DNA from: a virus
Strand: one strand, 5' to 3'
Length of the DNA stretch: 64,000 bases
Virus record (IMG/VR): IMGVR_UViG_3300031707_000001
Location: 146,733 to 210,732 of that record
The notes under the pieces were generated by a model. The model saw only the letters and a program-made list of their open reading frames with translations, was not told the DNA's origin and did not search any database. How positions within the stretch are numbered: position 1 is the first letter of the stretch; each line of letters begins with the position of its first letter. Shown piece by piece: positions 1-64,000 of the stretch. Position numbers and translations under genes: made by a program.

Positions 1-645
1 GGGTCGCTGATAACCGGTGACGTGATCATCGAAGGCCAAGATGGCATTGAGATAACCAGTTACATTAGTGGTGGCAGTAATACGTTGAAGTTTGAAGTAA
101 CAGGGCAGGCACCAGCCAAAGAAGCATGTGCTCCAAGTCAATGTCCGTTTATCAAGGAAATCTGCTTCGAACGGGCGGACGATAGTGAATTCATGATTGC
201 TCAGCAGAGTACCAATACGGTCAATCTCAATGCGTTTGGGTTTACGTTGGACGATATCTGTGCTGCACAGAAGGCACAGGTATTGCCCGATGAAGATGGC
301 AATCTGCCGGCAGCGCCCAAAGCTGGGGATGATCCTTGTGGTACGATACCTACGCCGCCGGTACCGCCTACGCCTGTTGTGACGGCGCCGATTTGTTTCA
401 CCTTGGAGGGTTTGGGTGGAAACATCTTCATCATGACACCGTCAGCCCCTGGCGCTCGTAATCCGGTGGGCGTGAAGGAAGTAGATCAAAGTGGAAGTCA
501 GTCGCTGGTACGTATCATTCAGGACAAGCCAATAGCTGGGTACCAGGAAATTACTGAACTGACCAATCAGGTAGCTACACCGCCTTATCTGGCGGGTGGG
601 CTTGTTGTCTATTTCAAGGGCCTCAGAACCCAGAAGAGGAATTAA
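1..645 (+). CDS. Probable virion protein, 5' end outside window
   Basis: The reading frame is open to the left edge, with no stop upstream of the first possible start (GTG at 22), so the gene begins outside the window. At least 214 residues are present. Visible features are a glycine- and asparagine-rich beta-strand-like segment near the start, a cysteine-containing stretch (EACAPSQCPF), and a proline- and threonine-rich linker (IPTPPVPPTPVV) before a compact C-terminal domain. It lies directly upstream of three similarly beta-rich genes on the same strand, which suggests a baseplate, tail or head-decoration block. I recognise no named family. The structural role is inferred from context only. 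Confidence 0.6.
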   Translation, partial: GSLITGDVIIEGQDGIEITSYISGGSNTLKFEVTGQAPAKEACAPSQCPFIKEICFERADDSEFMIAQQSTNTVNLNAFGFTLDDICAAQKAQVLPDEDGNLPAAPKAGDDPCGTIPTPPVPPTPVVTAPICFTLEGLGGNIFIMTPSAPGARNPVGVKEVDQSGSQSLVRIIQDKPIAGYQEITELTNQVATPPYLAGGLVVYFKGLRTQKRN

Positions 646-646
646 C

Positions 647-1423
647 ATGCCACGTCAAGTTGAATGGTTGAATGCAAATGCCTACCGACGTTATCCGTTC
701 GTCGAAGATCAGCAACTGGTATCTGGAAGCTTGACCATGGACGATTCCGTGATCCTGGACTTCAGTGGTGTCAGTTATCTTCAAGATCCTCGCCCAGTGG
801 CCCTGCAGAGCGTTATGATTATACCAGGTACTCCCAAACAGGGCGTCTTCACTTTCATGTATGTAGGTGGTCCCGCCGTGTACAATCCATTCAGTTTTAT
901 TGTACCGGAGAATGCGGCTGTGCCTTACCAGGCTGTCTTGCACACCGTTGAGGCACATTATTTGGTTTGTGTTTTTGGGGAGGGACTACAGTCTTTTCTT
1001 CAGAATGCTCCAGGAACGTACGTATTTGCCGGACTCCCACAGATCGAGCCGGCGTTGGTTTCCTTTCAACCTAATCACCGGGTAACGAATATAGTAGGAA
1101 CCGGAGCGGGAAGTATAGACCTCGGTAACGGCATGATCCTTCTTGAAGAAGGACATAACTGTCAGATAGACCTCAACTGGTATTTGAATGCCATTAGTAT
1201 TTCAGCTATACGTGGAGCTGGCGCAGGGATTGATTGCGCTCCAGTTACAACTGGTGTATTATTGTGCGAGGATGTTCTCTTGCGCATTAACGGAATGCAC
1301 GGGAACGATCAAGGGGATTTTATCTTAGGCGGGGGCCCTGGTGTGGAAGTAATTGGCGTGCCAGACGAGCATAAGGTCATCATTAGGGCCAAGACGTTTG
1401 ACGAACGCCAGTGTGGAGATTAG
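647..1423 (+). CDS. Probable phage structural protein with N-terminal WLNANxxRxYPF motif
   Basis: The 258-residue product starts at ATG 647, preceded by AGAGGAA; an in-frame ATG at 596 lies inside the previous gene and has no ribosome site. It opens with WLNANAYRRYPFVED. Short W-N-x-N-x-x-R-x-YP openings of this type are, to my knowledge, recurrent in structural proteins of large phages, but I cannot name the family. The middle is beta-rich, and the C-terminal third carries glycine-rich turns (IRGAGAGIDCAP, LGGGPGVEVIG) resembling the style of the preceding gene. It sits between two other probable virion genes. The molecular role is unknown. Confidence 0.65.
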   Translation: MPRQVEWLNANAYRRYPFVEDQQLVSGSLTMDDSVILDFSGVSYLQDPRPVALQSVMIIPGTPKQGVFTFMYVGGPAVYNPFSFIVPENAAVPYQAVLHTVEAHYLVCVFGEGLQSFLQNAPGTYVFAGLPQIEPALVSFQPNHRVTNIVGTGAGSIDLGNGMILLEEGHNCQIDLNWYLNAISISAIRGAGAGIDCAPVTTGVLLCEDVLLRINGMHGNDQGDFILGGGPGVEVIGVPDEHKVIIRAKTFDERQCGD

Positions 1424-1424
1424 C

Positions 1425-2570
1425 ATGCGTTCAGCCTTTCATTTCAGCAGCGAATGTACAGTTATGGCAGTAAGCGTGGATATCTATAACTTCACGCCCA
1501 GCGGACTGCCTTTCTGTAGCATTCCCCCGTTTACAACACCCACAATGATTCCACGGGAACCACAGATCATACTGCCACCCGTTGTTCCTCCCGATTTGTG
1601 TCACTGTATTACGTTTCTTTCGGCCGATACTACCATTCGTGTTGGAGGAGACATATCAACGCCTGCCTTCAATGTAGACATTCGTCGGTGTACTGAAGAC
1701 TGCTGCAATCAGCAATTCAGCGTGCGTGGGACTTTGGATATTCCTTGTATGCCATTCAACGTGCAGTTGGACAAGACAATCCACGTAGGCAGTATGCCTG
1801 CTGTAAATTTTACTGGGGGTATGGTTGCCGGAACAGCTGGCGAATGCAGACTTAGCTTGAACCTAGACATTCAGATTCCCGGTGTAACCCCTGTCAATCT
1901 AGAAATGACGATTGGTGAGGTAATTATTAGTGTGGGTACTATTCCTTCGTTGGGGTTGGATTTTACCCAGCCGGCGCCCAACGTATGGGAGTTAGATGCT
2001 CATATTCGGTTTCCGTTAGGAGGGTCGACGCCACCCATACCTGTTTCCATTTGCAACTTGTTCACGGCAACAGCTATGGTAAGCGTACACGGATCAGGAA
2101 TTTTCCAGGCCGATTTGTACTTCGGAGCATCGTGTACTTTGTACGGATCGTTCTATGTAAGCTTTCCACATTTTAGCGGTGGCAGTGGAAATTTCAGTTG
2201 TGGTTTGTTGGAGGCTGGTTATGACATAGCCATTTATCCTACTGCTGGTCGATGCCTGATCCAACATACAATCCCAGATTGGCAAACGCATGCTCGTACC
2301 TACAATGCAATAAACAATTTGACGGGTGGCGATGGGGGGACACTTTTTGGTATCTGGAGAGAGTTACACTTTGTGCAGGATACGCCGTTTCGTGGACATT
2401 ACACTATAGATATATCAACCTATGGAACGCATAAGTGGGGCGATGAATATGGCTTTGGCAATATTTTTGTGCTTCCGAGAGGTGGATTGCCTCGACAAGT
2501 TCTTCAAAGAGTGAATAACTTTTGGGAAGGTGATCATTTTACCTGGGATTGGGTGCGTGTCCACGATTAG
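1425..2570 (+). CDS. Probable phage structural protein, cysteine- and beta-rich
   Basis: The 381-residue product starts at ATG 1425, one base after the stop of the previous gene, with GGAG six bases upstream. An alternative in-frame start is ATG 1464. The chain is rich in beta-branched residues, with cysteine pairs such as DLCHCITF and TEDCCNQQF, repeated short glycine turns in the middle, and a tryptophan-rich C-terminus (FTWDWVRVHD). No catalytic motif or signal peptide is apparent. Its position in an unbroken same-strand series of similar proteins suggests a virion component. I do not recognise the family. Confidence 0.6.
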   Translation: MRSAFHFSSECTVMAVSVDIYNFTPSGLPFCSIPPFTTPTMIPREPQIILPPVVPPDLCHCITFLSADTTIRVGGDISTPAFNVDIRRCTEDCCNQQFSVRGTLDIPCMPFNVQLDKTIHVGSMPAVNFTGGMVAGTAGECRLSLNLDIQIPGVTPVNLEMTIGEVIISVGTIPSLGLDFTQPAPNVWELDAHIRFPLGGSTPPIPVSICNLFTATAMVSVHGSGIFQADLYFGASCTLYGSFYVSFPHFSGGSGNFSCGLLEAGYDIAIYPTAGRCLIQHTIPDWQTHARTYNAINNLTGGDGGTLFGIWRELHFVQDTPFRGHYTIDISTYGTHKWGDEYGFGNIFVLPRGGLPRQVLQRVNNFWEGDHFTWDWVRVHD

Positions 2571-2584
2571 CATGGAGACCAATT

Positions 2585-3685
2585 ATGCCTGCTCCTCTTA
2601 ATCCTTTTACCCCGATAACGGACGGAACAGATTTGCAAGACAAAAAGATAATCAATGAGATTATCCTTGCTTTGTATGAACGTCGTAAAGCCTATGACGA
2701 GTATCCGCCTCCTCCAGCTCCAGACTCTATTCCGTCCGGTTATAAATCGGCAGCGTACTATCGTGAGGCCGGGGATTCGCTTCAATCTCAAGGCCTGTGG
2801 TGGGAGTTACAAGTTTATCTGTCTGGGCGTATTGGATATTTCATCGACGATCTCCAACCTATAGCACCAGGAAATACAAGTTTCAAGTATCTGGATTTCA
2901 AAACTTTATGTGATCCTTCTCACGCTAATATATGCGATCCTGCCAATCCCACAACACGTTATGGTTTCAGGAGAGTTCCTTATGGAAACGCTTGGCCTAC
3001 CGATTGGACCGATTATGGTGATGCACAATATAAGTATTGGAGCGAACCCCCGGGTACGGGAGGCAATGTTCAAACTGACGACATACTCGGTCCTTGGTTG
3101 TTTGTTGATCTTCAAAGGGCATTAAGCGCAATGAAGTGGACAGCATTTGCCGGTGATTGGAATAGCAATGAACCTCTTAGCTGGTGGATACAAACATCAG
3201 CATCGAGTTCTCCGATTTGTTCTACTGCACTCACAAATCACGATAATTCTTGGTCTGATCCATCATCTAAGGATATTCCGGGTTATCATTATGAGGTAGT
3301 AGCAAAAGGAACTAAGGTTAGTGGATCATATGCGTTTTATTCAGTACGCTACGCTTTTGGTCGCCCCTGGCTATACCAACCTCCAACTTTTCGTAAAAGT
3401 GCATACAGTTTGTATGTGATTCCTGAACCTGTTCAATTCTTTGATACTTTCAAAGATATAGATAGTTGGACTCCGCCACTTGTTCAGGGACAAATATACA
3501 AACTTGAAGACAACCCTGTGGTGTCTGATGCTGCACCCAGAAACAGCCCAAATACTTTTGGAAATTACAACGGCGCACCGGTAGAAGCTGCTGGGCTGGG
3601 TTGTAGTCCGGATGTTTTAGGTCAATATAGTGTAGCATTCAGCGATACGTATTGGATTTTGAAATGGGAATTTGCTAATGCATAA
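2585..3685 (+). CDS. Hypothetical phage protein, aromatic-rich
   Basis: The 366-residue product starts at ATG 2585 with GGAGACC just upstream; the in-frame ATG at 2549 overlaps the preceding gene and is less likely. The first 50 residues include a charged helix (DKKIINEIILALYERRKAYDEY) followed by a proline run. The remainder is unusually rich in tryptophan and tyrosine (WWELQVYLSG, WSEPPGTGG, PLSWWIQT, YWILKWEF), as in carbohydrate-contacting or beta-sandwich structural proteins. No signal peptide or known catalytic motif is seen. The context suggests a baseplate or tail-associated protein; function is unassigned. Confidence 0.6.
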   Translation: MPAPLNPFTPITDGTDLQDKKIINEIILALYERRKAYDEYPPPPAPDSIPSGYKSAAYYREAGDSLQSQGLWWELQVYLSGRIGYFIDDLQPIAPGNTSFKYLDFKTLCDPSHANICDPANPTTRYGFRRVPYGNAWPTDWTDYGDAQYKYWSEPPGTGGNVQTDDILGPWLFVDLQRALSAMKWTAFAGDWNSNEPLSWWIQTSASSSPICSTALTNHDNSWSDPSSKDIPGYHYEVVAKGTKVSGSYAFYSVRYAFGRPWLYQPPTFRKSAYSLYVIPEPVQFFDTFKDIDSWTPPLVQGQIYKLEDNPVVSDAAPRNSPNTFGNYNGAPVEAAGLGCSPDVLGQYSVAFSDTYWILKWEFANA

Positions 3686-3697
3686 AGGAGAAATAAA

Positions 3698-4099
3698 ATG
3701 TCAGTAAGCATCACAGTAAAGTATTATCGAAGCGAGCCAACACCGTTGCTTCAAAGTTACGACCTCAAAGCCGTAGTTGAAGCAGCAACAGATATGCCCA
3801 AGGAAATCTTCGTCTTCCAGCGGGGCGTGGCACCGGCAACCCCTGACGGTGTACAGCCGCCGGGCGATCGTTTTGTCTGCATCGCTGACCCGGTGGACCT
3901 GGAAGAGTTTCCTCCGAATGCTCCGGCGCTTGATGTGGAGATGCCGTACTACCGCCTCAAGGAAGTCACGGTGCGCTTTCGCAGCCTCACGGAATTGGAG
4001 TACACTCGGGAGCTCATGGACGAGGATATTCGCCGCCTGGTGAATGCACTGAAAGCGACAGAGACACTGCCCGTGACGGAAGAAATCGTGTATGACTAG
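3698..4099 (+). CDS. Hypothetical protein, possible small virion or assembly protein
   Basis: The 133-residue acidic product has a clear AAAGGAG ribosome site ending seven bases before ATG 3698. The sequence begins with a beta strand (SVSITVKYYRSE) and ends in a charged helix (LTELEYTRELMDEDIRRLVNALKA). Codon use shifts here to more GC-rich codons than in the preceding gene. The stop overlaps the next start by eight bases, so the two are probably translationally coupled. No family is recognised. Confidence 0.6.
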   Translation: MSVSITVKYYRSEPTPLLQSYDLKAVVEAATDMPKEIFVFQRGVAPATPDGVQPPGDRFVCIADPVDLEEFPPNAPALDVEMPYYRLKEVTVRFRSLTELEYTRELMDEDIRRLVNALKATETLPVTEEIVYD

Positions 4100-4400
4100 A
4101 CCTGTTATTCTTTCAGAAACGATGGTGCTGAAGGCATTGGCTGATCCAAAGTTTATAGCCCAAGCACCAGAATTTTCGGGTCTCCAGAGCAGGGCTAAAA
4201 GCCTGCCGCCCAAGCCATCAGGCTGTAGGCACTGTTACCAGGTTCGAGCTGTTACATCTTTACTGCGGGACTTCATCTATATGGCTATGGCGCTATCAGA
4301 GGAACCACGAGCACGAATGAAGAAGTACTTTGGGATCGAAGCCCTTATGTTAAATACGCACAATCCGAAAACCAATCAAGTCGAGGTAAAGATCATATGA
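4092..4400 (+). CDS. Hypothetical protein
   Basis: The 102-residue product starts inside the end of the preceding gene and overlaps the next start by ATGA. It contains one Cys-x2-Cys-like motif (GCRHCYQV) near residue 46 and a helical middle segment. Only one cysteine pair is visible, so a zinc site would need other ligands. It forms a tightly packed trio with the upstream 133-residue gene and the downstream methyltransferase. Function is unknown. Confidence 0.55.
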   Translation: MTRPVILSETMVLKALADPKFIAQAPEFSGLQSRAKSLPPKPSGCRHCYQVRAVTSLLRDFIYMAMALSEEPRARMKKYFGIEALMLNTHNPKTNQVEVKII

Positions 4401-5032
4401 CACCCGAAATAAGTGCGAAGACTATAGTCGAAAATGCTGTGGCCGGCTGGCAACTTCCGTCAGGACTTATATACGGAAGAGGTTTTGCAGATTGGAAGCC
4501 GGGCGCTTTACAACATAGCATTGAACTCATTTCTTTCGTGGAAGATCTTGTGGGTATGCAACAACATGGGATTGCATTGGAGATTGGCTTGGACAAAGGT
4601 GGTACTCACCTTGTGTGGAAACACCTCTATGCCAAAGTCATTTCCATAGACATCAATCTTAGCAATTCTGTAATGTTTGCATCGGGCCTTGTGCATAAAC
4701 CTGAAGCAAGCAAGATCATTGTATCAAACTCACAACTTCCTTTGACGACTATACTTGTTGCTCAGGAGTTGAAAGGTGCGTTGGTGGATATGTTATTCAT
4801 CGACGGGGACTACAACTACAATGCCGTTGAATCCGACTATCTCAACTACGAACCTTACGTGCGATCTGGAGGTATAGTTGCTTTCCACAATACAATTGGG
4901 CAGCAAGGTGTTAAGCAGTTTGTTCAAGAGTTGACGGCGGGCACGCATCCTGTAATCAAGCGTAAGTTTGCGTTTAAGGCATTTGTAGGCCCAGACAGAC
5001 CACAAGGTATTGCCTATTATGTCAAGTCCTAG
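4397..5032 (+). CDS. Class I SAM-dependent methyltransferase (Methyltransf_24-like)
   Basis: The 211-residue product has a Rossmann-type methyltransferase pattern: motif I ALEIGLDKGGTH near residue 60, an acidic end of strand 2 (ISIDIN), and the DMLFIDGDYNYNAVESDY segment near 135-150 followed by RSGGIVAFHN. The F-I-D-G-D-H/Y arrangement with a following GG-x-h-x-F-H-N is characteristic of the Methyltransf_24 and cephalosporin-hydroxylase-like group, which often acts on glycans or small molecules. The substrate is not visible. It overlaps the upstream gene by ATGA and is followed by an intergenic promoter and terminator region. Glycosyltransferase genes lie 2.6 kb downstream, so a role in modifying sugars is possible but is inference. 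Confidence 0.75.
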   Translation: MTPEISAKTIVENAVAGWQLPSGLIYGRGFADWKPGALQHSIELISFVEDLVGMQQHGIALEIGLDKGGTHLVWKHLYAKVISIDINLSNSVMFASGLVHKPEASKIIVSNSQLPLTTILVAQELKGALVDMLFIDGDYNYNAVESDYLNYEPYVRSGGIVAFHNTIGQQGVKQFVQELTAGTHPVIKRKFAFKAFVGPDRPQGIAYYVKS

Positions 5033-5056
5033 TATAAAAAATATTTTCGAAATATG

Positions 5057-5085
5057 TTGACACTGGGATTCAGTCATGATACATT
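5057..5085 (+). promoter_or_regulatory. Sigma70-type promoter
   Basis: TTGACA at 5057-5062 is a perfect -35 box. It is followed by a 17-base spacer and TACATT at 5080-5085, which matches the -10 consensus at four of six positions. Transcription would start near 5092, immediately before the candidate structured RNA. Confidence 0.65.
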
Positions 5086-5091
5086 TGTCTC

Positions 5092-5210
5092 AGAATGAAG
5101 GTAGTAGAAGGTAACCTACGACTTTTCTACACCAGCCTTTGCCCGAGGCTTGATTGTCCTTCCTTCACCGTGGGGGTCCAGTCTAACGATTGGGCCCCCA
5201 CTCCTTTTGG
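5092..5210 (+). ncRNA. Candidate structured small RNA or leader
   Basis: Between a good promoter (5057-5085) and a terminator hairpin (5170-5201) lies about 118 bases with no gene that folds by eye into a three-way junction. A closing stem pairs TGAAGG (5096-5101) with CCTTCA (5162-5167). One hairpin pairs GTAGAAGG (5104-5111) with CTTTTCTAC (5122-5130), and a second pairs AGCCT (5134-5138) with AGGCT (5146-5150). It does not match any riboswitch or ribozyme consensus I know. It could be an independent small RNA or an attenuator leader for the secreted protein gene at 5281. Confidence 0.4.
5170..5209 (+). terminator. Rho-independent terminator
   Basis: GTGGGGGTCCA (5170-5180) pairs with TGGGCCCCCAC (5191-5201) through one G-T wobble around a 10-base loop. 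It is followed by TCCTTTTGG. The stem is strong but the T tract is short. Confidence 0.65.
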
Positions 5211-5280
5211 CTTAATATCTCTCGTATTCCAGCTATAACTATTGAAGCAGAAAGTAGCCATTAACCAAAAGGAGGTTCAA

Positions 5281-5955
5281 ATGAGAACCCTAATTATACT
5301 GGCAGTGTTGATGTTCTCGAATGTTGTGTTTGCCCAAACCAAAGCGCATAAGCCTATGCCCAATAGGAACGTGCCAACAGCACCGGCGGTAGCTGATCCG
5401 CCTATTGCTGTAACAACACAAACGCAGTCGCCCGAGCCGGACGCACTGGTCGAGTTGCGACAACAGCATCAAAAGAAAATTGACGCTGTTGTTCGTCCAC
5501 TGGCACAAAAATACGTGAAGGATCTTCAAAGCCTTCAAGAGACGTTTACCAAAGCCAACATGTTGCAGGAAGCGCTGGCTGTTCAGGCGGAGGTCAAATC
5601 GGCGCAAGATGAGCTTAACGTCGATAAACCTGTATTGGGTAGCATAGGCAAACATACGCTGAAAGTTCGGTTGACCGTCGACGGTACGGACAAGTTGATC
5701 CTGTCCAGATCCAGTCTGACGTATCAACATTTTGAATCCGCACCCGCCACAGGTGCTACGGTAAACGGGAAAGCATGGAGTCTGTCTAGCGCCTATGACA
5801 TTAGACCAAACATCCCCAGTACGAGAAGTATGACGGCGAAGAAGATTGCCGGGCGAGGCAGAGTAAACATTGTCGAAACCAAAGATGGCGTCGTTGCCAC
5901 GATTGAAGATCCAATACCCTATACCGATGTTTACGAAGTTGAGTTTACCTGGTAA
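5281..5955 (+). CDS. Secreted coiled-coil protein, host-derived style
   Basis: ATG 5281 is chosen over 5242 because AAGGAGG lies six bases upstream and the product then begins with a Sec signal peptide (MRTLIILAVLMFSNVVFAQ). The 224-residue protein has a proline-rich spacer and then a charged helical region of about 60 residues (LVELRQQHQKKIDAVV, LQSLQETFTKANMLQEALAV). Helices of this pattern are familiar to me from secreted proteins of Verrucomicrobia and Planctomycetes. The C-terminal 100 residues look beta-rich. The gene is isolated by terminators on both sides (5170-5201 and 5981-6007), so it behaves as an independent cassette rather than part of the structural operon. Function is unknown; export to the periplasm or outside is likely. 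Confidence 0.75.
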   Translation: MRTLIILAVLMFSNVVFAQTKAHKPMPNRNVPTAPAVADPPIAVTTQTQSPEPDALVELRQQHQKKIDAVVRPLAQKYVKDLQSLQETFTKANMLQEALAVQAEVKSAQDELNVDKPVLGSIGKHTLKVRLTVDGTDKLILSRSSLTYQHFESAPATGATVNGKAWSLSSAYDIRPNIPSTRSMTAKKIAGRGRVNIVETKDGVVATIEDPIPYTDVYEVEFTW

Positions 5956-5980
5956 TTACTGATAAGTTCGTGTCCTTGGG

Positions 5981-6007
5981 AAAAGAAGGCCACAGGGCCT
6001 TCTTTTT
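5981..6007 (+). terminator. Strong Rho-independent terminator
   Basis: AAAAGAAGGCC (5981-5991) and GGCCTTCTTTT (5996-6006) form a perfect 11-bp stem with a four-base loop. The stem runs directly into the T tract. Confidence 0.9.
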
Positions 6008-6062
6008 AACTATTGCATCCAACACATTGTTCTGTTACATTGATGGCAACCATGGAGTAGCT

Positions 6063-6530
6063 ATGTACTATATCAAGCCGCAGCCTATGGGCGTGACGCC
6101 ACCGGTAGCTGAGGACGGCATTCCGCTTTGGAAGGCTGTTAGCGGCGATAAACTTGTGCTTCGAAGTCCTATTACGCTTTTGAACGGGACCCCCGTCAAT
6201 CCTGGCAATTCCGTTCTGACGTTCGTTCTAACAGAAAATAGATTCGATCAGTTGGCTCTTTGGACGGGCGTTTGGCGTGACGGGATTGCAGAAGTGGATC
6301 CTGTCAATCATCCTGGCCTCGTTGAAGTTAGCATACCTCAGGACTTGGCCAACCGTCTGCGCCGGGGCATATACAACTTTTCTTTGACTGTAACCGGACG
6401 CTTGGGACAAGATCCGGCCGTGACGCTGAAAGGCTCTTTGTTGATGGAGTACGAACCTTCGTCACCTGAGCACAACATACCCTACAAACACCAGGAATCG
6501 GATCACTACAACTATGAAGATTACCCCTAA
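6063..6530 (+). CDS. Probable baseplate-type beta-sandwich protein
   Basis: ATG 6063 is preferred (GGAG five bases upstream); the in-frame ATG at 5970 would place coding sequence across the 5981-6007 terminator. The 155-residue product has an Ig-like pattern of alternating strands: GDKLVLRSPITLLNG, SVLTFVLTENRFD, GLVEVSIPQDLANRL, GIYNFSLTVTGRLG, TLKGSLLMEYEPS. This 'request, range, then readback' strand order resembles the N-terminal domains of some phage baseplate proteins, but I cannot name a family with certainty. It is followed by two glycine-zipper genes that overlap or abut. Confidence 0.6.
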   Translation: MYYIKPQPMGVTPPVAEDGIPLWKAVSGDKLVLRSPITLLNGTPVNPGNSVLTFVLTENRFDQLALWTGVWRDGIAEVDPVNHPGLVEVSIPQDLANRLRRGIYNFSLTVTGRLGQDPAVTLKGSLLMEYEPSSPEHNIPYKHQESDHYNYEDYP

Positions 6531-6963
6531 CGAATTGTACGGTCTGGCCAGTTTGATTAAGGTAGCTCAAGAGAAACCTCCTGAGAAAAAGCGTAAGGAG
6601 CCCGAATATTCGGCGGCTTATCCTTCATATAGCAAATCGTTGGTAAGTCAGTTGCATGAAAACCCCACGGGTGCGGGACTTCGGCGGGGACTTACGGCAG
6701 GTACACTTGGTGCAATCCTAGGGGCGTTGGCGACTCGTATCGCAACAGATCGTCCCGAGTTGATAGCTGCAGGGGGTTTGGGTGGCGGGCTGTTAGGGGC
6801 CATTCCCGGATATCAATCTGGCAAGCAAGAAGCACAAAGCGAGAACTCTCGTCGTTTATTTCTACGTCGGCTTGGTATTTCCCGACCCGGGGAATTGGAA
6901 GCTTTGATCCGCAAGTATCCTGAAGCGGAAAAAATGGTTCTTCAGGAAGGAGCAAACATCTAA
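6514..6963 (+). CDS. Glycine-zipper membrane-associated protein
   Basis: The 149-residue product overlaps the previous gene by 17 bases. A charged N-terminus (residues 1-55) is followed by a glycine-zipper hydrophobic hairpin at about 65-110 (GLTAGTLGAILGALATRI, AAGGLGGGLLGAIPGYQSG) and a basic C-terminal helix. Two glycine-spaced segments of this length are typical of proteins that insert into or oligomerise at membranes. In phages such proteins can be internal virion proteins released during DNA entry. The next gene repeats the same style, so the two probably act together. The role is inference. Confidence 0.6.
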   Translation: MKITPNELYGLASLIKVAQEKPPEKKRKEPEYSAAYPSYSKSLVSQLHENPTGAGLRRGLTAGTLGAILGALATRIATDRPELIAAGGLGGGLLGAIPGYQSGKQEAQSENSRRLFLRRLGISRPGELEALIRKYPEAEKMVLQEGANI

Positions 6964-7583
6964 TGCCTATGGATCCAGCTACAATTGGTAAGGTGTTGAA
7001 AGTACTTGGTGGTGCGACTGCCGGTGGCGCCCTTGGCTATTACGCCAACCCTGAGTTGTTTGGCTATCAGGAGGTACCGGCAGCTCGTCGTACATCCATG
7101 ACGCTTAATGCTGTTTTGGGTGGTTTACTTGCAGGTATGGGCAAGGGTGGCATAAAGTCAGTATGGAAGGGCCCTGTAGGGGAGACTTCAGGCAAATCCC
7201 TATCCAGACATCTGGCTATGCTAACAGCCCCAGCAATGGGCGAAACAATTCCGATCGTACAGGCCGGGTTACATCAGCAACGGGAAGCTGCTCGGGACGT
7301 GGGCAGCGCAGCCAGGGAACTAGCACAGTCGCAGGAGCAGTACAGTATACCTGGAGGCCTCAAACAGTTGCTTACCAGCAACGTTGGACGTGGAGCGGGT
7401 ATGGGAGCTGCAGGGGCGGGATTGGCTGCCATTCTTACAGGACTTAAGCGTCGGCAGACAGAAGGAGAACTGGAAGAAAGGACGCCTCGTGGACACATGG
7501 TAGGGAAGGATTTCCTAAAGTATTTGATACCTGCCGTTCTAGCCGGTGGCATTGCTGGCTCGTTCGTGCCAAAACAACAATGA
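6963..7583 (+). CDS. Glycine-zipper protein, paired with upstream gene
   Basis: The start shares one base with the previous stop (TAATG) and has AGGAAGGAG upstream. The 206 residues contain three glycine-rich hydrophobic segments: LKVLGGATAGGALGYYANP near 12-30, LNAVLGGLLAGMGKGG near 47-62, and GRGAGMGAAGAGLAAILTG near 140-158. A final hydrophobic stretch is YLIPAVLAGGIAGSFV near 188-203. Basic loops separate them. Like its neighbour it looks designed for membrane insertion or self-assembly. Candidates are an internal virion or DNA-ejection protein, or a membrane protein expressed in the host; the sequence does not decide. Confidence 0.6.
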   Translation: MPMDPATIGKVLKVLGGATAGGALGYYANPELFGYQEVPAARRTSMTLNAVLGGLLAGMGKGGIKSVWKGPVGETSGKSLSRHLAMLTAPAMGETIPIVQAGLHQQREAARDVGSAARELAQSQEQYSIPGGLKQLLTSNVGRGAGMGAAGAGLAAILTGLKRRQTEGELEERTPRGHMVGKDFLKYLIPAVLAGGIAGSFVPKQQ

Positions 7584-7613
7584 AATACGAACAACATAAC
7601 GAAAGACGAATAT

Positions 7614-8498
7614 ATGAGAACGATGGCCGCAGGTCCGTTCGTCGGTGAATTCGGCTACGAACTTTTCGACTGGCAAGGTTATCTTCGTACACTTGCTTCA
7701 ACATTTGATCGTGTAATCATATCCACTCGCCCTGGCCACGAAGCACTTTACACTGATTTCTGTCAGGAATTTCGGCCTTACTTTTCGCCTACACCAGCTT
7801 GTGTAGGTCGAAAGAACTTCATAACATCTCTTCCTGAAATTGTGTCCAAAGATGTATTCGCTGACATGAAGGATCCTAGGATTATTAAACTTCCTGGTGG
7901 TCAGCAATTCAGAGACACAGCGCCCAAATACATCAGGTATGGTGTTGCTTCGCCAGAGCTGAAGTATGACGTAGTGTTACATGCACGATCTCTTAAGATT
8001 GTACCCAAAACTAAACTGGGTCTTTCGGCTACCATGAGAGCGCTTAAGGAAGCTAGAAACTGGTTACCGGAATATTGGGTTGAGTTGGTTGGTTTGTTAC
8101 CTGGATTTCGCATTTGTTCCATTGGTGCCATAGATGGTGCACTACATGTTCCCGGTACAGAAAATCTATTGGGAAAGCCTTTACGTGAACTAGTAAACGT
8201 ATTGGCGAGCAGTACGGTAACTGTAGGCCCGTCGAGCGGCGCCATGCATCTGGCAACGTTGTGTGGTTGTCCACAGGTAGTATGGTTTGACCAGGATGCA
8301 GCAGCAGGTCCTGCTAATCTAAACGCTCGGTACACCCACGATTGGAATCCTTTTGGGGCCTACGTAGAGCTTATTTCTGATTCCTGGAAACCTACACCGG
8401 TTCGTGTAGCAGATGCCATCAAACGTACTTTTGAACTTCTTTCCAAGTCTCCGGAACGTAGAGCTTCCACACCCGTTCCCGTTGGTGTTCCCGCCTAA
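7614..8498 (+). CDS. GT-B-like (family 9-like) glycosyltransferase
   Basis: The 294-residue product begins with AGPFVGEFGYELFDWQGYLR, an opening I associate with phage and viral GT-B-like proteins. Near residues 195-225 it has VTVGPSSGAMHLATLCGCPQVVWFD, corresponding to the nucleotide-sugar-binding G-P-S/T-S-G-x-x-H-x-A segment of family 9 (heptosyltransferase-like) enzymes. It would transfer a sugar from a nucleotide donor; donor and acceptor are not visible. It is convergent with a GT-A gene on the minus strand and overlaps it by 80 bases. A second family 9-like gene lies at 50604. Roles in host surface or virion glycosylation are possible. Confidence 0.65.
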   Translation: MRTMAAGPFVGEFGYELFDWQGYLRTLASTFDRVIISTRPGHEALYTDFCQEFRPYFSPTPACVGRKNFITSLPEIVSKDVFADMKDPRIIKLPGGQQFRDTAPKYIRYGVASPELKYDVVLHARSLKIVPKTKLGLSATMRALKEARNWLPEYWVELVGLLPGFRICSIGAIDGALHVPGTENLLGKPLRELVNVLASSTVTVGPSSGAMHLATLCGCPQVVWFDQDAAAGPANLNARYTHDWNPFGAYVELISDSWKPTPVRVADAIKRTFELLSKSPERRASTPVPVGVPA

Positions 8499-9183
8499 AA
8501 GCTACAAGTTTTTCGTCTGCATTTCGTTTCAAGGCGCAGACGTCGTGTGTAGCTGGATTTTCTTCCAACCAGCCTTTTTGATGTGCCAGTACAATTGCTG
8601 GAATCCTGCTTTGCTGCATGATCCAGCCTACTTGGTCATCAATCTTGCCTGGAAGAAGTTGATGCCATTTGATTCGCAATAAGTCGGTGTGGTAACCCAT
8701 TGTGCCCGTACCCAAATGATGCACGATAACATCTTTCGATACATCGCCTGCCATATGAACTAAGAGGTACGTTGAGGGTTGCATGCCATCTTGGGGTTCA
8801 GCATAGAACAGGCCATGAAAAGCAACTACAGCCTGACGTTTGTACTTTTCGATTCCTTGGATCGTGGTCCAAACGTAATTTGGAGGATATACAATATCAT
8901 CGTCAGCAGTAATGAAATATCCGCATGTTCGGGCGGCGTAGTAAAACTTTCCTCGTGGACCCGTTTCTCTTGGCTGTCGAATGACATTGACTTTTGGATC
9001 GTCGAAAATTTTATTGTAGTAGCCTATTGGATATCCGTTGAGGCAGACATCAAAGTGATCGCATTGTGGGAGCAATGCTTCTATGGTACATTCCATTCCA
9101 ATCTCTCGTTCGGGAATGGTAGCCATGGATACGGTTATCTGTTCGTTGTCATTCAGCGGACTTACCGACGGGAATTCGTTCAT
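8419..9183 (-). CDS. GT-A family glycosyltransferase
   Basis: The 254-residue product starts at 9183 with AGGAGC upstream, a site that lies within the last codons of the preceding minus-strand gene. It has the GT-A pattern: an N-terminal strand with TVSMATIPERE, and FITADDDIVYPPNY near residue 90, whose D-D-D cluster is the expected DxD metal and nucleotide-sugar site. IDDQVGWIMQQ near 180 may provide the catalytic acidic residue. The last 80 bases overlap the convergent GT-B gene on the other strand. It may work with that gene and the methyltransferase at 4397 on a shared glycan, which is inference. Confidence 0.7.
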   Translation of the reverse strand: MNEFPSVSPLNDNEQITVSMATIPEREIGMECTIEALLPQCDHFDVCLNGYPIGYYNKIFDDPKVNVIRQPRETGPRGKFYYAARTCGYFITADDDIVYPPNYVWTTIQGIEKYKRQAVVAFHGLFYAEPQDGMQPSTYLLVHMAGDVSKDVIVHHLGTGTMGYHTDLLRIKWHQLLPGKIDDQVGWIMQQSRIPAIVLAHQKGWLEENPATHDVCALKRNADEKLVAFRREHQRERVWKLYVPETWKEVQKYV

Positions 9184-9184
9184 A

Positions 9185-12010
9185 TTATGCTCCTGCGATC
9201 ATTCGTGGTAGCTGTACTACGTTGCTATTCGTTACCATACGTAAAACAATAGGCTCACCAATAATGTATTTGTTCCAAATCATTCTGTCAAGAATCCAAT
9301 ACCGGTTGCGGTCGATGTCGAAGTCTTTGGCGGGGTGAATATGGTTGTAGCGTTCAAAATCTACACTAAGACTAGGCGGATTGAATACATTGCTATGTCG
9401 TCCCCACACATTTACAATATTGACTACACGGTGATCTATACAAACACAATCTTGCATCACGAAGATAGTAGGCAGATTGTCCTGGAGTTCTTTTTGGGTT
9501 GGAAATCCTTGGACGACACGAATAGGGCTCTTGTTCTCTGAAATTACTTCACCTAAGGCTTGCATGAACATGTAGATGCAACTGATGCCATTGGCGGTGT
9601 AATAGTGCTTGATTACGTTTTCCATTTTCGTGTTGATGGGAACCCCAAGCGTACGGCACATGAGATGGTAAGCAGCCACGGCCGGAATTTCGGTATTGCG
9701 AAAGTCAGAGCGTTCTTCCACCGTCAATGTTTGGCTGGTTAATTCAAGCAGGATGCCAGGCAAGCTGGCTTGAAGTTGCATAATGTCTTCTGGTGCCAAC
9801 GTATAGGTCTGTTGGGCCGTATAATCCGGGGTATCGATAAAGCTGATGCGGCTGTCACCCGTCAAAGCGATTGCAACTTCACTGTCAACAACTGATATGA
9901 GATTGACATCCAGTTCACCCAAAAGCTGCTTAATGCGATTGCAGGAAATATTGGGAAGTATCTGTATGCATGGCAGTGCGCCCAACTGCGATAGCTTCGC
10001 CAGATATTGTGTTACCTTTACGCTGGGCATGCGGGATACCTCATCGATATCGGCAAAGAGTTGATTCAGTTGTAGGTAAATAGGTGTCCAGATACCGGGG
10101 GTGGGTTCAACAAACAGCAAATGCTGTGGCACAGGCATTACCTTGTTTTCGTGACGGATTAGAGCGGCGATCAGATTATGTACGATGTGGCAAAAAGCGA
10201 ATAAAAATCCGGCGATGTAAGGGTTTGTTTCGGCAACTTCCAGAAGTCTGCGCATGCTTGTGGACGAATCGATAACAGCTGCTTCGTACCGCAATCCGTT
10301 GTAAAGCCGTAGAATGTCACGATCCAGTGTGAATACCTGATGTTGAGGCTCGACAAGTTTTCGGGCTGTATCAAGCACGAAATTTGGAAAATGTATCAGG
10401 GAGGAATTCACGCCAAGCGTTACGATTTCGTGGCGTACGTTTTTCCCTTCTGCCAATTTTGCCAGGATATCGGGCCAGGCAAATCCTTTTATTTCATAGA
10501 ATGCAGGGTAGATCGATAGGCCTTGCCCAATAAAGACGCTACGGACGGCCTGCCGAAGATGGGCGGCCGATGTGAAAGCGTTCGAATGTAGGACTGCCGT
10601 AATAGCTGGGCCATCGCTGTCTGCACGTAATTTACAGACATATTTGATATCTTCACTTCGAGTCAATATGCATTCTTCGACGGTGATGGCCACGTTGCTT
10701 AGTCGACGTTCTTCATTGTCAAATCCTAATGCCAAAAGTCCTGTGGTCGTCTGACGCAGTTCCCTGCCATTAGCCAAACGTATTACGCTTTGTGGAAGCT
10801 GTCCGATTGTTTCGAGCAACGTAATCAATTCTGGAGGCACGACCATCGTGGCTGCCTTTTCGAGAAGCTCCGTACGTTGTTCCTTGGTTACGTTGTTGCT
10901 TTCAAAAGCTTTATAGATGACTTCGACATCTTTGTCTTCGATCAACTTGGCGAGCTTGTGTATGATCCACGTATTCAAGGCTTCAGCAACGTGGTTGGGC
11001 TTAAGTGTTGGCGCTTCCAACGTATGGAGCGGAATGCTTTCCATCGGCCGGCCTTCAGGACCAACAAAGATAGGTACCTTCTTGTCCGGATGACCTTCAA
11101 CAACTTCCGGGGCTGAAAATAGATGAAGGGCAAAAGCAAGGCTGAACTTGTATTCCTTGCTCGGCAAAACTATGAGCCGTTCGATGTTGCGAAACCGGTG
11201 GGGTAACGGTAGGCCAGCCAAGCCAACCAGCGGCGGAGGTCGGGTTGAATATTCAGACCACCGCCGGTACAAGTTGCAACAGACCATTTCGCTGGTAGCA
11301 GCAAAAAGGTCCTTGGTCGTATCCGAAACGTTGTTTTCCATGAACAGACCGATGTCCTTACGAACGATCGGTATGGTTTGACTTGGAAGTGAATCTTCAT
11401 CAAAATTCTGTACCCGAACATGCGTTACTTGTCCGTTGTACGTGTAGGGGTAAAGCGCACAGTGGGCTTTGCTGTGAGGTTTGAGTCCACGCAAGACTGG
11501 GGGTAAATCGTCTGGAATGAGCAATCCCAGCGTCTTGGGTACGTCATTCAGCGTCTGGCTGCCATATTGCAGGGCGCCGTGGGCAGCCATTTTATTGCGG
11601 AGCTTGGTGCCCTTAAGTGACTTTCTGATAGCGTTTTGTGTCTGAAGAAGGTAGTTGGAAATAGCCAACTGGTTGGATTTGGAGTTGCGATACTCGTCTA
11701 ACTGGCTGCCTGTAAAGTCTTCTTCAAGTATCGAAGCAAGTTCTTGTCCGGGAAGAAATAATCCAAAAGCTTCGTCCAACGAGATTTTTCGGACCTGCGC
11801 CAGCAGCATTACGGCATCCCCACTGAAATTGCAGTGGCTCTCGTTGCAGGTGAAACGCCAGGCGCCATGGTCCGGATCACAAGCATCCCGGGCGATTCGA
11901 AGTGTATTTCCTAGGCCCGAATGGAGGGGGCAGGGCTGCAACGCTTCGGGTGTCGGATTCGTTATTGTGCAGCCAAGCTTCGTAAGAAATTCTATCCAGC
12001 GAATCTGCAT
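9185..12010 (-). CDS. Primase-type zinc-finger protein with degenerate primase-helicase-like body
   Basis: This 941-residue protein begins with a CHC2-like zinc finger: CPLH at 27-30 and C-x4-C at 55-60 (CNESHC), followed by NFSGDAVMLL, which matches the GDAI/V segment after the zinc ribbon of DnaG-type primases. The middle (about 290-500) has the layout of a TOPRIM and DUF927-like region but I see no intact catalytic acidic set. Near 630-645, HLLFVEPTPGIWTPI occupies the place where a Walker A loop would be expected and lacks the lysine. The gene is therefore probably a relative of plasmid or phage primase-helicases with lost ATPase residues. An active DnaG-like primase and DnaB-like helicase are encoded elsewhere in the window. 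It is co-oriented with the GT-A gene and the upstream HNH gene. Confidence 0.55.
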   Translation of the reverse strand: MQIRWIEFLTKLGCTITNPTPEALQPCPLHSGLGNTLRIARDACDPDHGAWRFTCNESHCNFSGDAVMLLAQVRKISLDEAFGLFLPGQELASILEEDFTGSQLDEYRNSKSNQLAISNYLLQTQNAIRKSLKGTKLRNKMAAHGALQYGSQTLNDVPKTLGLLIPDDLPPVLRGLKPHSKAHCALYPYTYNGQVTHVRVQNFDEDSLPSQTIPIVRKDIGLFMENNVSDTTKDLFAATSEMVCCNLYRRWSEYSTRPPPLVGLAGLPLPHRFRNIERLIVLPSKEYKFSLAFALHLFSAPEVVEGHPDKKVPIFVGPEGRPMESIPLHTLEAPTLKPNHVAEALNTWIIHKLAKLIEDKDVEVIYKAFESNNVTKEQRTELLEKAATMVVPPELITLLETIGQLPQSVIRLANGRELRQTTTGLLALGFDNEERRLSNVAITVEECILTRSEDIKYVCKLRADSDGPAITAVLHSNAFTSAAHLRQAVRSVFIGQGLSIYPAFYEIKGFAWPDILAKLAEGKNVRHEIVTLGVNSSLIHFPNFVLDTARKLVEPQHQVFTLDRDILRLYNGLRYEAAVIDSSTSMRRLLEVAETNPYIAGFLFAFCHIVHNLIAALIRHENKVMPVPQHLLFVEPTPGIWTPIYLQLNQLFADIDEVSRMPSVKVTQYLAKLSQLGALPCIQILPNISCNRIKQLLGELDVNLISVVDSEVAIALTGDSRISFIDTPDYTAQQTYTLAPEDIMQLQASLPGILLELTSQTLTVEERSDFRNTEIPAVAAYHLMCRTLGVPINTKMENVIKHYYTANGISCIYMFMQALGEVISENKSPIRVVQGFPTQKELQDNLPTIFVMQDCVCIDHRVVNIVNVWGRHSNVFNPPSLSVDFERYNHIHPAKDFDIDRNRYWILDRMIWNKYIIGEPIVLRMVTNSNVVQLPRMIAGA

Positions 12011-12570
12011 AACGTATTCCAGCGTTTTAGATAATCAATTGCTCGTTCTAAATACTTCGTGTTGTCGTGGAAGCTGCCCAGGCCTTTATTACAAGCACTA
12101 CATAATATACCTCGAACTTGGTTGGTGTTGTGGTCGTGGTCCGTACTTTTATCTCGATCGTTTATAAAAACTTGTTGGCATATAGCACAAACACCATCCT
12201 GTTCAGAAATAAGTTTATTGCGCTCATCTAAGGTTATACCATAGTGTTTTTGAAAATACCAGTTTCTTCGTTGTTGGGTAGTACGTATTGTCCAATCATG
12301 ATGCCACTTCCTTGCATATTCAAGATGATTTTGTCGCCAAAGTGTGGCCTTAACGCTTTGGTTTTTTCTATGACATTTTGGGCAACGGTACTGCGTTTTT
12401 CCGGTTTTGGTAAACGGTTTGTGGCAGTCTATACAAGTTGGAATTTTTTGCGTTCTAATTTTGTTACAAAGTTCAATACATTCAGAACAACGTTTCTGAT
12501 AACGTATTCTGAAAAATTTCGTATGACAAAGTGTGCAGGTTGAAGTTTTAGGCATATGCTTCTTTTTCAT
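11992..12570 (-). CDS. HNH homing endonuclease, endonuclease VII-like
   Basis: The 192-residue product has two N-terminal zinc-ribbon-like Cys pairs (CTLCHTKF, CSEC, CIDCHKPF, CPKCHRK). A C-terminal recombination endonuclease VII domain starts at YGITLDERNKLISEQDGVCAIC, with STDHDHNTNQVRGILCSACN containing the D-H-D-H catalytic and zinc region. This combination is typical of mobile endonucleases in phages. It overlaps the start of the zinc-finger gene at 12010 by 19 bases on the same strand. I found no group I intron core around it, so it appears free-standing. An alternative start is the internal methionine at 12555. Confidence 0.8.
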   Translation of the reverse strand: MKKKHMPKTSTCTLCHTKFFRIRYQKRCSECIELCNKIRTQKIPTCIDCHKPFTKTGKTQYRCPKCHRKNQSVKATLWRQNHLEYARKWHHDWTIRTTQQRRNWYFQKHYGITLDERNKLISEQDGVCAICQQVFINDRDKSTDHDHNTNQVRGILCSACNKGLGSFHDNTKYLERAIDYLKRWNTLCRFAG

Positions 12571-12827
12571 TGTTCTACTTGCCCTTGTTTCGTACTCTAG
12601 GCTTATTCCAATATGGACTTTTGCAGCGTGGACACCAACGTGGTATTTGTACCGTTCGTGGTAACCACTGATGCTGACAACGATTGCATTGGACGCTTGA
12701 TACTGTTATCATGTCTAAATATTACTATGATCGTATGTTCTCTGTCAATTACTTTTCTAACATTTGCAACTAGACAGTATAAAGTAAGCGTGATAAGCTA
12801 TTGACGAACTTAAAAAAGGAGTTGCGT
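12571..12827. promoter_or_regulatory. Divergent intergenic region
   Basis: This 257-base space separates the minus-strand HNH gene from the plus-strand gene at 12828 and must hold promoters for both. On the plus strand a TATAAA sits near 12778 but with only a weak -35. A small inverted repeat, TGATA (12698-12702) and TATCA (12707-12711), could be an operator. A 63-codon open frame at 12613-12804 has no ribosome site and is probably not a gene. Confidence 0.35.
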
Positions 12828-13925
12828 ATGGACTTGCTACACGATCTGAGTGGACGACGTTGGCTGGAACTTGCTGATCGGCATGAAGCTATCATACCTG
12901 CGTATGTGATGACTTCGGAAATGCCAAGCAAAGAAGCTGCAGCAGAATTGGAAGATGCGTTGTTTGCGGATCCTGCTCGCAGACTCTTTCCTGTTGATAC
13001 ACCAGCGGCGACCTGGTTATCTGCAGCCTACTTCTTGAAAAATGCAGCAACACTTCCTTACAAGAAAGACGAAAAGGCTTTCGTCTTGGCTCGCATCGAA
13101 AAGGCGGCCGAAATCCATGGGGTCAGGGGTGATACAGAAAAGATTGCCGCAGCCATTCAAGCAGAGGATGGTACGGAAAAGCAAGCCGAAGATAACGATG
13201 AGAATTACGGCTGGGTCATGGTAAGCGAAGCCACGGGACAGGTACTTGCACGCAAGTATCCCATGTTCGACGATCGTGGCGTCAAAATGGCTAGCTCGTA
13301 CTTCGACGAAAACCGCAGTCATTATCCGATGGCCATACGCCGGACGATCGCCCGCAACATTATGAAGCGGGCAGAAGTCCACGGCGTTGGCATCGATGAA
13401 CTACATCCTTCGGTGTTGCGTGAGGCCGGCTATGGAATTCCTCGCAAGGACGTATTGATGGAGGAAATCCTGGAACGAGCCTACCTGACCAAGGACGCTG
13501 AATGTGCTGTTCTACTGGCCAACATCAACGAGATGATTGCTGCTCTGCCGGAAGAAGACATAGCACAGAGCCTGGACAAGATTGCTGAAGTCATTGAGGC
13601 TTACGACAGGACGTCGGATCTTACTCGTTACTACGGCACGAAGATCCTGATGCCTGCCGACTTCCTGTTCGACGTCAATATGAAGACGGCGGAGGAACTT
13701 GTGGCCGATGCGGTTGAGTTGGACCGTCATGTGTTCAGCCTGACCAAGTTGGCGGAATTACCGGCGCAGATGTACCAGGAAATTCTTGGCGAAGAGTTTG
13801 CTAAGGCAATCGTCAAGTCCGGTACGACGCAGGTCGACAAGGAAAAGCTTGCCGATAATCTGTACTCGTTACCCAAGCCGGATAAAGTTGCCCTCGAAGA
13901 GCATCTCGCCGAAATCTTCGGTTAA
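12828..13925 (+). CDS. Hypothetical phage protein with YPMAIRRTIARNIMKRA motif
   Basis: ATG 12828 is preferred because AAAAGGAGTTGC lies just upstream. The 365-residue, mainly helical, acidic product has two similar stretches. RRLFPVDTPAATWLSAAYF is followed by VLARIEKAAEIHGV, and QVLARKYPMFDDRG is followed by YPMAIRRTIARNIMKRAEVHGV. The repeated 'x-YP-hydrophobic-D ... A-R-I-x-K-A-A-x-x-H-G-V' layout is a pattern I have seen in uncharacterised phage virion or prohead proteins, but I cannot name the family. It is followed by another helical unknown and then by the HNH-ligase pair. Function is unknown. Confidence 0.65.
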   Translation: MDLLHDLSGRRWLELADRHEAIIPAYVMTSEMPSKEAAAELEDALFADPARRLFPVDTPAATWLSAAYFLKNAATLPYKKDEKAFVLARIEKAAEIHGVRGDTEKIAAAIQAEDGTEKQAEDNDENYGWVMVSEATGQVLARKYPMFDDRGVKMASSYFDENRSHYPMAIRRTIARNIMKRAEVHGVGIDELHPSVLREAGYGIPRKDVLMEEILERAYLTKDAECAVLLANINEMIAALPEEDIAQSLDKIAEVIEAYDRTSDLTRYYGTKILMPADFLFDVNMKTAEELVADAVELDRHVFSLTKLAELPAQMYQEILGEEFAKAIVKSGTTQVDKEKLADNLYSLPKPDKVALEEHLAEIFG

Positions 13926-13952
13926 CAACCGTCGATCAAACAGGAGGTGCTC

Positions 13953-14618
13953 ATGATGGGGGAACTCCAGGCTAAGCAATCTGCTCTCCAGACGCCTGAG
14001 ACCCTGGCCACCGTGGTCCATGCCATTGTGCGAAAGCAATATGGCGAGGACGCATATGGTTGGGATCCAACGACGGTCTTTCTGGAATTGCAAGCAGACT
14101 TCCATGCCGACGTCGATACAACAGTCTTGGACCGCTGGTCAGCCATTTCGGTTATCATGACCAGTGATGCTTTCTTCAAACGGTTGGATGCCTTCATGGG
14201 CATTTGCAATACGCTATCGTCTGGAGAACCGTTTTTCCAAGTATTCGACCCGGTAACGACGGAAGAGGTAGCTTGGGCTGTTGCTGAGGTTTCCTTGAAT
14301 AGGGAACTTCTGCCGTTCAGTTATCCCATTCGGAAGTACATGAGGATGATGCTGGAGCAAGACGGTTATGATCCAATGAACTATCCTGATCTCTTTCAGG
14401 AAATCATGGGGAAGAACCCCCGTGCCGAGGAAATCCGGAAGATCATTGGTCCGAGTACAAATCCGAACCAAGGAAACATCGACGGTTATATTGACGAGCA
14501 ACTGAAGGATATGGTATACCAGCTCAACAAGATTCCTGATTTGAAGGATTTGGATGACATCATCCTACAACGTTCAATGGACGAATTTGTTGGAACAGTG
14601 GTAAAGAAAGTCGTGTAA
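13953..14618 (+). CDS. Hypothetical phage protein
   Basis: The start at ATG 13953 (or 13956) follows an AGGAGGT ribosome site. The 221-residue helical product has a conserved-looking core (YGWDPTTVFLEL, DRWSAISVIMTSDAFFKRL, FDPVTTEEVAWAVAEVSLN). This resembles proteins near tail or head-completion genes in large phages, without a family I can name. The two-gene unit with the preceding gene is typical of structural operons. Four bases separate it from the HNH gene. Confidence 0.6.
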   Translation: MMGELQAKQSALQTPETLATVVHAIVRKQYGEDAYGWDPTTVFLELQADFHADVDTTVLDRWSAISVIMTSDAFFKRLDAFMGICNTLSSGEPFFQVFDPVTTEEVAWAVAEVSLNRELLPFSYPIRKYMRMMLEQDGYDPMNYPDLFQEIMGKNPRAEEIRKIIGPSTNPNQGNIDGYIDEQLKDMVYQLNKIPDLKDLDDIILQRSMDEFVGTVVKKVV

Positions 14619-14622
14619 TATC

Positions 14623-15441
14623 ATGGCAGAGTACGCTCCAGTAACACTCGGGGTGCAAAAGCAGGGACCAAACGTCGCTCTGATCAAACAAGGTCAACCG
14701 AACCTGTGCAGGCAACCTGAGACGCCTTCGTGTTTACCTGTGGCCGTTACTGGAGCCACTCTGTCCAATGCAGCAAAGAAGTATTGTTACAAATGCAGAC
14801 AAGATGTTTCAATAACCTGTTTTCGTAAAAATCGGGCTAAGAAAGACGGATTAAGTGATGAGTGTAATTCGTGTCATGCCAAATATCAAAGGTACCGATG
14901 GTGGCATCAAACGATTACAGAACAAATGCGTACTAAGCATTATGCTAGAAACAAGCGTTATAGTAAGACAGAAAAAGGAAAACTGAGTCATAGAAGAAGC
15001 TATATTAAATGGGCGCATAGTGCGAAAGGTTTGCTTTCTATTCGGCGTAGTATCAAAAAATACAATAGTTCACCAACAGGACGTTTGCGTTGCAGTTTGA
15101 CACAGCACTTGTATCGAGCATTAAAACAAAATAAAGCAGGGCGTGCTTGGGAACAATTGGTGGGATACAATGTGCATCAGTTAAAGGCGCATTTAGAATC
15201 TCAATTTGAGCCTGGTATGACTTGGGAAAATTATGGCCGAAATGGTTGGAATATAGACCACATTGTTCCAATCGTTGAGTTTAGTAAATATGCATTTGAT
15301 TCCTCAGCAATCCAAACGTGTTTTGCACTTTCCAATCTTATGCCTCGTTGGGAGACTACCAAGATTGCACAGACGTATGGAAGCGCACAAATTGGAAATT
15401 TCAATAAAGGGTCCAAAATACTCCAAGGTATGACAATATGA
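14623..15441 (+). CDS. HNH homing endonuclease preceding the ligase gene
   Basis: The 272-residue product has an unrelated N-terminus of about 48 residues (MAEYAPVTLGVQK...), then a zinc-ribbon pair (YCYKCRQ, CNSCHAKY), a very basic helical segment, and a C-terminal HNH core WNIDHIVPIVEF with CFALSNLMPRWETTK. The core corresponds to the His-Asp-His catalytic set plus the following N-L-x-P of phage HNH enzymes. Its stop overlaps the ligase start by ATGA. The first six residues, M-A-E-Y-A-P, mirror the ligase start, M-K-E-Y-A-P. This suggests that insertion captured or replaced the original 5' end of the ligase gene. Confidence 0.75.
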   Translation: MAEYAPVTLGVQKQGPNVALIKQGQPNLCRQPETPSCLPVAVTGATLSNAAKKYCYKCRQDVSITCFRKNRAKKDGLSDECNSCHAKYQRYRWWHQTITEQMRTKHYARNKRYSKTEKGKLSHRRSYIKWAHSAKGLLSIRRSIKKYNSSPTGRLRCSLTQHLYRALKQNKAGRAWEQLVGYNVHQLKAHLESQFEPGMTWENYGRNGWNIDHIVPIVEFSKYAFDSSAIQTCFALSNLMPRWETTKIAQTYGSAQIGNFNKGSKILQGMTI

Positions 15442-17192
15442 AAGAATATGCACCAGGAATTGTTAACAAGGAAAATTATGGGGATCCAACCCGAAGTCTT
15501 GAAGCCGGGCAGTTGGCCGATTATGTCCTTCAACACCATACCACACACCGACATCCTAATACGCCTCATTTGGATTTACGCATAGGCACACCAGCGACGG
15601 GTATGCATTCGTGGGCAATTCCTAAGGCTAAACTTCCAACAGCCGACGAGAAAAATTTAGCTATACAAACGCAAATCCATTCCCCCGGATACAATACATT
15701 TCAGGGAAGCATTCGTAGTGGCTACGGCGAAGGTTTTGTTCGAAGACAGGATTTAGGAAAAGCACTTTTAACGAAAGTAACCCCCAACAGCGTATCGTTC
15801 ACCATTTCTCATACCAAAGTTCCGGTGCGATACTCTTTGATTAGAATGGGAACTCGGGACGGAAGAAACGGAAGAGATTGGTTGCTTGTTCACAAAGCTA
15901 TTCCAAAAACCGTTGAAGGCGTTGGAGACAAGCCCAAGTACAAACTTATTGAGGCGGTCGATTTAGATGATGCGCTTGAGCAGGCAACTGAAGTACAGGA
16001 AAAAATAGATGGTGCTGGAGGGGTCTACGAAATTGGATCTAAAGGTGAAACCGAAGCCTATAGTGTTAATCCCCGGAAAACGGGTGAGCCAATTGTTCAT
16101 ACTGAGCGTACGGGATTGACTGGCGTAAAATCTCCTGAGGCTTTGTCAGGTACGACTCTTAGAGGTGAAATCTATGCCACGGATCCAAAAGGAAAGGCTA
16201 TTCCTTTTCAAGAGTTGAGCGGGATTTTGAACTCAACGATCGCTAAAGCAGTAGAAACACGCCGAGTCAAAAAGCTGAAGATGCAACACGCTATATTCGA
16301 TATTATTAAACACAAAGGTAAGGACGTATCCCAATTGCCTTTTGAAGAACGTAAGTCCCTTTTGAAGGAAGTAGTACCGCAGTTACCGTCCGAACACTTT
16401 CATTCCCCGCTATCGGCCACGGAAGAAGAGGATAAGACCCGGATGTTGGAAGACATTCGTACCGGAAAAAATCCCCGAACTTCTGAAGGTATTATCATGC
16501 ACCTTCCCGGTAATAAGGTGTGGAAGTACAAGTTTCGTCCCGAATCCCGGGGATACGTTACGGGTGTCTTTCCGGGCAAAGCCGGCCGTACGGGATTGCC
16601 TGGCGGCGTAACATTCTCGGAGACCCCAGGCGGTGAAGAACTAGGACACCTTGGCTCAGGTTTCACGGTAGATGAACTCAAAGATATTGCCAAGAACCTG
16701 GAAGCCTACAAGACCAAACCAATGCGAATCACGCACATGGGCAAGTTCCCAGCCGGTACGCTACGAGCGCCCGTGTTCAGCGGATGGGAGACCGATGTAA
16801 AGGAAAGTACTGATATGCGCATGAAGATTTCTCCTTTGGTACGTGCTTTTGTCAAACAGGCTTTGACGGCCACTACAAGCGGACAGACGGCCGATGCTAC
16901 AACAGCACCGCAGGCTGGTTATGCCATGAAGCCTTACGGCGATCAAGGCTACGATGCTTCGTTAACGCCTCAACGGGATCTTGCCCGTACAGGCTCTCCT
17001 GGAGCGCAGATACAACCCGGTCCCGAGATCCAACCGTTCTACAATCCGGCAGCAAGACCCGGTGTACCTGCAGGCGTGGTAGCACGACCTGGGACGGGTA
17101 CATTGACAGCCAGTGAATCCGGACAAGCCGGGCAGGTCAAGAAATTCCTGACACCAAAAGGTGGTCCAATCGCTACAGCAACAGGAACCTAA
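15438..17192 (+). CDS. LigD-like fusion of 3'-phosphoesterase domain and ATP-dependent DNA ligase
   Basis: This 584-residue protein has an N-terminal domain (about 28-135) like the LigD 3'-phosphoesterase. It shows DYVLQHHTTHRHP with HLDLRIG (H44, D46), HSWAIPKA, H81 in TQIHSPG, and SGYGEGFV, matching the His-Asp-His metal-site layout and the G-E-Y-G-x-G segment. The second domain is an ATP-dependent ligase adenylyltransferase: motif I EKIDGAGG with K189, LRGEIYATD, a motif III-like HAIFDIIK, motif IV EGIIM near 350 and motif V WKYKF near 361. A proline/glycine-rich tail of about 100 residues ends the protein. Such PE-ligase fusions belong to bacterial NHEJ LigD. No Ku or LigD polymerase domain is seen in this window. 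The likely role is repair or sealing of ends with damaged 3' termini. Confidence 0.75.
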   Translation: MKEYAPGIVNKENYGDPTRSLEAGQLADYVLQHHTTHRHPNTPHLDLRIGTPATGMHSWAIPKAKLPTADEKNLAIQTQIHSPGYNTFQGSIRSGYGEGFVRRQDLGKALLTKVTPNSVSFTISHTKVPVRYSLIRMGTRDGRNGRDWLLVHKAIPKTVEGVGDKPKYKLIEAVDLDDALEQATEVQEKIDGAGGVYEIGSKGETEAYSVNPRKTGEPIVHTERTGLTGVKSPEALSGTTLRGEIYATDPKGKAIPFQELSGILNSTIAKAVETRRVKKLKMQHAIFDIIKHKGKDVSQLPFEERKSLLKEVVPQLPSEHFHSPLSATEEEDKTRMLEDIRTGKNPRTSEGIIMHLPGNKVWKYKFRPESRGYVTGVFPGKAGRTGLPGGVTFSETPGGEELGHLGSGFTVDELKDIAKNLEAYKTKPMRITHMGKFPAGTLRAPVFSGWETDVKESTDMRMKISPLVRAFVKQALTATTSGQTADATTAPQAGYAMKPYGDQGYDASLTPQRDLARTGSPGAQIQPGPEIQPFYNPAARPGVPAGVVARPGTGTLTASESGQAGQVKKFLTPKGGPIATATGT

Positions 17193-17587
17193 TGGACGAA
17201 GTTACATTACATTTTGTGGATAAGGCGGGCAATGTCAAAGCCGAAGTAGCTGCCGAGATTGCAGAAACACCAGCCGATCGGCGTATGGGGCTTTCCAAGC
17301 GAGCATTTCTTCCATCCGGTAGAGGCATGTTTTTTGACAAGGCTGGAGCCTTTTGGATGAAGGATGTCAACTTTCCATTGGACATCGTTTTCTTGGATAA
17401 GCAGGGAACCGTACTTGAGAAACAGCATATGCCACAGGTCGAAGAGCCTACAGCATTGAAGCCACTTTATGTGTCTTCGTCCAAGGAAGCTGCACATGCT
17501 TTGGAACTGCCGGCTGGCTGGTTTGATCGTCAAGGTTTGGCTGTAGGAATGAAACTTAGGCCAGTAGAGAGCAGACTGGACAGATGA
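17192..17587 (+). CDS. DUF192 family protein
   Basis: The 131-residue product fits DUF192 closely. An initial strand V-x-A-E-V-A-A-E-I-A-E-T-P-A-D-R-R-M-G-L is followed by GRGMFFDKAGAFWMKDVNFPLDIVFLDK (residues about 42-70), containing the family's W-M-K-x-x-x-x-P-L-D-I-x-F-h-D signature. A C-terminal LELPAGWFDRQGLAVGMKL gives the V-P-A-G-x-x-x-x-x-G-h-x-x-G-D-x-L end. The family's biochemical role is not settled. Its first base is the last base of the ligase gene, indicating coupling. Phage copies of this family are known to me but their purpose is unclear. Confidence 0.8.
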   Translation: MDEVTLHFVDKAGNVKAEVAAEIAETPADRRMGLSKRAFLPSGRGMFFDKAGAFWMKDVNFPLDIVFLDKQGTVLEKQHMPQVEEPTALKPLYVSSSKEAAHALELPAGWFDRQGLAVGMKLRPVESRLDR

Positions 17588-17595
17588 TAGAAGCT

Positions 17596-17625
17596 TTGAT
17601 ACTATGGGTTGAAATTGAGTACATT
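17596..17625 (+). promoter_or_regulatory. Sigma70-type promoter of the exported-protein operon
   Basis: TTGATA (17596-17601), an 18-base spacer and TACATT (17620-17625) precede the secreted-protein gene at 17645. The -10 hexamer is the same as in the promoter at 5057-5085. Moderate match; the spacer is one base longer than optimal. Confidence 0.45.
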
Positions 17626-17644
17626 TTGATCAAGGAGAAAACAC

Positions 17645-18034
17645 ATGAATTGGAAGAATGGATTGACCTCGATAGTCGTTATGTTGGTGGCGTTTTCGAT
17701 TACAGCATTTGCTCAAACTCCCAGCGGAAACCGGGTGAATAACAGCGAAACGATTTTGATGACCAACAATACGGTGAGGATCACGTTGGCCCAGACAACA
17801 CAACCGGTAAGTCCTGCCCAGGTTGAACTGACGTTCAAGGCTCCGGTAACTGCTACCTTCACCTTCAACTATGAGCGTGGGGCTTACACCAATATGGTGA
17901 TCAACAGGACCCTTACAAACCTGGTAACGTATATTTGGAACTGCCCTCGGGATTTGAAGCTGGTGGGAAACGATACACTGGTATTCACCAAGTCTGTCAG
18001 TGATCGGGCTCAGTTAACGATCAATTGGAAGTAA
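17645..18034 (+). CDS. Small secreted beta-rich protein
   Basis: The 129-residue product follows an AAGGAG site. It begins with a clear Sec signal peptide (MNWKNGLTSIVVMLVAFSITAFAQ) with cleavage expected after the A-F-A-Q region. The mature part of about 105 residues is threonine- and asparagine-rich and reads as a single beta-sandwich (VELTFKAPVTATFTFNYERG, DRAQLTINWK). It is the first gene of a nine-gene operon extending to 30360, most of whose products also carry signals. Function is unknown; a partner or chaperone of the following fibre-like proteins is possible. Confidence 0.7.
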   Translation: MNWKNGLTSIVVMLVAFSITAFAQTPSGNRVNNSETILMTNNTVRITLAQTTQPVSPAQVELTFKAPVTATFTFNYERGAYTNMVINRTLTNLVTYIWNCPRDLKLVGNDTLVFTKSVSDRAQLTINWK

Positions 18035-18047
18035 GGAGACAGTATTC

Positions 18048-20336
18048 ATGAAGAAACTGATTCATGTGTTTTTCGGTTTGTTGTTGGCGGTACTGCCTCT
18101 TGCAGCCCAAGAGATTGATAACGGAGCGCCGGTATACGTCGTTGAGATTATCAATGGCGTTCCGTATTTATCTGGCGCCGGCGGAGGTGGAGGCACCCCG
18201 GTCGATCTTACACCATATCTAAAGAAAGACGGTACAATCGCTTATACGGCCGATCAGAACGGCGGCGGATTTGGAATTACCAATCTTGGGGCATTGATAC
18301 CGTTTGGAAGCAATACTGTAAACTTGGGATCGCTGCTACATCCATGGGGAAGCATATATGCAAGCGGGCATACCATCTATTTGGACGGCATTCCAATGCT
18401 TTCGGTATCGAACAGTCAATTAGTTGTAGCATATCCAGTAGCCTCCAGCAATGGAACAACCTACACGACAACAGTTGATCTTAGTGGTTTGTCCAATCAA
18501 GTTGCAGCCATAGAGGCTCGTACTAACGCCTGGAATACTGGATCCGCTGAAGGCAACTATGCTTCGAACTGGATCGGTACGTATGGACCAGTTTTGGCCA
18601 GCACAAGTTATGTTGATAATGCTGTGTCCGGATATGCGCCCACCTCATCGATCAATGGAGTCTCTGGGCGTGTTTCTGCAATCGAAAGCAAAACCAATGA
18701 CTGGAATACAGCTTATGGTTGGGGCAACCATGCTGTTGCAGGATACGCCGGTACAGGATCTGTGAACGCCGTTTCGGCGAGAGTTGGTACGATTGAAAGC
18801 AAAACCAATGACTGGAATGCTGTCTATTCCTGGATGCAGTCCAATTCTAATGGTTTGAGTTTTGTATTTTCTCAAACCAACTCGTGGACAGTAGGCGCCT
18901 CAGCGGGTAACTATGCATCCAATTGGATCGCAGTCTGGAGTCCAACTCTTGCCAGTACAAACTTTGTTACTGATCTTTTGACTGGCTATGCTTCGACCTC
19001 AACGGTAAATGCGGTTTCTAGTAGGGTCGGAACCATCGAGGGACAAACTAACGCTTGGAATACAGCTACAGCTTATGTAGCAGCAAAGTCGAATAACTGG
19101 GATACGGCGTATAACCATCTTTCAACCTTGTTTGCTGGATCGGGTACTACTGGCAATGTAACAAGTGCCACTGCCAATACCAACCAATACCTTCGTGGCG
19201 ACGGTACCTGGCAGACTGTTGCAGCCTCAGGGGCTGGCGATGTTTTCAAGGGTAGTAACAATACCTACTCTGCCGGAACAACTCAGTCCATGCCATATGC
19301 GATTATCAATAACGGATTGGAAGTGTATGGGAACACAATTCATACAAATTGTGGAGTTAGTTTGGGCTCTACAGATACAACCAAGGCCAAATTTTATGTC
19401 AATGGCGAGAGCGGAGCATATACAAACAAGCCTCTTGTCTGGTTCAATAGGAGTGCAGCGGCTACAGGCCCTATCTTGCAGTGGGGAACCAATGGTGTCC
19501 TTCTTGGGAGTATTGATGTGAATGGAAGCGTCTCTGTTCCATCAATAGGTATCTCAAACAATCTTACACTCGGTGGGGTTACAGTGAGTTCCTTCTCGAC
19601 GAACACTCCGATCTTTGCGGATGGCTCCCAGCCATTCAACGCCACTATGAATGCTGGAACTTTCGGAGTAACGAATCTTGGCACATTGCTTCCATTTGGC
19701 AGTAATACCTGTGATCTTGGAAGTGCCGCTCTTCCGTGGAGAAATGCGTATTACGTTTCGCATACGATCTATATGGGCGGGTGGCCTATTTCTGTTGACG
19801 ATGGCACCGGAAAACTCCTTGTACCGGGAGTTCAGTATTCTGCTCCACAATACACTATAAAGTCTGTGGCCGCTTCTGATATGATGCTTCGTGGTGCCGC
19901 TACTGATCCTGCATGGGATGGGCTCAAGGTTCGTATGACCTTCTCTGGGACGAATCTGAACGGGGTGAGTTTCATTTGCGATCTTCCGCAGTACAGTCCC
20001 GAAACCGATATAGTTCCGTTGATCTTGTGGGAAGGAAATGATGTGAATGTTTCCAATGTAATCTGGCAGATGGATTACATCTGGCGCAATATAGGTGATA
20101 TTTCTACCTATGGAGATTGGACTACGCTTGCTGTGACTAATGTCAATCCTGCTTTGAAATGGCAATCTAAGGTATCCCGTTTTCCGACGGTTTCGGGAGC
20201 AGGGAAGAATAAGAATTCTGTCATTCAAATCAGACTGCAACGCCGTGGTGACTTGGACGATAACAACGATACTGCGAGTCTTCTTTTCTTCGGGCTTAGG
20301 TATGCAATCCAAGCCACAGGTGAGGATGCACAATAA
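18048..20336 (+). CDS. Exported tail-fibre-like protein with internal repeats
   Basis: ATG 18048 has AAGGAGAC upstream. The 762-residue product starts with a signal peptide (MKKLIHVFFGLLLAVLPLAAQ) and a glycine-rich linker, then fibre-like sequence. Phage-fibre repeats of the W-N-T-A-Y-G-W-G-N-H-A type occur three times (SKTNDWNTAYGWGNHAVAGY near 220). Modules of the pattern GNYASNWI...LAST.(Y/F)V occur twice. A pair of ITNLGALIPFGSNT-like modules lies near 75-120 and 540-585. The C-terminal 150 residues form a separate domain. Fibre repeats are expected in tail proteins; the N-terminal Sec signal is not. Modules are shared with the fibre at 24991. Its stop overlaps the next start (TAATG). 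Confidence 0.75.
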   Translation: MKKLIHVFFGLLLAVLPLAAQEIDNGAPVYVVEIINGVPYLSGAGGGGGTPVDLTPYLKKDGTIAYTADQNGGGFGITNLGALIPFGSNTVNLGSLLHPWGSIYASGHTIYLDGIPMLSVSNSQLVVAYPVASSNGTTYTTTVDLSGLSNQVAAIEARTNAWNTGSAEGNYASNWIGTYGPVLASTSYVDNAVSGYAPTSSINGVSGRVSAIESKTNDWNTAYGWGNHAVAGYAGTGSVNAVSARVGTIESKTNDWNAVYSWMQSNSNGLSFVFSQTNSWTVGASAGNYASNWIAVWSPTLASTNFVTDLLTGYASTSTVNAVSSRVGTIEGQTNAWNTATAYVAAKSNNWDTAYNHLSTLFAGSGTTGNVTSATANTNQYLRGDGTWQTVAASGAGDVFKGSNNTYSAGTTQSMPYAIINNGLEVYGNTIHTNCGVSLGSTDTTKAKFYVNGESGAYTNKPLVWFNRSAAATGPILQWGTNGVLLGSIDVNGSVSVPSIGISNNLTLGGVTVSSFSTNTPIFADGSQPFNATMNAGTFGVTNLGTLLPFGSNTCDLGSAALPWRNAYYVSHTIYMGGWPISVDDGTGKLLVPGVQYSAPQYTIKSVAASDMMLRGAATDPAWDGLKVRMTFSGTNLNGVSFICDLPQYSPETDIVPLILWEGNDVNVSNVIWQMDYIWRNIGDISTYGDWTTLAVTNVNPALKWQSKVSRFPTVSGAGKNKNSVIQIRLQRRGDLDDNNDTASLLFFGLRYAIQATGEDAQ
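18519..19075 (+). repeat. Tandem fibre repeats inside the 18048 gene
   Basis: Related units recur in frame. An exact 24-base direct repeat occurs at 18684-18707 and 18795-18818 (encoding ESKTNDWN), with a diverged third copy near 19035. GNYASNWI modules start near 18552 and 18907. The pattern suggests growth by unequal recombination. Confidence 0.7.
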
Positions 20337-23300
20337 TGAGATTTCTAACTTCTGTTGTGATGCTCCTTGGGCTATCCCTGTGTGCGTCAGCGGTTGATTA
20401 CACATGGGACGGTGGCAATACTGCTGGTTATCAGTGGACCGCTCCTACCAACTGGAATCTGGACGCTGGTGCTCCCACTACTACGGCAGACAGGGCAATT
20501 TTTAACACTACAGGAACCACTAAGAATCCTACCGTTGATGTAAATATTGCTTTGGATGAATTTGTAGTTGGTGGAACTACGGGTTGGACGTGGTATCGGA
20601 TAGGTGATATTACAAGTTTGGATATGCTTACCTACGGAAGCAGTGGAAGTTCCACAATGAATCCCGCTATCACCGGGAAACGTCTTCTTGTAACTAACGG
20701 TATTCTCACTTTGAATGCTTCCAACAACTTTTCTGATACCGTTACGTTTCTGGCTGGTTCTGTTGTATTAGGTACATCAGGTCAGATTGGAACAAATACT
20801 CCAATTCATATGGACGGATTTAGTGTATTGACGCTGAATTCTAGTAATAACTGGTATTCTTCTCAAACTACTACAGTAGATTCTGTCATTGGCGGAACGG
20901 GCACGATAGAGTTGAAGTATAATGGAGCACCCATTCCTGTCTCAACAAATTCGTCTGGTGTTGTATCTGTTAATCAGGTCTCGTATAGCTATCCTCTTGA
21001 TCTTGCATCAATTGGTATGATGTATCTCGGTTCCACAAATTTAGGAACCAATACTGCAACCAGTCTTGGAGTGGGTTCCGATGGAAACTATAGGATAGGC
21101 GCAGGTGGTGGAACAATAGCATTTGATTCTGCGGGTAGTGATCTAGGCGTGTTTACAGGAGCATGTAATCTTGTTGTTGGAAGAAACGGTGGTGGAGTTA
21201 AGTATACAGGAACAGCCGTGCTGTCCGATTCCAATACCTTCTCTGGAACGATAATTGTCAATCGGGGAAGCACTCTAACAGGGTTGGCAATGACCAACAA
21301 TAGTGGAGGTAGTCCCTTTGGAGCCACTAATGGAGTAGTCACGCTCAATTCGGGGGTTCTTAAATTGTCTCGTGGGTCGGCTACTACTATCAGACAACCT
21401 GTTGTTAAAGGAGCCATGAATCTTACTGGAGGTTCTACTGTTTATCTGGATGGAAATCATGCCACGGCAAATGTTCAGATCACTTTCGATTCAATTACGA
21501 AAGACCCCATATATGATTCTGCTCTGACAATTCAATATGTCAGTGCTCTTGGAACAAAGGAGAGATTTTTTGTCAATACTGGGGATTCGTATATCACAAA
21601 CGATGCTCAGGGCATGATAAACGCTATGTATGTTGGGCTACAGGGAACTACCCTTTATTATCCTCTTACCAGAAGTGGAGCATCTTCTCCTTACGAACTA
21701 TTGACAACAAACTATACTTATACGACAGGGGCCGCTAGTCCATTCTCTAATTCTATACCTACAAGTATTGTTTTGGTGTCTAATGCTGGAGGTTATAGTC
21801 CAGAACTTATTTACGGCCAAACGATCACGAATTGGGCAACAGCTTTTGCTTGGAATGGTCATTGGAACTCGTCTGCTGGTTCAACTATAGTAATTCAAAG
21901 TGGTTTATTGATATACGAATATTCAGGTGGTCCTAGCTTCCGGTCCAACTTGGATTTTTCACTTGCATCTCAGGGTAGAATAGTTACGATGTCTGGTGGA
22001 ACCCTTAATGCACTTGGGAATATTACTTCTCCATATCTTGTAAAATCAGGACCGGGAGGACTTAGTCTGGGTTCGGCAGCTCCGGGACATACGGGGATCA
22101 ATGGAAAGCTATTAGTTTCTGAAGGTCTTGTGGAATTTGATCAGATTGGAGGAGCCGATTTCTTTTCAAACATACCTAATGCAACCAATCTAATTTTAAC
22201 CGGCGGAAGTATAGCTTGTACTGCGGGAAGATGTAGTTTCCAAACAAACATTACTGTCATAATAGGTCCAACCGGAGGAACTATCACATCTGGTGACTAT
22301 ATGTCATTTTATGGAAAGGTTACTGGTCCCGGTTTGATGTGTTGGAATGGACTTGCCGGTAAAGAGTTAAGATTTAGGGGTGTGGGTAACGATTGGTCTG
22401 GTGGTTTGTATGCTAGTTTAGGGATTGTCACTGTTTATGATGGAAGTAGTTTAGGAAGTGGTCCTATAAGAATGGCTGCTGGAACTACACTTAATGTCAG
22501 AACCAATCTGGATATTTCTTCTCTTCGAGGCAGGGGTGCTGTAGTGATTGGAAATGATGTGGCTACTGGAACTAAATATCTGACCGTCGGAAGCGGAAAC
22601 ACGGACGATAACTTTCCGGGTGTCATAAGCGATCAAGCATCTACTAGAAATGGATCGTTGATTAAAACGGGAACAGGGACTATGACATTATGGGGACCGA
22701 ATACCTTTACTGGCGGAACAACAATCAATGGGGGAATTCTGGCTGTTACAGGATTCTCCTTGCATGATACGGGTACGGTAACTGTTGCTGGTGGAACTTT
22801 GAGTATGATTGATAGTGAGACTGTTGGGAATGTAACTTTGAATTCTGGTTCAATTACTGGAAATAGTACATTAACTACTGGAAATTTATATCTCAATCAA
22901 GGGACAGTAGATTCTATTCTCTCTACCGCATCTAACTTCGTGAAGAACACTTCGGGAACTGTTACGCTGAACAAAGCGAATACATTTTCCGGGTCGGCAA
23001 TCATCACAAACGGATTGTTGCTCGTCCAAGGAAGCATTGGTGCAGGCACAACACTTACAAACTATATGGGCACACTTGGCGGGACTGGGACTGTGTATCG
23101 TCATGTTGAAATGATGCCGGGAAGCTATCTTACACCCGGAGCTTCGATTGGAACGATTACTGTTAGCAATTTGAACTTTGAAGTGGGCAGCACTGTGGAC
23201 TTTGAATTGGCGACAACGAATGCAAGTGACTTTGTTCAAGTCAATGGATTGCTGGGGTTGGGTGGCAATATTCGAGTTGTGCCGTCAACGGGATTCGGAT

Positions 23301-23506
23301 ATGGAGTATATCCGCTCTTTGGATATACAACGATCACAACGAATCAAGCACCGAGGATTATCACGCCTGCCGGGTATGCAGGAACTTTGAGCACTGACGA
23401 TTCCGCCAAGAAGGTATATTTGACAATAGGTTCTGACGCTCTTCGACCTGTCAAGTCGGGAACGTCTTTACTTTTGAAATCGGGTAAGATATTGTTGAGT
23501 AAGTAG
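20336..23506 (+). CDS. Giant secreted adhesin with autotransporter-associated beta-strand repeats
   Basis: The 1056-residue product has a signal peptide (MRFLTSVVMLLGLSLCASA). The next segment, of the Y-T-W-D-G-G ... W ... N-W type, opens many secreted Verrucomicrobia proteins. At least three regions match autotransporter-associated beta-strand repeats (PATR): GSLIKTGTGTMTLWGPNTF with TGGTTINGGILAV near 775-805, KNTSGTVTLNKANTFSG near 865-880, and LSDSNTFSGTIIVNRG near 300-315. The whole chain is Gly/Thr/Ser/Asn-rich as in a right-handed beta-helix. No C-terminal beta-barrel translocator or PEP-CTERM anchor is seen; it ends in KSGKILLSK. The start overlaps the upstream stop by one base. It is probably host-derived or shared with host adhesins. 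Confidence 0.75.
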   Translation: MRFLTSVVMLLGLSLCASAVDYTWDGGNTAGYQWTAPTNWNLDAGAPTTTADRAIFNTTGTTKNPTVDVNIALDEFVVGGTTGWTWYRIGDITSLDMLTYGSSGSSTMNPAITGKRLLVTNGILTLNASNNFSDTVTFLAGSVVLGTSGQIGTNTPIHMDGFSVLTLNSSNNWYSSQTTTVDSVIGGTGTIELKYNGAPIPVSTNSSGVVSVNQVSYSYPLDLASIGMMYLGSTNLGTNTATSLGVGSDGNYRIGAGGGTIAFDSAGSDLGVFTGACNLVVGRNGGGVKYTGTAVLSDSNTFSGTIIVNRGSTLTGLAMTNNSGGSPFGATNGVVTLNSGVLKLSRGSATTIRQPVVKGAMNLTGGSTVYLDGNHATANVQITFDSITKDPIYDSALTIQYVSALGTKERFFVNTGDSYITNDAQGMINAMYVGLQGTTLYYPLTRSGASSPYELLTTNYTYTTGAASPFSNSIPTSIVLVSNAGGYSPELIYGQTITNWATAFAWNGHWNSSAGSTIVIQSGLLIYEYSGGPSFRSNLDFSLASQGRIVTMSGGTLNALGNITSPYLVKSGPGGLSLGSAAPGHTGINGKLLVSEGLVEFDQIGGADFFSNIPNATNLILTGGSIACTAGRCSFQTNITVIIGPTGGTITSGDYMSFYGKVTGPGLMCWNGLAGKELRFRGVGNDWSGGLYASLGIVTVYDGSSLGSGPIRMAAGTTLNVRTNLDISSLRGRGAVVIGNDVATGTKYLTVGSGNTDDNFPGVISDQASTRNGSLIKTGTGTMTLWGPNTFTGGTTINGGILAVTGFSLHDTGTVTVAGGTLSMIDSETVGNVTLNSGSITGNSTLTTGNLYLNQGTVDSILSTASNFVKNTSGTVTLNKANTFSGSAIITNGLLLVQGSIGAGTTLTNYMGTLGGTGTVYRHVEMMPGSYLTPGASIGTITVSNLNFEVGSTVDFELATTNASDFVQVNGLLGLGGNIRVVPSTGFGYGVYPLFGYTTITTNQAPRIITPAGYAGTLSTDDSAKKVYLTIGSDALRPVKSGTSLLLKSGKILLSK

Positions 23507-23521
23507 TGAAAGGATAAAGCA

Positions 23522-23680
23522 ATGAGAATTCTGTCTGTTCTGCTCGTAATTGTAATGGGTGCCTTTCTGATGGGTTGTGCTGGAACTAAATCGGCCGATA
23601 GTAAAGCGGGCCCGAAGAGTCCGGCAAAGATGATGGTAAAAGATACACGTCCTCGTCCGCTTCCGGCCGGCATAAAGTAA
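23522..23680 (+). CDS. Small lipoprotein, possible outer-spanin-like
   Basis: This 52-residue gene has AAGGATAAAGCA before ATG 23522. The product is a lipoprotein precursor: a hydrophobic signal (MRILSVLLVIVMGAFLMGC) with lipobox L-M-G-C and predicted lipidation at Cys19. A short Lys/Pro-rich mature part of 34 residues ends in RPRPLPAGIK. Size, lipobox and proline content resemble outer-membrane spanins (Rz1 type), but no embedded or adjacent inner spanin is present; the nearest single-TM candidate is at 32898. It may instead anchor a member of the surrounding exported set. Confidence 0.6.
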   Translation: MRILSVLLVIVMGAFLMGCAGTKSADSKAGPKSPAKMMVKDTRPRPLPAGIK

Positions 23681-23698
23681 CATCGAATGGGGGTTCTT

Positions 23699-24994
23699 AT
23701 GTGGAAATGGTTGCAGAATCTTATTGATCAGATTTCCAAATGGATCAAGCCGAAGCCCACACCAACACCTCCGGCGCCAGACAACCCTTCGCAACTCAGA
23801 GGTTACGGTATGGTTTGTCATTGGATGACGCTACCTGATTTTATAGCCTTCGCAAAGGCCATAAAGGATAGTGGTTGCAACTGTACCTCCATAGAACTGT
23901 TCGGCAGGGAAGAGGATAGTTGGATCAACCGCCAGGACTTCTTGAAACAGCAACTGTCTAATCTCCTTACTGCGTGTCGAGCCAACGGCATAACGCTATT
24001 CGTCAATATGGTAAACTGGGGTAGTGGTAGTTTGACAAGCCAACCTGATACGTGGTTTCAAGGATGGTTGGATTTCATCAAGCAATTGGGGCCCGACAAA
24101 TTGATTGTCCAGGCTGCCGCAGAGTGGCATGATGGCAAGGCTGCTGCGTGGTGTCAAATGGCTGAGTCGACCTTGTCCGGCTTTAAGCTGTCCTGGAATC
24201 AAGGATCCAGGCCTTCTACAGCTTCTGCCAAGTACGCTTACATCGACTATCATTCAGCTTCCATAGGTGATTACGGAGTGTCGAATAAACGCATAATCTG
24301 CAACACCGATAGTGGAATACTTACCGAGATGGAGAATGGTGGCATAATGGGGCAGACGTTTATACCTGAGAAAGTCACACAATTTGCGACTGGCGCTCTG
24401 GCCCAGGGCAAGTCTGTCAACTTGTACGGGTACAATCATAAGAGCCTTGATGTCGAAGCAGTAAAGACTTTGGGAAAAGTTGGAAATCCTAATCCAACGC
24501 CAACTCCGACCCCGAGTCCGGACGGATTTGTCTTTGGACAGAATTGCATTTGGCTGGGAGACATACCTTGCTCTAAAGACGCACAAGTAGCGCCCAATGC
24601 GAAGATACTAACTGCAAATGCTTCAAATACGAGCTATGTCAATCTTACATACGCTTCCGAGGCTAGTCAGCAGTGGTGGAAGCCTTACGACCAGTTTTGC
24701 TACGGACCACACGGGGCTCAATACAAAGCAGCCGACGGTAATTGGTACGCCGGTCGTGCTGATTGGTTTCCTATACAGTTGAGAAACAAGATTGAGATAG
24801 GGAACTATTGGAAGAGTGATACGCCATTTAAGGATCATCCCCCTGTAGTCGGCAATCCTTTCTACTTCTTTGTGTATTCGTCCGACGGGAAAAATCGATC
24901 TACAGCCATACAAGTTGTATGGAAACTGGGATTCTTCCGCTCCATATGGCGGAGATTGAAGACAACGAATAAGAAGATGCGAGGTATTAAATGA
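23699..24994 (+). CDS. TIM-barrel glycoside hydrolase-like protein with proline linkers
   Basis: ATG 23699 (GGGGG upstream) is preferred to ATG 23687. The 431-residue product has an amphipathic Trp-rich N-terminus (MWKWLQNLIDQISKWI) and a Pro/Thr linker. A barrel-like domain follows at about 35-265, with alternating strands and helices (GYGMVCHWMTL, CTSIELFGREEDSW, GITLFVNMVNWGSG, KLIVQAAAEWHDG). The pattern resembles TIM-barrel glycoside hydrolases; the glutamate in QAAAEWHDG is a catalytic candidate. After a second linker (NPTPTPTPSP) comes a 140-residue aromatic-rich domain and a basic tail. No signal peptide is evident. It could be a cell-wall hydrolase or depolymerase; the exact family is not identified. 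ATGA overlap links it to the next gene. Confidence 0.55.
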   Translation: MWKWLQNLIDQISKWIKPKPTPTPPAPDNPSQLRGYGMVCHWMTLPDFIAFAKAIKDSGCNCTSIELFGREEDSWINRQDFLKQQLSNLLTACRANGITLFVNMVNWGSGSLTSQPDTWFQGWLDFIKQLGPDKLIVQAAAEWHDGKAAAWCQMAESTLSGFKLSWNQGSRPSTASAKYAYIDYHSASIGDYGVSNKRIICNTDSGILTEMENGGIMGQTFIPEKVTQFATGALAQGKSVNLYGYNHKSLDVEAVKTLGKVGNPNPTPTPTPSPDGFVFGQNCIWLGDIPCSKDAQVAPNAKILTANASNTSYVNLTYASEASQQWWKPYDQFCYGPHGAQYKAADGNWYAGRADWFPIQLRNKIEIGNYWKSDTPFKDHPPVVGNPFYFFVYSSDGKNRSTAIQVVWKLGFFRSIWRRLKTTNKKMRGIK

Positions 24995-27900
24995 CTTGGA
25001 AAAGGCTTATCGGATTTTTGGCAGGTGTAGCGGTTGCTTCTGTGGCTTTTGCCCAGAGTCAAAATAACGTGTTGTCACAACTGGGCGTAAAAGGCGTTAC
25101 CGATCAGATCTATGGTACGAATCCAGCGCTCTATGCCGGCTATTTGGTTAAGACTGGAACGAACGGGCTATTCAGTACATCGATGATGTCTACGGATATT
25201 GTGCCACGGCGTTGGTTTGAGACAGTTTTTCTGGATAGCGTAAATGGGTTGAATGCAACCAATTCCGGAACTGCGACCTGTCCGTACAAGACCTTCGCCT
25301 ACGCCGCTGCTCGAACGACAAACGATACCGCTTTCGTATTCGCTCCCGGGACTTATGCGGGGGATACGATTACGAACTCGCATGTACACCACGTAGCGTT
25401 GATCGGCTTGGATCCTACCAATACAACCATGACTGGTATATTGAACTTCAACGCCAATCTTATGGCCGGTACCCAGGACATTTCGGTGGATCTGTATGGT
25501 ATCAACGTTGATACTGTGCGTCAGTATCAATATGGGTTGTTCAATGTTGGTCTCTACAATAGAGCAAAGGTAACAAGTCAGATTACAAGACTTTCTACCA
25601 ATCTCAATAGCTCGTTGACACTTTTCATGGATCCTTCAACTTATTTGGCATCACCGATCACTACGAGCAACGCAACGATAGTTATCAAGGCTTATGTGCC
25701 ACAAGGAACAGCCGCAGGACAATTGACGTGTTGGGACGGCGCTAATTGGGCAATCGTAGCTGCTGGCACAACGAATCAAGTCCTCTATGGGGGTACTGTT
25801 CCGTTTTGGGGAAGTGCGTCGATCGTATACACGAATACAGCTATACCTGGAGACTTTACGCCTGCTATCAGCAATAGATATAGCATAGGTTCTCAAACTA
25901 TGCCCTGGAGCAACGGTTGGTTTGCTACAGGTTTGTATGTGGGCGGGTCGAACGTGTTGAACAGCATTTACGTGGGTAATTACGCATCCAACTGGATTTC
26001 GGTATATGGGTCTGCTCTTGCTTCTACGAATTATGTGAATGCGAGTATCTCCAACATAACGCTTGCTACAGTTGTGGCCAACGGAAGCAATGCTTTTTCT
26101 TCCGTGGTGGTAGATGGAATACGAACTCCAGATGATGCGCCATATGTAGCTCTTGCTGTAGGCGTTACCAATCGAACGCTTAATTATCAAGGAACAGAAG
26201 TTGTTAACTGGAGTTTAGGCGGCGTTAATAACGGTTGGCTAATGAAACGTCCTCTTCGTAGTGATTCCGACGGCGCCCCGAGTTTCGATCCAAACGAACG
26301 GGCTTTGATGGGGGCCTGGATCGCAAGTAACAATTTAACCGTGTGTGATTCACTATTTGTCAGCAACAACATATCTGAGGCAGGCACTAACCTGGTATTG
26401 AAATATGCGTCTGTTCTTGAACCATTAGCCGTTGCAGCCAGTAACCACGCCTTTTATGCTTCTGAAGCCGGGCATTCCACAAATGCGGACAACGCAATGC
26501 AACTCAATTCTATCGGTGCGTCGGCATTTGCTCGGAGAGATACTACCAATACTTTCACTCAGCCACAGACTATCAGCATTAATAGCGCTGCAACTATAGT
26601 ATCAGACGCAACTAACTCCAACTCCAGCGGAGGAGCTTTATACCACATTGCCGGGGATACTGGAGAATATCTGCAACTCGGTGTATTTGGTTCGGCGTTT
26701 GCACTTCCAGGTGTTCGCCAACAGGGCTTTATCGGCTGTTCCACAAACATAATCATCGGGCTGGATATGGATGTAGCATCTGGTGGAACGAGCGTATTTG
26801 ATGTCTATACGGGAGGCTATCTTGCGGTTACTCCAACGCTTCGTGTTTCCGGAACCAACATCATGGAAAACGGGGTAGCATTGGGCAACAAATATGCGCC
26901 TAAAAATATAGAAACGTTGCAAACTGTGACAACGAGAGGGAACACTTCCGATCAGGATTTGGCTCTGAGTGGATCCAAAATTATCGTGGGTGGGTTGATA
27001 GGAGGTCCGGGAGGACAAACAACTTGGGGATTAGGTGCGTGGGGTGCAGATTTTGGAGTTCTAAATCCTTACGGAATTCAAAATCTTGATGCCAAAGCAA
27101 CGTGGAATTTTGGATATTGCAACGGCTTTCCACCTAACATCTACGCCGCTCAAACTAACCAAGGTTACGGATCGCTAAATCTAGGCTATATCAATTGTGC
27201 TGTATCTTCGGCTGCTCAGCTAATGACTGGTCGTGGTTCCTTGAACGTAGGTAACCTGGCCAACGGTGAATATCAAAATACAAGCGGCAACGGAGCGTTA
27301 AACGTCGGCGCCAACAACACGTTGACACACGACTATTCTGCTGTCTTCGGCAATGGCCAAGTCTCGTATGAGACCAATTCAGTATCTGCTCGCAAGTATT
27401 ACGAAGCTGGAGCCGCCCTGTCCAACAGGTATGCTGGAATTGCTATTGAAGGATGGACCAACAATTGGAATATAGGAGCAGCAGAAGGCAACTATGCTTC
27501 TAATTGGGTCTATACTTGGGGCCCTGCTTTGGCCACTACGAATTATGTGAATGCTAGTATCTCCAACGTGACTCTTGCTACAGTTGTGGCAGCGGGAAGT
27601 AATGCTTCTGCAGTAATCACCGCATATGGCGTGCGAAATGAAAATGAATCTCCTATGCTGGTCCCATCAGTTTGCGTAAGTAATCGGACGTTAAACGTTG
27701 GCGGTGTTCCATATCTAAAATGGGACAGTAGTTGGTTATACTTTCTCCAGCCCATACGAAGCAACGCAGATGGCGGAGAGAGCATGGAAGCTAACGATCG
27801 TGTCTTGTGGGGCAACTGGGTTGCAACAAACGATTTCGCAGTAGCCGGCACGATTACCGAGGGATCACAAACACTGAGTCAGAAGTATGACTCCAAAATA

Positions 27901-28227
27901 CGCCCAGTGGAAGTAAAGACTGACAACTACAACGTGCTTACGAATGATGTCGCAAAAACGTTTGTAATGAATACGGCTTCAAAGACCAATTTCCTGCCAT
28001 CAGTAGATGCTTCTAATGTGGGTATTTGGTATACCTTCGTGAAGCATAATACCGGCACGTTGACGATAAAGGCGGCAGGTATCACTCAGATAGCCGACAG
28101 CGGACAGGGTGATACGATTTATGATTCTCAGGCTGCCGAAGTCTATGCCACAGTAACGCTCCAACTTGTCACCAGCACGAACTGGGTAATAACAGGTGCC
28201 CACGGAACTTGGACAACCACGGACTAA
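24991..28227 (+). CDS. Exported tail-spike/fibre-like protein with beta-helix start
   Basis: The 1078-residue product begins with a signal peptide (MTWKRLIGFLAGVAVASVAFAQ). Residues about 70-180 have the opening of a right-handed beta-helix (CPYKTFAYAA, FVFAPGTYAGDTI, VHHVALIGLDPTNT), as in pectate-lyase-like tail spikes. Fibre modules follow, including two copies of a 145-residue unit. The C-terminal 100 residues (YNVLTNDVAKTFVMNTA, WYTFVKHNTGTLTIKA, STNWVITGAHGTWT) match a C-terminal domain common in phage tail proteins. It shares GNYASNWI modules with the fibre at 18048. The combination of phage spike domains with a Sec signal is unusual. Co-translated with the upstream hydrolase-like gene (ATGA). 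Confidence 0.75.
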   Translation: MTWKRLIGFLAGVAVASVAFAQSQNNVLSQLGVKGVTDQIYGTNPALYAGYLVKTGTNGLFSTSMMSTDIVPRRWFETVFLDSVNGLNATNSGTATCPYKTFAYAAARTTNDTAFVFAPGTYAGDTITNSHVHHVALIGLDPTNTTMTGILNFNANLMAGTQDISVDLYGINVDTVRQYQYGLFNVGLYNRAKVTSQITRLSTNLNSSLTLFMDPSTYLASPITTSNATIVIKAYVPQGTAAGQLTCWDGANWAIVAAGTTNQVLYGGTVPFWGSASIVYTNTAIPGDFTPAISNRYSIGSQTMPWSNGWFATGLYVGGSNVLNSIYVGNYASNWISVYGSALASTNYVNASISNITLATVVANGSNAFSSVVVDGIRTPDDAPYVALAVGVTNRTLNYQGTEVVNWSLGGVNNGWLMKRPLRSDSDGAPSFDPNERALMGAWIASNNLTVCDSLFVSNNISEAGTNLVLKYASVLEPLAVAASNHAFYASEAGHSTNADNAMQLNSIGASAFARRDTTNTFTQPQTISINSAATIVSDATNSNSSGGALYHIAGDTGEYLQLGVFGSAFALPGVRQQGFIGCSTNIIIGLDMDVASGGTSVFDVYTGGYLAVTPTLRVSGTNIMENGVALGNKYAPKNIETLQTVTTRGNTSDQDLALSGSKIIVGGLIGGPGGQTTWGLGAWGADFGVLNPYGIQNLDAKATWNFGYCNGFPPNIYAAQTNQGYGSLNLGYINCAVSSAAQLMTGRGSLNVGNLANGEYQNTSGNGALNVGANNTLTHDYSAVFGNGQVSYETNSVSARKYYEAGAALSNRYAGIAIEGWTNNWNIGAAEGNYASNWVYTWGPALATTNYVNASISNVTLATVVAAGSNASAVITAYGVRNENESPMLVPSVCVSNRTLNVGGVPYLKWDSSWLYFLQPIRSNADGGESMEANDRVLWGNWVATNDFAVAGTITEGSQTLSQKYDSKIRPVEVKTDNYNVLTNDVAKTFVMNTASKTNFLPSVDASNVGIWYTFVKHNTGTLTIKAAGITQIADSGQGDTIYDSQAAEVYATVTLQLVTSTNWVITGAHGTWTTTD
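25975..27910 (+). repeat. Duplicated 145-residue module in the 24991 fibre gene
   Basis: The segment at about 25975-26440 is repeated at about 27487-27910. The first 120 bases are closely similar at an offset of exactly 1512 bases (for example CTACGAATTATGTGAATG at 26024 and 27536). The remainder is similar mainly at protein level (TNRTLN / SNRTLN, RSDSDGAPS / RSNADGGES). Confidence 0.75.
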
Positions 28228-28237
28228 GGAGACTACG

Positions 28238-29128
28238 ATGCCAGACGTATCAGTAAACAGATTTGGAGCGGCAAAGGGACTCATAATGTCGGACGTTACA
28301 CAGACCAATGTTAACTTGAGTTCTTTGTTAAGCTGGATTTCTCAGAACAATAATATAGACCTAAGAGATTTCAAAGCAGCTACTAATGTAGTTTTAGGGA
28401 CTTTGCCAAATAAAATACGTGGTATAGATATAAGTGGTCTACCTTCTTTGACTAGCTTATCTATAACTTCTTCGGATTCTAATTCCCGACCTTACCTTCG
28501 GATAAGAGATTGCATTTCGTTATCTTCTTTTGGTAGTGGTAGTGCAGGATATTTTCGTAGCGTGGATGCTAGTGGTTGTACATCACTTACCACTCTAACG
28601 GCAGTTATTAAATGGCAGGCGGGCGATCCTTATCCTATAGCATTTGCTGGATGTAATGCTCTTACTAATTTGGACTTTTATGGTGGAGTAGGGGCTTCTG
28701 ATTTTGGAGCAATTACTATGGACTTCAGTGCTCTTCCTGCTTTGAGATATATTAACTCAAGAACTGCTACTGGCCTTGTGGGGTTTATTGCGCCACCTTG
28801 TTCTTCCAATGCGTACTTCAGTTTTTACAACTGCACAAGTTTACTTACTGCTGATCTTTCTTTGGCTACAGATTTGACCAATGTAAGTTTTCAACAGTGT
28901 TCTGCGTTGACTACTATAACAATTTCTCCGAGCATTACAGCAATTACTTTGGATGCTGCGTTGTGTTATCTTTCTGAAGCCTGTGTGAATGACCTTGTAG
29001 CCAAGGGTGTAGCCTCTGGATTGAGTAGTCAAACTTTGCATATAGGGGGAGGAAATAACCACGCACTAACTGGTCAGGGTATTACGGATAAGGCTACTTT
29101 GCAGGGAAGAGGTTGGACAGTTAATTGA
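28238..29128 (+). CDS. Leucine-rich-repeat protein
   Basis: ATG 28238 follows AAGGAGACTACG; an in-frame ATG at 28196 lies in the previous gene. The 296 residues read as irregular leucine-rich repeats of the BspA-like kind: IRGIDISGLPSLTSLSIT, RIRDCISLSSF, VDASGCTSLTTL, FAGCNALTNLDF, FYNCTSLLTADLS, FQQCSALTTITIS. The repeated 'C-x-S/A-L' positions mark successive turns. A C-terminal segment (LTGQGITDKATLQGRGWTVN) follows the repeats. No signal peptide is visible at the chosen start. BspA-like repeats bind host surfaces in other systems; a receptor-binding role beside the two fibres is plausible inference. Confidence 0.7.
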   Translation: MPDVSVNRFGAAKGLIMSDVTQTNVNLSSLLSWISQNNNIDLRDFKAATNVVLGTLPNKIRGIDISGLPSLTSLSITSSDSNSRPYLRIRDCISLSSFGSGSAGYFRSVDASGCTSLTTLTAVIKWQAGDPYPIAFAGCNALTNLDFYGGVGASDFGAITMDFSALPALRYINSRTATGLVGFIAPPCSSNAYFSFYNCTSLLTADLSLATDLTNVSFQQCSALTTITISPSITAITLDAALCYLSEACVNDLVAKGVASGLSSQTLHIGGGNNHALTGQGITDKATLQGRGWTVN

Positions 29129-29146
29129 CAAGTTAAAGGAAAACGA

Positions 29147-29533
29147 ATGAAAACAAAAATTCTAGTGTGGGCGTTAATGGCGTGTTTGGCTACTCCGGCA
29201 ATTGCGTATGATTGGTTGACAACTATGCAGGCACCGGTGGAGAATCGGCTTCTATCTATTGGTATATGCTCGTACAGCGAAAGTGCGCATCCTTTAGCTG
29301 CAGCCGCTTATTTCAACTTTTGTCCTCTTACTTTCTTCGATGATCATCTTCGTATTGGTGTTGGTATGCTTGGTGGCTACGATGATGGGGACGTGCTGTT
29401 CAAACTTCATACTTCCGTGAGTACTAGGATCTTTGATTCATTGGAGGTCGGTGTGTGGTATGCACCGTTTTGGGGCTTGTCCCGGTATGAAGATCCATAC
29501 GGCGTAATGGTTGGATACGTATTCAAACTCTAG
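29147..29533 (+). CDS. Secreted small beta-barrel-like outer membrane protein
   Basis: The 128-residue product starts with a Sec signal peptide (MKTKILVWALMACLATPAIA). The mature part of about 108 residues alternates strands with short turns (LLSIGICSYSES, LAAAAYFNFCPL, LRIGVGMLGGYDDG, FKLHTSVSTRIF, LEVGVWYAPFWG, YGVMVGYVFKL). It closes with an amphipathic strand having aromatic residues near the end, as in outer-membrane beta-barrels. Six to eight strands would make a very small barrel. Phage-encoded outer membrane proteins can block superinfection by masking receptors; that role is only inferred. Confidence 0.6.
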   Translation: MKTKILVWALMACLATPAIAYDWLTTMQAPVENRLLSIGICSYSESAHPLAAAAYFNFCPLTFFDDHLRIGVGMLGGYDDGDVLFKLHTSVSTRIFDSLEVGVWYAPFWGLSRYEDPYGVMVGYVFKL

Positions 29534-29541
29534 GAGACGCT

Positions 29542-30360
29542 ATGAACTATAGACTTGGTTGGATACGAGACTTTGCAGACATCAGAGATTTTCACGTTAA
29601 ACACGAAGAGGTGCTGCCGTACAAGTTGGAAGAAGCACCGTTAGAGCCTGAATGTAAAATTGCAATCCTGCCGCCCATAAAGAACCAGGACCAACTCGGC
29701 AGTTGTACGGCGAACGCCGGCACCTACATGTACGAGACGTTTGCTTTGCAACTCCAAGGCGCCGGTACCGTTCCGGCTTTGAGTAGGTTGTTCCTGTACA
29801 AAGCTACTCGGAGATTGGAGGGGTCGAAAGGAGACACAGGTGCTCAACTTCGAGATACAATGAAGTCGTTGGTACTATTTGGACTTCCTCCTGAGTCATA
29901 TTGGCCGTACGACATCTCGAAGTTTGACAACGATCCTACTGCCTTTGAGTACAGTATGGCTCAAAACTACCAGGCTCAGACTTACTACCGGTTGGATCCA
30001 CAGGGCAAAGATGCAGAAAGCGTTATTGCTTCGATCAAGTTGAACTTAGCTGCTAATCGAGCCTGTATATTCGGCTTTACGGTCTATCACAACTGCATGA
30101 ATAACGGTAACGGAAACGTAAGGCTGCCCGGGCTCTTTGACTTCGTAGATGGCGGCCATGCCATATGTGCCGTAGGATATGACGATACTCGGGTTATCGA
30201 GGGATCTACAGGGGCCTTCATATTTGCCAATTCCTGGGGTACCGTCTGGGGAGATGCAGGTTTCGGTTATCTGCCCTACGATTACGTGCGAAAAGGCTTG
30301 GCCACCGACTGGTGGACCATGATGAATGGGGAATGGGTCAATTTGGACGTTTTCAAGTAA
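29542..30360 (+). CDS. Papain-like (C1A) cysteine protease
   Basis: The 272-residue product, with TAGGAGACGCT before ATG 29542, has the complete C1A triad. KNQDQLGSCTANA carries the oxyanion Gln49 and catalytic Cys55. DGGHAICAVGYDD carries His206, and IFANSWGTVWGDAGFGYLP carries Asn230. The L-P-P-I-K-N-Q-x-Q-L-G-S-C-T-A-N-A form is a bacterial and phage subgroup. No signal peptide and at most a 40-residue leader precede the domain, so it is probably cytoplasmic or virion-borne. It is the last gene of the exported-protein operon and ends just before a terminator. A role in processing fibre proteins or attacking host proteins is possible. Confidence 0.85.
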   Translation: MNYRLGWIRDFADIRDFHVKHEEVLPYKLEEAPLEPECKIAILPPIKNQDQLGSCTANAGTYMYETFALQLQGAGTVPALSRLFLYKATRRLEGSKGDTGAQLRDTMKSLVLFGLPPESYWPYDISKFDNDPTAFEYSMAQNYQAQTYYRLDPQGKDAESVIASIKLNLAANRACIFGFTVYHNCMNNGNGNVRLPGLFDFVDGGHAICAVGYDDTRVIEGSTGAFIFANSWGTVWGDAGFGYLPYDYVRKGLATDWWTMMNGEWVNLDVFK

Positions 30361-30400
30361 CAGACCTACATAGCCTAATTACCTGTTTCTAGGGCTTAGG

Positions 30401-30424
30401 AGCCCTTATAGGGGCTTTATTTCC
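30401..30424 (+). terminator. Rho-independent terminator of the exported-protein operon
   Basis: AGCCC (30401-30405) pairs with GGGCT (30412-30416) and is followed by TTATTT. An overlapping alternative hairpin, AGGGCT/AGCCCT, lies at 30391-30406. The stem is short. Confidence 0.5.
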
Positions 30425-30464
30425 ATAGGTGGTGGTAAGATGCCTACCCCTAAATCTGGGGCTA

Positions 30465-30622
30465 AAACCGGTTATAATTAGGTGTAGAAGAACTAGCATT
30501 TGCCATATATGGGTCGTTAGCAGAATACGTGCTAATGCATAGGTACGAAAACACTCTGCGGCAGCCAACGTTGGAGTGACAAGTACCAAGGTCTTCAGCC
30601 ACTGGCTGGTGGAGCTGAATAC
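30465..30622 (+). ncRNA. Candidate structured RNA between protease and terminase genes
   Basis: The 301-base gap 30361-30661 contains no convincing gene. A perfect TATAAT (30473-30478) lacks a good -35. Downstream, several perfect short stems occur in order. TTAGCA (30517-30522) pairs with TGCTAA (30530-30535). GGTAC (30542-30546) pairs with GTACC (30583-30587), enclosing CACTC (30552-30556) with GAGTG (30574-30578). TTCAGC (30594-30599) pairs with GCTGAA (30614-30619). No tRNA cloverleaf or T-loop is present. It may be a phage non-coding RNA or 3' structure of the convergent terminase transcript. Confidence 0.3.
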
Positions 30623-30661
30623 CCGTTTCGACGCTTACCCGGCGTATAATCTCCTATCCTC

Positions 30662-32410
30662 CTAGAGTTTGATGGAGGCAAGAATATCCCGAGGATCAAT
30701 GTGGTCTATAGTTGGCGCCTCGCCCGACAGCGCTCTTTCTTTACCCAAGGCGTGGGCCGGTATGACATCTACCATTTCGCTATTCATCAGCTTCATGGCT
30801 ACCATAGAGGCAAAGCATAGTGCGTGGGCAAAGTCGTCTGGCCGGTTGGGGTTACGCATAAAATGCCGGTAGTCCATACCACCAGATTCTACGGCTTCTT
30901 CGTAGGGACTCAGCAGATCGGCGGTGTAGATATCGAACTCTTCTTTAGGTGGGAACTTCACCCGACCGTACCTGATAGCTAAAAAAAGAAGTTCCAGGGC
31001 TGTTGTTTTGTCCACTGTCCAACGAGTATGTCCCAACGTAGGGTTGTATGCCAGAAGGTGGTTCTGCCGGGTGTACATGATCTGGACAACAGGTAATCCA
31101 AAGCGTTGTTCCAGCATGACGTTCTGGGTAAACCCCACACCATAGTCTGCTGCCAAAATGCGGCAGTGATAGAAGTGATGTGCCTGGGCGACTTCGCTTA
31201 GAACGGTATCGGGGTCAAAGCCCACGAACCGGCGGGCCCAGAGGACATCCAGATTTCCGTCTGCTCGTACGCCAATGATCGTATGAACGGTAAATGAGTC
31301 TTGTTCGGCAACACCCCAGTCTATACCACCCACAGTGAAAATGTACTCATGCATCCGCTTCTGTAATTCCTTGATGCTGGGAAGCGTGCTGTTTCGATCG
31401 ATATCCTCTTGGGTGATAATGCGTGCGCCCAAGGAGCAGGAGATCCCCAGGATTTCCTGCATAACGATCGGAAGTGGAAGACGCAGTACTTTTCTAGTCA
31501 ATGTTGACCACTTGTATGGATCCTCCACAATGGCCGGCACGACTATTTGGGGAATGTGAAATCCTCGAAACAAGTGATGACGATCCGGATGGGCAGCCAC
31601 AAATTGTCCGTCCCTAACATTTAACAGTTTACCACATTTGATGCAGTGAACACCGTCACCTTGAATCATGTTGAGAACTTTGCCTTCAGTGTTTGGGATA
31701 TTCCAGAAATTACATGCTGGACACTTCATGACCCACTCACACATGGATGATTCTTCCCACAAGGATTCGATGGTGTTATCGGTTGTCTTGGCGGTCCCTG
31801 TGAATCGACGAACTCCCCAACTGGATGCTGTCAACGATTCCGAGATAATCGGAATGTTGTCAACCAACTGGTCCTGGATTTCATCAAAATCGATTCTATC
31901 TGCATAGATACCACGAGCTCGATCGCTTGAGGTTTTGGCATATGTAAGTTGTATGCCTGAACCGTTAGCGAAGCCGTGATTGTGGACGCTCTTGACGATC
32001 TTTGAGTCCGAAAGGACGTTTTCCAGTGATTGCCTTTGAAGCCAGTTTGCCATATGACAAGAAGCAATGGCTTCGTTCAGATACTGCGTGGAATAACGCT
32101 GTGTCTGGGCTTGCAGTGGCGCCACATACAACAGTTGCATATGGGGCACCATAATGAGATCCGCTATCTCGGAACGAGAAAGGTTCATTGTCTTACCGAT
32201 TTGCCGCCCACACATGAAAATAGTGTCCGGCACGTATTCGGGACTATACATTTCTCGAAATTGAGGCCAGCGGTCTAAACTATATGGTTGCCCACGCACT
32301 CGAAACAACAGTGGTAACAGGTCGGCCCGGTGTATGGTGGATTCCACCGTACATTCGGGATTCTGTAATACCTTTTCGAGGGAATCTAAATTAAGCGTGG
32401 GGTTATCCAT
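30662..32410 (-). CDS. terL: Large terminase subunit (ATPase and nuclease)
   Basis: The 582-residue product from ATG 32410 (a TTG at 32437 is an alternative) is the DNA packaging motor. The ATPase half has Walker A MCGRQIGKT at about 66-74 and Walker B RIDFDEIQD near 175. An inserted zinc ribbon, CPAC ... CIKC, lies near 230-265. The nuclease half has the RNase H-like acidic residues in VGGIDWGVAEQD, ILAADYGVG and RPDDFAHALCFASM. The zinc ribbon resembles that of the lambda gpA-type group. It stands alone on the minus strand between plus-strand operons; no small terminase is recognised beside it. Confidence 0.95.
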   Translation of the reverse strand: MDNPTLNLDSLEKVLQNPECTVESTIHRADLLPLLFRVRGQPYSLDRWPQFREMYSPEYVPDTIFMCGRQIGKTMNLSRSEIADLIMVPHMQLLYVAPLQAQTQRYSTQYLNEAIASCHMANWLQRQSLENVLSDSKIVKSVHNHGFANGSGIQLTYAKTSSDRARGIYADRIDFDEIQDQLVDNIPIISESLTASSWGVRRFTGTAKTTDNTIESLWEESSMCEWVMKCPACNFWNIPNTEGKVLNMIQGDGVHCIKCGKLLNVRDGQFVAAHPDRHHLFRGFHIPQIVVPAIVEDPYKWSTLTRKVLRLPLPIVMQEILGISCSLGARIITQEDIDRNSTLPSIKELQKRMHEYIFTVGGIDWGVAEQDSFTVHTIIGVRADGNLDVLWARRFVGFDPDTVLSEVAQAHHFYHCRILAADYGVGFTQNVMLEQRFGLPVVQIMYTRQNHLLAYNPTLGHTRWTVDKTTALELLFLAIRYGRVKFPPKEEFDIYTADLLSPYEEAVESGGMDYRHFMRNPNRPDDFAHALCFASMVAMKLMNSEMVDVIPAHALGKERALSGEAPTIDHIDPRDILASIKL

Positions 32411-32438
32411 GGAGACATTAATCCAGAACTGGACCAAT

Positions 32439-32473
32439 TTGCTTGCGGGTTCGGTTCGTTGTATAGTATCATA
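32439..32473 (+). promoter_or_regulatory. Promoter for the 32.5-33.5 kb genes
   Basis: TTGCTT (32439-32444), a 17-base spacer and TATAGT (32462-32467) form a sigma70-like promoter. Overlapping it is TTCGGTTCG (32450-32458) and, eight bases later, TATCATA (32467-32473). The same pair with identical spacing recurs upstream of 33619. Confidence 0.55.
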
Positions 32474-32494
32474 CTTTCAGACCTTGGAATCTGC

Positions 32495-32515
32495 TTTGCA
32501 TATAGAGTATGCAAA
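32495..32515. promoter_or_regulatory. Perfect inverted repeat, operator candidate
   Basis: TTTGCATA (32495-32502) and TATGCAAA (32508-32515) form a perfect 8-bp inverted repeat around five bases. It lies between the terminase start and the first plus-strand gene, just downstream of the promoter, where a repressor could act on both directions. Confidence 0.5.
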
Positions 32516-32525
32516 AACAGGGCAG

Positions 32526-32756
32526 ATGTCAATAAGGTGTTACCAGGAGTATGAACTCAATGATAAGCAAGTCAGCGACACAATACCTGAGACTACGATA
32601 TACCCGAGATTTTCTGCGGGTCCTTCCGGACCTTCCCGAGACAGCGATGCCTCGGTACCAGGAGTCAATAAGTCTATCGCATCGCAGGGGACAAAAGCGG
32701 TTGAGCGTTTGGACGCAATACCGCAAACAACTATTGTGGACGCCATAGATGATTGA
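32526..32756 (+). CDS. Possible small hypothetical protein
   Basis: This frame encodes about 76 residues (from ATG 32526), Ser/Pro/Asp-rich and without a recognised domain. Its ribosome site is weak. Support comes from its position directly after the promoter and from a stop codon that overlaps the next gene's start (ATGATTGA), as expected for translational coupling. A competing frame at 32551-32748 has an AGGAG too close to its first ATG. Confidence 0.35.
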   Translation: MSIRCYQEYELNDKQVSDTIPETTIYPRFSAGPSGPSRDSDASVPGVNKSIASQGTKAVERLDAIPQTTIVDAIDD

Positions 32757-32877
32757 GGTAACATTGGCCGGACTGGCCATCTACACCCTTTACAAGGTGC
32801 AGCTTCTGATGGCTAGGGTGGACCACGTCCTGCAGGAGGAGGCCAACAAAAACAATCCTCCTGAAACTAAACAATAA
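32749..32877 (+). CDS. Small single-pass membrane protein
   Basis: The 42-residue product (MIEVTLAGLAIYTLYKVQLL at the start) has one hydrophobic N-terminal segment and a charged C-terminus. It overlaps the upstream frame and begins a cluster of three membrane-protein genes (32749, 32898, 33119). Small size and cluster position are compatible with a lysis accessory or holin-like protein, but nothing specific proves this. Confidence 0.45.
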   Translation: MIEVTLAGLAIYTLYKVQLLMARVDHVLQEEANKNNPPETKQ

Positions 32878-32897
32878 GCAAACAATAAGGGGTACGT

Positions 32898-33092
32898 ATG
32901 CTTTTCGGATCAGTACTGGTGATCGGAGCATCGTTTTACTTCTTTCGTTTGATGAAGAACTATGAACGGCAATGGGAAGACTTGAAAAGGTCGACCGAGC
33001 AAAAGATTGCCGAGGCTGTGGAACTGGAGCAGAAGTGGGATGAAGAGAAAAGTCACACCGACGATCCGGAACCTACGCCAATAGAAGTCTAA
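32898..33092 (+). CDS. Small membrane protein with cytoplasmic or periplasmic coiled coil
   Basis: The 64-residue product follows AAGGGGTACGT. It has one N-terminal transmembrane segment (LFGSVLVIGASFYFFRLM) and a charged helix rich in Glu and Lys (NYERQWEDLKRSTEQKI). The layout resembles inner-membrane spanins (Rz type) but is shorter than usual. It lies in the same short operon as two other membrane proteins, ended by the terminator at 33524. A lysis role is a guess. Confidence 0.5.
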   Translation: MLFGSVLVIGASFYFFRLMKNYERQWEDLKRSTEQKIAEAVELEQKWDEEKSHTDDPEPTPIEV

Positions 33093-33118
33093 CCATCATT
33101 CAATCGAAAGGGAAGACG

Positions 33119-33517
33119 ATGAGCAAAGGTGGATGGGCATTCTTAGGAGTCACTGCTCTCATGGCAGCCATGGACGGAGCGTTACTGGCAACACTTGCTG
33201 CGGCAGGTCTTGGCGTGGTGGCGTTTTCCATCTTGTGTCGCCAGGCCCACAAGCCGGGCGAGACATTGGCAAAGATTGAAGAACAGAAGATCCGTGATCG
33301 TGTCCTTGTTTGCAAGAACAAGGAAATGCGCAAACGTATGGACGAGGCAATCAAGCACGACTTGACTGACTTGTCGAAAGCCCGGGAGCTTGACAAATAC
33401 GGAGGACGTGAGGCCGCTAAATGGGCAGGAATAGGCATATTCGCCTGTCCTATCCTGGCAGTGGCATTGATCGCCCAACTTGTAATTGCCAAGCGTCGGG
33501 CAGAATTTGTGAAATAA
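33119..33517 (+). CDS. Multi-pass membrane protein
   Basis: The 132-residue product has two hydrophobic segments near the N-terminus (GGWAFLGVTALMAAM, ALLATLAAAGLGVVAFSIL). A basic helical middle of about 55 residues follows, then a third segment (GIGIFACPILAVALIAQLVI) before a basic end. The arrangement suits an inner-membrane protein of three spans. It is the last gene before a strong terminator. Holin or superinfection-exclusion functions are possible; no family is recognised. Confidence 0.55.
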   Translation: MSKGGWAFLGVTALMAAMDGALLATLAAAGLGVVAFSILCRQAHKPGETLAKIEEQKIRDRVLVCKNKEMRKRMDEAIKHDLTDLSKARELDKYGGREAAKWAGIGIFACPILAVALIAQLVIAKRRAEFVK

Positions 33518-33523
33518 GTGGCA

Positions 33524-33564
33524 AGCCGCCTGTGGGGTTAATTCCCTGCAGGCGGCTACTTTTC
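33524..33564 (+). terminator. Rho-independent terminator
   Basis: AGCCGCCTG (33524-33532) pairs perfectly with CAGGCGGCT (33549-33557) around a 16-base loop. It is followed by ACTTTTCT. Confidence 0.8.
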
Positions 33565-33573
33565 TGCTGGTAA

Positions 33574-33597
33574 TTCGGTTCGCTCTTAGCTATCATA
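33574..33597 (+). promoter_or_regulatory. Repeated promoter-like motif upstream of DUF932-like gene
   Basis: TTCGGTTCG (33574-33582) and TATCATA (33591-33597) repeat the motif pair at 32450-32473 with the same eight-base gap. It lies between a terminator and the gene at 33619, so a promoter is needed here. The spacing does not fit a classical -35/-10 pair, suggesting a phage-specific element. Confidence 0.4.
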
Positions 33598-33618
33598 AAC
33601 ACAATCGAAAGGGATAAT

Positions 33619-34506
33619 ATGCCGAAAAGCGAAATCATAAACAAAGATCCATTCTGTGAAGTGCGCCTGGAGAATATCACCCACGGTGGGCACAAGACGG
33701 ACAAATTCCTAATCGCCCTTCAACATCCTGAAGCTCCTGAGACGTTTCTGGAAATTCCGGGCGTTGGAACCGTCCACAGCGCCGACTATACGCTTGTGAC
33801 CAACAAACAAGTTCACGACATGGCCAGCCAGGTCATCGTTGATTCCCACATGACATTTGAACCCGTCCCAACCTGGGGTGAGGGACATTCCAAGAATCTT
33901 TATTGGAACGGTCGTCGTTTCAGCGAGAAGTGGTTCTGCAAGGATACGGCCGTTGCCGTGCCTGGCGGTTCGTCCATGATGCTGGGAATGGAAGTTACGA
34001 ACAGTTACGACGGCAGCGCCAAAGTGGGCTTGGCCTTCTTTGCCATGCATGTTGCCTGTTCGAACCAATTCTATAGCTGCAACATGATGGGTCAACCCTT
34101 CGAGTTTCCACACGTCAACCGTGGTGGTAAACTGGAAGAGGATATTGGTGATGCTATGCTGCAGATTCAGGAAAAAGCCAGTACCTTTGGCAAGATCGTT
34201 CCGAATATCAAGCGTATGCAGGAGACCCACGTTGCGTCGTTCAAAGGTTTCCTGAACTTGCGTAAAGAGCTTACGACTACGACTGGCGTAGAGATTCGGG
34301 ACAAACAGTTGCTGGATGAATTGTCCGGAGAAGGCATTACCAGTGAATTGAAAATGCACGATGTACATTACAAAGATCCTTCTAGTTATTGGGATATTGC
34401 CAACGCTTATACGGCGGTGACAACCCACTTGGTTTGTGGGCCAAGAGGTAGTGATCATTCACAGCGGGTGGTGGACTTCTTACTAAAGAGGGCCATTGCA
34501 GCGTAG
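33619..34506 (+). CDS. DUF932-like protein
   Basis: The 295-residue product follows AAAGGGATAAT. Its centre, VTNSYDGSAKVGLAFFAMHVACSNQFYS (about residues 126-153), matches the DUF932 hallmark of N-S-h-D-G-S-x-A followed by R/H-x-V-C-x-N. The rest is consistent with that phage/plasmid-like family of about 250-350 residues. The biochemical role of DUF932 is not established; members occur near recombination or replication genes. The gene is transcriptionally isolated by terminators at 33524 and 34516, implying its own regulation. Confidence 0.65.
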   Translation: MPKSEIINKDPFCEVRLENITHGGHKTDKFLIALQHPEAPETFLEIPGVGTVHSADYTLVTNKQVHDMASQVIVDSHMTFEPVPTWGEGHSKNLYWNGRRFSEKWFCKDTAVAVPGGSSMMLGMEVTNSYDGSAKVGLAFFAMHVACSNQFYSCNMMGQPFEFPHVNRGGKLEEDIGDAMLQIQEKASTFGKIVPNIKRMQETHVASFKGFLNLRKELTTTTGVEIRDKQLLDELSGEGITSELKMHDVHYKDPSSYWDIANAYTAVTTHLVCGPRGSDHSQRVVDFLLKRAIAA

Positions 34507-34515
34507 TTAAACGTC

Positions 34516-34547
34516 GGGAGTGGGGCTCATTGCCCCACTCCCTTTTA
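34516..34547 (+). terminator. Strong Rho-independent terminator
   Basis: GGGAGTGGGG (34516-34525) and CCCCACTCCC (34533-34542) form a perfect 10-bp stem around a seven-base loop. TTTTAT follows. Confidence 0.9.
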
Positions 34548-34557
34548 TGGAGGTCGC

Positions 34558-34998
34558 ATGCACGCAATTTTACATCTTACAGTGTCTGATGATATAATCA
34601 TCGACCCAGCTACTACCAAACAGCCAGCTGTTGTTCGTAAGGTCGATATAGTGGATAAGATGGAACTCAATATCGATGTTGTCTACGAGGAATTCAAACG
34701 AGCGTGGAGTAGTTCTGTGGCAGCTACACTCGGCTCATTGTTCGAACACGCTTTTGATAAATTCGAAACAGCTGCCAAAACTGCTATAGCGATCGCTCAA
34801 GAAGAAAAGATGGCTGCTGCAGAAAAGGCGGCGGCTGAAGCCAAGGCAGATGCAGCCAAGAAATTGACTGAAGGCGTGGCGCCTAAGGAAGAAGTGAAAG
34901 TGGCAACTGCAATTGAAGTTGCAACTTCTACGAAAAAGGAACCAACAGCAGTACAACCAACGCCTGCTGCACCGAAAACGCAATCGAAGGATAAGTAA
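34558..34998 (+). CDS. Hypothetical protein with Ala/Lys/Glu-rich tail
   Basis: The 146-residue product follows TGGAGGTCGC. The N-terminal 70 residues look globular (HAILHLTVSDDIIIDP, VVYEEFKRAWSSSV). From about residue 75 it is a low-complexity alanine-, lysine- and glutamate-rich helix (EKAAAEAKADAAKKL), and it ends in a Pro/Thr/Lys tail. It is the first gene of the long DNA metabolism operon after the terminator at 34516. No family is recognised; a DNA- or protein-bridging role is speculation. Confidence 0.55.
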   Translation: MHAILHLTVSDDIIIDPATTKQPAVVRKVDIVDKMELNIDVVYEEFKRAWSSSVAATLGSLFEHAFDKFETAAKTAIAIAQEEKMAAAEKAAAEAKADAAKKLTEGVAPKEEVKVATAIEVATSTKKEPTAVQPTPAAPKTQSKDK

Positions 34999-35001
34999 CA
35001 A

Positions 35002-35628
35002 ATGGCAGAGTCAGTTCAACGCAAGTGTCCCAAATGCGGGGAACTTCGGGATTTACATCTTTTCGAATACAACCCGAAAACCGGCCGCAGAAATTACTCG
35101 TGCGCCTTCTGCAAACAGCAGAAAGTCAATCTTCCGTGGGATTGGGCTTGTGCCCTCCGGAAGTCGACTCGGATGCATGTTGGCAAAGCGCAAGGCAGGG
35201 AAGGCAAGTACTTCGATGCCCTGGACGAGGATATGATCCGGGCGTTGATGAGGGCACAGGGCAATAAGTGTGCATTGACTCAAGCTGTTTTGCAATTGCC
35301 TTCCTCTGACCAACTCAAAGTACTCTCCTCTGACAAGACAGGTAATAACGTCACGCTGACGGCGTGGAAAGCAACCTTACCGCCTCATCTACAGAAATTC
35401 GTGCCCGTTGTTGTTAGAGTAAGCACGGAAGGCTCCTGGATTCCTGGCAACGTTGTTATCATATGCGATTATCTAAAGGAATTCTACGAGGCTGCCGGAA
35501 ATATTGGTTTGCTTCAGGATTGCTGCAAATTGATCATGAGCAATACACCTATGTCAGTTCCTCAAAAGGTGTTTCTGGACAAGATACGTCAGGACATCCT
35601 TGAGGAGAATTTGAAAGCCAATTTATGA
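35002..35628 (+). CDS. Zinc-ribbon protein resembling a decayed HNH endonuclease
   Basis: The 208-residue product starts with a zinc ribbon (CPKCGELRDLHLF ... CAFCKQQK), as in many phage HNH endonucleases. Further on, MRAQGNKCALTQAVL and GSWIPGNVVIICDYLKEF line up with the 'G-K-C-x-x-x-G' and 'G-N-x-x-h-x-C-x-x-C-N' flanks of an HNH core. The histidines and the second cysteine pair are absent. It may be a domesticated or inactive homing endonuclease. Its stop overlaps RNase H by ATGA, and it is embedded in the DNA metabolism operon. Confidence 0.5.
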   Translation: MAESVQRKCPKCGELRDLHLFEYNPKTGRRNYSCAFCKQQKVNLPWDWACALRKSTRMHVGKAQGREGKYFDALDEDMIRALMRAQGNKCALTQAVLQLPSSDQLKVLSSDKTGNNVTLTAWKATLPPHLQKFVPVVVRVSTEGSWIPGNVVIICDYLKEFYEAAGNIGLLQDCCKLIMSNTPMSVPQKVFLDKIRQDILEENLKANL

Positions 35629-36128
35629 ACCCCCATGCTTATCTGTTCGTCGACGGCTCGTCGTCACGGAAGGACGATGTCGGCGCCTGGGCAGCAATAG
35701 CTGCAACGGCTACACAACGTAAAGTACTTTATGGGCTTTCCTATCCGACAACTATTAGTCGTATGGAACTCACACCAATCATTGAAGGGTTACGGTGGAT
35801 GCGAAAGAACTGGTCCAGAGAGTCGCCAGGTTTTCGAGTTACCGTGACGTCGGATTCTGAATATACCGTAAAGACATTGTGCGGGCTATATCCCAGGCAC
35901 AAGAACGAAGATCTTTGGCATGCTTACGATGAGATAGCCAAAGGTATGCAAATCAAGTTCATATGGCGGGAACGCAATAGTCTCGACTATATGGAATTCT
36001 GCGACGGCATCTGCAACTCGTTGCGGAGAACCGTTATTGACTCCCTTACGAAAGCGATAGGGGACGCCCGAAATTTAGAACAGCTGATACCAATTAGCAC
36101 ATTGCAAGAGGAGACAGAAAAAGTATGA
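35625..36128 (+). CDS. rnhA: Ribonuclease HI
   Basis: The 167-residue product has the RNase HI pattern. LFVDGSSSRKDDVGAWAAI carries Asp10, SRMELTPIIEGLRW carries Glu48, VTSDSEYTVKTLCG carries Asp77, and LDYMEFCDGICNSL near 130 supplies the last acidic position. It cleaves the RNA strand of RNA-DNA hybrids and would remove primers during phage replication. It overlaps both neighbours by ATGA. Confidence 0.85.
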   Translation: MNPHAYLFVDGSSSRKDDVGAWAAIAATATQRKVLYGLSYPTTISRMELTPIIEGLRWMRKNWSRESPGFRVTVTSDSEYTVKTLCGLYPRHKNEDLWHAYDEIAKGMQIKFIWRERNSLDYMEFCDGICNSLRRTVIDSLTKAIGDARNLEQLIPISTLQEETEKV

Positions 36129-36871
36129 GTTTTCTTACACCGCTACGACACCGAGAACCGGCATATACATTGGAAGATCAAATAGCGAACTTTTGTTATG
36201 CACGTAAAGCCGACGGTTCGATAGCTAACTATGATGATAATCGAGCGTCTCGTACACGTACGGACTTTAGTCTTTATACTCGACAGTATATAGCAGGTCC
36301 AAGAAGTCCCGAAGTGTCATTCCATATAATTACTACCTTAGAGGGGCATGTTTATTGTATTGCCAATGGCACGCTGGATGTTGAGGTCAAACAAAAGCTG
36401 ACACAGTATGATGTGACTAAGTGGTCGCTACTTCAAAATTTGAATTTGACACCAGACGATATTTGGATACCCGAGAACGAGTCGTTTATTGAGGATACAT
36501 TAAGTGTCAATAAAATGTGGGGGTGGGGCAATTGGAATTCTACTTTAATCATACAAAATTGGGTTCCAGAAGACGGACGAGTCTATTCTGTGGTAATGGG
36601 TACTTGTGATCTCGTGTTACAGCATAGACTCAATCAGCAAGCAAATCGTCAAGTTGGTGATGAACTTAAAGGCAAGGTCATTTTGGATCTGCGTATCGGA
36701 ACCAGAATCTATGGTGAGGATATTAGCAAGTCAGAAATATTATTACCTATACTATTGCAAAAAGCTACTGACATAGGTGCAACAAAGACATTGTTGACAA
36801 AAGAGCAAAACGGAACGCCCAGAACACCGGAGCAAATTCAACACGATTTAGCAACCAAAGGTATTGTTTGA
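36125..36871 (+). CDS. Hypothetical protein in replication operon
   Basis: The 248-residue product overlaps RNase H by ATGA and ends three bases before the SbcD gene. It has mixed strands and helices with a tryptophan-rich central stretch (MWGWGNWNSTLIIQNW). No catalytic motif, zinc site or membrane segment is recognised. Codon use is more AT-rich than in neighbouring SbcD. Function is unknown. Confidence 0.55.
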   Translation: MSFLTPLRHREPAYTLEDQIANFCYARKADGSIANYDDNRASRTRTDFSLYTRQYIAGPRSPEVSFHIITTLEGHVYCIANGTLDVEVKQKLTQYDVTKWSLLQNLNLTPDDIWIPENESFIEDTLSVNKMWGWGNWNSTLIIQNWVPEDGRVYSVVMGTCDLVLQHRLNQQANRQVGDELKGKVILDLRIGTRIYGEDISKSEILLPILLQKATDIGATKTLLTKEQNGTPRTPEQIQHDLATKGIV

Positions 36872-36874
36872 AAT

Positions 36875-37969
36875 ATGAAAATCGTACACACTGCGGATCA
36901 TCACCTGGGCTATCGCCAGTATGGCTTTGCCCAGCGAGAAGAAGACTTCATGAAAGCCTTCCGCCACGTCATTGAGCGTGCCGTGGCGTTGAAAGCAAAT
37001 ATGATCATTATTGCTGGTGATCTCTTTGATATACCTAAGCCAGCCGCTTACGTGGTACAGGGCGTATGTGAAGCCATAGCTTATGCTAAGGCGGCCGGAC
37101 TGTACATAGCTGGCATTGACGGCAATCACGACGTTACCAGCGGTAATTGGTTAAAGGTCTGTGGCATTAACGATCTTGAAACCAGTGAAAAAGAGCCCCG
37201 CAGCTATAGCTATATGGGTGTTACGATCGCAGCGCTGCCATATTTGCGTCCGACCGTATTCAAAGATCGTCTGAAGAAAATGGCGGATGCCGGTATTAAG
37301 GCCGAGGTCTTTGTCATGCATCAAGCCGTAGCCGAGATGGCTGATTTTGCCGCACAGGAGATTACGCTTATGGAGATTGCTCCGTGGTTGAATCAAATGG
37401 GCGTACGGTATGTAGCTATGGGTGACATCCACAACTACAAGGAAATGGAATTCGCCGGCATTCGCTTTGTCTATGCTGGATCCACTGAGGTATGTGCCAT
37501 CGACGAACACAGGGACAAGAGTTTCTCGATCGTTGAATTTGGTGCACACAATGCAATGACGACGGCAACAGAACCTATACCGATTCGCCCCGTTGTGGAA
37601 CGCTACCTACAATCGGAAAAGGACCTGGACGAGTTGCTGGTGCAGCTTGCCGGCGATCCTTTGGCCATTCTGTGGTACGAGCCGGAAAAGGCGGATCTTG
37701 CCAGACGGGCAGAAGCCCTGCTCCTCGACAAGAAGATCCTTCATCGGATTTGTCCCACGGCAGCAAAGAGCCTGGCTACGATTACAGCACAACTGAATCG
37801 TGAGCAGCTTGAACGAAAGGGCGCCCTCATACGATTGAAGGATGCTGTGAATGCATTCTTCGAAGACAACAGTGAGCAACAAGAACTCATATACCAGTTA
37901 TTGAATACTCCAGATGCAGTGGAAAATACAGTAAAAGCATATCTATCGTCCAAAGGGGTACTACCATGA
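36875..37969 (+). CDS. sbcD: SbcD/Mre11-like nuclease subunit
   Basis: The 364-residue product is a calcineurin-like phosphoesterase of the Mre11/SbcD/T4 gp47 family. HTADHHLG carries the first Asp and His, IIIAGDLFDIP near 46-56 the second, GIDGNHDVTSG near 80-90 the third, and FVMHQAVAEM with MGDIHNYKEM the C-terminal histidines. With the SbcC gene 600 bases downstream it forms an ATP-dependent nuclease for processing DNA ends and hairpins, aiding recombination-dependent replication. Two small unknown genes sit between the two subunits. Confidence 0.9.
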   Translation: MKIVHTADHHLGYRQYGFAQREEDFMKAFRHVIERAVALKANMIIIAGDLFDIPKPAAYVVQGVCEAIAYAKAAGLYIAGIDGNHDVTSGNWLKVCGINDLETSEKEPRSYSYMGVTIAALPYLRPTVFKDRLKKMADAGIKAEVFVMHQAVAEMADFAAQEITLMEIAPWLNQMGVRYVAMGDIHNYKEMEFAGIRFVYAGSTEVCAIDEHRDKSFSIVEFGAHNAMTTATEPIPIRPVVERYLQSEKDLDELLVQLAGDPLAILWYEPEKADLARRAEALLLDKKILHRICPTAAKSLATITAQLNREQLERKGALIRLKDAVNAFFEDNSEQQELIYQLLNTPDAVENTVKAYLSSKGVLP

Positions 37970-38241
37970 ACACAGAAAGCCTAATTGCAATGGCAAAAGA
38001 CTATGACGTCGACTATGATGCAGTGAGTGTAGCAGCAATTGCTACTGTACTGACACGACGTAGCGGTGAGAAAAAGGATCTGAGAACGCTATTTGACAAC
38101 CTCCAGCGCATTCTGGACACAGATGAACTGGTCGATGTAGTCAAATGGGGTACATGGGTAAAACACGCAAACAAGGAGGATCTGCAAGGCAAGACAGCTC
38201 AAGAGCTAATGGCTTTGCAGAAAGAAACAGCCTATGCCTAA
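37966..38241 (+). CDS. Small hypothetical protein between SbcD and SbcC
   Basis: The 91-residue helical, acidic product overlaps SbcD by four bases and the next gene by eight. The segment ATVLTRRSGEKKDLRTLFDNL gives a basic patch followed by a helix. No family is recognised. Its fixed place inside the SbcD-SbcC unit suggests a partner or regulator of the complex, which is inference. Confidence 0.55.
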   Translation: MNTESLIAMAKDYDVDYDAVSVAAIATVLTRRSGEKKDLRTLFDNLQRILDTDELVDVVKWGTWVKHANKEDLQGKTAQELMALQKETAYA

Positions 38242-38551
38242 AACATCCAAAACAAGCACAAGAAAGACAGTCATTCTGGGAGGATACGGAGCGCAGGTAC
38301 ATGCCGAGCGAGATGCTCAGGAATTCATGCGCCCGGATGTCTTCCAGTACAAGACAGCCTTCTTTGCCAACCCTATCAACTTTGGCATTGAAGCCAAGGT
38401 GACCAAGGCGGAAGCAATCAAGGTAGATAAACCCGATAGTCCGCTCTATCCGTGGGGCGTCAAGATGACAGTCAGTGCCAAAGGACCGAAAGCGGTGAAC
38501 TGGATGACTGACTTCGAAAACCGCATTCGGATACATCGGGTCAACAGATGA
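38234..38551 (+). CDS. Small hypothetical protein between SbcD and SbcC
   Basis: The 105-residue product has a basic N-terminus (MPKTSKTSTRKTV) followed by a compact mixed domain ending in FENRIRIHRVNR. It overlaps the upstream small gene by eight bases and SbcC by ATGA. No motif is recognised. Tight coupling to SbcC suggests coordinated amounts. Confidence 0.55.
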   Translation: MPKTSKTSTRKTVILGGYGAQVHAERDAQEFMRPDVFQYKTAFFANPINFGIEAKVTKAEAIKVDKPDSPLYPWGVKMTVSAKGPKAVNWMTDFENRIRIHRVNR

Positions 38552-40746
38552 AGTTAAAGAAGTTAGTTCTTCACAACTATAAGCAGCATCCCCACCTGGA
38601 ACAGGATTTCGTCGGGAACGTAATCGGTATTGTCGGCCGTAACGGTTCTGGTAAGTCCAACCTTCTGGGTGGGTTGCAGTTTGCTTTTGCCGGTGAACAG
38701 CCTGGTTTCAACAAGGTAGATCTTCTGAGTTGGGGTTCCACGGACGGATATGTCCAGGTCGATTTCGACCACGCAGGGAAGCCCGGGCACATTGAGAGAA
38801 GCCTGACAGGAAGCTATGCGCTGTTCACATACGGCGACGAAACTTATCGGGGAATCAACAAAGTTGGGGAAGGCATCCAACTTCATCTTGGTCTGGACAA
38901 GGACCTGCTCAAGCAGGCTATCTTTGTTCGCCAGGCAGAAATTGATTCTATCCTCTTTGAGGATCCCCGGGAACGAGAGTTGGCATTCCAGAAGCTTTGT
39001 GGAATTGGCGATGCTGCTAAGATCCATAAGAAGCTGGGTGACGAACTTGTCAAGCTAAGCGTATTGCCGCCCAACTACGATGAGCAGATTGCTGAAGGGC
39101 AGAAGCGTTATAGTGAGATGGCTGATCGTTTACGGCAGCTCAAAGACACGGCAGACGCTGCTGCATCCCAACACGCCAAACTGCCCAAGTTGGCTTCACT
39201 GCAGGGTACGATCATGTCGTATGCCAGTATGCTAAATACCCTGGGGCAATACGTTAAGATCAGCAACGACCTGGCACAAGTCAAGGTCCGGCTGGTGGAA
39301 CTTGAAGACAAGCTGTTGATTACTCCAGATAATGGAACCGAGGATATTGGTAAGCTCGATCAACAGCTGGTCGAACTCGATAAGTCTATTCGTTTGGTAG
39401 AGGAGTATCAACGATGTCTCAAGAGCTTCGAGGATTCCGGTAATGCTATTGTAGCATTAGGGGATACCCCTAAGCCGCCGACGTTGCCGTTTACGGATGC
39501 ACAGCTTGTTGAGCTAATGCAGAAGGCAGAAGCTTTCAATAAGGCATATGCCGACGCAGCGGCTAACGAACGTCTTTATGCCGATTTGGCTCGAACGCTA
39601 AAGGACAAGCCGCTTACGGAATGTCCAATCTGTGGTGGTCCCATCAAAGACTTACAGCGTATCCAACAGAAAATGCAAGAGTATCACGTGCAGACGATTA
39701 ATATTTGTAGGGTCAACTATGCAGCACAGCATCACGAGGCAAAGACCAAGCAAGAGCAAGCCATTGCCGCCTACATGGAAGCAAGTACACGCTACAACGC
39801 AAAGTATGCTATGCTGCTGGCTCAGTTTGGTAAAGCTGAAACAGCTATGAAGTCGGCGCCAAAAGTCAACCAAGCCTTGACAGAATTGACGGCTGCGGCG
39901 CAGCGTGCTCAGGAAAAACGTACACAGTTGACCAAGCTTCTACGGGAGATCAGTGCTCAGCAACAGGAACGCAAAACCTGTGGACAACGTATTGAACAGT
40001 TGTCCAAGGAACTAAGTTGCCTGCATACTACAATCCTGGGTATGGAAGACGTGGCCAAACAGCTAACGTTGGGTGTAAATACTGTGCCCGGTTACATTCA
40101 ACGATGTATGGCACAGTTGAATGAACAGATTACACAGATCCAGGCATTGGATCAGCAACTGGCGCAACTCAACGGAATGATTCGAGAATTGGCTAACAGC
40201 CTTCAAATATTGGAAGATACGCTTAAAGCGTTGGATGACAAACGTGCTAAAGAGGGCCCGTTTAGGGCAACGCTCAAAGTGTTAACCGAGGTCCGTGACT
40301 GGTTTCACTACAACAACGGACCACATACGTTGGCTACAGCAGTATTGGCAGAAATGAACCAGGATGTGAATAGCTTCTTGGGACAGTTCTCCGCTCCGTT
40401 CTCTGTAATCCAGGGCTCGGAATCACTTGGATTCAAATGTATCTTCCACGATGGTCGAGCCGTACCTTCGGAACCACCGGATGCACACCACCTATCGGGA
40501 GGACAGAAGATCCAGTTGGCGATAGCATTTCGATTCGCCAGTTACTGTATGTTTGCAAGTAAACTGGGCCTCTTGAGTCTGGATGAACCTACCGTTTATC
40601 TCGACGACCAAAATGTAGGCGCCTTTTGTACGTTGCTTCAAAAGATAAAGGAAGTAGCACAAAAGATGGACCTGCAAGTTTTGATAGCCACGCATGAGCG
40701 GGCTGTTATGCCGTTTATTGATACAGTAATCAGCTTAGCTGATTGA
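38548..40746 (+). CDS. sbcC: SbcC/Rad50-like ATPase subunit
   Basis: The 732-residue product has an ABC-type head split by a coiled coil: Walker A GIVGRNGSGKSN at about 27-38, the zinc hook CPICGG with Cys359 and Cys362, the signature HHLSGGQKIQL near 649, and Walker B LGLLSLDEPTVYLD near 675-688. Long heptad-like helices fill 170-350 and 380-580. It is shorter than cellular SbcC (about 1000 residues) but typical of phage gp46-like proteins. It dimerises through the hook and drives the Mre11-like nuclease. Confidence 0.92.
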   Translation: MKLKKLVLHNYKQHPHLEQDFVGNVIGIVGRNGSGKSNLLGGLQFAFAGEQPGFNKVDLLSWGSTDGYVQVDFDHAGKPGHIERSLTGSYALFTYGDETYRGINKVGEGIQLHLGLDKDLLKQAIFVRQAEIDSILFEDPRERELAFQKLCGIGDAAKIHKKLGDELVKLSVLPPNYDEQIAEGQKRYSEMADRLRQLKDTADAAASQHAKLPKLASLQGTIMSYASMLNTLGQYVKISNDLAQVKVRLVELEDKLLITPDNGTEDIGKLDQQLVELDKSIRLVEEYQRCLKSFEDSGNAIVALGDTPKPPTLPFTDAQLVELMQKAEAFNKAYADAAANERLYADLARTLKDKPLTECPICGGPIKDLQRIQQKMQEYHVQTINICRVNYAAQHHEAKTKQEQAIAAYMEASTRYNAKYAMLLAQFGKAETAMKSAPKVNQALTELTAAAQRAQEKRTQLTKLLREISAQQQERKTCGQRIEQLSKELSCLHTTILGMEDVAKQLTLGVNTVPGYIQRCMAQLNEQITQIQALDQQLAQLNGMIRELANSLQILEDTLKALDDKRAKEGPFRATLKVLTEVRDWFHYNNGPHTLATAVLAEMNQDVNSFLGQFSAPFSVIQGSESLGFKCIFHDGRAVPSEPPDAHHLSGGQKIQLAIAFRFASYCMFASKLGLLSLDEPTVYLDDQNVGAFCTLLQKIKEVAQKMDLQVLIATHERAVMPFIDTVISLAD

Positions 40747-40747
40747 A

Positions 40748-40762
40748 TACAGTGCACAGTGC
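40748..40762 (+). repeat. Tandem ACAGTGC repeat
   Basis: The 34-base gap after SbcC contains ACAGTGC twice in tandem (40749-40755 and 40756-40762), preceded by T. The same core is repeated in the gap at 42293-42367. Confidence 0.6.
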
Positions 40763-40780
40763 AGCCTAAAGGGTAAGTAA

Positions 40781-42292
40781 ATGAGTGAAACAACAATAGA
40801 TAAAGAATTAGCTCCAGCAATCCAACAGATGACTGCTTTGTACAAGCAGCTCATGGAAAAACTGGGACAAGCAACGCCGGAACTGAAGGTCATAAGGGTT
40901 AAGGCTTCGGCCAAAACCAAAACGTCCAAACGTTGCATAGCACCTCAGTTGGTGCATGAGTTTGTCGAATGGTTTATCAAAACACCAGAAGATCAACTCT
41001 ATAATGTGAAACGGGGACAATGGGAATGCAAAGTGGGTGACTCTGTATCTAAGACAGCACATACGCTGGTCTTCCACAGTAGGATTACCAAAAACCGTGT
41101 AGATGCTGCAGACGTAATCTGCATCCGTCCTCCGGGCGTCAAGTTGGCTATTTTCAATGCCAGCCGAATCGCCTACGGTACGTCATATGCCGCACAAAAG
41201 GAACCACAAGCCATTGCCGAACGCTGTGGGGCAGTTCCTATTCCGTTCCAGAACGTAGTAGCCAAGGACCCCAAGACCGGTGCGGGTTTGGATTTGACCA
41301 AACTGCAACTGATCGAATGGGGCGGTTCTGAAAAGATGGTAATTCCACCGATAGAAAAGCAACGGTGGGGTAGTGTAGATTTCCACGTTATCAACCGGCA
41401 CTTTGCCGGCGCCGTGGTTATCAGTGTTGGGGAGAGGTACTTCCTGTTCGATGCCGATCGGGAAGAGTTGCAATGGTGTGGGTTTAATCCCTTCTTCACC
41501 CAACTGCCACACGCTGTCAGTACCATCGGAGAAGCCTATGCAAGCTTGCAGCCACCGGAAGTGACTCGGGCTATAGCAAAAAGAAAAAAGGTTATACGCC
41601 AAGGTGAATTGTTCTTCGTTCCAGAGGACCAAGATCCTTTGGAAAAGAAATTTACGCCTGATGCGCAGTCGAAGTTCTTCTATGAACAACTTTGTGAGCG
41701 TATCGATCTGTCCGGAGCAACTACGTATAACGCCTGGCGCTATATGCAAGACGAACAGGTCCAGAAATTCCTGGGGCTTTGTAAGAACAATAACAGGGGT
41801 AAGCTACCCGACAGTGAATTAGTAGATGCTGACGAGGCAACTGCCAAACTGCGTACGTTGTTGGAGAATGAAGTAGGGCCAAAAGAAGCGACGTATGATC
41901 CAGAGGATAAAGAAGCGATGAGTGGAACCGTCTGGGGTCGAGGTAGTCACGAGATTGGATATCGTTACCATCTGCATGGTGAAGTACGTGCCCGATTGCG
42001 TGCAGAATCTACTTACTCAAAAGAGGGTGGACGGATATTGAAACCCACAGCAGGACGTTTTCCGTTCTTGTATGCTGCTACCATCGGGGACAGCACAAAC
42101 GGTACGCAGCGTCACAGTCCGACAGTCATGTACTGTCCGGAAGGTATGGGATCGAAAAATCCCACGATTTATGTCAGGGGAACTGTGTTCCATCTGGGGC
42201 GTGAGCATCGTCCGGTTTATTTGCCGGGATGGCATCGAGTATATCCAAATACTGCTGTTCATAACTGGACAGTCAGTGGGGATGTCGACTAA
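40781..42292 (+). CDS. Hypothetical protein in replication operon
   Basis: The 503-residue product has AAGGGTAAGTAA upstream. A helical, Lys-rich N-terminus (about 1-50) leads into a mixed domain (VHEFVEWFIKTPEDQLYNVKRG, WGSVDFHVINRHFAGAVVI). A C-terminal part has GRGSHEIGYRYHLHGEV and VFHLGREHRPVYLPGWHRVYPN, where several conserved-looking histidines and arginines could form an active or metal site. I recognise no family. The flanking gaps both hold ACAGTG repeats, suggesting it is separately regulated inside the operon. Confidence 0.55.
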   Translation: MSETTIDKELAPAIQQMTALYKQLMEKLGQATPELKVIRVKASAKTKTSKRCIAPQLVHEFVEWFIKTPEDQLYNVKRGQWECKVGDSVSKTAHTLVFHSRITKNRVDAADVICIRPPGVKLAIFNASRIAYGTSYAAQKEPQAIAERCGAVPIPFQNVVAKDPKTGAGLDLTKLQLIEWGGSEKMVIPPIEKQRWGSVDFHVINRHFAGAVVISVGERYFLFDADREELQWCGFNPFFTQLPHAVSTIGEAYASLQPPEVTRAIAKRKKVIRQGELFFVPEDQDPLEKKFTPDAQSKFFYEQLCERIDLSGATTYNAWRYMQDEQVQKFLGLCKNNNRGKLPDSELVDADEATAKLRTLLENEVGPKEATYDPEDKEAMSGTVWGRGSHEIGYRYHLHGEVRARLRAESTYSKEGGRILKPTAGRFPFLYAATIGDSTNGTQRHSPTVMYCPEGMGSKNPTIYVRGTVFHLGREHRPVYLPGWHRVYPNTAVHNWTVSGDVD

Positions 42293-42294
42293 AA

Positions 42295-42326
42295 TACAGT
42301 GCAACAGTAAAACAGTGATACAGTGT
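42295..42326 (+). repeat. Four tandem octamers with ACAGTG core
   Basis: TACAGTGC, AACAGTAA, AACAGTGA and TACAGTGT follow each other exactly (starts 42295, 42303, 42311, 42319). This gives a period-8 array with consensus WACAGTGN in the 75-base gap before 42368. The array is non-coding and resembles clustered binding sites or short iterons. Confidence 0.7.
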
Positions 42327-42367
42327 AAGTAGATACGTTCAAACAACAAACAAAGAGGTTAGTTAAC

Positions 42368-43051
42368 ATGAGTGACACAAGTCTAGTAGTACCGTCCGAA
42401 ATCACCCTGCGTCACCGGTCCGATGATTGGACCGAGGGGCAGGTTAGGGCCGAAACCGAGCAGTTGAGAAAGGCGAAGGCCGTTCTCTTCCTCGACAAGG
42501 TCCAGCACGAGAAGACGATCAAAGAGCTTGAACCCAAGCTTGAAGATCTGAAGCTGGAACTCGCCAAAGTGGAAAAGGCGATCAACAAGGCAGCAGAGCT
42601 TGAAATTGGAGACATGAAACTCAATGAAGAGTTTGCTGATGTCAAGAAAGCACTGCGGGTCCTGAAGATCAACAAATTCGTTTGTGCGATTGAGCTTGTC
42701 TCTGTGAACACTGAAGACGCCGAAATCGTTTTCAGGCGCAGTGTCGGAGACAAAGAAAGCACTTATCGGTATAACGTGCTCTCCGGCGAGGATACCATGA
42801 AGTTCACGTTCGAGATGAAGGAACTGAAAGGCCAGTGGAAAGAACTGACCAATAAGATCCAAGAAATCGAACGTACGCTTCTGGAGGCTCGTACAGCTCT
42901 GCGTGATCGGGCGAATCGTATGTCGGACGTGGAAGGGGCCATTGCCCTGAAGAACCTCAACGAGGACGAGCGGGTAGAGGTGAAAGAGCTGTATCAGCAG
43001 CTTGCCACCGGCCTGAACGCTCAGAAACTCCTAAACGAGAAGAAGGGCTGA
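42368..43051 (+). CDS. Coiled-coil protein
   Basis: The 227-residue product starts after AAAGAGGTTAGTTAAC. It is mainly alpha-helical with two long coiled coils at about 25-85 (KTIKELEPKLEDLKLELAKV) and 140-220 (KELTNKIQEIERTLLEA). A short beta-rich insert (residues 105-135) separates them. Codon use is more GC-rich than that of its neighbours. It may be a structural linker or recombination mediator; no family is recognised. The stop shares a base with the next start. Confidence 0.55.
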   Translation: MSDTSLVVPSEITLRHRSDDWTEGQVRAETEQLRKAKAVLFLDKVQHEKTIKELEPKLEDLKLELAKVEKAINKAAELEIGDMKLNEEFADVKKALRVLKINKFVCAIELVSVNTEDAEIVFRRSVGDKESTYRYNVLSGEDTMKFTFEMKELKGQWKELTNKIQEIERTLLEARTALRDRANRMSDVEGAIALKNLNEDERVEVKELYQQLATGLNAQKLLNEKKG

Positions 43052-44028
43052 TGTACGCTCTTATTCCATGTCCCGAAGGCATCTCGAAAGATATCAAGAG
43101 CAGCCTTCGAGCAGCTGATATGTACGAGGGGTTCTGGCTGGTCAGCCAGGACCCCTCCCTTATCTCCCAAGCGGGCGAAAATGTTATTTGTGCTGCTACT
43201 AAGGAAGGACTGGCAGACATTGTTGACCGCAAGTTTGGTTTGCCTTATGGTTATAGTCGGCTGTCATTGCATGACCATACGTCAATGTATCACTGGGAAA
43301 ACTCCAACTACAATCATGGCGACGAGCCGGCCATAGCGAAGGCAAAGCGTGAGTTTGTAGCCAAGTGCTTGAAAAATGGTGATCGCAATTGGCTGATTTA
43401 TGCTTTGCTACCAACACCGAGAGTAGTCGATACTAAACTACACGAATTGGATATTCTGGCAGAATCCAAGTGTCATCCTAAAGGGATATACACAAACCGG
43501 TTTAAGCTACAGGGCAACCACAAAACAGACGTTGTCAAGGAAGACTTTGTTGTGGAAGACAGTCCGCTTGGAACTCGGGTAATGTACAATCCCAAACGAG
43601 CCAAACGTTTGGCTGCTATCCGTCGGCGTCATTGCTCAGTAGGGCAGCGTAAACCTAAGCGTACGTGTTACCACTTGCTTAATCTAATGGTTAGAGCATT
43701 AAGGGAGACAATCGATTGTCAGACCATTACTAACCTATATAGAGAATGGCGGTCAAGTCAGGGTATACACAACACGAGTGGTGGCGTAGTTAATTTCTTT
43801 GACATGGCCAAGCGTATGGGCAAGTTGGCTACAGCCAGAAAAAAGATCAAGCCTTTACTCAAAGAGCTTTGGGTACATAAGAATCTGATACAGCACAATT
43901 GTTCGGCCGAGTTTCGAATATGGTATGCAAAAGAGATCGAGATAGCGGGTGGAACACCTAAGGATACCGAACGCTACATAACGAGGGTTAAAAGTGAGAA
44001 CATTCAAAAAGATTCTGAAAAAACTTGA
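43051..44028 (+). CDS. Hypothetical protein
   Basis: The 325-residue product begins at the last base of the previous stop (TGATG). An N-terminal domain (MYALIPCPEGI, VSQDPSLISQAGEN) is followed by a basic region near 190-215 (AKRLAAIRRRHCSVGQRKPK) and a helical C-terminus. It could contact nucleic acid through the basic stretch. It overlaps the next gene by 35 bases. No family is recognised. Confidence 0.5.
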   Translation: MYALIPCPEGISKDIKSSLRAADMYEGFWLVSQDPSLISQAGENVICAATKEGLADIVDRKFGLPYGYSRLSLHDHTSMYHWENSNYNHGDEPAIAKAKREFVAKCLKNGDRNWLIYALLPTPRVVDTKLHELDILAESKCHPKGIYTNRFKLQGNHKTDVVKEDFVVEDSPLGTRVMYNPKRAKRLAAIRRRHCSVGQRKPKRTCYHLLNLMVRALRETIDCQTITNLYREWRSSQGIHNTSGGVVNFFDMAKRMGKLATARKKIKPLLKELWVHKNLIQHNCSAEFRIWYAKEIEIAGGTPKDTERYITRVKSENIQKDSEKT

Positions 44029-44362
44029 TACTCGAAAATTCAAGAAGCCAACGGGTAACCTGGAAAATATGTACACCGTTGCTTACTGGAATCTCTGGAA
44101 CCAATTTGGCGTGACACCGAAACTGGTGGAACAGGCCAAAAAGAAAGGCAAGGAGATTTCGGTAACGGATTATGCTTGGACAAAACAAGCCAAGGAACAA
44201 TACTATGCGCATCCTTATATTCAGCTTTTCATGAAGAAGCTGGATAATAGAGGCATGGCACATGGCATGTGGGTACTTCAAGCGGAGCCCGCTGATTATG
44301 AAGACCATCTTCGCTGGGAAGCTCAAAGAGCTACGCAAGAAAAAGTGGCTCAGTCGAAGTGA
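43994..44362 (+). CDS. Small basic hypothetical protein
   Basis: The 122-residue product is predicted from GTG 43994, inside the previous gene; ATG 44067 is an alternative. The first 25 residues are strongly basic (FKKILKKLDTRKFKKP). The rest is helical with many tryptophans and tyrosines. It overlaps the HTH gene at 44298 by 65 bases in another frame. Function unknown. Confidence 0.45.
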   Translation: MRTFKKILKKLDTRKFKKPTGNLENMYTVAYWNLWNQFGVTPKLVEQAKKKGKEISVTDYAWTKQAKEQYYAHPYIQLFMKKLDNRGMAHGMWVLQAEPADYEDHLRWEAQRATQEKVAQSK

Positions 44363-44591
44363 GCTGGCAGAACGTTCGAATCTGTGTTACCGGTCTATCA
44401 AGTACTATGAGGCCGGTCACATCGTTCCTACGTCAGCCAGTTTTAACTGCTTGCTCCTGGGATTGGGGGCCTCCGACGAGGAGGCCCTCGATCTCCGGGT
44501 AGCTTGGATGGAAACTAAACAGTCAGGTTCTTCCATGCTCAACGTGCGTTACGACCTGAACGGTAATGCAAAAAGTGATTGCATTTCATAA
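44298..44591 (+). CDS. Cro/CI-type (XRE) helix-turn-helix regulator
   Basis: From ATG 44298 the 97-residue product begins directly with an XRE-type HTH: FAGKLKELRKKKWLSRSELAERSNLCYRSIKYYEAGHIVPTSASF. The L-S-R-S-E-L-A-E-x-S turn and the Y-Y-E-x-G-x-x-x-P segment are diagnostic. The C-terminal 40 residues probably dimerise. It is the only clear transcription regulator in the window and could bind the repeats or inverted repeats noted nearby. An in-frame upstream start at 44262 would lie deeper in the preceding gene. Confidence 0.8.
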   Translation: MKTIFAGKLKELRKKKWLSRSELAERSNLCYRSIKYYEAGHIVPTSASFNCLLLGLGASDEEALDLRVAWMETKQSGSSMLNVRYDLNGNAKSDCIS

Positions 44592-44647
44592 CTGTAATCA
44601 GGTAAGATACTTGTGTCGAACTTGAAAAACGCATATTAAGGAGAAGT

Positions 44648-45157
44648 ATGAAAGACGCATCATGGACTGTAGAGTTCAATACACATGTACTAGCGAACGG
44701 CATTGGGCCCAAGGGCGAAAGAGACCACTTCCAACGAGATAACCTCAACAATCTTATCTGGCAACAGAGCTGGTGGTATTCCGCTTTTACTCAAGCTATT
44801 GAACTTGCTCATATGCATCGTATCAAAGCGGCCGACATACACATGAACCTGGCCGTCAAAGCAACCACGGATCTTTACCGTAGACGATACGGGGATGACA
44901 AGTTTCGGATCCATGAGGCAATCATGCCCGGTACGAGGGTCACATTTGAGGCAGTTGTAGCTGACCACGTAACCAAATCAAATCTTGAAGCAATACTTGA
45001 CAAAATGGGTAAATATGTGGGATTATCCCCGTATGGTTACAGATTGGGATTTGGAAAATTCAATGTATGCAGTGTGGAGGTAGCATCCAGTGACAATGAA
45101 AACAGTGAAGCAAGCGGAGATCGTCAACCTGAGGCTCCAGCAGAGAAAGCCGGTTGA
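44648..45157 (+). CDS. Hypothetical conserved-looking phage protein
   Basis: The 169-residue product follows TTAAGGAGAAGT. It opens with a beta strand (WTVEFNTHVLANGIGPKG), contains a central helix, and near 120-145 has LDKMGKYVGLSPYGYRLGFGKFNV. A 'G-x-x-V-G-L-x-x-x-G-x-x-x-G-x-G-K/R-F-x-V' stretch of this kind is recurrent in uncharacterised phage proteins. A disordered acidic tail (EVASSDNENSEASGDRQPE) follows. Function unknown. Confidence 0.55.
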   Translation: MKDASWTVEFNTHVLANGIGPKGERDHFQRDNLNNLIWQQSWWYSAFTQAIELAHMHRIKAADIHMNLAVKATTDLYRRRYGDDKFRIHEAIMPGTRVTFEAVVADHVTKSNLEAILDKMGKYVGLSPYGYRLGFGKFNVCSVEVASSDNENSEASGDRQPEAPAEKAG

Positions 45158-45263
45158 CGAAAACTGTTACTATACATTAGGCTTCAAAGCTGCCTGCGAG
45201 CGACGTAGGAAATCGCCTGCACAAGTTCTCGAAGCTGCAGTGTTGTTAGATTTGCATTTGTAA
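45096..45263 (+). CDS. Small phage protein with GFKAAC-type motif
   Basis: A 55-residue frame starts at ATG 45096, overlapping the end of the previous gene by 62 bases. Its segment CYYTLGFKAACERRRKSPAQVLEAA has the 'Y-x-x-G-F-x-x-x-C-x-x-x-x-x-x-P-x-x-h' pattern seen in small phage proteins. No strong ribosome site is adjacent (GGAGG lies 17 bases away), so expression would depend on coupling. The reading frame ends just before a terminator. Confidence 0.45.
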   Translation: MKTVKQAEIVNLRLQQRKPVDENCYYTLGFKAACERRRKSPAQVLEAAVLLDLHL

Positions 45264-45291
45264 TACAGTCTCGGGCTTCACCGTTGCGTTC

Positions 45292-45323
45292 AAGCGATAT
45301 GGCTGTGCTATATCGTTGTTTTT
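45292..45323 (+). terminator. Rho-independent terminator
   Basis: AAGCGATATGGC (45292-45303) pairs with GCTATATCGTT (45307-45317), with one wobble or mismatch, around TGT. GTTTTT follows. It lies only 14 bases before the helicase start, so it could also act as an attenuator. Confidence 0.65.
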
Positions 45324-45337
45324 GAATAGGAAGGACT

Positions 45338-46918
45338 ATGGCTACGAATATCATTCTAGAATGGGGTGATGGCTATTTGGCCGTTACACCCGAAGTTCCT
45401 GATTTCCTCCGTAATGCTTTGCGCTACTGGCACCGATCGTTGAATCGAGAAGAAGGCAGAGCAGCACTTGTAGCGACCGGTGAGTACCGGGAGCTTTATA
45501 GCATTTCTGGACAGATCACACCCGACAATCGCTTTGAACAACGTTTGGTTACCCTTCCTGGATTTCTTTGTCGGATAAAGAATCTCTTGAAGGGTCAGGG
45601 CTATGATTTTGCCATTGTGGATAAACGCACGCCAGCGCCCACACCTGACTACGCTAAAGCGTTCGAAGGCTTGCGGGAATATCAATGTGCTTGCGCTTAT
45701 GCAGCACTGGCTTCCGGCGGTGGCATTGTAGCCTGTCCGACAGGCTGGGGCAAAACCCATATCATTGCATCTATCATCAAGGCATATAGCTCTGATGAAC
45801 TGTGTATGCGGAACACACCTAAGGTGGTTGTGGCCACGCCAGAACAGGACATTACCCGCAAAGATTTCAATGATCTGGTAACCTTGTTACCCGATCGTGA
45901 TATTGGCCTGGTCATGACTGGCGCCAAGCATTTCAGCGATGACGTGCAAGTGATTACTCTTCAAAGTTTGCACCTGATCGATTGCAACGATATCGGTATT
46001 TTCATTGTAGATGAAGTGCATACAGCTGCCTCCGAAAAACGTATGGAAACCATCATGGCAGCCCGGCGTGCCCTCAAGTGGGGTGTCAGCGCCACGCCAT
46101 CTGGACGGTATGACGGCCGGGATCTTGTAACAGAAGGTTTGTTTGGTCCGGTTGTTTACCAGCGAACGTATGCTGAAGGCGTAAACGATGGGGCCCTCGT
46201 GCCCATCACCGTTTATTGGCTGAGAGCACCGGCGCCCGAACATACTCGTAACTTGCATCATGCAACTGCACTAGGGCTGGAAAACTACATGAAATTCAAG
46301 ACTCGTTCGGGCAAATACCGTAACGGGCTAGATCGCAATGACGATTACAATCAGTTGGTAGCTGAATTGCTTCGTAGAATTCCGACTGAGTTGCAGACCC
46401 TTTGTATTCTTCAGCATCTTGATCACATGGACAAGCTGGTCCATCATTGCAACGATATCAAGATCATGCATGCAGAAGAGAGTTCAGATAATCTGGCCAA
46501 GAATGGATATACGCACTTGGTGCCTGTATCCAAACGGGAACGTAAGCAAGCGTACGAGGATATGTTCTCCGGTGCCTGTCGGAAAATCATCAGTACATAT
46601 GTATACAAGCAGGGCGTAAACTTTCCACAACTCACGGTAGTCGTCAATGCAGGCGGAGGCGGCAGCGACATTGTGGCCAGACAAATCCCGGGGCGGGAAA
46701 GCAGAAACATTGGAGAAGTAAAACCCCAAGCCTACTTGGTGGATTTTGTGCATGAATGGGATACAGTCACCGATAAGAACGGCCGTCCTCGTCCTGGGCC
46801 TATCCTCAAAGACGATAAGTCTCGGGAGAAATCATATTCCGATCTTGGGTTTACTCAAGTGTGGGTGGATACTTTGGACGAATTACCATTCTTGAAGGAT
46901 AAAAATGGACCTAACTGA
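45338..46918 (+). CDS. UvsW/RAD25-like SF2 DNA helicase
   Basis: The 526-residue product is an SF2 helicase. Walker A VACPTGWGKTH is at 131-141, the DEVH box IFIVDEVHTAAS has D225 to H228, and motif III is GVSATPSGR. Motif VI in the second RecA-like domain is present as VARQIPGRESR, where R-Q-h-x-G-R is expected. A 110-residue N-terminal domain precedes the motor, as in UvsW and related branch-specific helicases. It would process stalled forks and D-loops in recombination-dependent replication. The end overlaps the next gene by 14 bases. Confidence 0.85.
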   Translation: MATNIILEWGDGYLAVTPEVPDFLRNALRYWHRSLNREEGRAALVATGEYRELYSISGQITPDNRFEQRLVTLPGFLCRIKNLLKGQGYDFAIVDKRTPAPTPDYAKAFEGLREYQCACAYAALASGGGIVACPTGWGKTHIIASIIKAYSSDELCMRNTPKVVVATPEQDITRKDFNDLVTLLPDRDIGLVMTGAKHFSDDVQVITLQSLHLIDCNDIGIFIVDEVHTAASEKRMETIMAARRALKWGVSATPSGRYDGRDLVTEGLFGPVVYQRTYAEGVNDGALVPITVYWLRAPAPEHTRNLHHATALGLENYMKFKTRSGKYRNGLDRNDDYNQLVAELLRRIPTELQTLCILQHLDHMDKLVHHCNDIKIMHAEESSDNLAKNGYTHLVPVSKRERKQAYEDMFSGACRKIISTYVYKQGVNFPQLTVVVNAGGGGSDIVARQIPGRESRNIGEVKPQAYLVDFVHEWDTVTDKNGRPRPGPILKDDKSREKSYSDLGFTQVWVDTLDELPFLKDKNGPN

Positions 46919-47504
46919 CGAAGTAGGCTATCGGGCATGGGACGAATACTATACCCAATTGCAAAGCCGGCTTGGGTCGGGGCGTGGACGTAGTGCTTAT
47001 TGGACACATAAGCACTACAAGAACTTTCGCCGGATAGCTGATATTTGCATTCAACATAGTTTCGAGGTAACGGATTATGTGATTCGTGCCTTCGACTTGT
47101 TGGAAAAGAACAGCCAATATATTACCCCTAAGGATTTGACAGATCCAGAATTGGTGGAGAATTACAAACAACACCTTAAGAAGTATGGCTATGAAATACA
47201 GCTGAGTCATACGATGCAAATTCAGCAATTAACAGATTTGGAAACCCGTTTGGTTCCAGAAAAATACCCGTCTGAAGAAGCCATTCTCTTAGATATCAAT
47301 ATGGTATTTGAATCTTGGTTCCGTATGTTACATCCTGAAAAATTCAGTGAAGCAATATTCATGGTCTATGGACAGTTGGCGTGGTCGGAACTGTCAGGTA
47401 GTCAAAAACTCAGGGATTACGCCAGAAGTAAGTACGTAAAGAATTTTCAGGAACTGGAAAACAGGTTGGGGAAATTCCTCGATCTCGGCGGAGGTACAAG
47501 ATAG
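46905..47504 (+). CDS. Hypothetical protein upstream of replicative helicase
   Basis: The 199-residue helical product starts inside the end of the SF2 helicase gene and ends one base before the DnaB-like gene. It contains a basic aromatic patch (SAYWTHKHYKNFRRIADIC) and ends in KNFQELENRLGKFLDLGGG. Genes directly upstream of phage replicative helicases sometimes encode helicase loaders, but no motif supports this here. Function is unassigned. Confidence 0.55.
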   Translation: MDLTDEVGYRAWDEYYTQLQSRLGSGRGRSAYWTHKHYKNFRRIADICIQHSFEVTDYVIRAFDLLEKNSQYITPKDLTDPELVENYKQHLKKYGYEIQLSHTMQIQQLTDLETRLVPEKYPSEEAILLDINMVFESWFRMLHPEKFSEAIFMVYGQLAWSELSGSQKLRDYARSKYVKNFQELENRLGKFLDLGGGTR

Positions 47505-47505
47505 C

Positions 47506-48957
47506 ATGAATTTGTATACTAAAGATTTCCAAGTCCAACTGCTGGTACATCTGGCAAAGGACGAAGACTTCTTCCGCAAGACTGGCTACTTGCGCCTGGA
47601 AGATTTTGAAATGGTAGCTTGTCAATTTGTTTTGGAGACACTGCGGGATTACTATGCCAAATTTCACAAACTGCCAGACTTCAATCTGCTGCAAACGCAT
47701 ATAGGTTACATGTTGACTGGCGCCAGAACAGTCACGCAGTTGATTCCCGAAGAACTGCCAACCGTAGCCTACATCATGGAATCTATAGCTACGGCTTCGT
47801 TGAACACAACGTACTACATAGCACAGTTGCCGGAGTTTTTGAGATTCGTGCGTCTGACACAACAAATCCGTTTGCACGGGGATACCCTCAAACAGGGATT
47901 ACCGGTTGACGAACTGATTACGGCAATATCAAAGATCAACACAGACGTTGCTGCCTGTGACGACGACGAAGATGACGACGATATGTGGGGTAATCCGGAA
48001 CCAATACTAGATCGGATTAAACATGTACGAGTACCTACGCCTTTACAGCATCTAAACAACTACACTTCAGGTGGGTTAGGTTTGGGCGAAGTCGGCATGG
48101 TAGTTGCCTGTCCGGGGGTAGGTAAAACGACAAGTCTTATCAACTTCCAGGCATATGCTGTTCAGAGTGGCATACGCACGTTATTCCTATCATTGGAATT
48201 AACCAAGGTACGTATTAAGTATCGTTATCAGGCAATCTCAGCACATATTCCAGCAAACTACTACAAAGTAGAAATGAAGGATTGGCCGCCAGACGTGCTC
48301 TACCGTTATTCTCTATTCACCAATCCAGAGTACAAATATTTCGGTTATTGCAAAGTCAGAGACATGTCCAAACGTCATCCGGCAATTGCCGAGATTGAGC
48401 GTATGATTGTACGCTGGCTGGAGAAGGCTGAAAAGCTTGGCAAACGGCACGAATGCAAACTCGTACTGATCGACTGGCTTGACTATATTGATCCAGCAGG
48501 CATTTCGCTTTCCAAGACAGCCCGGGATGACGTCATCCTGATGAAGATATTGGAACAGCTGGGCATGTTGGCTCGCAAGTACAACATAGCTATTTGGACG
48601 GCTACACAAGGTACTCGGCAGGCCGATGGTGTCGAGAACCTGCAGATGAAGCATACAGCGCAGGGTTATCATAAGAACGACCCTGTGGATATCAGCGTTG
48701 GTCTGGCTGCCATTGATGCGATGGGACGAGAATTACAAGAAGCCAAGACATCGGACGATGACCAGGTGCGTCCGGTCTGCGATCGGGATCTGAAACTCAG
48801 TATCATGAAAAACCGGGACAATCCACCCGTCTTCTTTCCGTTTTATCAAGGTCCAACTCTGCGACACTGGAACAACCGGAAGGAATCTAGTACTGTGGAC
48901 CAGGTCTTGAGCGCCGGAAAAATGGAAGAAGCTGAAAAGGTGTTGATCAAACCATGA
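47506..48957 (+). CDS. dnaB: DnaB-like replicative helicase
   Basis: The 483-residue product has an N-terminal helical domain (about 1-150) and an acidic linker (CDDDEDDDDMW). A RecA-like motor domain follows, with SGGLGLGEVGMVVACPGVGKTTS containing Walker A near 202-209. LFLSLELTKVRI is the motif-Ia-like helix with the catalytic glutamate. KLVLIDWLDYI is Walker B and IWTATQGTRQADG carries the sensor Gln. The fold and order match DnaB/gp41 hexameric helicases. It pairs with the primase that overlaps it by ATGA, forming the phage primosome. Confidence 0.9.
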   Translation: MNLYTKDFQVQLLVHLAKDEDFFRKTGYLRLEDFEMVACQFVLETLRDYYAKFHKLPDFNLLQTHIGYMLTGARTVTQLIPEELPTVAYIMESIATASLNTTYYIAQLPEFLRFVRLTQQIRLHGDTLKQGLPVDELITAISKINTDVAACDDDEDDDDMWGNPEPILDRIKHVRVPTPLQHLNNYTSGGLGLGEVGMVVACPGVGKTTSLINFQAYAVQSGIRTLFLSLELTKVRIKYRYQAISAHIPANYYKVEMKDWPPDVLYRYSLFTNPEYKYFGYCKVRDMSKRHPAIAEIERMIVRWLEKAEKLGKRHECKLVLIDWLDYIDPAGISLSKTARDDVILMKILEQLGMLARKYNIAIWTATQGTRQADGVENLQMKHTAQGYHKNDPVDISVGLAAIDAMGRELQEAKTSDDDQVRPVCDRDLKLSIMKNRDNPPVFFPFYQGPTLRHWNNRKESSTVDQVLSAGKMEEAEKVLIKP

Positions 48958-49928
48958 ACCTAGCATACCTAGAACAAGTAATTCGGACGAAGTTCGGTAA
49001 GTTCAAAAAGTCTCGTGGAAAACACGGACTGGAATATATCGTACGTTGTCCTTATTGCCACAAGATGGACAAGTTATATCTGAACCCGGCACTGGGAACC
49101 TACCTATGTTTCCGTTGTGGCGAGACAGGTGGACTATCCACTTTGTTGGGCGTGATTGATCAACTCAATAAGGAAATAGCCGTACCTACCTATGCACCTA
49201 TGCCAACCGATGTAGAGATGCCAGGCAATCTGGTGGAGTTGAATGTGTTGGCGTCGGATCATCCGGCAATACGCTACATCAAACATCGTGGGTTCGACCC
49301 CCAAGAGTTGAACGATGTCTTTGGCGTACGCTATTGCACGAACGGTAAGACCTTTGCACATATTTTCAATACGACCAACTCACTGATCTTCCCCATGTGG
49401 ATGCACAGCAAGTTGGTGGGTTGGCAGTCCAGGTTGCTCTACACTCCGGACGAAATGACGGACCAGGAATGTGAACAGATGGGCTTTGCCAAAGACTCCG
49501 ATGGGGACTGGATAAAGCCTCCCAAATATTGGACGAGTCCAGGTTTGCCGAAAGGCCAGATTCTGTTCAATTACGATTGGGCCAGCAAGAGCGAAGTCGT
49601 GGTGCTTTGTGAAGGTACCTTTGACGCCATGGCAGTAGGCCGCTCAGGTGTTGCTGCCCTGGGCAAGGGCGTTACAGAATATCAGACCCGTCTGATTGCC
49701 AATACAAGCACCTGGAAGTTGGCAGTATTATTGCTTGACCCAGGCGATGCAGATAAAGAGATGCTCCAGTTGACACGCACGTTGGCGACCAACATGGATT
49801 ATTTGGAAGTGCAGTTGCAGGGATACAAAGATGCCGGCGAGACGCCCCGCCTGGAAATATGGGCGCAGATCGGACAAGCAGCCTACGAGACGGGCAAAGA
49901 CTTGTTCAAATATAGGATGATCATATGA
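48954..49928 (+). CDS. dnaG: DnaG-like DNA primase
   Basis: The 324-residue product is a compact primase. A zinc ribbon has C32, C35 (CPYCHK) and C52, C55 (CFRCGE), followed by ETGGLSTLLGV. A TOPRIM domain has VVVLCEGTFDAMAVGRSG near 214-230 with the catalytic glutamate, and LLLDPGDADKEM near 260. It is shorter than cellular DnaG because it lacks the helicase-interacting C-terminal domain. It synthesises RNA primers for the DnaB-like helicase encoded just upstream. Confidence 0.88.
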   Translation: MNLAYLEQVIRTKFGKFKKSRGKHGLEYIVRCPYCHKMDKLYLNPALGTYLCFRCGETGGLSTLLGVIDQLNKEIAVPTYAPMPTDVEMPGNLVELNVLASDHPAIRYIKHRGFDPQELNDVFGVRYCTNGKTFAHIFNTTNSLIFPMWMHSKLVGWQSRLLYTPDEMTDQECEQMGFAKDSDGDWIKPPKYWTSPGLPKGQILFNYDWASKSEVVVLCEGTFDAMAVGRSGVAALGKGVTEYQTRLIANTSTWKLAVLLLDPGDADKEMLQLTRTLATNMDYLEVQLQGYKDAGETPRLEIWAQIGQAAYETGKDLFKYRMII

Positions 49929-50290
49929 GTCGTTTGTATTCAATGAGCGTTGAGATAAATGGTTATAACCCTAAGTATCGAAGGGCTATTGAAACTGCGT
50001 GTCGTAAAGTATGGACTTTTGACGACGCAGTTTCTAATTGTGCAGTCGCCAAGAGTATCAAAGAGACACACTTAACGATTGGAGCCGGCGATGGGTATCT
50101 ATGCGGCGGAGAATCAGAAGAAGAGTTTACCGATCGTTTGTCGAAAGCCATATGGAAGGCTAATAAAGGCCCGTGTATAGTAAGAGTAAACGCCACATAC
50201 CTCGAAGAACTTCCGTGCGAAAATCATATCAGGGGTCTGAGTGATTACAAGAGCATAATGAAGAGGAAGCATAAATGCGCAAAGCGATAA
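49925..50290 (+). CDS. Conserved-looking phage hypothetical protein
   Basis: The 121-residue product overlaps the primase by ATGA and the next gene by 16 bases. Beta strands at the start (SMSVEINGYN) and in the middle and end (AKSIKETHLTIGAGDGYL, CIVRVNATYLEELPCE) suggest a ferredoxin-like fold. The segment KAIWKANKGPCIVRVNATYLEELP matches, in my memory, a common small phage protein pattern without known function. Confidence 0.55.
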   Translation: MSRLYSMSVEINGYNPKYRRAIETACRKVWTFDDAVSNCAVAKSIKETHLTIGAGDGYLCGGESEEEFTDRLSKAIWKANKGPCIVRVNATYLEELPCENHIRGLSDYKSIMKRKHKCAKR

Positions 50291-50607
50291 CCGCATACAA
50301 ACTTGTACGTCAACGTGTCAACGGGACGTTGGGTCCTTTGTTTATCAATCGCCGGCAGGTAATACCTATCGGCAAATGGTTGAAAGCAGAGGACCACCCT
50401 ACTGCGGGATATGCCCGTCGTCCGGGATGGCATGTGACGCTAAATCCTGTGGCTCCGCATTTGAGTTTGAAGGGCCGAACATGGGTGCAAGTGCAGGTGC
50501 GAAGTAAAGGATTGCAAGAACTACATCGGCCGAAAAGCCAAGGCGGTTTGTGGTTGCTGGCCCAATGGATGAAGGTAGAAGGACAATTGCAGGAGTTTCT
50601 ATCATGA
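50275..50607 (+). CDS. Conserved phage hypothetical protein
   Basis: The 110-residue product has the pattern YKLVRQRVNGTLGPLFIN, VIPIGKWLKAE, GYARRPGWHVTLNPVAPHL. 'Y-K-L-x-R ... L-x-P-L-F-I ... G-x-W-L-x-A-E ... R-P-G-W-H ... A-P-H-L' recurs in small phage and plasmid proteins of unknown function. Conserved histidines and arginines hint at nucleic acid or nucleotide binding. It overlaps both neighbours. Confidence 0.6.
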   Translation: MRKAITAYKLVRQRVNGTLGPLFINRRQVIPIGKWLKAEDHPTAGYARRPGWHVTLNPVAPHLSLKGRTWVQVQVRSKGLQELHRPKSQGGLWLLAQWMKVEGQLQEFLS

Positions 50608-51404
50608 AACGGTTACTTACAACAAGATGCTACTTCGGATTGGGTGATTGGGTTATGATGCAATCAGCGCTGAAGGCTGTAAATCGTTGCTATCCTGATT
50701 TGGCTATTGATTTGGACGTTACAAAAGTACCGTTGTGGTTTCAACTCCTGGTGCTTAATTTTGACGCCAGGGTTGCCTTTGTACGGAATCCAAATCCTGC
50801 GGCCTATGACTATGTTAGTGGGCACGTTATATATGCCGGACCACGTCCGATTGTGGATGACAGACCCATTCATCTTATTGATAGTATGGTACGCAATATA
50901 TCAAAGAAGACTGGGTTACTGTTACAGTGGAGCGGTGAATTAGCCAGCTACACCGGATATACGGAACAGCATGGTGAGTTGCCCAAACATTATGTGCTTA
51001 TGTCTAATAAAGGTAATCCAGACAATCCACGAAAAGATTGGGCAAAGGAAAACTTTGAAGACCTGGCAAACAAATTGGCACCAGATATACCGATCGTTCA
51101 AATTGGTCGGCGGGGTGATACCAAAATACAAGCAGCAACTTATTGTGGGTTTGACCTTTCTCCTATGGGTATACAGGCCTTCATAAATGGTGCAACCGTT
51201 GTGGTTTCAATTGAGAATGGTATTAGCCATTGGGCCGGTCATTTAGGTAAAAATACAGTAACTCTATACTTAGACAAAGGCGGATGTTTGCCAGCATATA
51301 CTGGCTACCCACACCAGGTAGGACTTACAGATGAAGTTATAAGCGTAGGTGCTGTACACCATCAGGTATTGAGGTTACTGGACAAGGAAATAACTGTCAT
51401 ATGA
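50604..51404 (+). CDS. Glycosyltransferase family 9-like protein
   Basis: ATG 50604 (GCAGGAG upstream, ATGA overlap with the previous gene) gives a 266-residue product; ATG 50550 is less likely. The N-terminus RCYFGLGDWVMMQSALKAV is the G-x-G-D-x-h-x-x-x-x-A-h opening of ADP-heptose:LPS transferase-like GT-B folds. VVSIENGISHWAGHLGKNTVTLY near 210-232 supplies the donor-binding E-N-G-x-x-H-x-A-x-x-x-G segment. It lies unexpectedly between primase and polymerase genes. It resembles in family, but not closely in sequence, the GT at 7614. Confidence 0.65.
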   Translation: MKRLLTTRCYFGLGDWVMMQSALKAVNRCYPDLAIDLDVTKVPLWFQLLVLNFDARVAFVRNPNPAAYDYVSGHVIYAGPRPIVDDRPIHLIDSMVRNISKKTGLLLQWSGELASYTGYTEQHGELPKHYVLMSNKGNPDNPRKDWAKENFEDLANKLAPDIPIVQIGRRGDTKIQAATYCGFDLSPMGIQAFINGATVVVSIENGISHWAGHLGKNTVTLYLDKGGCLPAYTGYPHQVGLTDEVISVGAVHHQVLRLLDKEITVI

Positions 51405-53581
51405 GTGAAGAAACAGAAATTACGTGGCTTGAGCACACGATGGAAGTCGCCGGGGTAAAGTGGATAAAAGGCTATGGACCACTCCCTGCTGACATCATGT
51501 TCGTCGGAGAACGTCCAGGCGATGACGAGCAGCGCTATGGTGCTGTATTTACCGGACCGTCCGGGAAACTGCTATTTACGCTGCTGCGTACCGTGGGGTT
51601 GGATGAAAGCAAATGCTACTTCACCAACGCTGTTAAGTACATGCCTCGAAACAAGAAGGCACTCAATGCTGGCGATACCAAAAAGTGCCAGCCCATTCTC
51701 CACGAGGAGATTAAGCGGGGCCAACCCAAGATTATCGTTTGCCTGGGCGCTGTGGCATTGAAAGCTGTAATGGGTAAGAACTTCTTGCTTAGCGACTACC
51801 GAGGAGCTGTGGTGGATCATCCAACTATGGCAGGTACTCGTGTATTTTGTACCTATAACCCCGCATATGTACTGCGCAATCCTGCGGCCGAAGAAACCTT
51901 CAAACGTGACTTCGAGTCGTTGGCCAGGGTGTACGGCGGCGGTACGATTGCATCGGATGTGACTACATATGAGGTAATCCAGACCGTTGAACATTTGAGA
52001 GCTTTCAAGGATTTTCTCTTTGCTACTTACGATAAGCCAATCATCTCGCTAGACTGCGAATGGCACGGAGCGACTTGGATGTCCAAGCACAAGTACATAC
52101 GTACTGTGCAATTAGGATTCAAGATTGGCGCCGCCGTGATTGTCAAGTTTACAGGTGAGAATGGCGTTCAAGCTATGGATTTTCCAGAAGAAGCCTGGAA
52201 GGTTCTTAAGGAGATTCTGGAAGATCCACGGGTTGCCTTGATTGGACAGAACATCATTTCGGACGGTCAATGGCTTTTGCAATATGATATTGATATTCGT
52301 CCACGTGTAGCCTATGACACCATGCTTGCAGAGTATCTGCTTAATGAGTCTGGGCCTTTTGGTTTGGAAGAGCTGACACTCAAGTATACAAACATGGGAC
52401 GTTATGACTTGGATGTGATGCGTTGGAAGAAGGATCATAAGGTAGAATGTGCTGATGGATTTGGTCCTATTCCTGATGAACTATTGCTTCCATATGGCGC
52501 CAAGGATGTAGACGCTCCATTGCGTATTGTTCAAAAGCAAATGCCATTGCTTGAGAAATTCATGGTGCCTAGAGGCGAGTATCCCAGTTTGTGGGATACT
52601 ACGATGCAGACACAGGAAACACTATACGAAATCGAAATGACCGGCATGGCAGTTGATCCGGAACGCTTGAGCATACTGACTAAGGCCTATAACGAAAAAT
52701 TGATCGGGCTGGAAAGTCAAATCAGAACAGCAGCATTGCAATATGGCATGGAAGACTTCAATTACAATTCTACACGCCAGGTTTGCGATCTACTGTTTGC
52801 TCGTTTGCACCTAATGCCAATCAAAACGACGAAAGGTAAGAAGTGGGACGAATTTGCACCCTACGAAACGTCAGGGGTAGATAATCGCACACCTTCCACG
52901 GATCACAATACTCTGGAAATTCTCCAGGACAAGCATCCGCTTGTGAAGATGTTGCTGAACCTTCGACGTGTGGGTACGGTCGTCAAATACTTCTTGCGTG
53001 AAGATGACGAAAGCGAAAGCGAAGAAGCAGAAGAGAACCAGAACAAAACCGGTGGCGGTATAGCTTCGAAGATTTGGACAGATGGAAGGCTCCATCCCCA
53101 CTTTTCCCAGCTGTCCGAAACCGGACGGTTCAAAACTAGCAAACCGAACTGTCAGAACTGGCCGAAGAAGGCTGAAGGCTACATGTCGGAGATCTTTGGC
53201 GGCAAGGATAAACTTCCACCACTGATTCGAACTATTGTAGTGCCTACGACCGGCATGGTGATGATGGAAGCGGACTTCGAACAGGCAGAATTGTTCGTGT
53301 TGGCAGCATTATCTCATGACAAAAACATGATGGGTGCACTGACAACTCCGGGCAAGGATTTGCATGATTTGACAGCAATCAACGCCTTCAACCTGCAGGT
53401 GCTTATACCTGACGGCAAGGTAGCCGACGAGGCTTTTATGTTGGACCTGGCAAAGCGTGACAAAGAAGCCTTCGAAGTCTATCGAAAAACGTTGGTCTAT
53501 GTGGATCAGCGTGGCAAGCGCATGACTCGTGCAGAATTCAAGGATACTATTCGGGTGAGTGCAAAAAACCTGAATTTCGGT
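51401..53581 (+). CDS. polA: Family A DNA polymerase with UDG-like domain, exon 1
   Basis: Exon 1 codes 727 residues; the spliced protein would be 911. Residues about 20-190 form a uracil-DNA glycosylase-like domain (MFVGERPGDDEQ, TGPSGKLLFTLL, IIVCLGAVAL, TYNPAYVLRNP). A 3'-5' exonuclease follows with ISLDCEWHG (Exo I), GQNIISDGQWL (Exo II) and YGAKDVDAPL (Exo III), all residues intact. The polymerase domain has motif A as MEADFEQAELFVLAAL, and the exon stops within motif B after RVSAKNLNFG. A stop codon follows at once, but the continuation IPYGRGARDI is encoded 727 bases downstream, so the gene is interrupted, not truncated. The start overlaps the previous gene by ATGA. Confidence 0.93.
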
Positions 53582-54308
53582 TAAAAGGGATTGCCATAGT
53601 TAGGTGATTGTGCTAAATTGTATCTATGAAAAAGATAATCAAATATCTAATTTGTGTGGACTGCCAAAAACAGTTCCGTTTCATAGGTAGAACTAAGGCA
53701 TTGCGCTGTGTATCGTGTCGTCGTAAGTATGCGAGTAAATATCAAATGCTTTGGCGACTAGCTCGGAATCCATCCATACAAATGGGTGTTGGTAGCGGGG
53801 GACATCAATGGCGTAAGGACAATCACATGTGGAAAGGTGGAAAACGTCCGAAATATATTGGTAACTACCGAAGCCGATGCTTTAGGCGTTGGCAACGTCG
53901 ATGTGTTATTTGTGGGAGTACTCGTGGAATCCACGTGCATCATGCTGATGGCGATACCGCTAATTTGCATGTATGTAATTTGATTCCTGTGTGTACACGA
54001 CACCACAAACAATTGCATCGATCCAAAGGCAGACTTACCAAAACGGAACGTTTAACACTGCTCTTCAAATTATGGCCTAAAGGCCGAAGTAAAATTGCGG
54101 AACTAAGCGGGAACCCTGAAATGGGAATCCGAACCGAAGGCTGTAATGTTTATGCAGTACAGTCAGGGGCAACGACTAGGGGTGAGGAAACAATAATCCC
54201 CCAAGAGGCCGCAACATCATGAAGTTACATGGTGAAAAGATAGTCTGGGCTGCAACGAAAAACAAGTTGCAGAATTGTTGGATAAAAAGCCAACAAGTTA
54301 ACAAACCG
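53582..54308 (+). ncRNA. Group I intron 1 in polA
   Basis: The intron begins after the T of the codon GGT and ends in G at 54308, the usual group I boundaries; joining the exons restores NFG-IPYG. The exon end TTCGGT (53576-53581) pairs with an internal guide GCCGAA (54083-54088) through the required U-G pair. Core elements follow in order: P AATTGCGG (54093-54100), Q AATCCGAACC (54126-54135), R GGCAACGACTAGG (54168-54180) and S AAGATAGTCT (54237-54246), with P7 formed by GACTA and TAGTC. The 727-base intron carries an HNH gene in the P1 loop that reads on through P, Q and R. Confidence 0.88.
53626..54222 (+). CDS. HNH homing endonuclease within polA intron 1
   Basis: The 198-residue product has a zinc ribbon (CVDCQKQF ... 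CVSCRRK), a basic linker, and an HNH core RCVICGSTRGIHVHHADGD with NLHVCNLIPVCTRHHKQLH. It holds the double histidine, the asparagine and the distal histidine of phage HNH endonucleases. The frame continues about 45 codons past the HNH domain, through the intron's guide sequence and P, Q and R elements (from 54083), so its C-terminal tail is ribozyme sequence read as protein. No clear ribosome site precedes ATG 53626, which may limit translation and protect folding. It would cut intronless alleles to spread the intron. Confidence 0.82.
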   Translation: MKKIIKYLICVDCQKQFRFIGRTKALRCVSCRRKYASKYQMLWRLARNPSIQMGVGSGGHQWRKDNHMWKGGKRPKYIGNYRSRCFRRWQRRCVICGSTRGIHVHHADGDTANLHVCNLIPVCTRHHKQLHRSKGRLTKTERLTLLFKLWPKGRSKIAELSGNPEMGIRTEGCNVYAVQSGATTRGEETIIPQEAATS

Positions 54309-54587
54309 ATCCCGTATGGAAGAGGCGCACGAGATATTGCAAGACAGGTAAAGGGTGAAACGGGCTCAGCCACGCCACTTGATCAGCTAGAAGCCGAAAT
54401 CGAAACGATGACAACAACCTGGAAGGAAGTATCCTACCCCGATGCCTGGAAATATATGTGTGAATGTGGCAAAGCGGTAACGGATCCGGGTTACCTTGTG
54501 ACTCCGTGGGGCCGTATGCGAAGGTTCCCGACGATCAAGGACGAAGACCTCTTGAATGGAATGCAGCGAGAGGCACAGAACTTCCCT
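54309..54587 (+). CDS. polA: DNA polymerase, exon 2
   Basis: Ninety-three codons run from IPYGRGARDIARQV (second half of motif B, the O-helix region of family A polymerases) to NGMQREAQNFP. This last stretch is the conserved E-R-x-A-x-N-x-P-I-Q-G/S-T-A segment, broken after the proline. The frame is open upstream into intron 1, giving a false ATG at 54219, and hits a stop immediately after NFP. Both ends coincide with group I splice sites, and the length is divisible by three, as required. Confidence 0.9.
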
Positions 54588-55571
54588 TAAACAGATGAAT
54601 AGGGGAAATAAAACGGGGTGAATTCAGGGAAAGCCGGATAACAGAATATCTGCTATTGACATTAAATACGCAATAAGGTATTGTAGCAGATATTGGTAAT
54701 CCTGAGCCTAGCCAGTGAAGTGATTTGCTGGAAGGTGCAACGACTAGCACTCGAGTCTTGTAGAAGACAGTAATAGTGCCACGAGCGCCCTGACTCAGAA
54801 TCGAAACTGAGTATGATATAGTCTGGACTGATACAACTGTTAGGTGTGTATGAAATTGTGTAAAGACTGCGGCAAAGAACCTTGTTTGAAAATGCTGATA
54901 AAGCATAACTCCGAGTATTATCCTCGGTGTCAGGCCTGTGATAGAAAATATAACCGTGAACGTGCTAGAAAACTTAGATTGAAAGCGCAGAAAAAAGAGT
55001 TACTTCAAAATTCCAAACTTGAGAAAACAGGCTGGAAACGCTGTAGTAATTGCTTTAAGAAAAAGACGCTATTTGAGTTTTCGACACGCTACGGTAAGCG
55101 AGGAGGTAAACTGCATAAGATTTGTGATACTTGTCTTTCCCGGTTGTTAGCTAGCAACCGAAAAGATATGGATCAGTTTACCCCCAAATTTTGGCGTTCG
55201 AGGGCCTATGCTTGTAACTCAACATATCGGTATCATCAAAAACGATTGAAACAACGAGTAGTTCCGCTTGCTGATTTAGCGTATGTCATAAAACCTCAAC
55301 AGTTAGTTGAGTTATACAAAAAGCAAGATGGTAAGTGCTGCTATTGCTACGTAACGTTGACCACACGTAATCTTTCTTGTGATCACGCTATTGCAATCGT
55401 TAATCAAGGTTCACATCACATTAGAAATATTCGACTAACGTGTCGGGATTGCAATAATCTTAAATGGACACGTAACGAAAACGAATTTGTCGAATTTTTA
55501 AGAGTCTACGCACAACGAATACTCGAAGTATCAGAATTGCGGGATAAAGAACCTGCAAGATAACACGAACG
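54588..55571 (+). ncRNA. Group I intron 2 in polA
   Basis: The 984-base intron starts after T of the codon CCT and ends in G at 55571; splicing joins NFP to IQSTVADTCMIAM. Exon end TTCCCT (54582-54587) pairs with guide GGGGAA (54602-54607) across a 14-base loop, including the U-G pair. The core is textbook: P AATTCAGGGAAAGCC (54621-54635), Q AATCCTGAGCC (54698-54708), R GTGCAACGACTAGCAC (54735-54750) and S GATATAGTCTGG (54815-54826). All of it lies upstream of the HNH gene, which is therefore in a peripheral (P9-side) position, unlike in intron 1. Confidence 0.92.
54850..55563 (+). CDS. HNH homing endonuclease within polA intron 2
   Basis: From ATG 54850 (GTG 54844 is alternative) the product is 237 residues. 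It has two N-terminal zinc-ribbon modules (CKDCGKEPC ... CQACDRKY; CSNCFKKK ... CDTCLSRL), a basic helical middle, and a C-terminal HNH core GKCCYCYVTLTTRNLSCDHA with NIRLTCRDCNNLKW. The core retains the Asp-His and the N-N of this HNH subgroup. It is unrelated in layout to the endonuclease of intron 1, indicating independent acquisition. It ends eight bases before the 3' splice site. Confidence 0.85.
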   Translation: MKLCKDCGKEPCLKMLIKHNSEYYPRCQACDRKYNRERARKLRLKAQKKELLQNSKLEKTGWKRCSNCFKKKTLFEFSTRYGKRGGKLHKICDTCLSRLLASNRKDMDQFTPKFWRSRAYACNSTYRYHQKRLKQRVVPLADLAYVIKPQQLVELYKKQDGKCCYCYVTLTTRNLSCDHAIAIVNQGSHHIRNIRLTCRDCNNLKWTRNENEFVEFLRVYAQRILEVSELRDKEPAR

Positions 55572-55847
55572 ATTCAAAGTACAGTCGCTGATACCTGCAT
55601 GATAGCCATGATACGCATGCGACAGTACCGGACGAAGTATGGGCTCCACTTCCGCATCATCAATCAGATTCACGATGCAGTAATGGTGGAAACCCCCGAA
55701 AACGAAATCGAAGCTACGAAAACGATGTTTAAGGATACAATGGCCAACATAAAAATACCAGTGACTAACAGTGAACCATTGATATTGGGAATAGATATCT
55801 CGATACTGGATCGCTGGGGTCAGAAAAGAAGTAAGAAAGAGGACTAG
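55572..55847 (+). CDS. polA: DNA polymerase, exon 3
   Basis: Ninety-one residues complete the polymerase. IQSTVADTCMIAMIRMRQ is the segment after the conserved N-F-P. IINQIHDAVMVETP is motif C, with the catalytic Asp in H-D-A where H-D-E is canonical. The final helix region ends in LDRWGQKRSKKED. The alanine in place of the motif C glutamate is a tolerated variation in some phage enzymes. The first in-frame ATG (55599) is internal, not a true start. Confidence 0.9.
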   Translation: MQSTVADTCMIAMIRMRQYRTKYGLHFRIINQIHDAVMVETPENEIEATKTMFKDTMANIKIPVTNSEPLILGIDISILDRWGQKRSKKED

Positions 55848-55848
55848 T

Positions 55849-57210
55849 ATGGGACTCAACAATCAAGTAAAATCAGCAGCCAGTGGTGGCAGTGATCGCA
55901 AGTTCATATTCAAGGATGGGGTACGGTACCGTCATATGACCGGAAAAGATCCGATTGTATTTCGGATTCTACCCTCCTTCAATCCGAACGATTCGAATCC
56001 TGCAACGTCCTATCTGCCGTTCATGTTGCCTGGAGACGTGCTCTCCGATTGGGGAAGTGTACTGTACATTTCCCGGTTTATCGGACACGGCAAGGGTGGC
56101 AACGGTACGAGACAGGATATTCTCTCGCTGCGTACAGATGCCAATAAGGAGACATTTGATCCTTTGACGCATCTGCACAAGGCTATCTCACAGATGTCCG
56201 CTGATTGGGGATATCTGCTGGAAGATTCGAAGGACCCGACAGGCAAGCTTCGGGAGAGGGCGGCATTCAGCAAGCCCCTTCCGCACTTCGTCTGCAACAT
56301 TTGGGACTTCAACAAGCCAACAGCGGGTGTGCAGCTGGCGTGCTTCACGTCAAGTGCGTACATGTCAATGTTCAATGCGAAGACCGGATTAGTCTACCTG
56401 CGCATTAACCTGGTAGACGAGTCGATCTTGCAGCAGAACTATCTGGCCGGATATGCGGTCGGTGATCTCACCTGCCCGGTAAACGGTCCAGCACTGCTGT
56501 GCGCAAAAGGCAACGACCAGGGAGAATTCTCCAAGTATGCAGTAACGTTGGCACAGGACCAGACCGGCCGGATCATCAAGCGAGTATTGGGACAGGATCT
56601 CCTGGCTCAACGCTACAACCTCAGTAAGTTGGACGTGGTCGTAAACGTTCCAACGGAAGAGGAGATCATCCAGGCCCTGGTATCGGTACTGAATATGAGA
56701 AGCCCTCAAGGCTATCATGAGTACGCCCTTCTGAAGCAGGCGTTTCCGACATATCGGATACCTGATCCGCCAACAGCACCCGGACTTATGCCGATGGTAC
56801 AAAGCGGCTTTGGAGGTAATCCGGCACAGGGGCCATCCAATGTGGGATTGGCAATCCAGCCAACAGGAGCGATATCATCTGCTCCGCCACCTCAGCTGAA
56901 CTATGCTATGCCGCCGGCATTACAGCCTCCGATGGCTCCGGCAATACCGAGTACGCCACCACCACCATATGTGCCTCCAATGGCTCCTCCAGCGGCTCCA
57001 TTAGCCCCTGTAGCACCTCCAATGTCGGCACCCGCTGTAACACCCTCACCTGAGGCGATTGCAGCAGCAGCGAATGCTATGGCAGCAAACCCACAAGTTG
57101 TGCTGCCCAACCAGCTACAACCTGTAGCACCTGGTGATGATGTAGGGGCTAAGTCGTTTAATAAGAACGACTTCCTAGGTAGACTCCAGCAAATGGCTGG
57201 ACATAAGTAG
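55849..57210 (+). CDS. Candidate single-stranded DNA-binding protein with proline-rich tail
   Basis: The 453-residue product follows GAGGACTAGT, one base after the polymerase stop. The N-terminal 300 residues contain KFIFKDGVRYRHMTGKDPIVFRILPSFNP, an opening I associate with phage ssDNA-binding proteins of the gp32-like kind, then beta-rich sequence. From about 310 it becomes proline/alanine-rich low complexity (PPMAPPAAPLAPVAPPM) and ends in a conserved-looking tip, NKNDFLGRLQQMAGHK. Placement between polymerase and recombinase, plus a flexible tail with a defined tip, fits an SSB. The motif evidence is not conclusive. Confidence 0.5.
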   Translation: MGLNNQVKSAASGGSDRKFIFKDGVRYRHMTGKDPIVFRILPSFNPNDSNPATSYLPFMLPGDVLSDWGSVLYISRFIGHGKGGNGTRQDILSLRTDANKETFDPLTHLHKAISQMSADWGYLLEDSKDPTGKLRERAAFSKPLPHFVCNIWDFNKPTAGVQLACFTSSAYMSMFNAKTGLVYLRINLVDESILQQNYLAGYAVGDLTCPVNGPALLCAKGNDQGEFSKYAVTLAQDQTGRIIKRVLGQDLLAQRYNLSKLDVVVNVPTEEEIIQALVSVLNMRSPQGYHEYALLKQAFPTYRIPDPPTAPGLMPMVQSGFGGNPAQGPSNVGLAIQPTGAISSAPPPQLNYAMPPALQPPMAPAIPSTPPPPYVPPMAPPAAPLAPVAPPMSAPAVTPSPEAIAAAANAMAANPQVVLPNQLQPVAPGDDVGAKSFNKNDFLGRLQQMAGHK

Positions 57211-57221
57211 CGAATACCAAC

Positions 57222-57255
57222 AAGGCAGGGGAGACAGCTCCCCTGCCTTCCTTTA
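57222..57255 (+). terminator. Strong Rho-independent terminator
   Basis: AAGGCAGGGGA (57222-57232) and TCCCCTGCCTT (57239-57249) form a perfect 11-bp stem with a six-base loop, then CCTTTAA. The T tract is short. It separates the putative SSB from the recombinase. Confidence 0.8.
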
Positions 57256-57266
57256 AGAGGTGATTC

Positions 57267-58601
57267 ATGGGACGCAAGAAGAAGGAATTGATTCCTACAT
57301 CAACGGGCAGTCGGGCCCAAGAGTTGATCGCTTCGTTGAAAAAAGGCGATCATACAATCAGCACAGCACAAGGTATAAGTGCCAACTGGCACTATATCGA
57401 TTTTGCAAATGTCAAACTGGGTATTCCCATCTTGGCACTTGAATGGTTATTCGGCAGCAGAGGTTTATTGGCCGGCCGAATTCTGCAGTTGCGGGCAACG
57501 TTCAGCAAGGGCAAGAGTTCATTCATGTATGCTTTCTATGCAATGGCACAGAAGCAACATAAAGCGTGGTGCATGCATATTGAAACTGAAGGCGCTGCTT
57601 CGCCGTCTGATTATGTTGCCTCATTTGGGTGTGACATAGAAGACCTGGTAATGGCGGAAATTGCCTCTCTTCAGGATTGCACTAGCGCTATCGACGACCT
57701 GATCGGACGAATTCGTGGTGGGTTCGGAGGGTCGATAAGTGAGAAAACAGGCCAGCCAGTCAAAACGGTATATGACGATCCTCGGGATGCTACGATGAAA
57801 TCTCCCATCGTTATAGGTATTGATTCACTTAGTGCTTTGGGTTTGGAAACCCAGGTAAAAGAAGATGTAGCAGATATGACTAGTACACCAGGTATGGCGC
57901 AGCATTCCCGTCTTCTACGGGACTGGTTTCGCCGGCGCTGTCATCGTTTCATGTCTACACAGACTACGCTGATTCTAACGTCACACGAGACAGCCAAAAT
58001 ATCTGTAGGAAAAGCTTCTTGGGGCGGACCACAGAAAAGTGCTTTGGCCCAGGAAGCTATTGGCATCCATGCTACCTACGGCGCCGATGTGAATGCAAGC
58101 CCATATAAGGATAAGGGAAAAGGCATTACATTGGGCGATGTCATTACAATCAAGACGTTCAAGAACAAGATCTCGCCTCGTGGACGGGAATTGGAAATGT
58201 ACCTAGTTTGGAACGAAGGGTTTGACTGGATCAAAACCGAAGCAGAATTCCTATTGAGGCATTCGGCTTCTCCGTTTGCAGATGGTACATTAGGCAAGTG
58301 CTATAAGCATGCTCATGGCATCACATGCGATCGCTTGGGCGTTGAGAATTTTCCTACCGAAGAAGAGTTCGTAAAGGCGTTCCATGCCAATGCAGAATTG
58401 GTAAGGATATGCCGGGAAAAATTGCGCATACGTGGTTTCGGATTCGAATTCGAAGCCAAATACCAGCCCTCACCTACAGAGGTAGAGGATAGTAAAGAGG
58501 AACACGACGATGGGGTGGAAGGAAACGCAGAAACGGTACCAGAACCTGGAGACGCTGAACGACCAGAAGGACGAGGACCTGATAGCACGCCGAGTGCTTA
58601 A
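57267..58601 (+). CDS. RecA/UvsX-like recombinase
   Basis: The 444-residue product follows AAGAGGTGATTC. The core has LLAGRILQLRATFSKGKSSF, a Walker A loop in which the first glycine is replaced by alanine (A-x4-GKS). CMHIETEGAA carries the catalytic glutamate, IVIGIDSLSALG is Walker B, and LILTSHETAKIS lies near the L2/sensor region. The order and spacing match RecA-fold recombinases, and the placement beside polymerase and SSB candidates fits UvsX. A disordered acidic C-terminal tail of about 50 residues resembles that of RecA. The next gene starts inside this tail in another frame. Confidence 0.8.
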   Translation: MGRKKKELIPTSTGSRAQELIASLKKGDHTISTAQGISANWHYIDFANVKLGIPILALEWLFGSRGLLAGRILQLRATFSKGKSSFMYAFYAMAQKQHKAWCMHIETEGAASPSDYVASFGCDIEDLVMAEIASLQDCTSAIDDLIGRIRGGFGGSISEKTGQPVKTVYDDPRDATMKSPIVIGIDSLSALGLETQVKEDVADMTSTPGMAQHSRLLRDWFRRRCHRFMSTQTTLILTSHETAKISVGKASWGGPQKSALAQEAIGIHATYGADVNASPYKDKGKGITLGDVITIKTFKNKISPRGRELEMYLVWNEGFDWIKTEAEFLLRHSASPFADGTLGKCYKHAHGITCDRLGVENFPTEEEFVKAFHANAELVRICREKLRIRGFGFEFEAKYQPSPTEVEDSKEEHDDGVEGNAETVPEPGDAERPEGRGPDSTPSA

Positions 58602-59055
58602 CGCCTTGCACATTCCGGTCAAGCAACTCCATATTGTGGAACGAAGGCTGTTTCAAGACCCACAATTCGATACGGCGCTTTGGCCTCGTACCAGGCGAGT
58701 TTTGGAATATGCCTTACGTATTGAATGTAACGATCTATATCGTGGTTGGCATATTGAAGTGTGTGAAAGCGATCATACACACAAGGATGCATTGGATCGT
58801 ATGGTGATAGGTATAGATAGTGCCAACGGACAGCTTCCGTTGCTTATTACTCGATTCAAAGGTACGACGTCATCCTACATATATTCGGTATGGCTTCCTG
58901 AACAACTGGACAGGTTAAGTCCTCCTTTCAGCGTGCTGGTGGCGTCTGGACCTAACAATCGCCATTGGGTTGTACTACAAGAGACAACAATATTCCTTGG
59001 CAGACTGGGCTTGGGTATTGTTTTTGATGAGGTGCTTGAACATGAAGAATCTTAG
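58510..59055 (+). CDS. Hypothetical protein overlapping the recombinase gene
   Basis: The 181-residue product starts at ATG 58510 with GAGGA upstream, 92 bases before the recombinase stop and in another frame. A helical N-terminus (KRYQNLETLNDQKDEDLIARRVLNAL) is followed by a mixed domain (ITRFKGTTSSYIYSVWL, LVASGPNNRHWVVLQ). No family is recognised. If the start is right, the overlapped segment must encode both the acidic tail of the recombinase and this helix. Confidence 0.5.
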   Translation: MGWKETQKRYQNLETLNDQKDEDLIARRVLNALHIPVKQLHIVERRLFQDPQFDTALWPRTRRVLEYALRIECNDLYRGWHIEVCESDHTHKDALDRMVIGIDSANGQLPLLITRFKGTTSSYIYSVWLPEQLDRLSPPFSVLVASGPNNRHWVVLQETTIFLGRLGLGIVFDEVLEHEES

Positions 59056-59440
59056 AAAACATCTCAGTTTGTACTATTGGGCCGGTGAAGACGAATTCCA
59101 CGTAGAGTCTTTGTTCAAACCATTGGACGTTGAACACTACTACCTAATTCGACGTTTGCCTTTGGCAGAAATGCTAGGCAAGACACCGGTAGAGTTGGCA
59201 GAAGAGTTGATTGGAATGACCACGAGCGTTGACTGGCGGGGTCAACATCGTCGTCCCATCATGTGCGGTGACATCTTTTGCCAAGGCGAACAAGCATGGA
59301 TATACGTCAGAGCGAAGGAATTTGAAGCCTGCGATCCTTCAGTACGGGGAAATACTCCTGTACTTCCGCTGCAGACTTGGCCTAACTACGCCATAGTGAG
59401 TTTGTTAACCGACAGTGCGAGGAAACTTCTATGCAAATAG
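59042..59440 (+). CDS. Hypothetical protein
   Basis: ATG 59042 (GAGGTGCTTGAAC upstream) gives 132 residues and overlaps the preceding gene by 14 bases; ATG 58970 is less likely. The sequence is aromatic-rich (HLSLYYWAGEDEFHVESLF) with a mixed alpha/beta pattern. It ends inside the start of the next gene. No motif is recognised. Confidence 0.5.
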   Translation: MKNLRKHLSLYYWAGEDEFHVESLFKPLDVEHYYLIRRLPLAEMLGKTPVELAEELIGMTTSVDWRGQHRRPIMCGDIFCQGEQAWIYVRAKEFEACDPSVRGNTPVLPLQTWPNYAIVSLLTDSARKLLCK

Positions 59441-60243
59441 ACATTGACAATTTAGCAGTGATTTACCTGACCACAGAGGTCAATCGGGAACGTATTGACC
59501 AAGACCCACCTCAGTTACCTTTTGAGCCTGAGAATTCAATGGCCGAGCAGAACCTTCGTGACAGCGTAAAAGTTTCGGCTTACCAATTCGATTACTACAA
59601 AGACATTATTCAGTGTTCCATTCTGTGGCAGAACAAGTATTACCATTTCATGTATTGCGACGATCATGAGATTCCCAATCGTAAACTAGATGAAGATTGG
59701 AGAAGCATTCATGTCGTTGATTTCGAAAAGGATCTTGTCTGCGAAGTATCTGCTCTTGTCAATACGATGTTTCCAACCGCCAAGGGAGGCTATTCTCTTG
59801 GCGGTGGAACCGTTGCTGGCTGGGAGTTGACTACCAAGACGTGGCCAATCCTGATTAACAAGGCATTCGGTTATGGCTGTGTAATGTCCCAAACGGTAAT
59901 CACCGATCCAATGAAGAAGTACACTACAACAAACTGTTTACTGGATATTACTACAATCTATACCCAAGGTGCATCGCCGACCATGCGCCGCTTGCCGTCA
60001 CTGGCTGATACGCTGAAGTATTGGGGATTTACAGATATTGAATTCCCCACACCAGGCGAAATCAAGGAAGGTATATGCCGTGATCCCATCATTGCGGCGC
60101 ACAAGGTCGAACTATATCTTCTGGCCATGGAAGGCGTTGTCCGTCAATACTGTGGATACGAAATGCGGGGTGATATTCACCCCTTAGTAAAAGAGGTGCT
60201 CAATGCCCAAGAACGAAACGGAAAAGACAGCATTAACAGCTGA
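59431..60243 (+). CDS. Hypothetical protein with decayed 3'-5' exonuclease-like layout
   Basis: The 270-residue product begins VIYLTTEV where a DnaQ-like exonuclease would have D-x-E. It continues with GGTVAGWELTTKTWPILINKAF, CLLDITTIYTQG, RLPSLADTLKYWGF and AAHKVELYLLAMEG. The order resembles PolB-like 3'-5' exonucleases (strand D-x-E, then G-x-N-x-x-F-D-x-x-h-L, then D-L, then a 'sL-x-x-h-a-x-x-h-G' helix). Most metal-binding acidic residues are missing. It may be an inactive relative. The assignment is tentative. Confidence 0.4.
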   Translation: MQIDIDNLAVIYLTTEVNRERIDQDPPQLPFEPENSMAEQNLRDSVKVSAYQFDYYKDIIQCSILWQNKYYHFMYCDDHEIPNRKLDEDWRSIHVVDFEKDLVCEVSALVNTMFPTAKGGYSLGGGTVAGWELTTKTWPILINKAFGYGCVMSQTVITDPMKKYTTTNCLLDITTIYTQGASPTMRRLPSLADTLKYWGFTDIEFPTPGEIKEGICRDPIIAAHKVELYLLAMEGVVRQYCGYEMRGDIHPLVKEVLNAQERNGKDSINS

Positions 60244-60397
60244 AGACGTTGCAAAACTGCGTATCCAATTGCAGGATGCAACCAAACGTCAGCAAGAAGC
60301 AGAAGCAGCCAAGAAACGGGATGCCACGCTTCATCGGGAAAACATCGGCGCCATCAAGGGCGAGATTACCGAGATCATGGCACAATTGGAAGCATAG
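60203..60397 (+). CDS. Small coiled-coil protein
   Basis: The 64-residue product follows AAGAGGTGCTCA and overlaps the previous gene by 41 bases. Nearly all of it is a charged helix (VAKLRIQLQDATKRQQEAEA) with heptad character. It ends two bases before the kinase gene. Function unknown. Confidence 0.5.
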   Translation: MPKNETEKTALTAEDVAKLRIQLQDATKRQQEAEAAKKRDATLHRENIGAIKGEITEIMAQLEA

Positions 60398-60399
60398 TC

Positions 60400-60984
60400 A
60401 TGAAATCAAACCTTCGGATCGTCGGGTTAGGATATCAGATCGGTGCTGGCAAGGATACCGCTGCTGATATACTTTGCAGCGAGTTTGGTTATACAAAGAT
60501 GCGGTTTGCGGATGCCCTTAAGGAAGCCGTTTCCACGATCTTTGGCTGGCCTCGTGAGAAGCTAGATGATCAGAAGTTCAAGGCTAAGGAAGATGCGTTC
60601 TGGGGGACAACCCCCAGAACCATCCTCCAACGTGTAGGCACTGAAGCCATGCGTCAGCAAATACGTGATGACGTGTGGATCAAGGCCTTAGAACTTCGGA
60701 TCAAGAACTTCAAGAAAGGCAAACTATTGCCTTGGATTGTTATCCCCGACGTGCGGTTCCTCAACGAGGTGCAAGCAGTCAAGGAATGGGGTGGAATTGT
60801 TGTCAGAATACGTCGGCCGAACAATGAGCATACACCTATTGACCTGGCACAAAATAGACATGCCAGTGAAACCGAGCTTGATAGCTACGAAGGCTGGGAT
60901 GCGACATTGGATAATTCTGAAGGGTTGGCCTACTTCATTAAACTGGTGCGTGCATGGCACCGAGCAAGGTATCCGAACAAATGA
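60400..60984 (+). CDS. Deoxynucleoside monophosphate kinase
   Basis: The 194-residue product has a P-loop IVGLGYQIGAGKDTAADIL (G-x4-G-K-D) at about 7-25, FADALKEAVSTIFG and TPRTILQRVGTEAMRQQ in the lid and substrate region, and WIVIPDVRFLNEVQAV near 107-122. The pattern matches phage dNMP kinases of the T4 gp1-like family, which phosphorylate deoxynucleoside monophosphates for DNA synthesis. It overlaps the next gene's start by ATGA. Confidence 0.85.
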   Translation: MKSNLRIVGLGYQIGAGKDTAADILCSEFGYTKMRFADALKEAVSTIFGWPREKLDDQKFKAKEDAFWGTTPRTILQRVGTEAMRQQIRDDVWIKALELRIKNFKKGKLLPWIVIPDVRFLNEVQAVKEWGGIVVRIRRPNNEHTPIDLAQNRHASETELDSYEGWDATLDNSEGLAYFIKLVRAWHRARYPNK

Positions 60985-61634
60985 AACAAAGAATTCAAAG
61001 TGCGTTATCTGACTGGTTCTGCCTATGGCTCGTAATGATCATGCTGGGCAGCTCCTGGGCAGCTGAAATAGCAACCAATTATTGGACTGGTGAAGCCACA
61101 GCATCAAACGGCCCGGTATACAATTATGGTTATGTTACCAATTGGGTGATGATGCTTCCCGTTAAAGAGAAGATGGTTATTGTCACCAACGTGACTGAAA
61201 AGACCAACGAACGTGGTTGTAGCACCTGTAAGGCGTTAGAGGATAACCCGGGGCTATGCATTTACCATCCGTTTCATTTGGGTGGCTTGCCCTATGTTCC
61301 GGCGACAGAAAAGCTGACGACGACCATTGTCAAAGAGGTCTATACGTTGGAACTTGAATGGCGGGGTAAACCCTGGACACAAACGGATGAGAAGGTATTG
61401 TCCAAGACCTACAAAAAGATTGCATTATCCAACACTTGGATAGACGTAGAACCCAATGTGGCTGATACGAATGAAAATGCCATCATGTTATACTGGGGAA
61501 CAAATGCAGTCCTGTTGACTCCTGATAGTACGAATCTGTGGTTCTATCCCTCTTCAAATTGGGTGCAGATAGGCGTAATGACCAATATGATACTTACCGC
61601 CACGAACAATACCATAGACGTGTTAGGCAAATAA
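60981..61634 (+). CDS. Secreted hypothetical protein
   Basis: ATG 60981 overlaps the kinase stop. The 217-residue product has a long signal-like N-terminus (SDWFCLWLVMIMLGSSWAAE) and a mature part rich in Asn, Thr and Trp (TNYWTGEATASNG, NLWFYPSSNWVQIG), similar in composition to the exported proteins at 17645-28227. A cysteine cluster (RGCSTCKALEDNPGLC) near 90 could form disulphides after export. It is the only exported-type gene in the replication region. Confidence 0.6.
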   Translation: MKQRIQSALSDWFCLWLVMIMLGSSWAAEIATNYWTGEATASNGPVYNYGYVTNWVMMLPVKEKMVIVTNVTEKTNERGCSTCKALEDNPGLCIYHPFHLGGLPYVPATEKLTTTIVKEVYTLELEWRGKPWTQTDEKVLSKTYKKIALSNTWIDVEPNVADTNENAIMLYWGTNAVLLTPDSTNLWFYPSSNWVQIGVMTNMILTATNNTIDVLGK

Positions 61635-61661
61635 TGAATACAATTTACATATACTTAGTAC

Positions 61662-61690
61662 TTGACCTAATTTCTTAACTAAAGTATATT
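61662..61690 (+). promoter_or_regulatory. Strong sigma70-type promoter for HNH gene
   Basis: TTGACC (61662-61667) is followed after exactly 17 bases by TATATT (61685-61690); each hexamer matches at five of six positions. It lies in the 78-base gap before the HNH gene and is among the best promoters in the window. Confidence 0.75.
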
Positions 61691-61712
61691 TGAGTCGTAA
61701 TAGGAGACTCAA

Positions 61713-62387
61713 ATGAAAACTGGTACAAGTTTAGTTGGACAAAAGTTTGGTAACTGGACAGTCGTACAATTAGCTTCAACGAGTGGACGCCAATCAATTC
61801 ACACATGGTTATGTAGATGTGCTTGTGGCAAACGGGCTAAAATTCCTACATTTCAACTAACATCGGGACGATCATCTTGTTGTCGTTCTTGTGGTCACGA
61901 AAAACGAGTAAATAATCTATTAGGGCAAACATTTGGATCTTGGACCGTAATCAGACGAGCAAAACAGATAAATCGCAAACGAGGAGCTTATTGGTTTTGT
62001 CGATGTAGTTGTGGTGCAACTCGATCGCTAACGGCAGGAACACTACGACACGGAAAAAGAAGCAAGTGTCGAAAATGTTTTAGACCTGGAAAATACATAG
62101 CCGCCGATGGTTATGTTATGCTTTGGAATCCAAAACACGTTAACGTACGTAAAAGCGGTTATGTACTTGAACATGTTGCAATAATGTCAAATCGTTTAAG
62201 AAGGCCTTTGCTTAAAGAAGAAACAGTACACCACAAAAACGGTATTCGACACGATAACCGCTTATGCAATTTGGAGTTGTGGACATGCAGACATCCTGGT
62301 GGACAACGAACAAAGGATATAGTTCAGTTCTGTCGACAGCAGCTAATGCTGTATGCACCTGCATTGCTGAGGAATCAAAATGAATAA
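61713..62387 (+). CDS. Free-standing HNH endonuclease with duplicated DNA-binding repeat
   Basis: The 224-residue product follows TAGGAGACTCAA. Two similar N-terminal units begin LVGQKFGNWTVVQLA and LLGQTFGSWTVIRRA; each continues with W-x-C-R-C-x-C-G, a zinc-binding DNA-recognition repeat seen in phage homing endonucleases. The C-terminal HNH_3-type core is GYVLEHVAIMSNRLRRPL with ETVHHKNGIRHDNRLCNLEL. Codon use is more AT-rich than in neighbours, and it has its own promoter. These are signs of a mobile free-standing gene inserted between unrelated genes. It overlaps the next gene by eight bases. Confidence 0.88.
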   Translation: MKTGTSLVGQKFGNWTVVQLASTSGRQSIHTWLCRCACGKRAKIPTFQLTSGRSSCCRSCGHEKRVNNLLGQTFGSWTVIRRAKQINRKRGAYWFCRCSCGATRSLTAGTLRHGKRSKCRKCFRPGKYIAADGYVMLWNPKHVNVRKSGYVLEHVAIMSNRLRRPLLKEETVHHKNGIRHDNRLCNLELWTCRHPGGQRTKDIVQFCRQQLMLYAPALLRNQNE

Positions 62388-62772
62388 ATTAGCAGGACTA
62401 GACAAAAATGATTGTCTGTTATGGCAGGATACAAGCGGCTATCCTTTACCCGGGACCATCGTTCCCTGTTTGCTTTGTACCAAACCGTTCCTGATGCGGT
62501 TTTACTCTGGACCGCCCGACCAGGTGTGTCCCGAATGCTGGGAAACGTACAAAGACTCGGCCAGGGTAATTTGTGCCAAGTGCAAAGTTACAATCTGTCG
62601 TGTGGTACCTAAAGTACTGGACAGCGGATTCTACATACGCCCACGGGGTGTTTATCATTCGGATGCCTGCAACGTTTGCAGACCCGGACTTACAGAATCA
62701 AAAATCACGGAGATAACGGAATGGGAAAGAACAATGCGACCAAAGAAGATCGTTGTATCTGGGAAGGCGTAG
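62380..62772 (+). CDS. Cysteine-rich zinc-binding hypothetical protein
   Basis: The 130-residue product has at least three Cys-x2-Cys pairs: CLLC near 30, CPEC near 50 and CAKC near 66. CRV, DACNVC and further cysteines lie toward the C-terminus, enough for two zinc sites. Spacing resembles treble-clef or ribbon folds. It sits between the HNH gene and a DNA glycosylase, so nucleic acid binding is plausible. No family is named. Confidence 0.55.
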   Translation: MNKLAGLDKNDCLLWQDTSGYPLPGTIVPCLLCTKPFLMRFYSGPPDQVCPECWETYKDSARVICAKCKVTICRVVPKVLDSGFYIRPRGVYHSDACNVCRPGLTESKITEITEWERTMRPKKIVVSGKA

Positions 62773-62774
62773 CG

Positions 62775-63527
62775 ATGCATGCCGCAGCTTGTGCGTGTTT
62801 TGCGGGCATTGAGGAATATGATCGCTTGATCTTACTGCTCAAAATGCTCGACATTCCTGAAAAGGAATTTCCAACCGAGAAACAGTTGGAGCACTTACGC
62901 TATCAGTTGCATAATCTCAGGTTGAACTTCTTGCATTGGTGGAAGAAAGACCAAACCATCTTGAGAAAACATCTGGCGTTTACGCTGCTTGTGCCCGGAG
63001 GAAAAGCCGGCCGTGCACGAACTGCTGTCAATGCTATATGCCATAAAGGATGGTTGGGGATTCCTCCTGGAATAGGGCCAAAACGTATAGCGGCATTGAT
63101 CAAATCCTATGTGCGTTTCCACAACGTAAAGGCTAAACGTCTATGTGATGTGATGCTACACAAGTTCTTCCGGTTGGTAGAGACAATTCATCTGAATCCC
63201 GATCGTATAAAAGTCATACACGACTACATCCTGAAAAACATCAAGGGGTTGGGGAAGAAAGCTACAGCCCATTTCATGAGAAATACGGGGTTACGCACGG
63301 ATCGTTTTGCGTATCCGATTATTGACGTGCATATTTACAAGGTTCTGGAAAAGTTGAAGCTTCCGCATGGAACGTATGCTCAGGCTGAACAATCGTTCTG
63401 GACTTTGGCCAATATGGTTTTAATGGACACCATTTTGTTGGATGCAACACTATGGTGCATTTACTCACGGAATTGGGACTTTACCAATTCTGATTTCGAC
63501 AACTTCGGATACAACAACCAACAGTAA
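62775..63527 (+). CDS. OGG-like (HhH) DNA glycosylase/AP lyase
   Basis: From ATG 62775 (GGAAGG upstream) the product is 250 residues; ATG 62721, overlapping the previous gene, is an alternative. Near 153-185 it has NIKGLGKKATAHFMRNTGL, the helix-hairpin-helix with catalytic lysine, followed by YPIIDVHIYKVL with the catalytic aspartate. The arrangement G-h-G-x-K-x-A-x-H-F-h-R-N ... I-I-D-x-H-I matches Ogg2-type 8-oxoguanine glycosylases. It would remove oxidised purines from phage DNA. Confidence 0.75.
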   Translation: MHAAACACFAGIEEYDRLILLLKMLDIPEKEFPTEKQLEHLRYQLHNLRLNFLHWWKKDQTILRKHLAFTLLVPGGKAGRARTAVNAICHKGWLGIPPGIGPKRIAALIKSYVRFHNVKAKRLCDVMLHKFFRLVETIHLNPDRIKVIHDYILKNIKGLGKKATAHFMRNTGLRTDRFAYPIIDVHIYKVLEKLKLPHGTYAQAEQSFWTLANMVLMDTILLDATLWCIYSRNWDFTNSDFDNFGYNNQQ

Positions 63528-63540
63528 TAGGAGTACAGTA

Positions 63541-64000
63541 ATGAGTTCAAACGATGAGATCATGAAGCAAATTCAAAATCTAACCACGACAATGAACAGT
63601 CTGTTAAGCAAAGTCAACACGCCGGGGGATCCACCAGTCGTGGTGCCTGCACCAGCGGCTGAGGATAAGGATTCTCCACTATCGACTGACGAAAAGATGG
63701 TAGCCTTGTATGAGCAAGCCCCGAATATGGCAGAGTTCTGCAAGTATGCTAAAACGCAGTTTGGTTTCCAGCGCAACATTGCACGGGAACACTATCGGAA
63801 GCTTGTGGAAGATGCAGCCAAGAAGGCAGCCAAAGAACACGGCGAACTTAAAGCCTTTGAGTTGAAGCCAAAGGAAGAAAAGCCTCGGAGCATGACTGTA
63901 GCAGCGGCTCCAACTCCGGACGTGCTTTTCATAACTCAATGCCTGACTGAACTGGCTGAAGAGGTCCAAAAAGTTCTGGCCAAGGATGGTCAAATCCCGG
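63541..64000 (+). CDS. Hypothetical protein, 3' end outside window
   Basis: An open frame of 153 codons starts at ATG 63541 after TAGGAGTACAGTA and runs off the right edge. It opens with a helical, acidic N-terminus (SSNDEIMKQIQNLTTTMN) and a Pro/Val-rich linker. A helical domain follows (MVALYEQAPNMAEFCKYAKT, FQRNIAREHYRKLVEDAAKKA). No family is recognised. Confidence 0.65.
   Translation, partial: MSSNDEIMKQIQNLTTTMNSLLSKVNTPGDPPVVVPAPAAEDKDSPLSTDEKMVALYEQAPNMAEFCKYAKTQFGFQRNIAREHYRKLVEDAAKKAAKEHGELKAFELKPKEEKPRSMTVAAAPTPDVLFITQCLTELAEEVQKVLAKDGQIP

Follow-up and report, generated by a model that had tools for sequence, protein, structure and literature searches.

Two predicted group I introns with HNH endonuclease genes in polA of an uncultured large phage

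The split polA gene and its predicted product

The window, i.e., the whole stretch of 64,000 nucleotides analysed here, forms the end of a 210,732-base IMG/VR virus record. The neighbours of its DNA polymerase gene, polA, include genes for a terminase (phrog_675), a DnaB-like helicase, a RecA/UvsX-like protein, an SbcC-like protein and a DNA ligase, a set that fits a large tailed phage, and no relative was found when prokaryote genome contigs were scanned with the polymerase. Elsewhere in the window (20336-23503), a 1056-aa protein has a Pfam match to the passenger-associated-transport (PATR) repeat, which is unusual for a phage. The polA reading frame (51401-55847, plus strand) is split by two introns and has the architecture UDG, 3'-5' exonuclease and family A polymerase:

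51401-53581, plus strand: polA exon 1, 727 codons; UDG, 3'-5' exonuclease and polymerase to motif B, ending ...SAKNLNFG
53576-53581, plus strand: intron 1 P1 5' strand, UUCGGU, the final exon bases
53582-54308, plus strand: intron 1, predicted group I (IA-like), 727 nt, inserted between NFG and IPYG in motif B (residues 727/728; site 1)
53626-54222, plus strand: predicted HNH homing endonuclease ORF of intron 1, 198 codons from ATG
54083-54088, plus strand: intron 1 internal guide sequence, GCCGAA (P1 3' strand), 501 nt past the 5' splice site
54095-54214, plus strand: intron 1 P3, UUGCGG (54095-54100) with CCGCAA (54209-54214)
54174-54245, plus strand: intron 1 P7, GACUA (54174-54178) with UAGUC (54241-54245)
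54215-54234, plus strand: intron 1 P8, CAUCAUG with CAUGGUG
54275-54296, plus strand: intron 1 3'-terminal hairpin, named P9.2 here, UUGUUGG-auaaaaag-CCAACAA
54309-54587, plus strand: polA exon 2, 279 nt, 93 codons, IPYGRG...AQNFP
54578-54844, plus strand: Rfam RF00028 match to intron 2, 47.5 bits, full model 1-253
54588-55571, plus strand: intron 2, predicted group I (IA2-like), 984 nt, inserted between NFP and IQST (residues 820/821; site 2)
54602-54607, plus strand: intron 2 internal guide sequence, GGGGAA, pairing with UUCCCU (54582-54587)
54742-54823, plus strand: intron 2 P7, GACUA (54742-54746) with UAGUC (54819-54823)
54844-55563, plus strand: predicted HNH/endonuclease VII-like ORF of intron 2, 239 codons from GTG, or 237 from ATG at 54850
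55537-55558, plus strand: intron 2 3'-terminal hairpin, within the HNH frame, UUGCGGG-auaaagaa-CCUGCAA
55572-55847, plus strand: polA exon 3, IQST..., motif C QIHDAV, stop

Joining the three exons gave 911 residues without a stop codon, which bears out the coordinates, bases and product length proposed in the initial annotation of this DNA. The predicted joined exon sequences are AATTTCGGT/ATCCCGTATGG and AACTTCCCT/ATTCAAAGTAC, with junctions at 53581/54309 and 54587/55572. Pfam finds UDG (E 6e-29), DNA_pol_A_exo1 (E 3e-20) and DNA_pol_A (E 2e-55) in this one chain. Alignment to other family A polymerases, which the initial annotation had proposed as a check, was gapless against three intron-free relatives from uncultured phages (L002, L006 and L012), with no indel at either junction. 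The UDG domain occupies the N-terminus of PolA (window 51401-51950), and its motif appears degenerate in L002 and L003 (VDSWPGDEIKRTNRPL).

An in-frame UAA is the first codon of each intron, the TAA at 53582 being the codon directly after exon 1. Such stops, together with the precedent of split phage genes whose products function as separate chains (PMC2988022), would agree with non-splicing, degenerate insertions that leave polA as separate polypeptides that assemble, like nrdA of phage Aeh1. We consider this very improbable: across the junctions the frame runs on unbroken through motif B, all core helices of both introns are intact and covary (see below), the first in-frame ATG of exon 3 (55599) lies downstream of the IQST block, and exon 2 alone would give about 93 residues from a 5' end without a start codon.

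Ribozyme features and endonuclease ORFs of the two introns

In both introns the 5' exon ends in U, the final intron base is G, and a 6-bp P1 places a U.G pair at the splice site; the splice sites (exon end T, intron end G) and the P1 pairs UUCGGU/GCCGAA and UUCCCU/GGGGAA with terminal U.G, as read in the initial annotation, are thus present in the sequence. P1 with U.G at the cut was found in nine introns, the window's two and seven from relatives, at different sites. An exon C-to-U change in one relative, L070 (UUCCUU), is matched by a G-to-A change in its guide (GAGGAA), i.e., a compensating change in P1.

The Rfam model RF00028, the search suggested at the outset, matched intron 2 (E 1.9e-10) at 2.5 bits under the curated gathering score of 50, which is a stringency filter and no defining trait of group I introns. 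Intron 1 was not matched by RF00028 and alone gave chance hits only. Being invisible to Rfam, it was therefore aligned, starting at the guide sequence, with the introns that two relatives, L014 and L003, carry at this site, and the helices P3, P4, P5, P6a, P7, P8, P9 and the 3' hairpin were named. In this family 19 of 42 pairs changed on both sides (shuffled mean 7.3; 0 of 500 shuffles), and P7 reads GACUA/UAGUC in the window, GCGUA/UACGC in L014 and GCAUA/UAUGC in L003. The site-2 family (window, L011, L014 and L070) gave 16 of 36 pairs changed on both sides (0 of 500 shuffles), with P7 as GACUA/UAGUC in the window versus GACCA/UGGUC in L011 and L070. The fraction of paired cells was 97.5% for the intron 1 family, versus 30-36% in slid structures, and 98.5% for the site-2 introns, the slid controls of both families lying at about 30-40%; because the helices were named from the alignments themselves, the slid control is somewhat biased toward them, and the two-sided changes are the stronger evidence. 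Both introns thus contain the group I core P3-P8, with P3 and P7 varying in compensating pairs.

A covariance model built from the L014 and L003 introns only, i.e., leaving the window out, found intron 1 at 144 bits (E 1.6e-49) and, more weakly, the Rfam-confirmed group I introns in the relative L007 (32.6 bits) and in L003. The earlier proposal of two group I introns agrees with the covariation, with the covariance models and with the sites occupied or empty in relatives, and the presence of two complete group I introns in polA, in motif B and the next conserved block, is supported on these sequence grounds, far beyond what chance would give. Subgroup IA2 is distinguished by P7.1 and P7.2 between P7 and P3 (PMC3428280). 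Intron 2 has both, paired and covarying; in intron 1 the same region holds, by eye and outside the pair counts, only one G-rich/C-rich hairpin. When RF00028 and the intron 1 model were run over the whole viral record, no further intron was found in the phage contig.

A similar end hairpin, with a loop of about AUAAARAG, lies just before the 3' splice site of introns at both sites, in the window and in relatives. The likeness of these hairpins (54275-54296 and 55537-55558) hints that the two intron families may share descent.

The HNH ORF of intron 1 starts in the P1 loop, shortly past the 5' splice site, as do those of L014_I1 and L003_IB, and its 3' end overlaps the guide, P3, P4-P7 and the 5' strand of P8. 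As the HNH frame runs through P3-P8 in both the window and L014, a single stretch serves as coding sequence and as ribozyme at once. The C-terminus of the intron 1 protein (RSKIAELSGNPEMGIRTEG...EETIIPQ; window 54083-54222) is encoded by the ribozyme core, and the L014 HNH protein has the same frame and similar residues across the core. The ORF of intron 2 lies downstream of the core, after P7, and stops 8 nt short of the 3' splice site. Both ORFs are full length with conserved HNH residues. PHROGs matched the intron 1 protein to phrog_8048 (E 4e-11) and the intron 2 protein to phrog_1035 (E 3.5e-18); PF01844 was found in the intron 2 protein at 21.5 bits (cut-off 21.4), and the intron 1 protein was recognised by PHROGs only. 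Searches with the single proteins found few homologues and those with alignments more; cultured phages held no close homologue of either protein, and the distant relatives L105, L071, L077 and L004 had no PolA nearby. Sigma-70-like promoters were also sought where the P1-loop HNH genes begin, and hits were no more frequent than chance.

The two sites in uncultured and cultured phages

Close polymerase relatives from other uncultured phages were gathered by alignment-based searches and an exon map was drawn for each; all spliced products align gapless, and the frames across short exons were checked. Both sites are empty in L002 (= L010), L006 and L012. L014 (PolA 34% identical) has introns exactly at both, of 1097 nt with an HNH ORF and 236 nt without. 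In L011 and L008, contigs from two samples, site 2 is filled and another intron lies inside the Leu724 codon (10 nt upstream of site 1 in L011). L009 also has the Leu724 intron, within which its contig ends. In L007 the Leu724 intron has no long ORF left and is followed 17 nt later by a second one, which interrupts the Tyr730 codon. In L003 two introns lie 12 nt apart, at KN/V and NFG/I, and site 2 is without an intron. L070 (PolA only 27% identical) has an intron with a homologous HNH ORF, seen at site 2 only. The introns of L014, L011/L008, L003 and L070 thus share sites, homologous ribozyme cores and homologous HNH proteins with the window (identity about 35% at site 1 and 39-45% at site 2, L011/L008 being at 45%), and differ in that L014 intron 2 is ORF-less, L011 intron 1 is shifted and site 2 of L003 is empty.

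This distribution bears on an assembly artefact, in which unrelated pieces would have been joined into polA in one contig. The window phage is known from one contig only; nevertheless, contigs of other metagenomes carry introns at the same sites (L008 and L011 at site 2; L014; L070), and misassembly would not yield splice-site rules or a P1 that pairs with the exon. We regard an artefact as extremely improbable.

A homologue of the intron 2 HNH gene was found free-standing in L067 and L069 (PolA 24%), directly 3' of an uninterrupted polA encoding UDG-PolA (L069:3420-4145). A neighbour of this kind would be required by the scheme of collaborative homing (PMC2988022).

To place the sites among cultured phages, 14 cultured Herelleviridae polA genes were mapped onto window residues. 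With E. coli F762/Y766 and N845/Q849, which we take to be the motif anchors, the window sites correspond to E. coli G763/L764 and P847/M848. In the literature, polA introns are placed at E. coli 674 (SPO1, SP82, Bastille, Pf-WMP3), 676 (phiL7) and 881 (PhiI, W31) (PMC3428280). By mapping, SPO1 and Goe26 have introns at window 582/583, SBSphiJ4, Grass and MDA2 at about 731/732, and BSP12 and BvP near 729, the last two positions being taken from BLAST ends with an accuracy of about a codon. Site 820/821 was in none of the 14 genes. The SPO1 gene 31 intron and its relatives (I-HmuI, I-HmuII, I-BasI, I-PfoP3I) are, like those of the window, group IA introns with an HNH gene in a phage family A polymerase; however, the SPO1 intron lies at window 582/583 (E. 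coli 674) rather than 727/728 or 820/821 (PMC3428280), and a Pfam scan of both window ORFs found none of the NUMOD DNA-binding repeats of the I-HmuI type. The SPO1 parallel drawn in the initial annotation therefore stands in kind only.

The third polA intron of Bacillus phage SIOphi (TFG/IAYG) and the polA intron of Lactobacillus phage 521B (SFG/IVYG) lie exactly at the site of intron 1, 727/728, but at 326 and 359 nt leave no room for an HNH gene like those of the window. They were not found by the covariance model of the window intron family and therefore probably represent an independent invasion.

Proposed intron mobility and repeated invasion of motif B

From the anatomy of the locus, its splice sites, the covarying ribozyme fold, the intact HNH frames and the empty and occupied sites in relatives, we infer splicing in the cell, endonuclease activity and homing. 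We hold with high confidence that two mobile, self-splicing group I introns with HNH genes invaded polA, that splicing would restore the 911-residue enzyme and that the HNH proteins would be expected to drive homing. The introns would have inserted in the codons of the dNTP-binding O helix (motif B) and of the next conserved block. After transcription, each guide sequence would pair with the last exon bases, forming P1 with U.G at the cut, and each intron would excise itself with joining of the exons into one UDG-exonuclease-polymerase; translation of an unspliced message would end after 727 or 820 codons, at a UAA. Each HNH enzyme is assumed, from its location, to target intron-free polA near its own insertion site, so that in a mixed infection it would nick or cut the intron-free allele there, and repair would copy the intron in. 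Conserved targets and lethal imprecise loss are the usual argument for insertion at catalytic codons (PMC2988022); here, this position may keep targets conserved across distant phages (e.g., L070) and make imprecise loss lethal. Not all predicted phage introns splice themselves in vitro (5 of 9 genes tested; PMC11878797).

The ORFs could instead be decaying passengers of introns now inherited vertically without homing. Consistent with a cycle of gain and loss, L007_I1 has lost its long ORF and L014_I2, L007_I2 and L003_IA carry none; against this, both window ORFs are full length and keep their HNH residues. We judge this unlikely, while giving it some weight, and favour introns that still home. 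Relatives and window together form a natural series of sites that are empty, filled by an ORF-less intron, HNH-bearing or with the HNH lost, and of an HNH gene free-standing beside polA, which could be used to test the gain and loss of homing introns at catalytic codons.

The initial annotation had called two introns in one polA striking. This is not exceptional: Bastillevirinae polA genes (phiNIT1, BSP12, Moonbeam) have two or three group I introns (PMC11878797), and multiple introns were mapped here in SIOphi, BSP12 and SBSphiJ4. Those phages are Herelleviridae, however, and site 2 is unused in the 14 cultured genes mapped. The same work (PMC11878797) describes a small exon for rNDPL of phiNIT1 and, for SIOphi, the skipping of an exon; neither intron doubling nor small exons are therefore new in principle. 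The window polA is a further example of a known intron type. It extends intron-bearing polA to an uncultured large-phage clade and adds the intron 2 site (E. coli P847/M848), absent from the published sites found and from the cultured genes mapped.

The more interesting part is the pattern at motif B, where the same few codons are repeatedly invaded in relatives. Across phages, five insertion points fall within 24 nt, and two relatives have very short exons between motif B introns:

L003, 7452-7463: 12-nt exon, GTAAACTTCGGT = VNFG, between two motif B introns (L003:7200-8640)
L007, 9195-9211: 17-nt exon between two motif B introns (L007:8217-9485)

The first motif B intron of L003 is ORF-less and matches RF00028 at 39.2 bits; the second of L007 is an ORF-less group I intron that passes the gathering score (85.4 bits). 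It is likely, in our view, that group I introns have a multi-site hotspot in motif B of family A polymerases from phages, with exons of 12 and 17 nt between introns in two phages. For comparison with 12 nt, no stated length of the phiNIT1 rNDPL small exon was found in the literature (PMC11878797). The 12-nt exon has to fill two roles, offering the downstream intron its P1 target and the upstream intron its 3' exon. Skipping it would delete four active-site residues in frame, and splicing would therefore have to be accurate or ordered.
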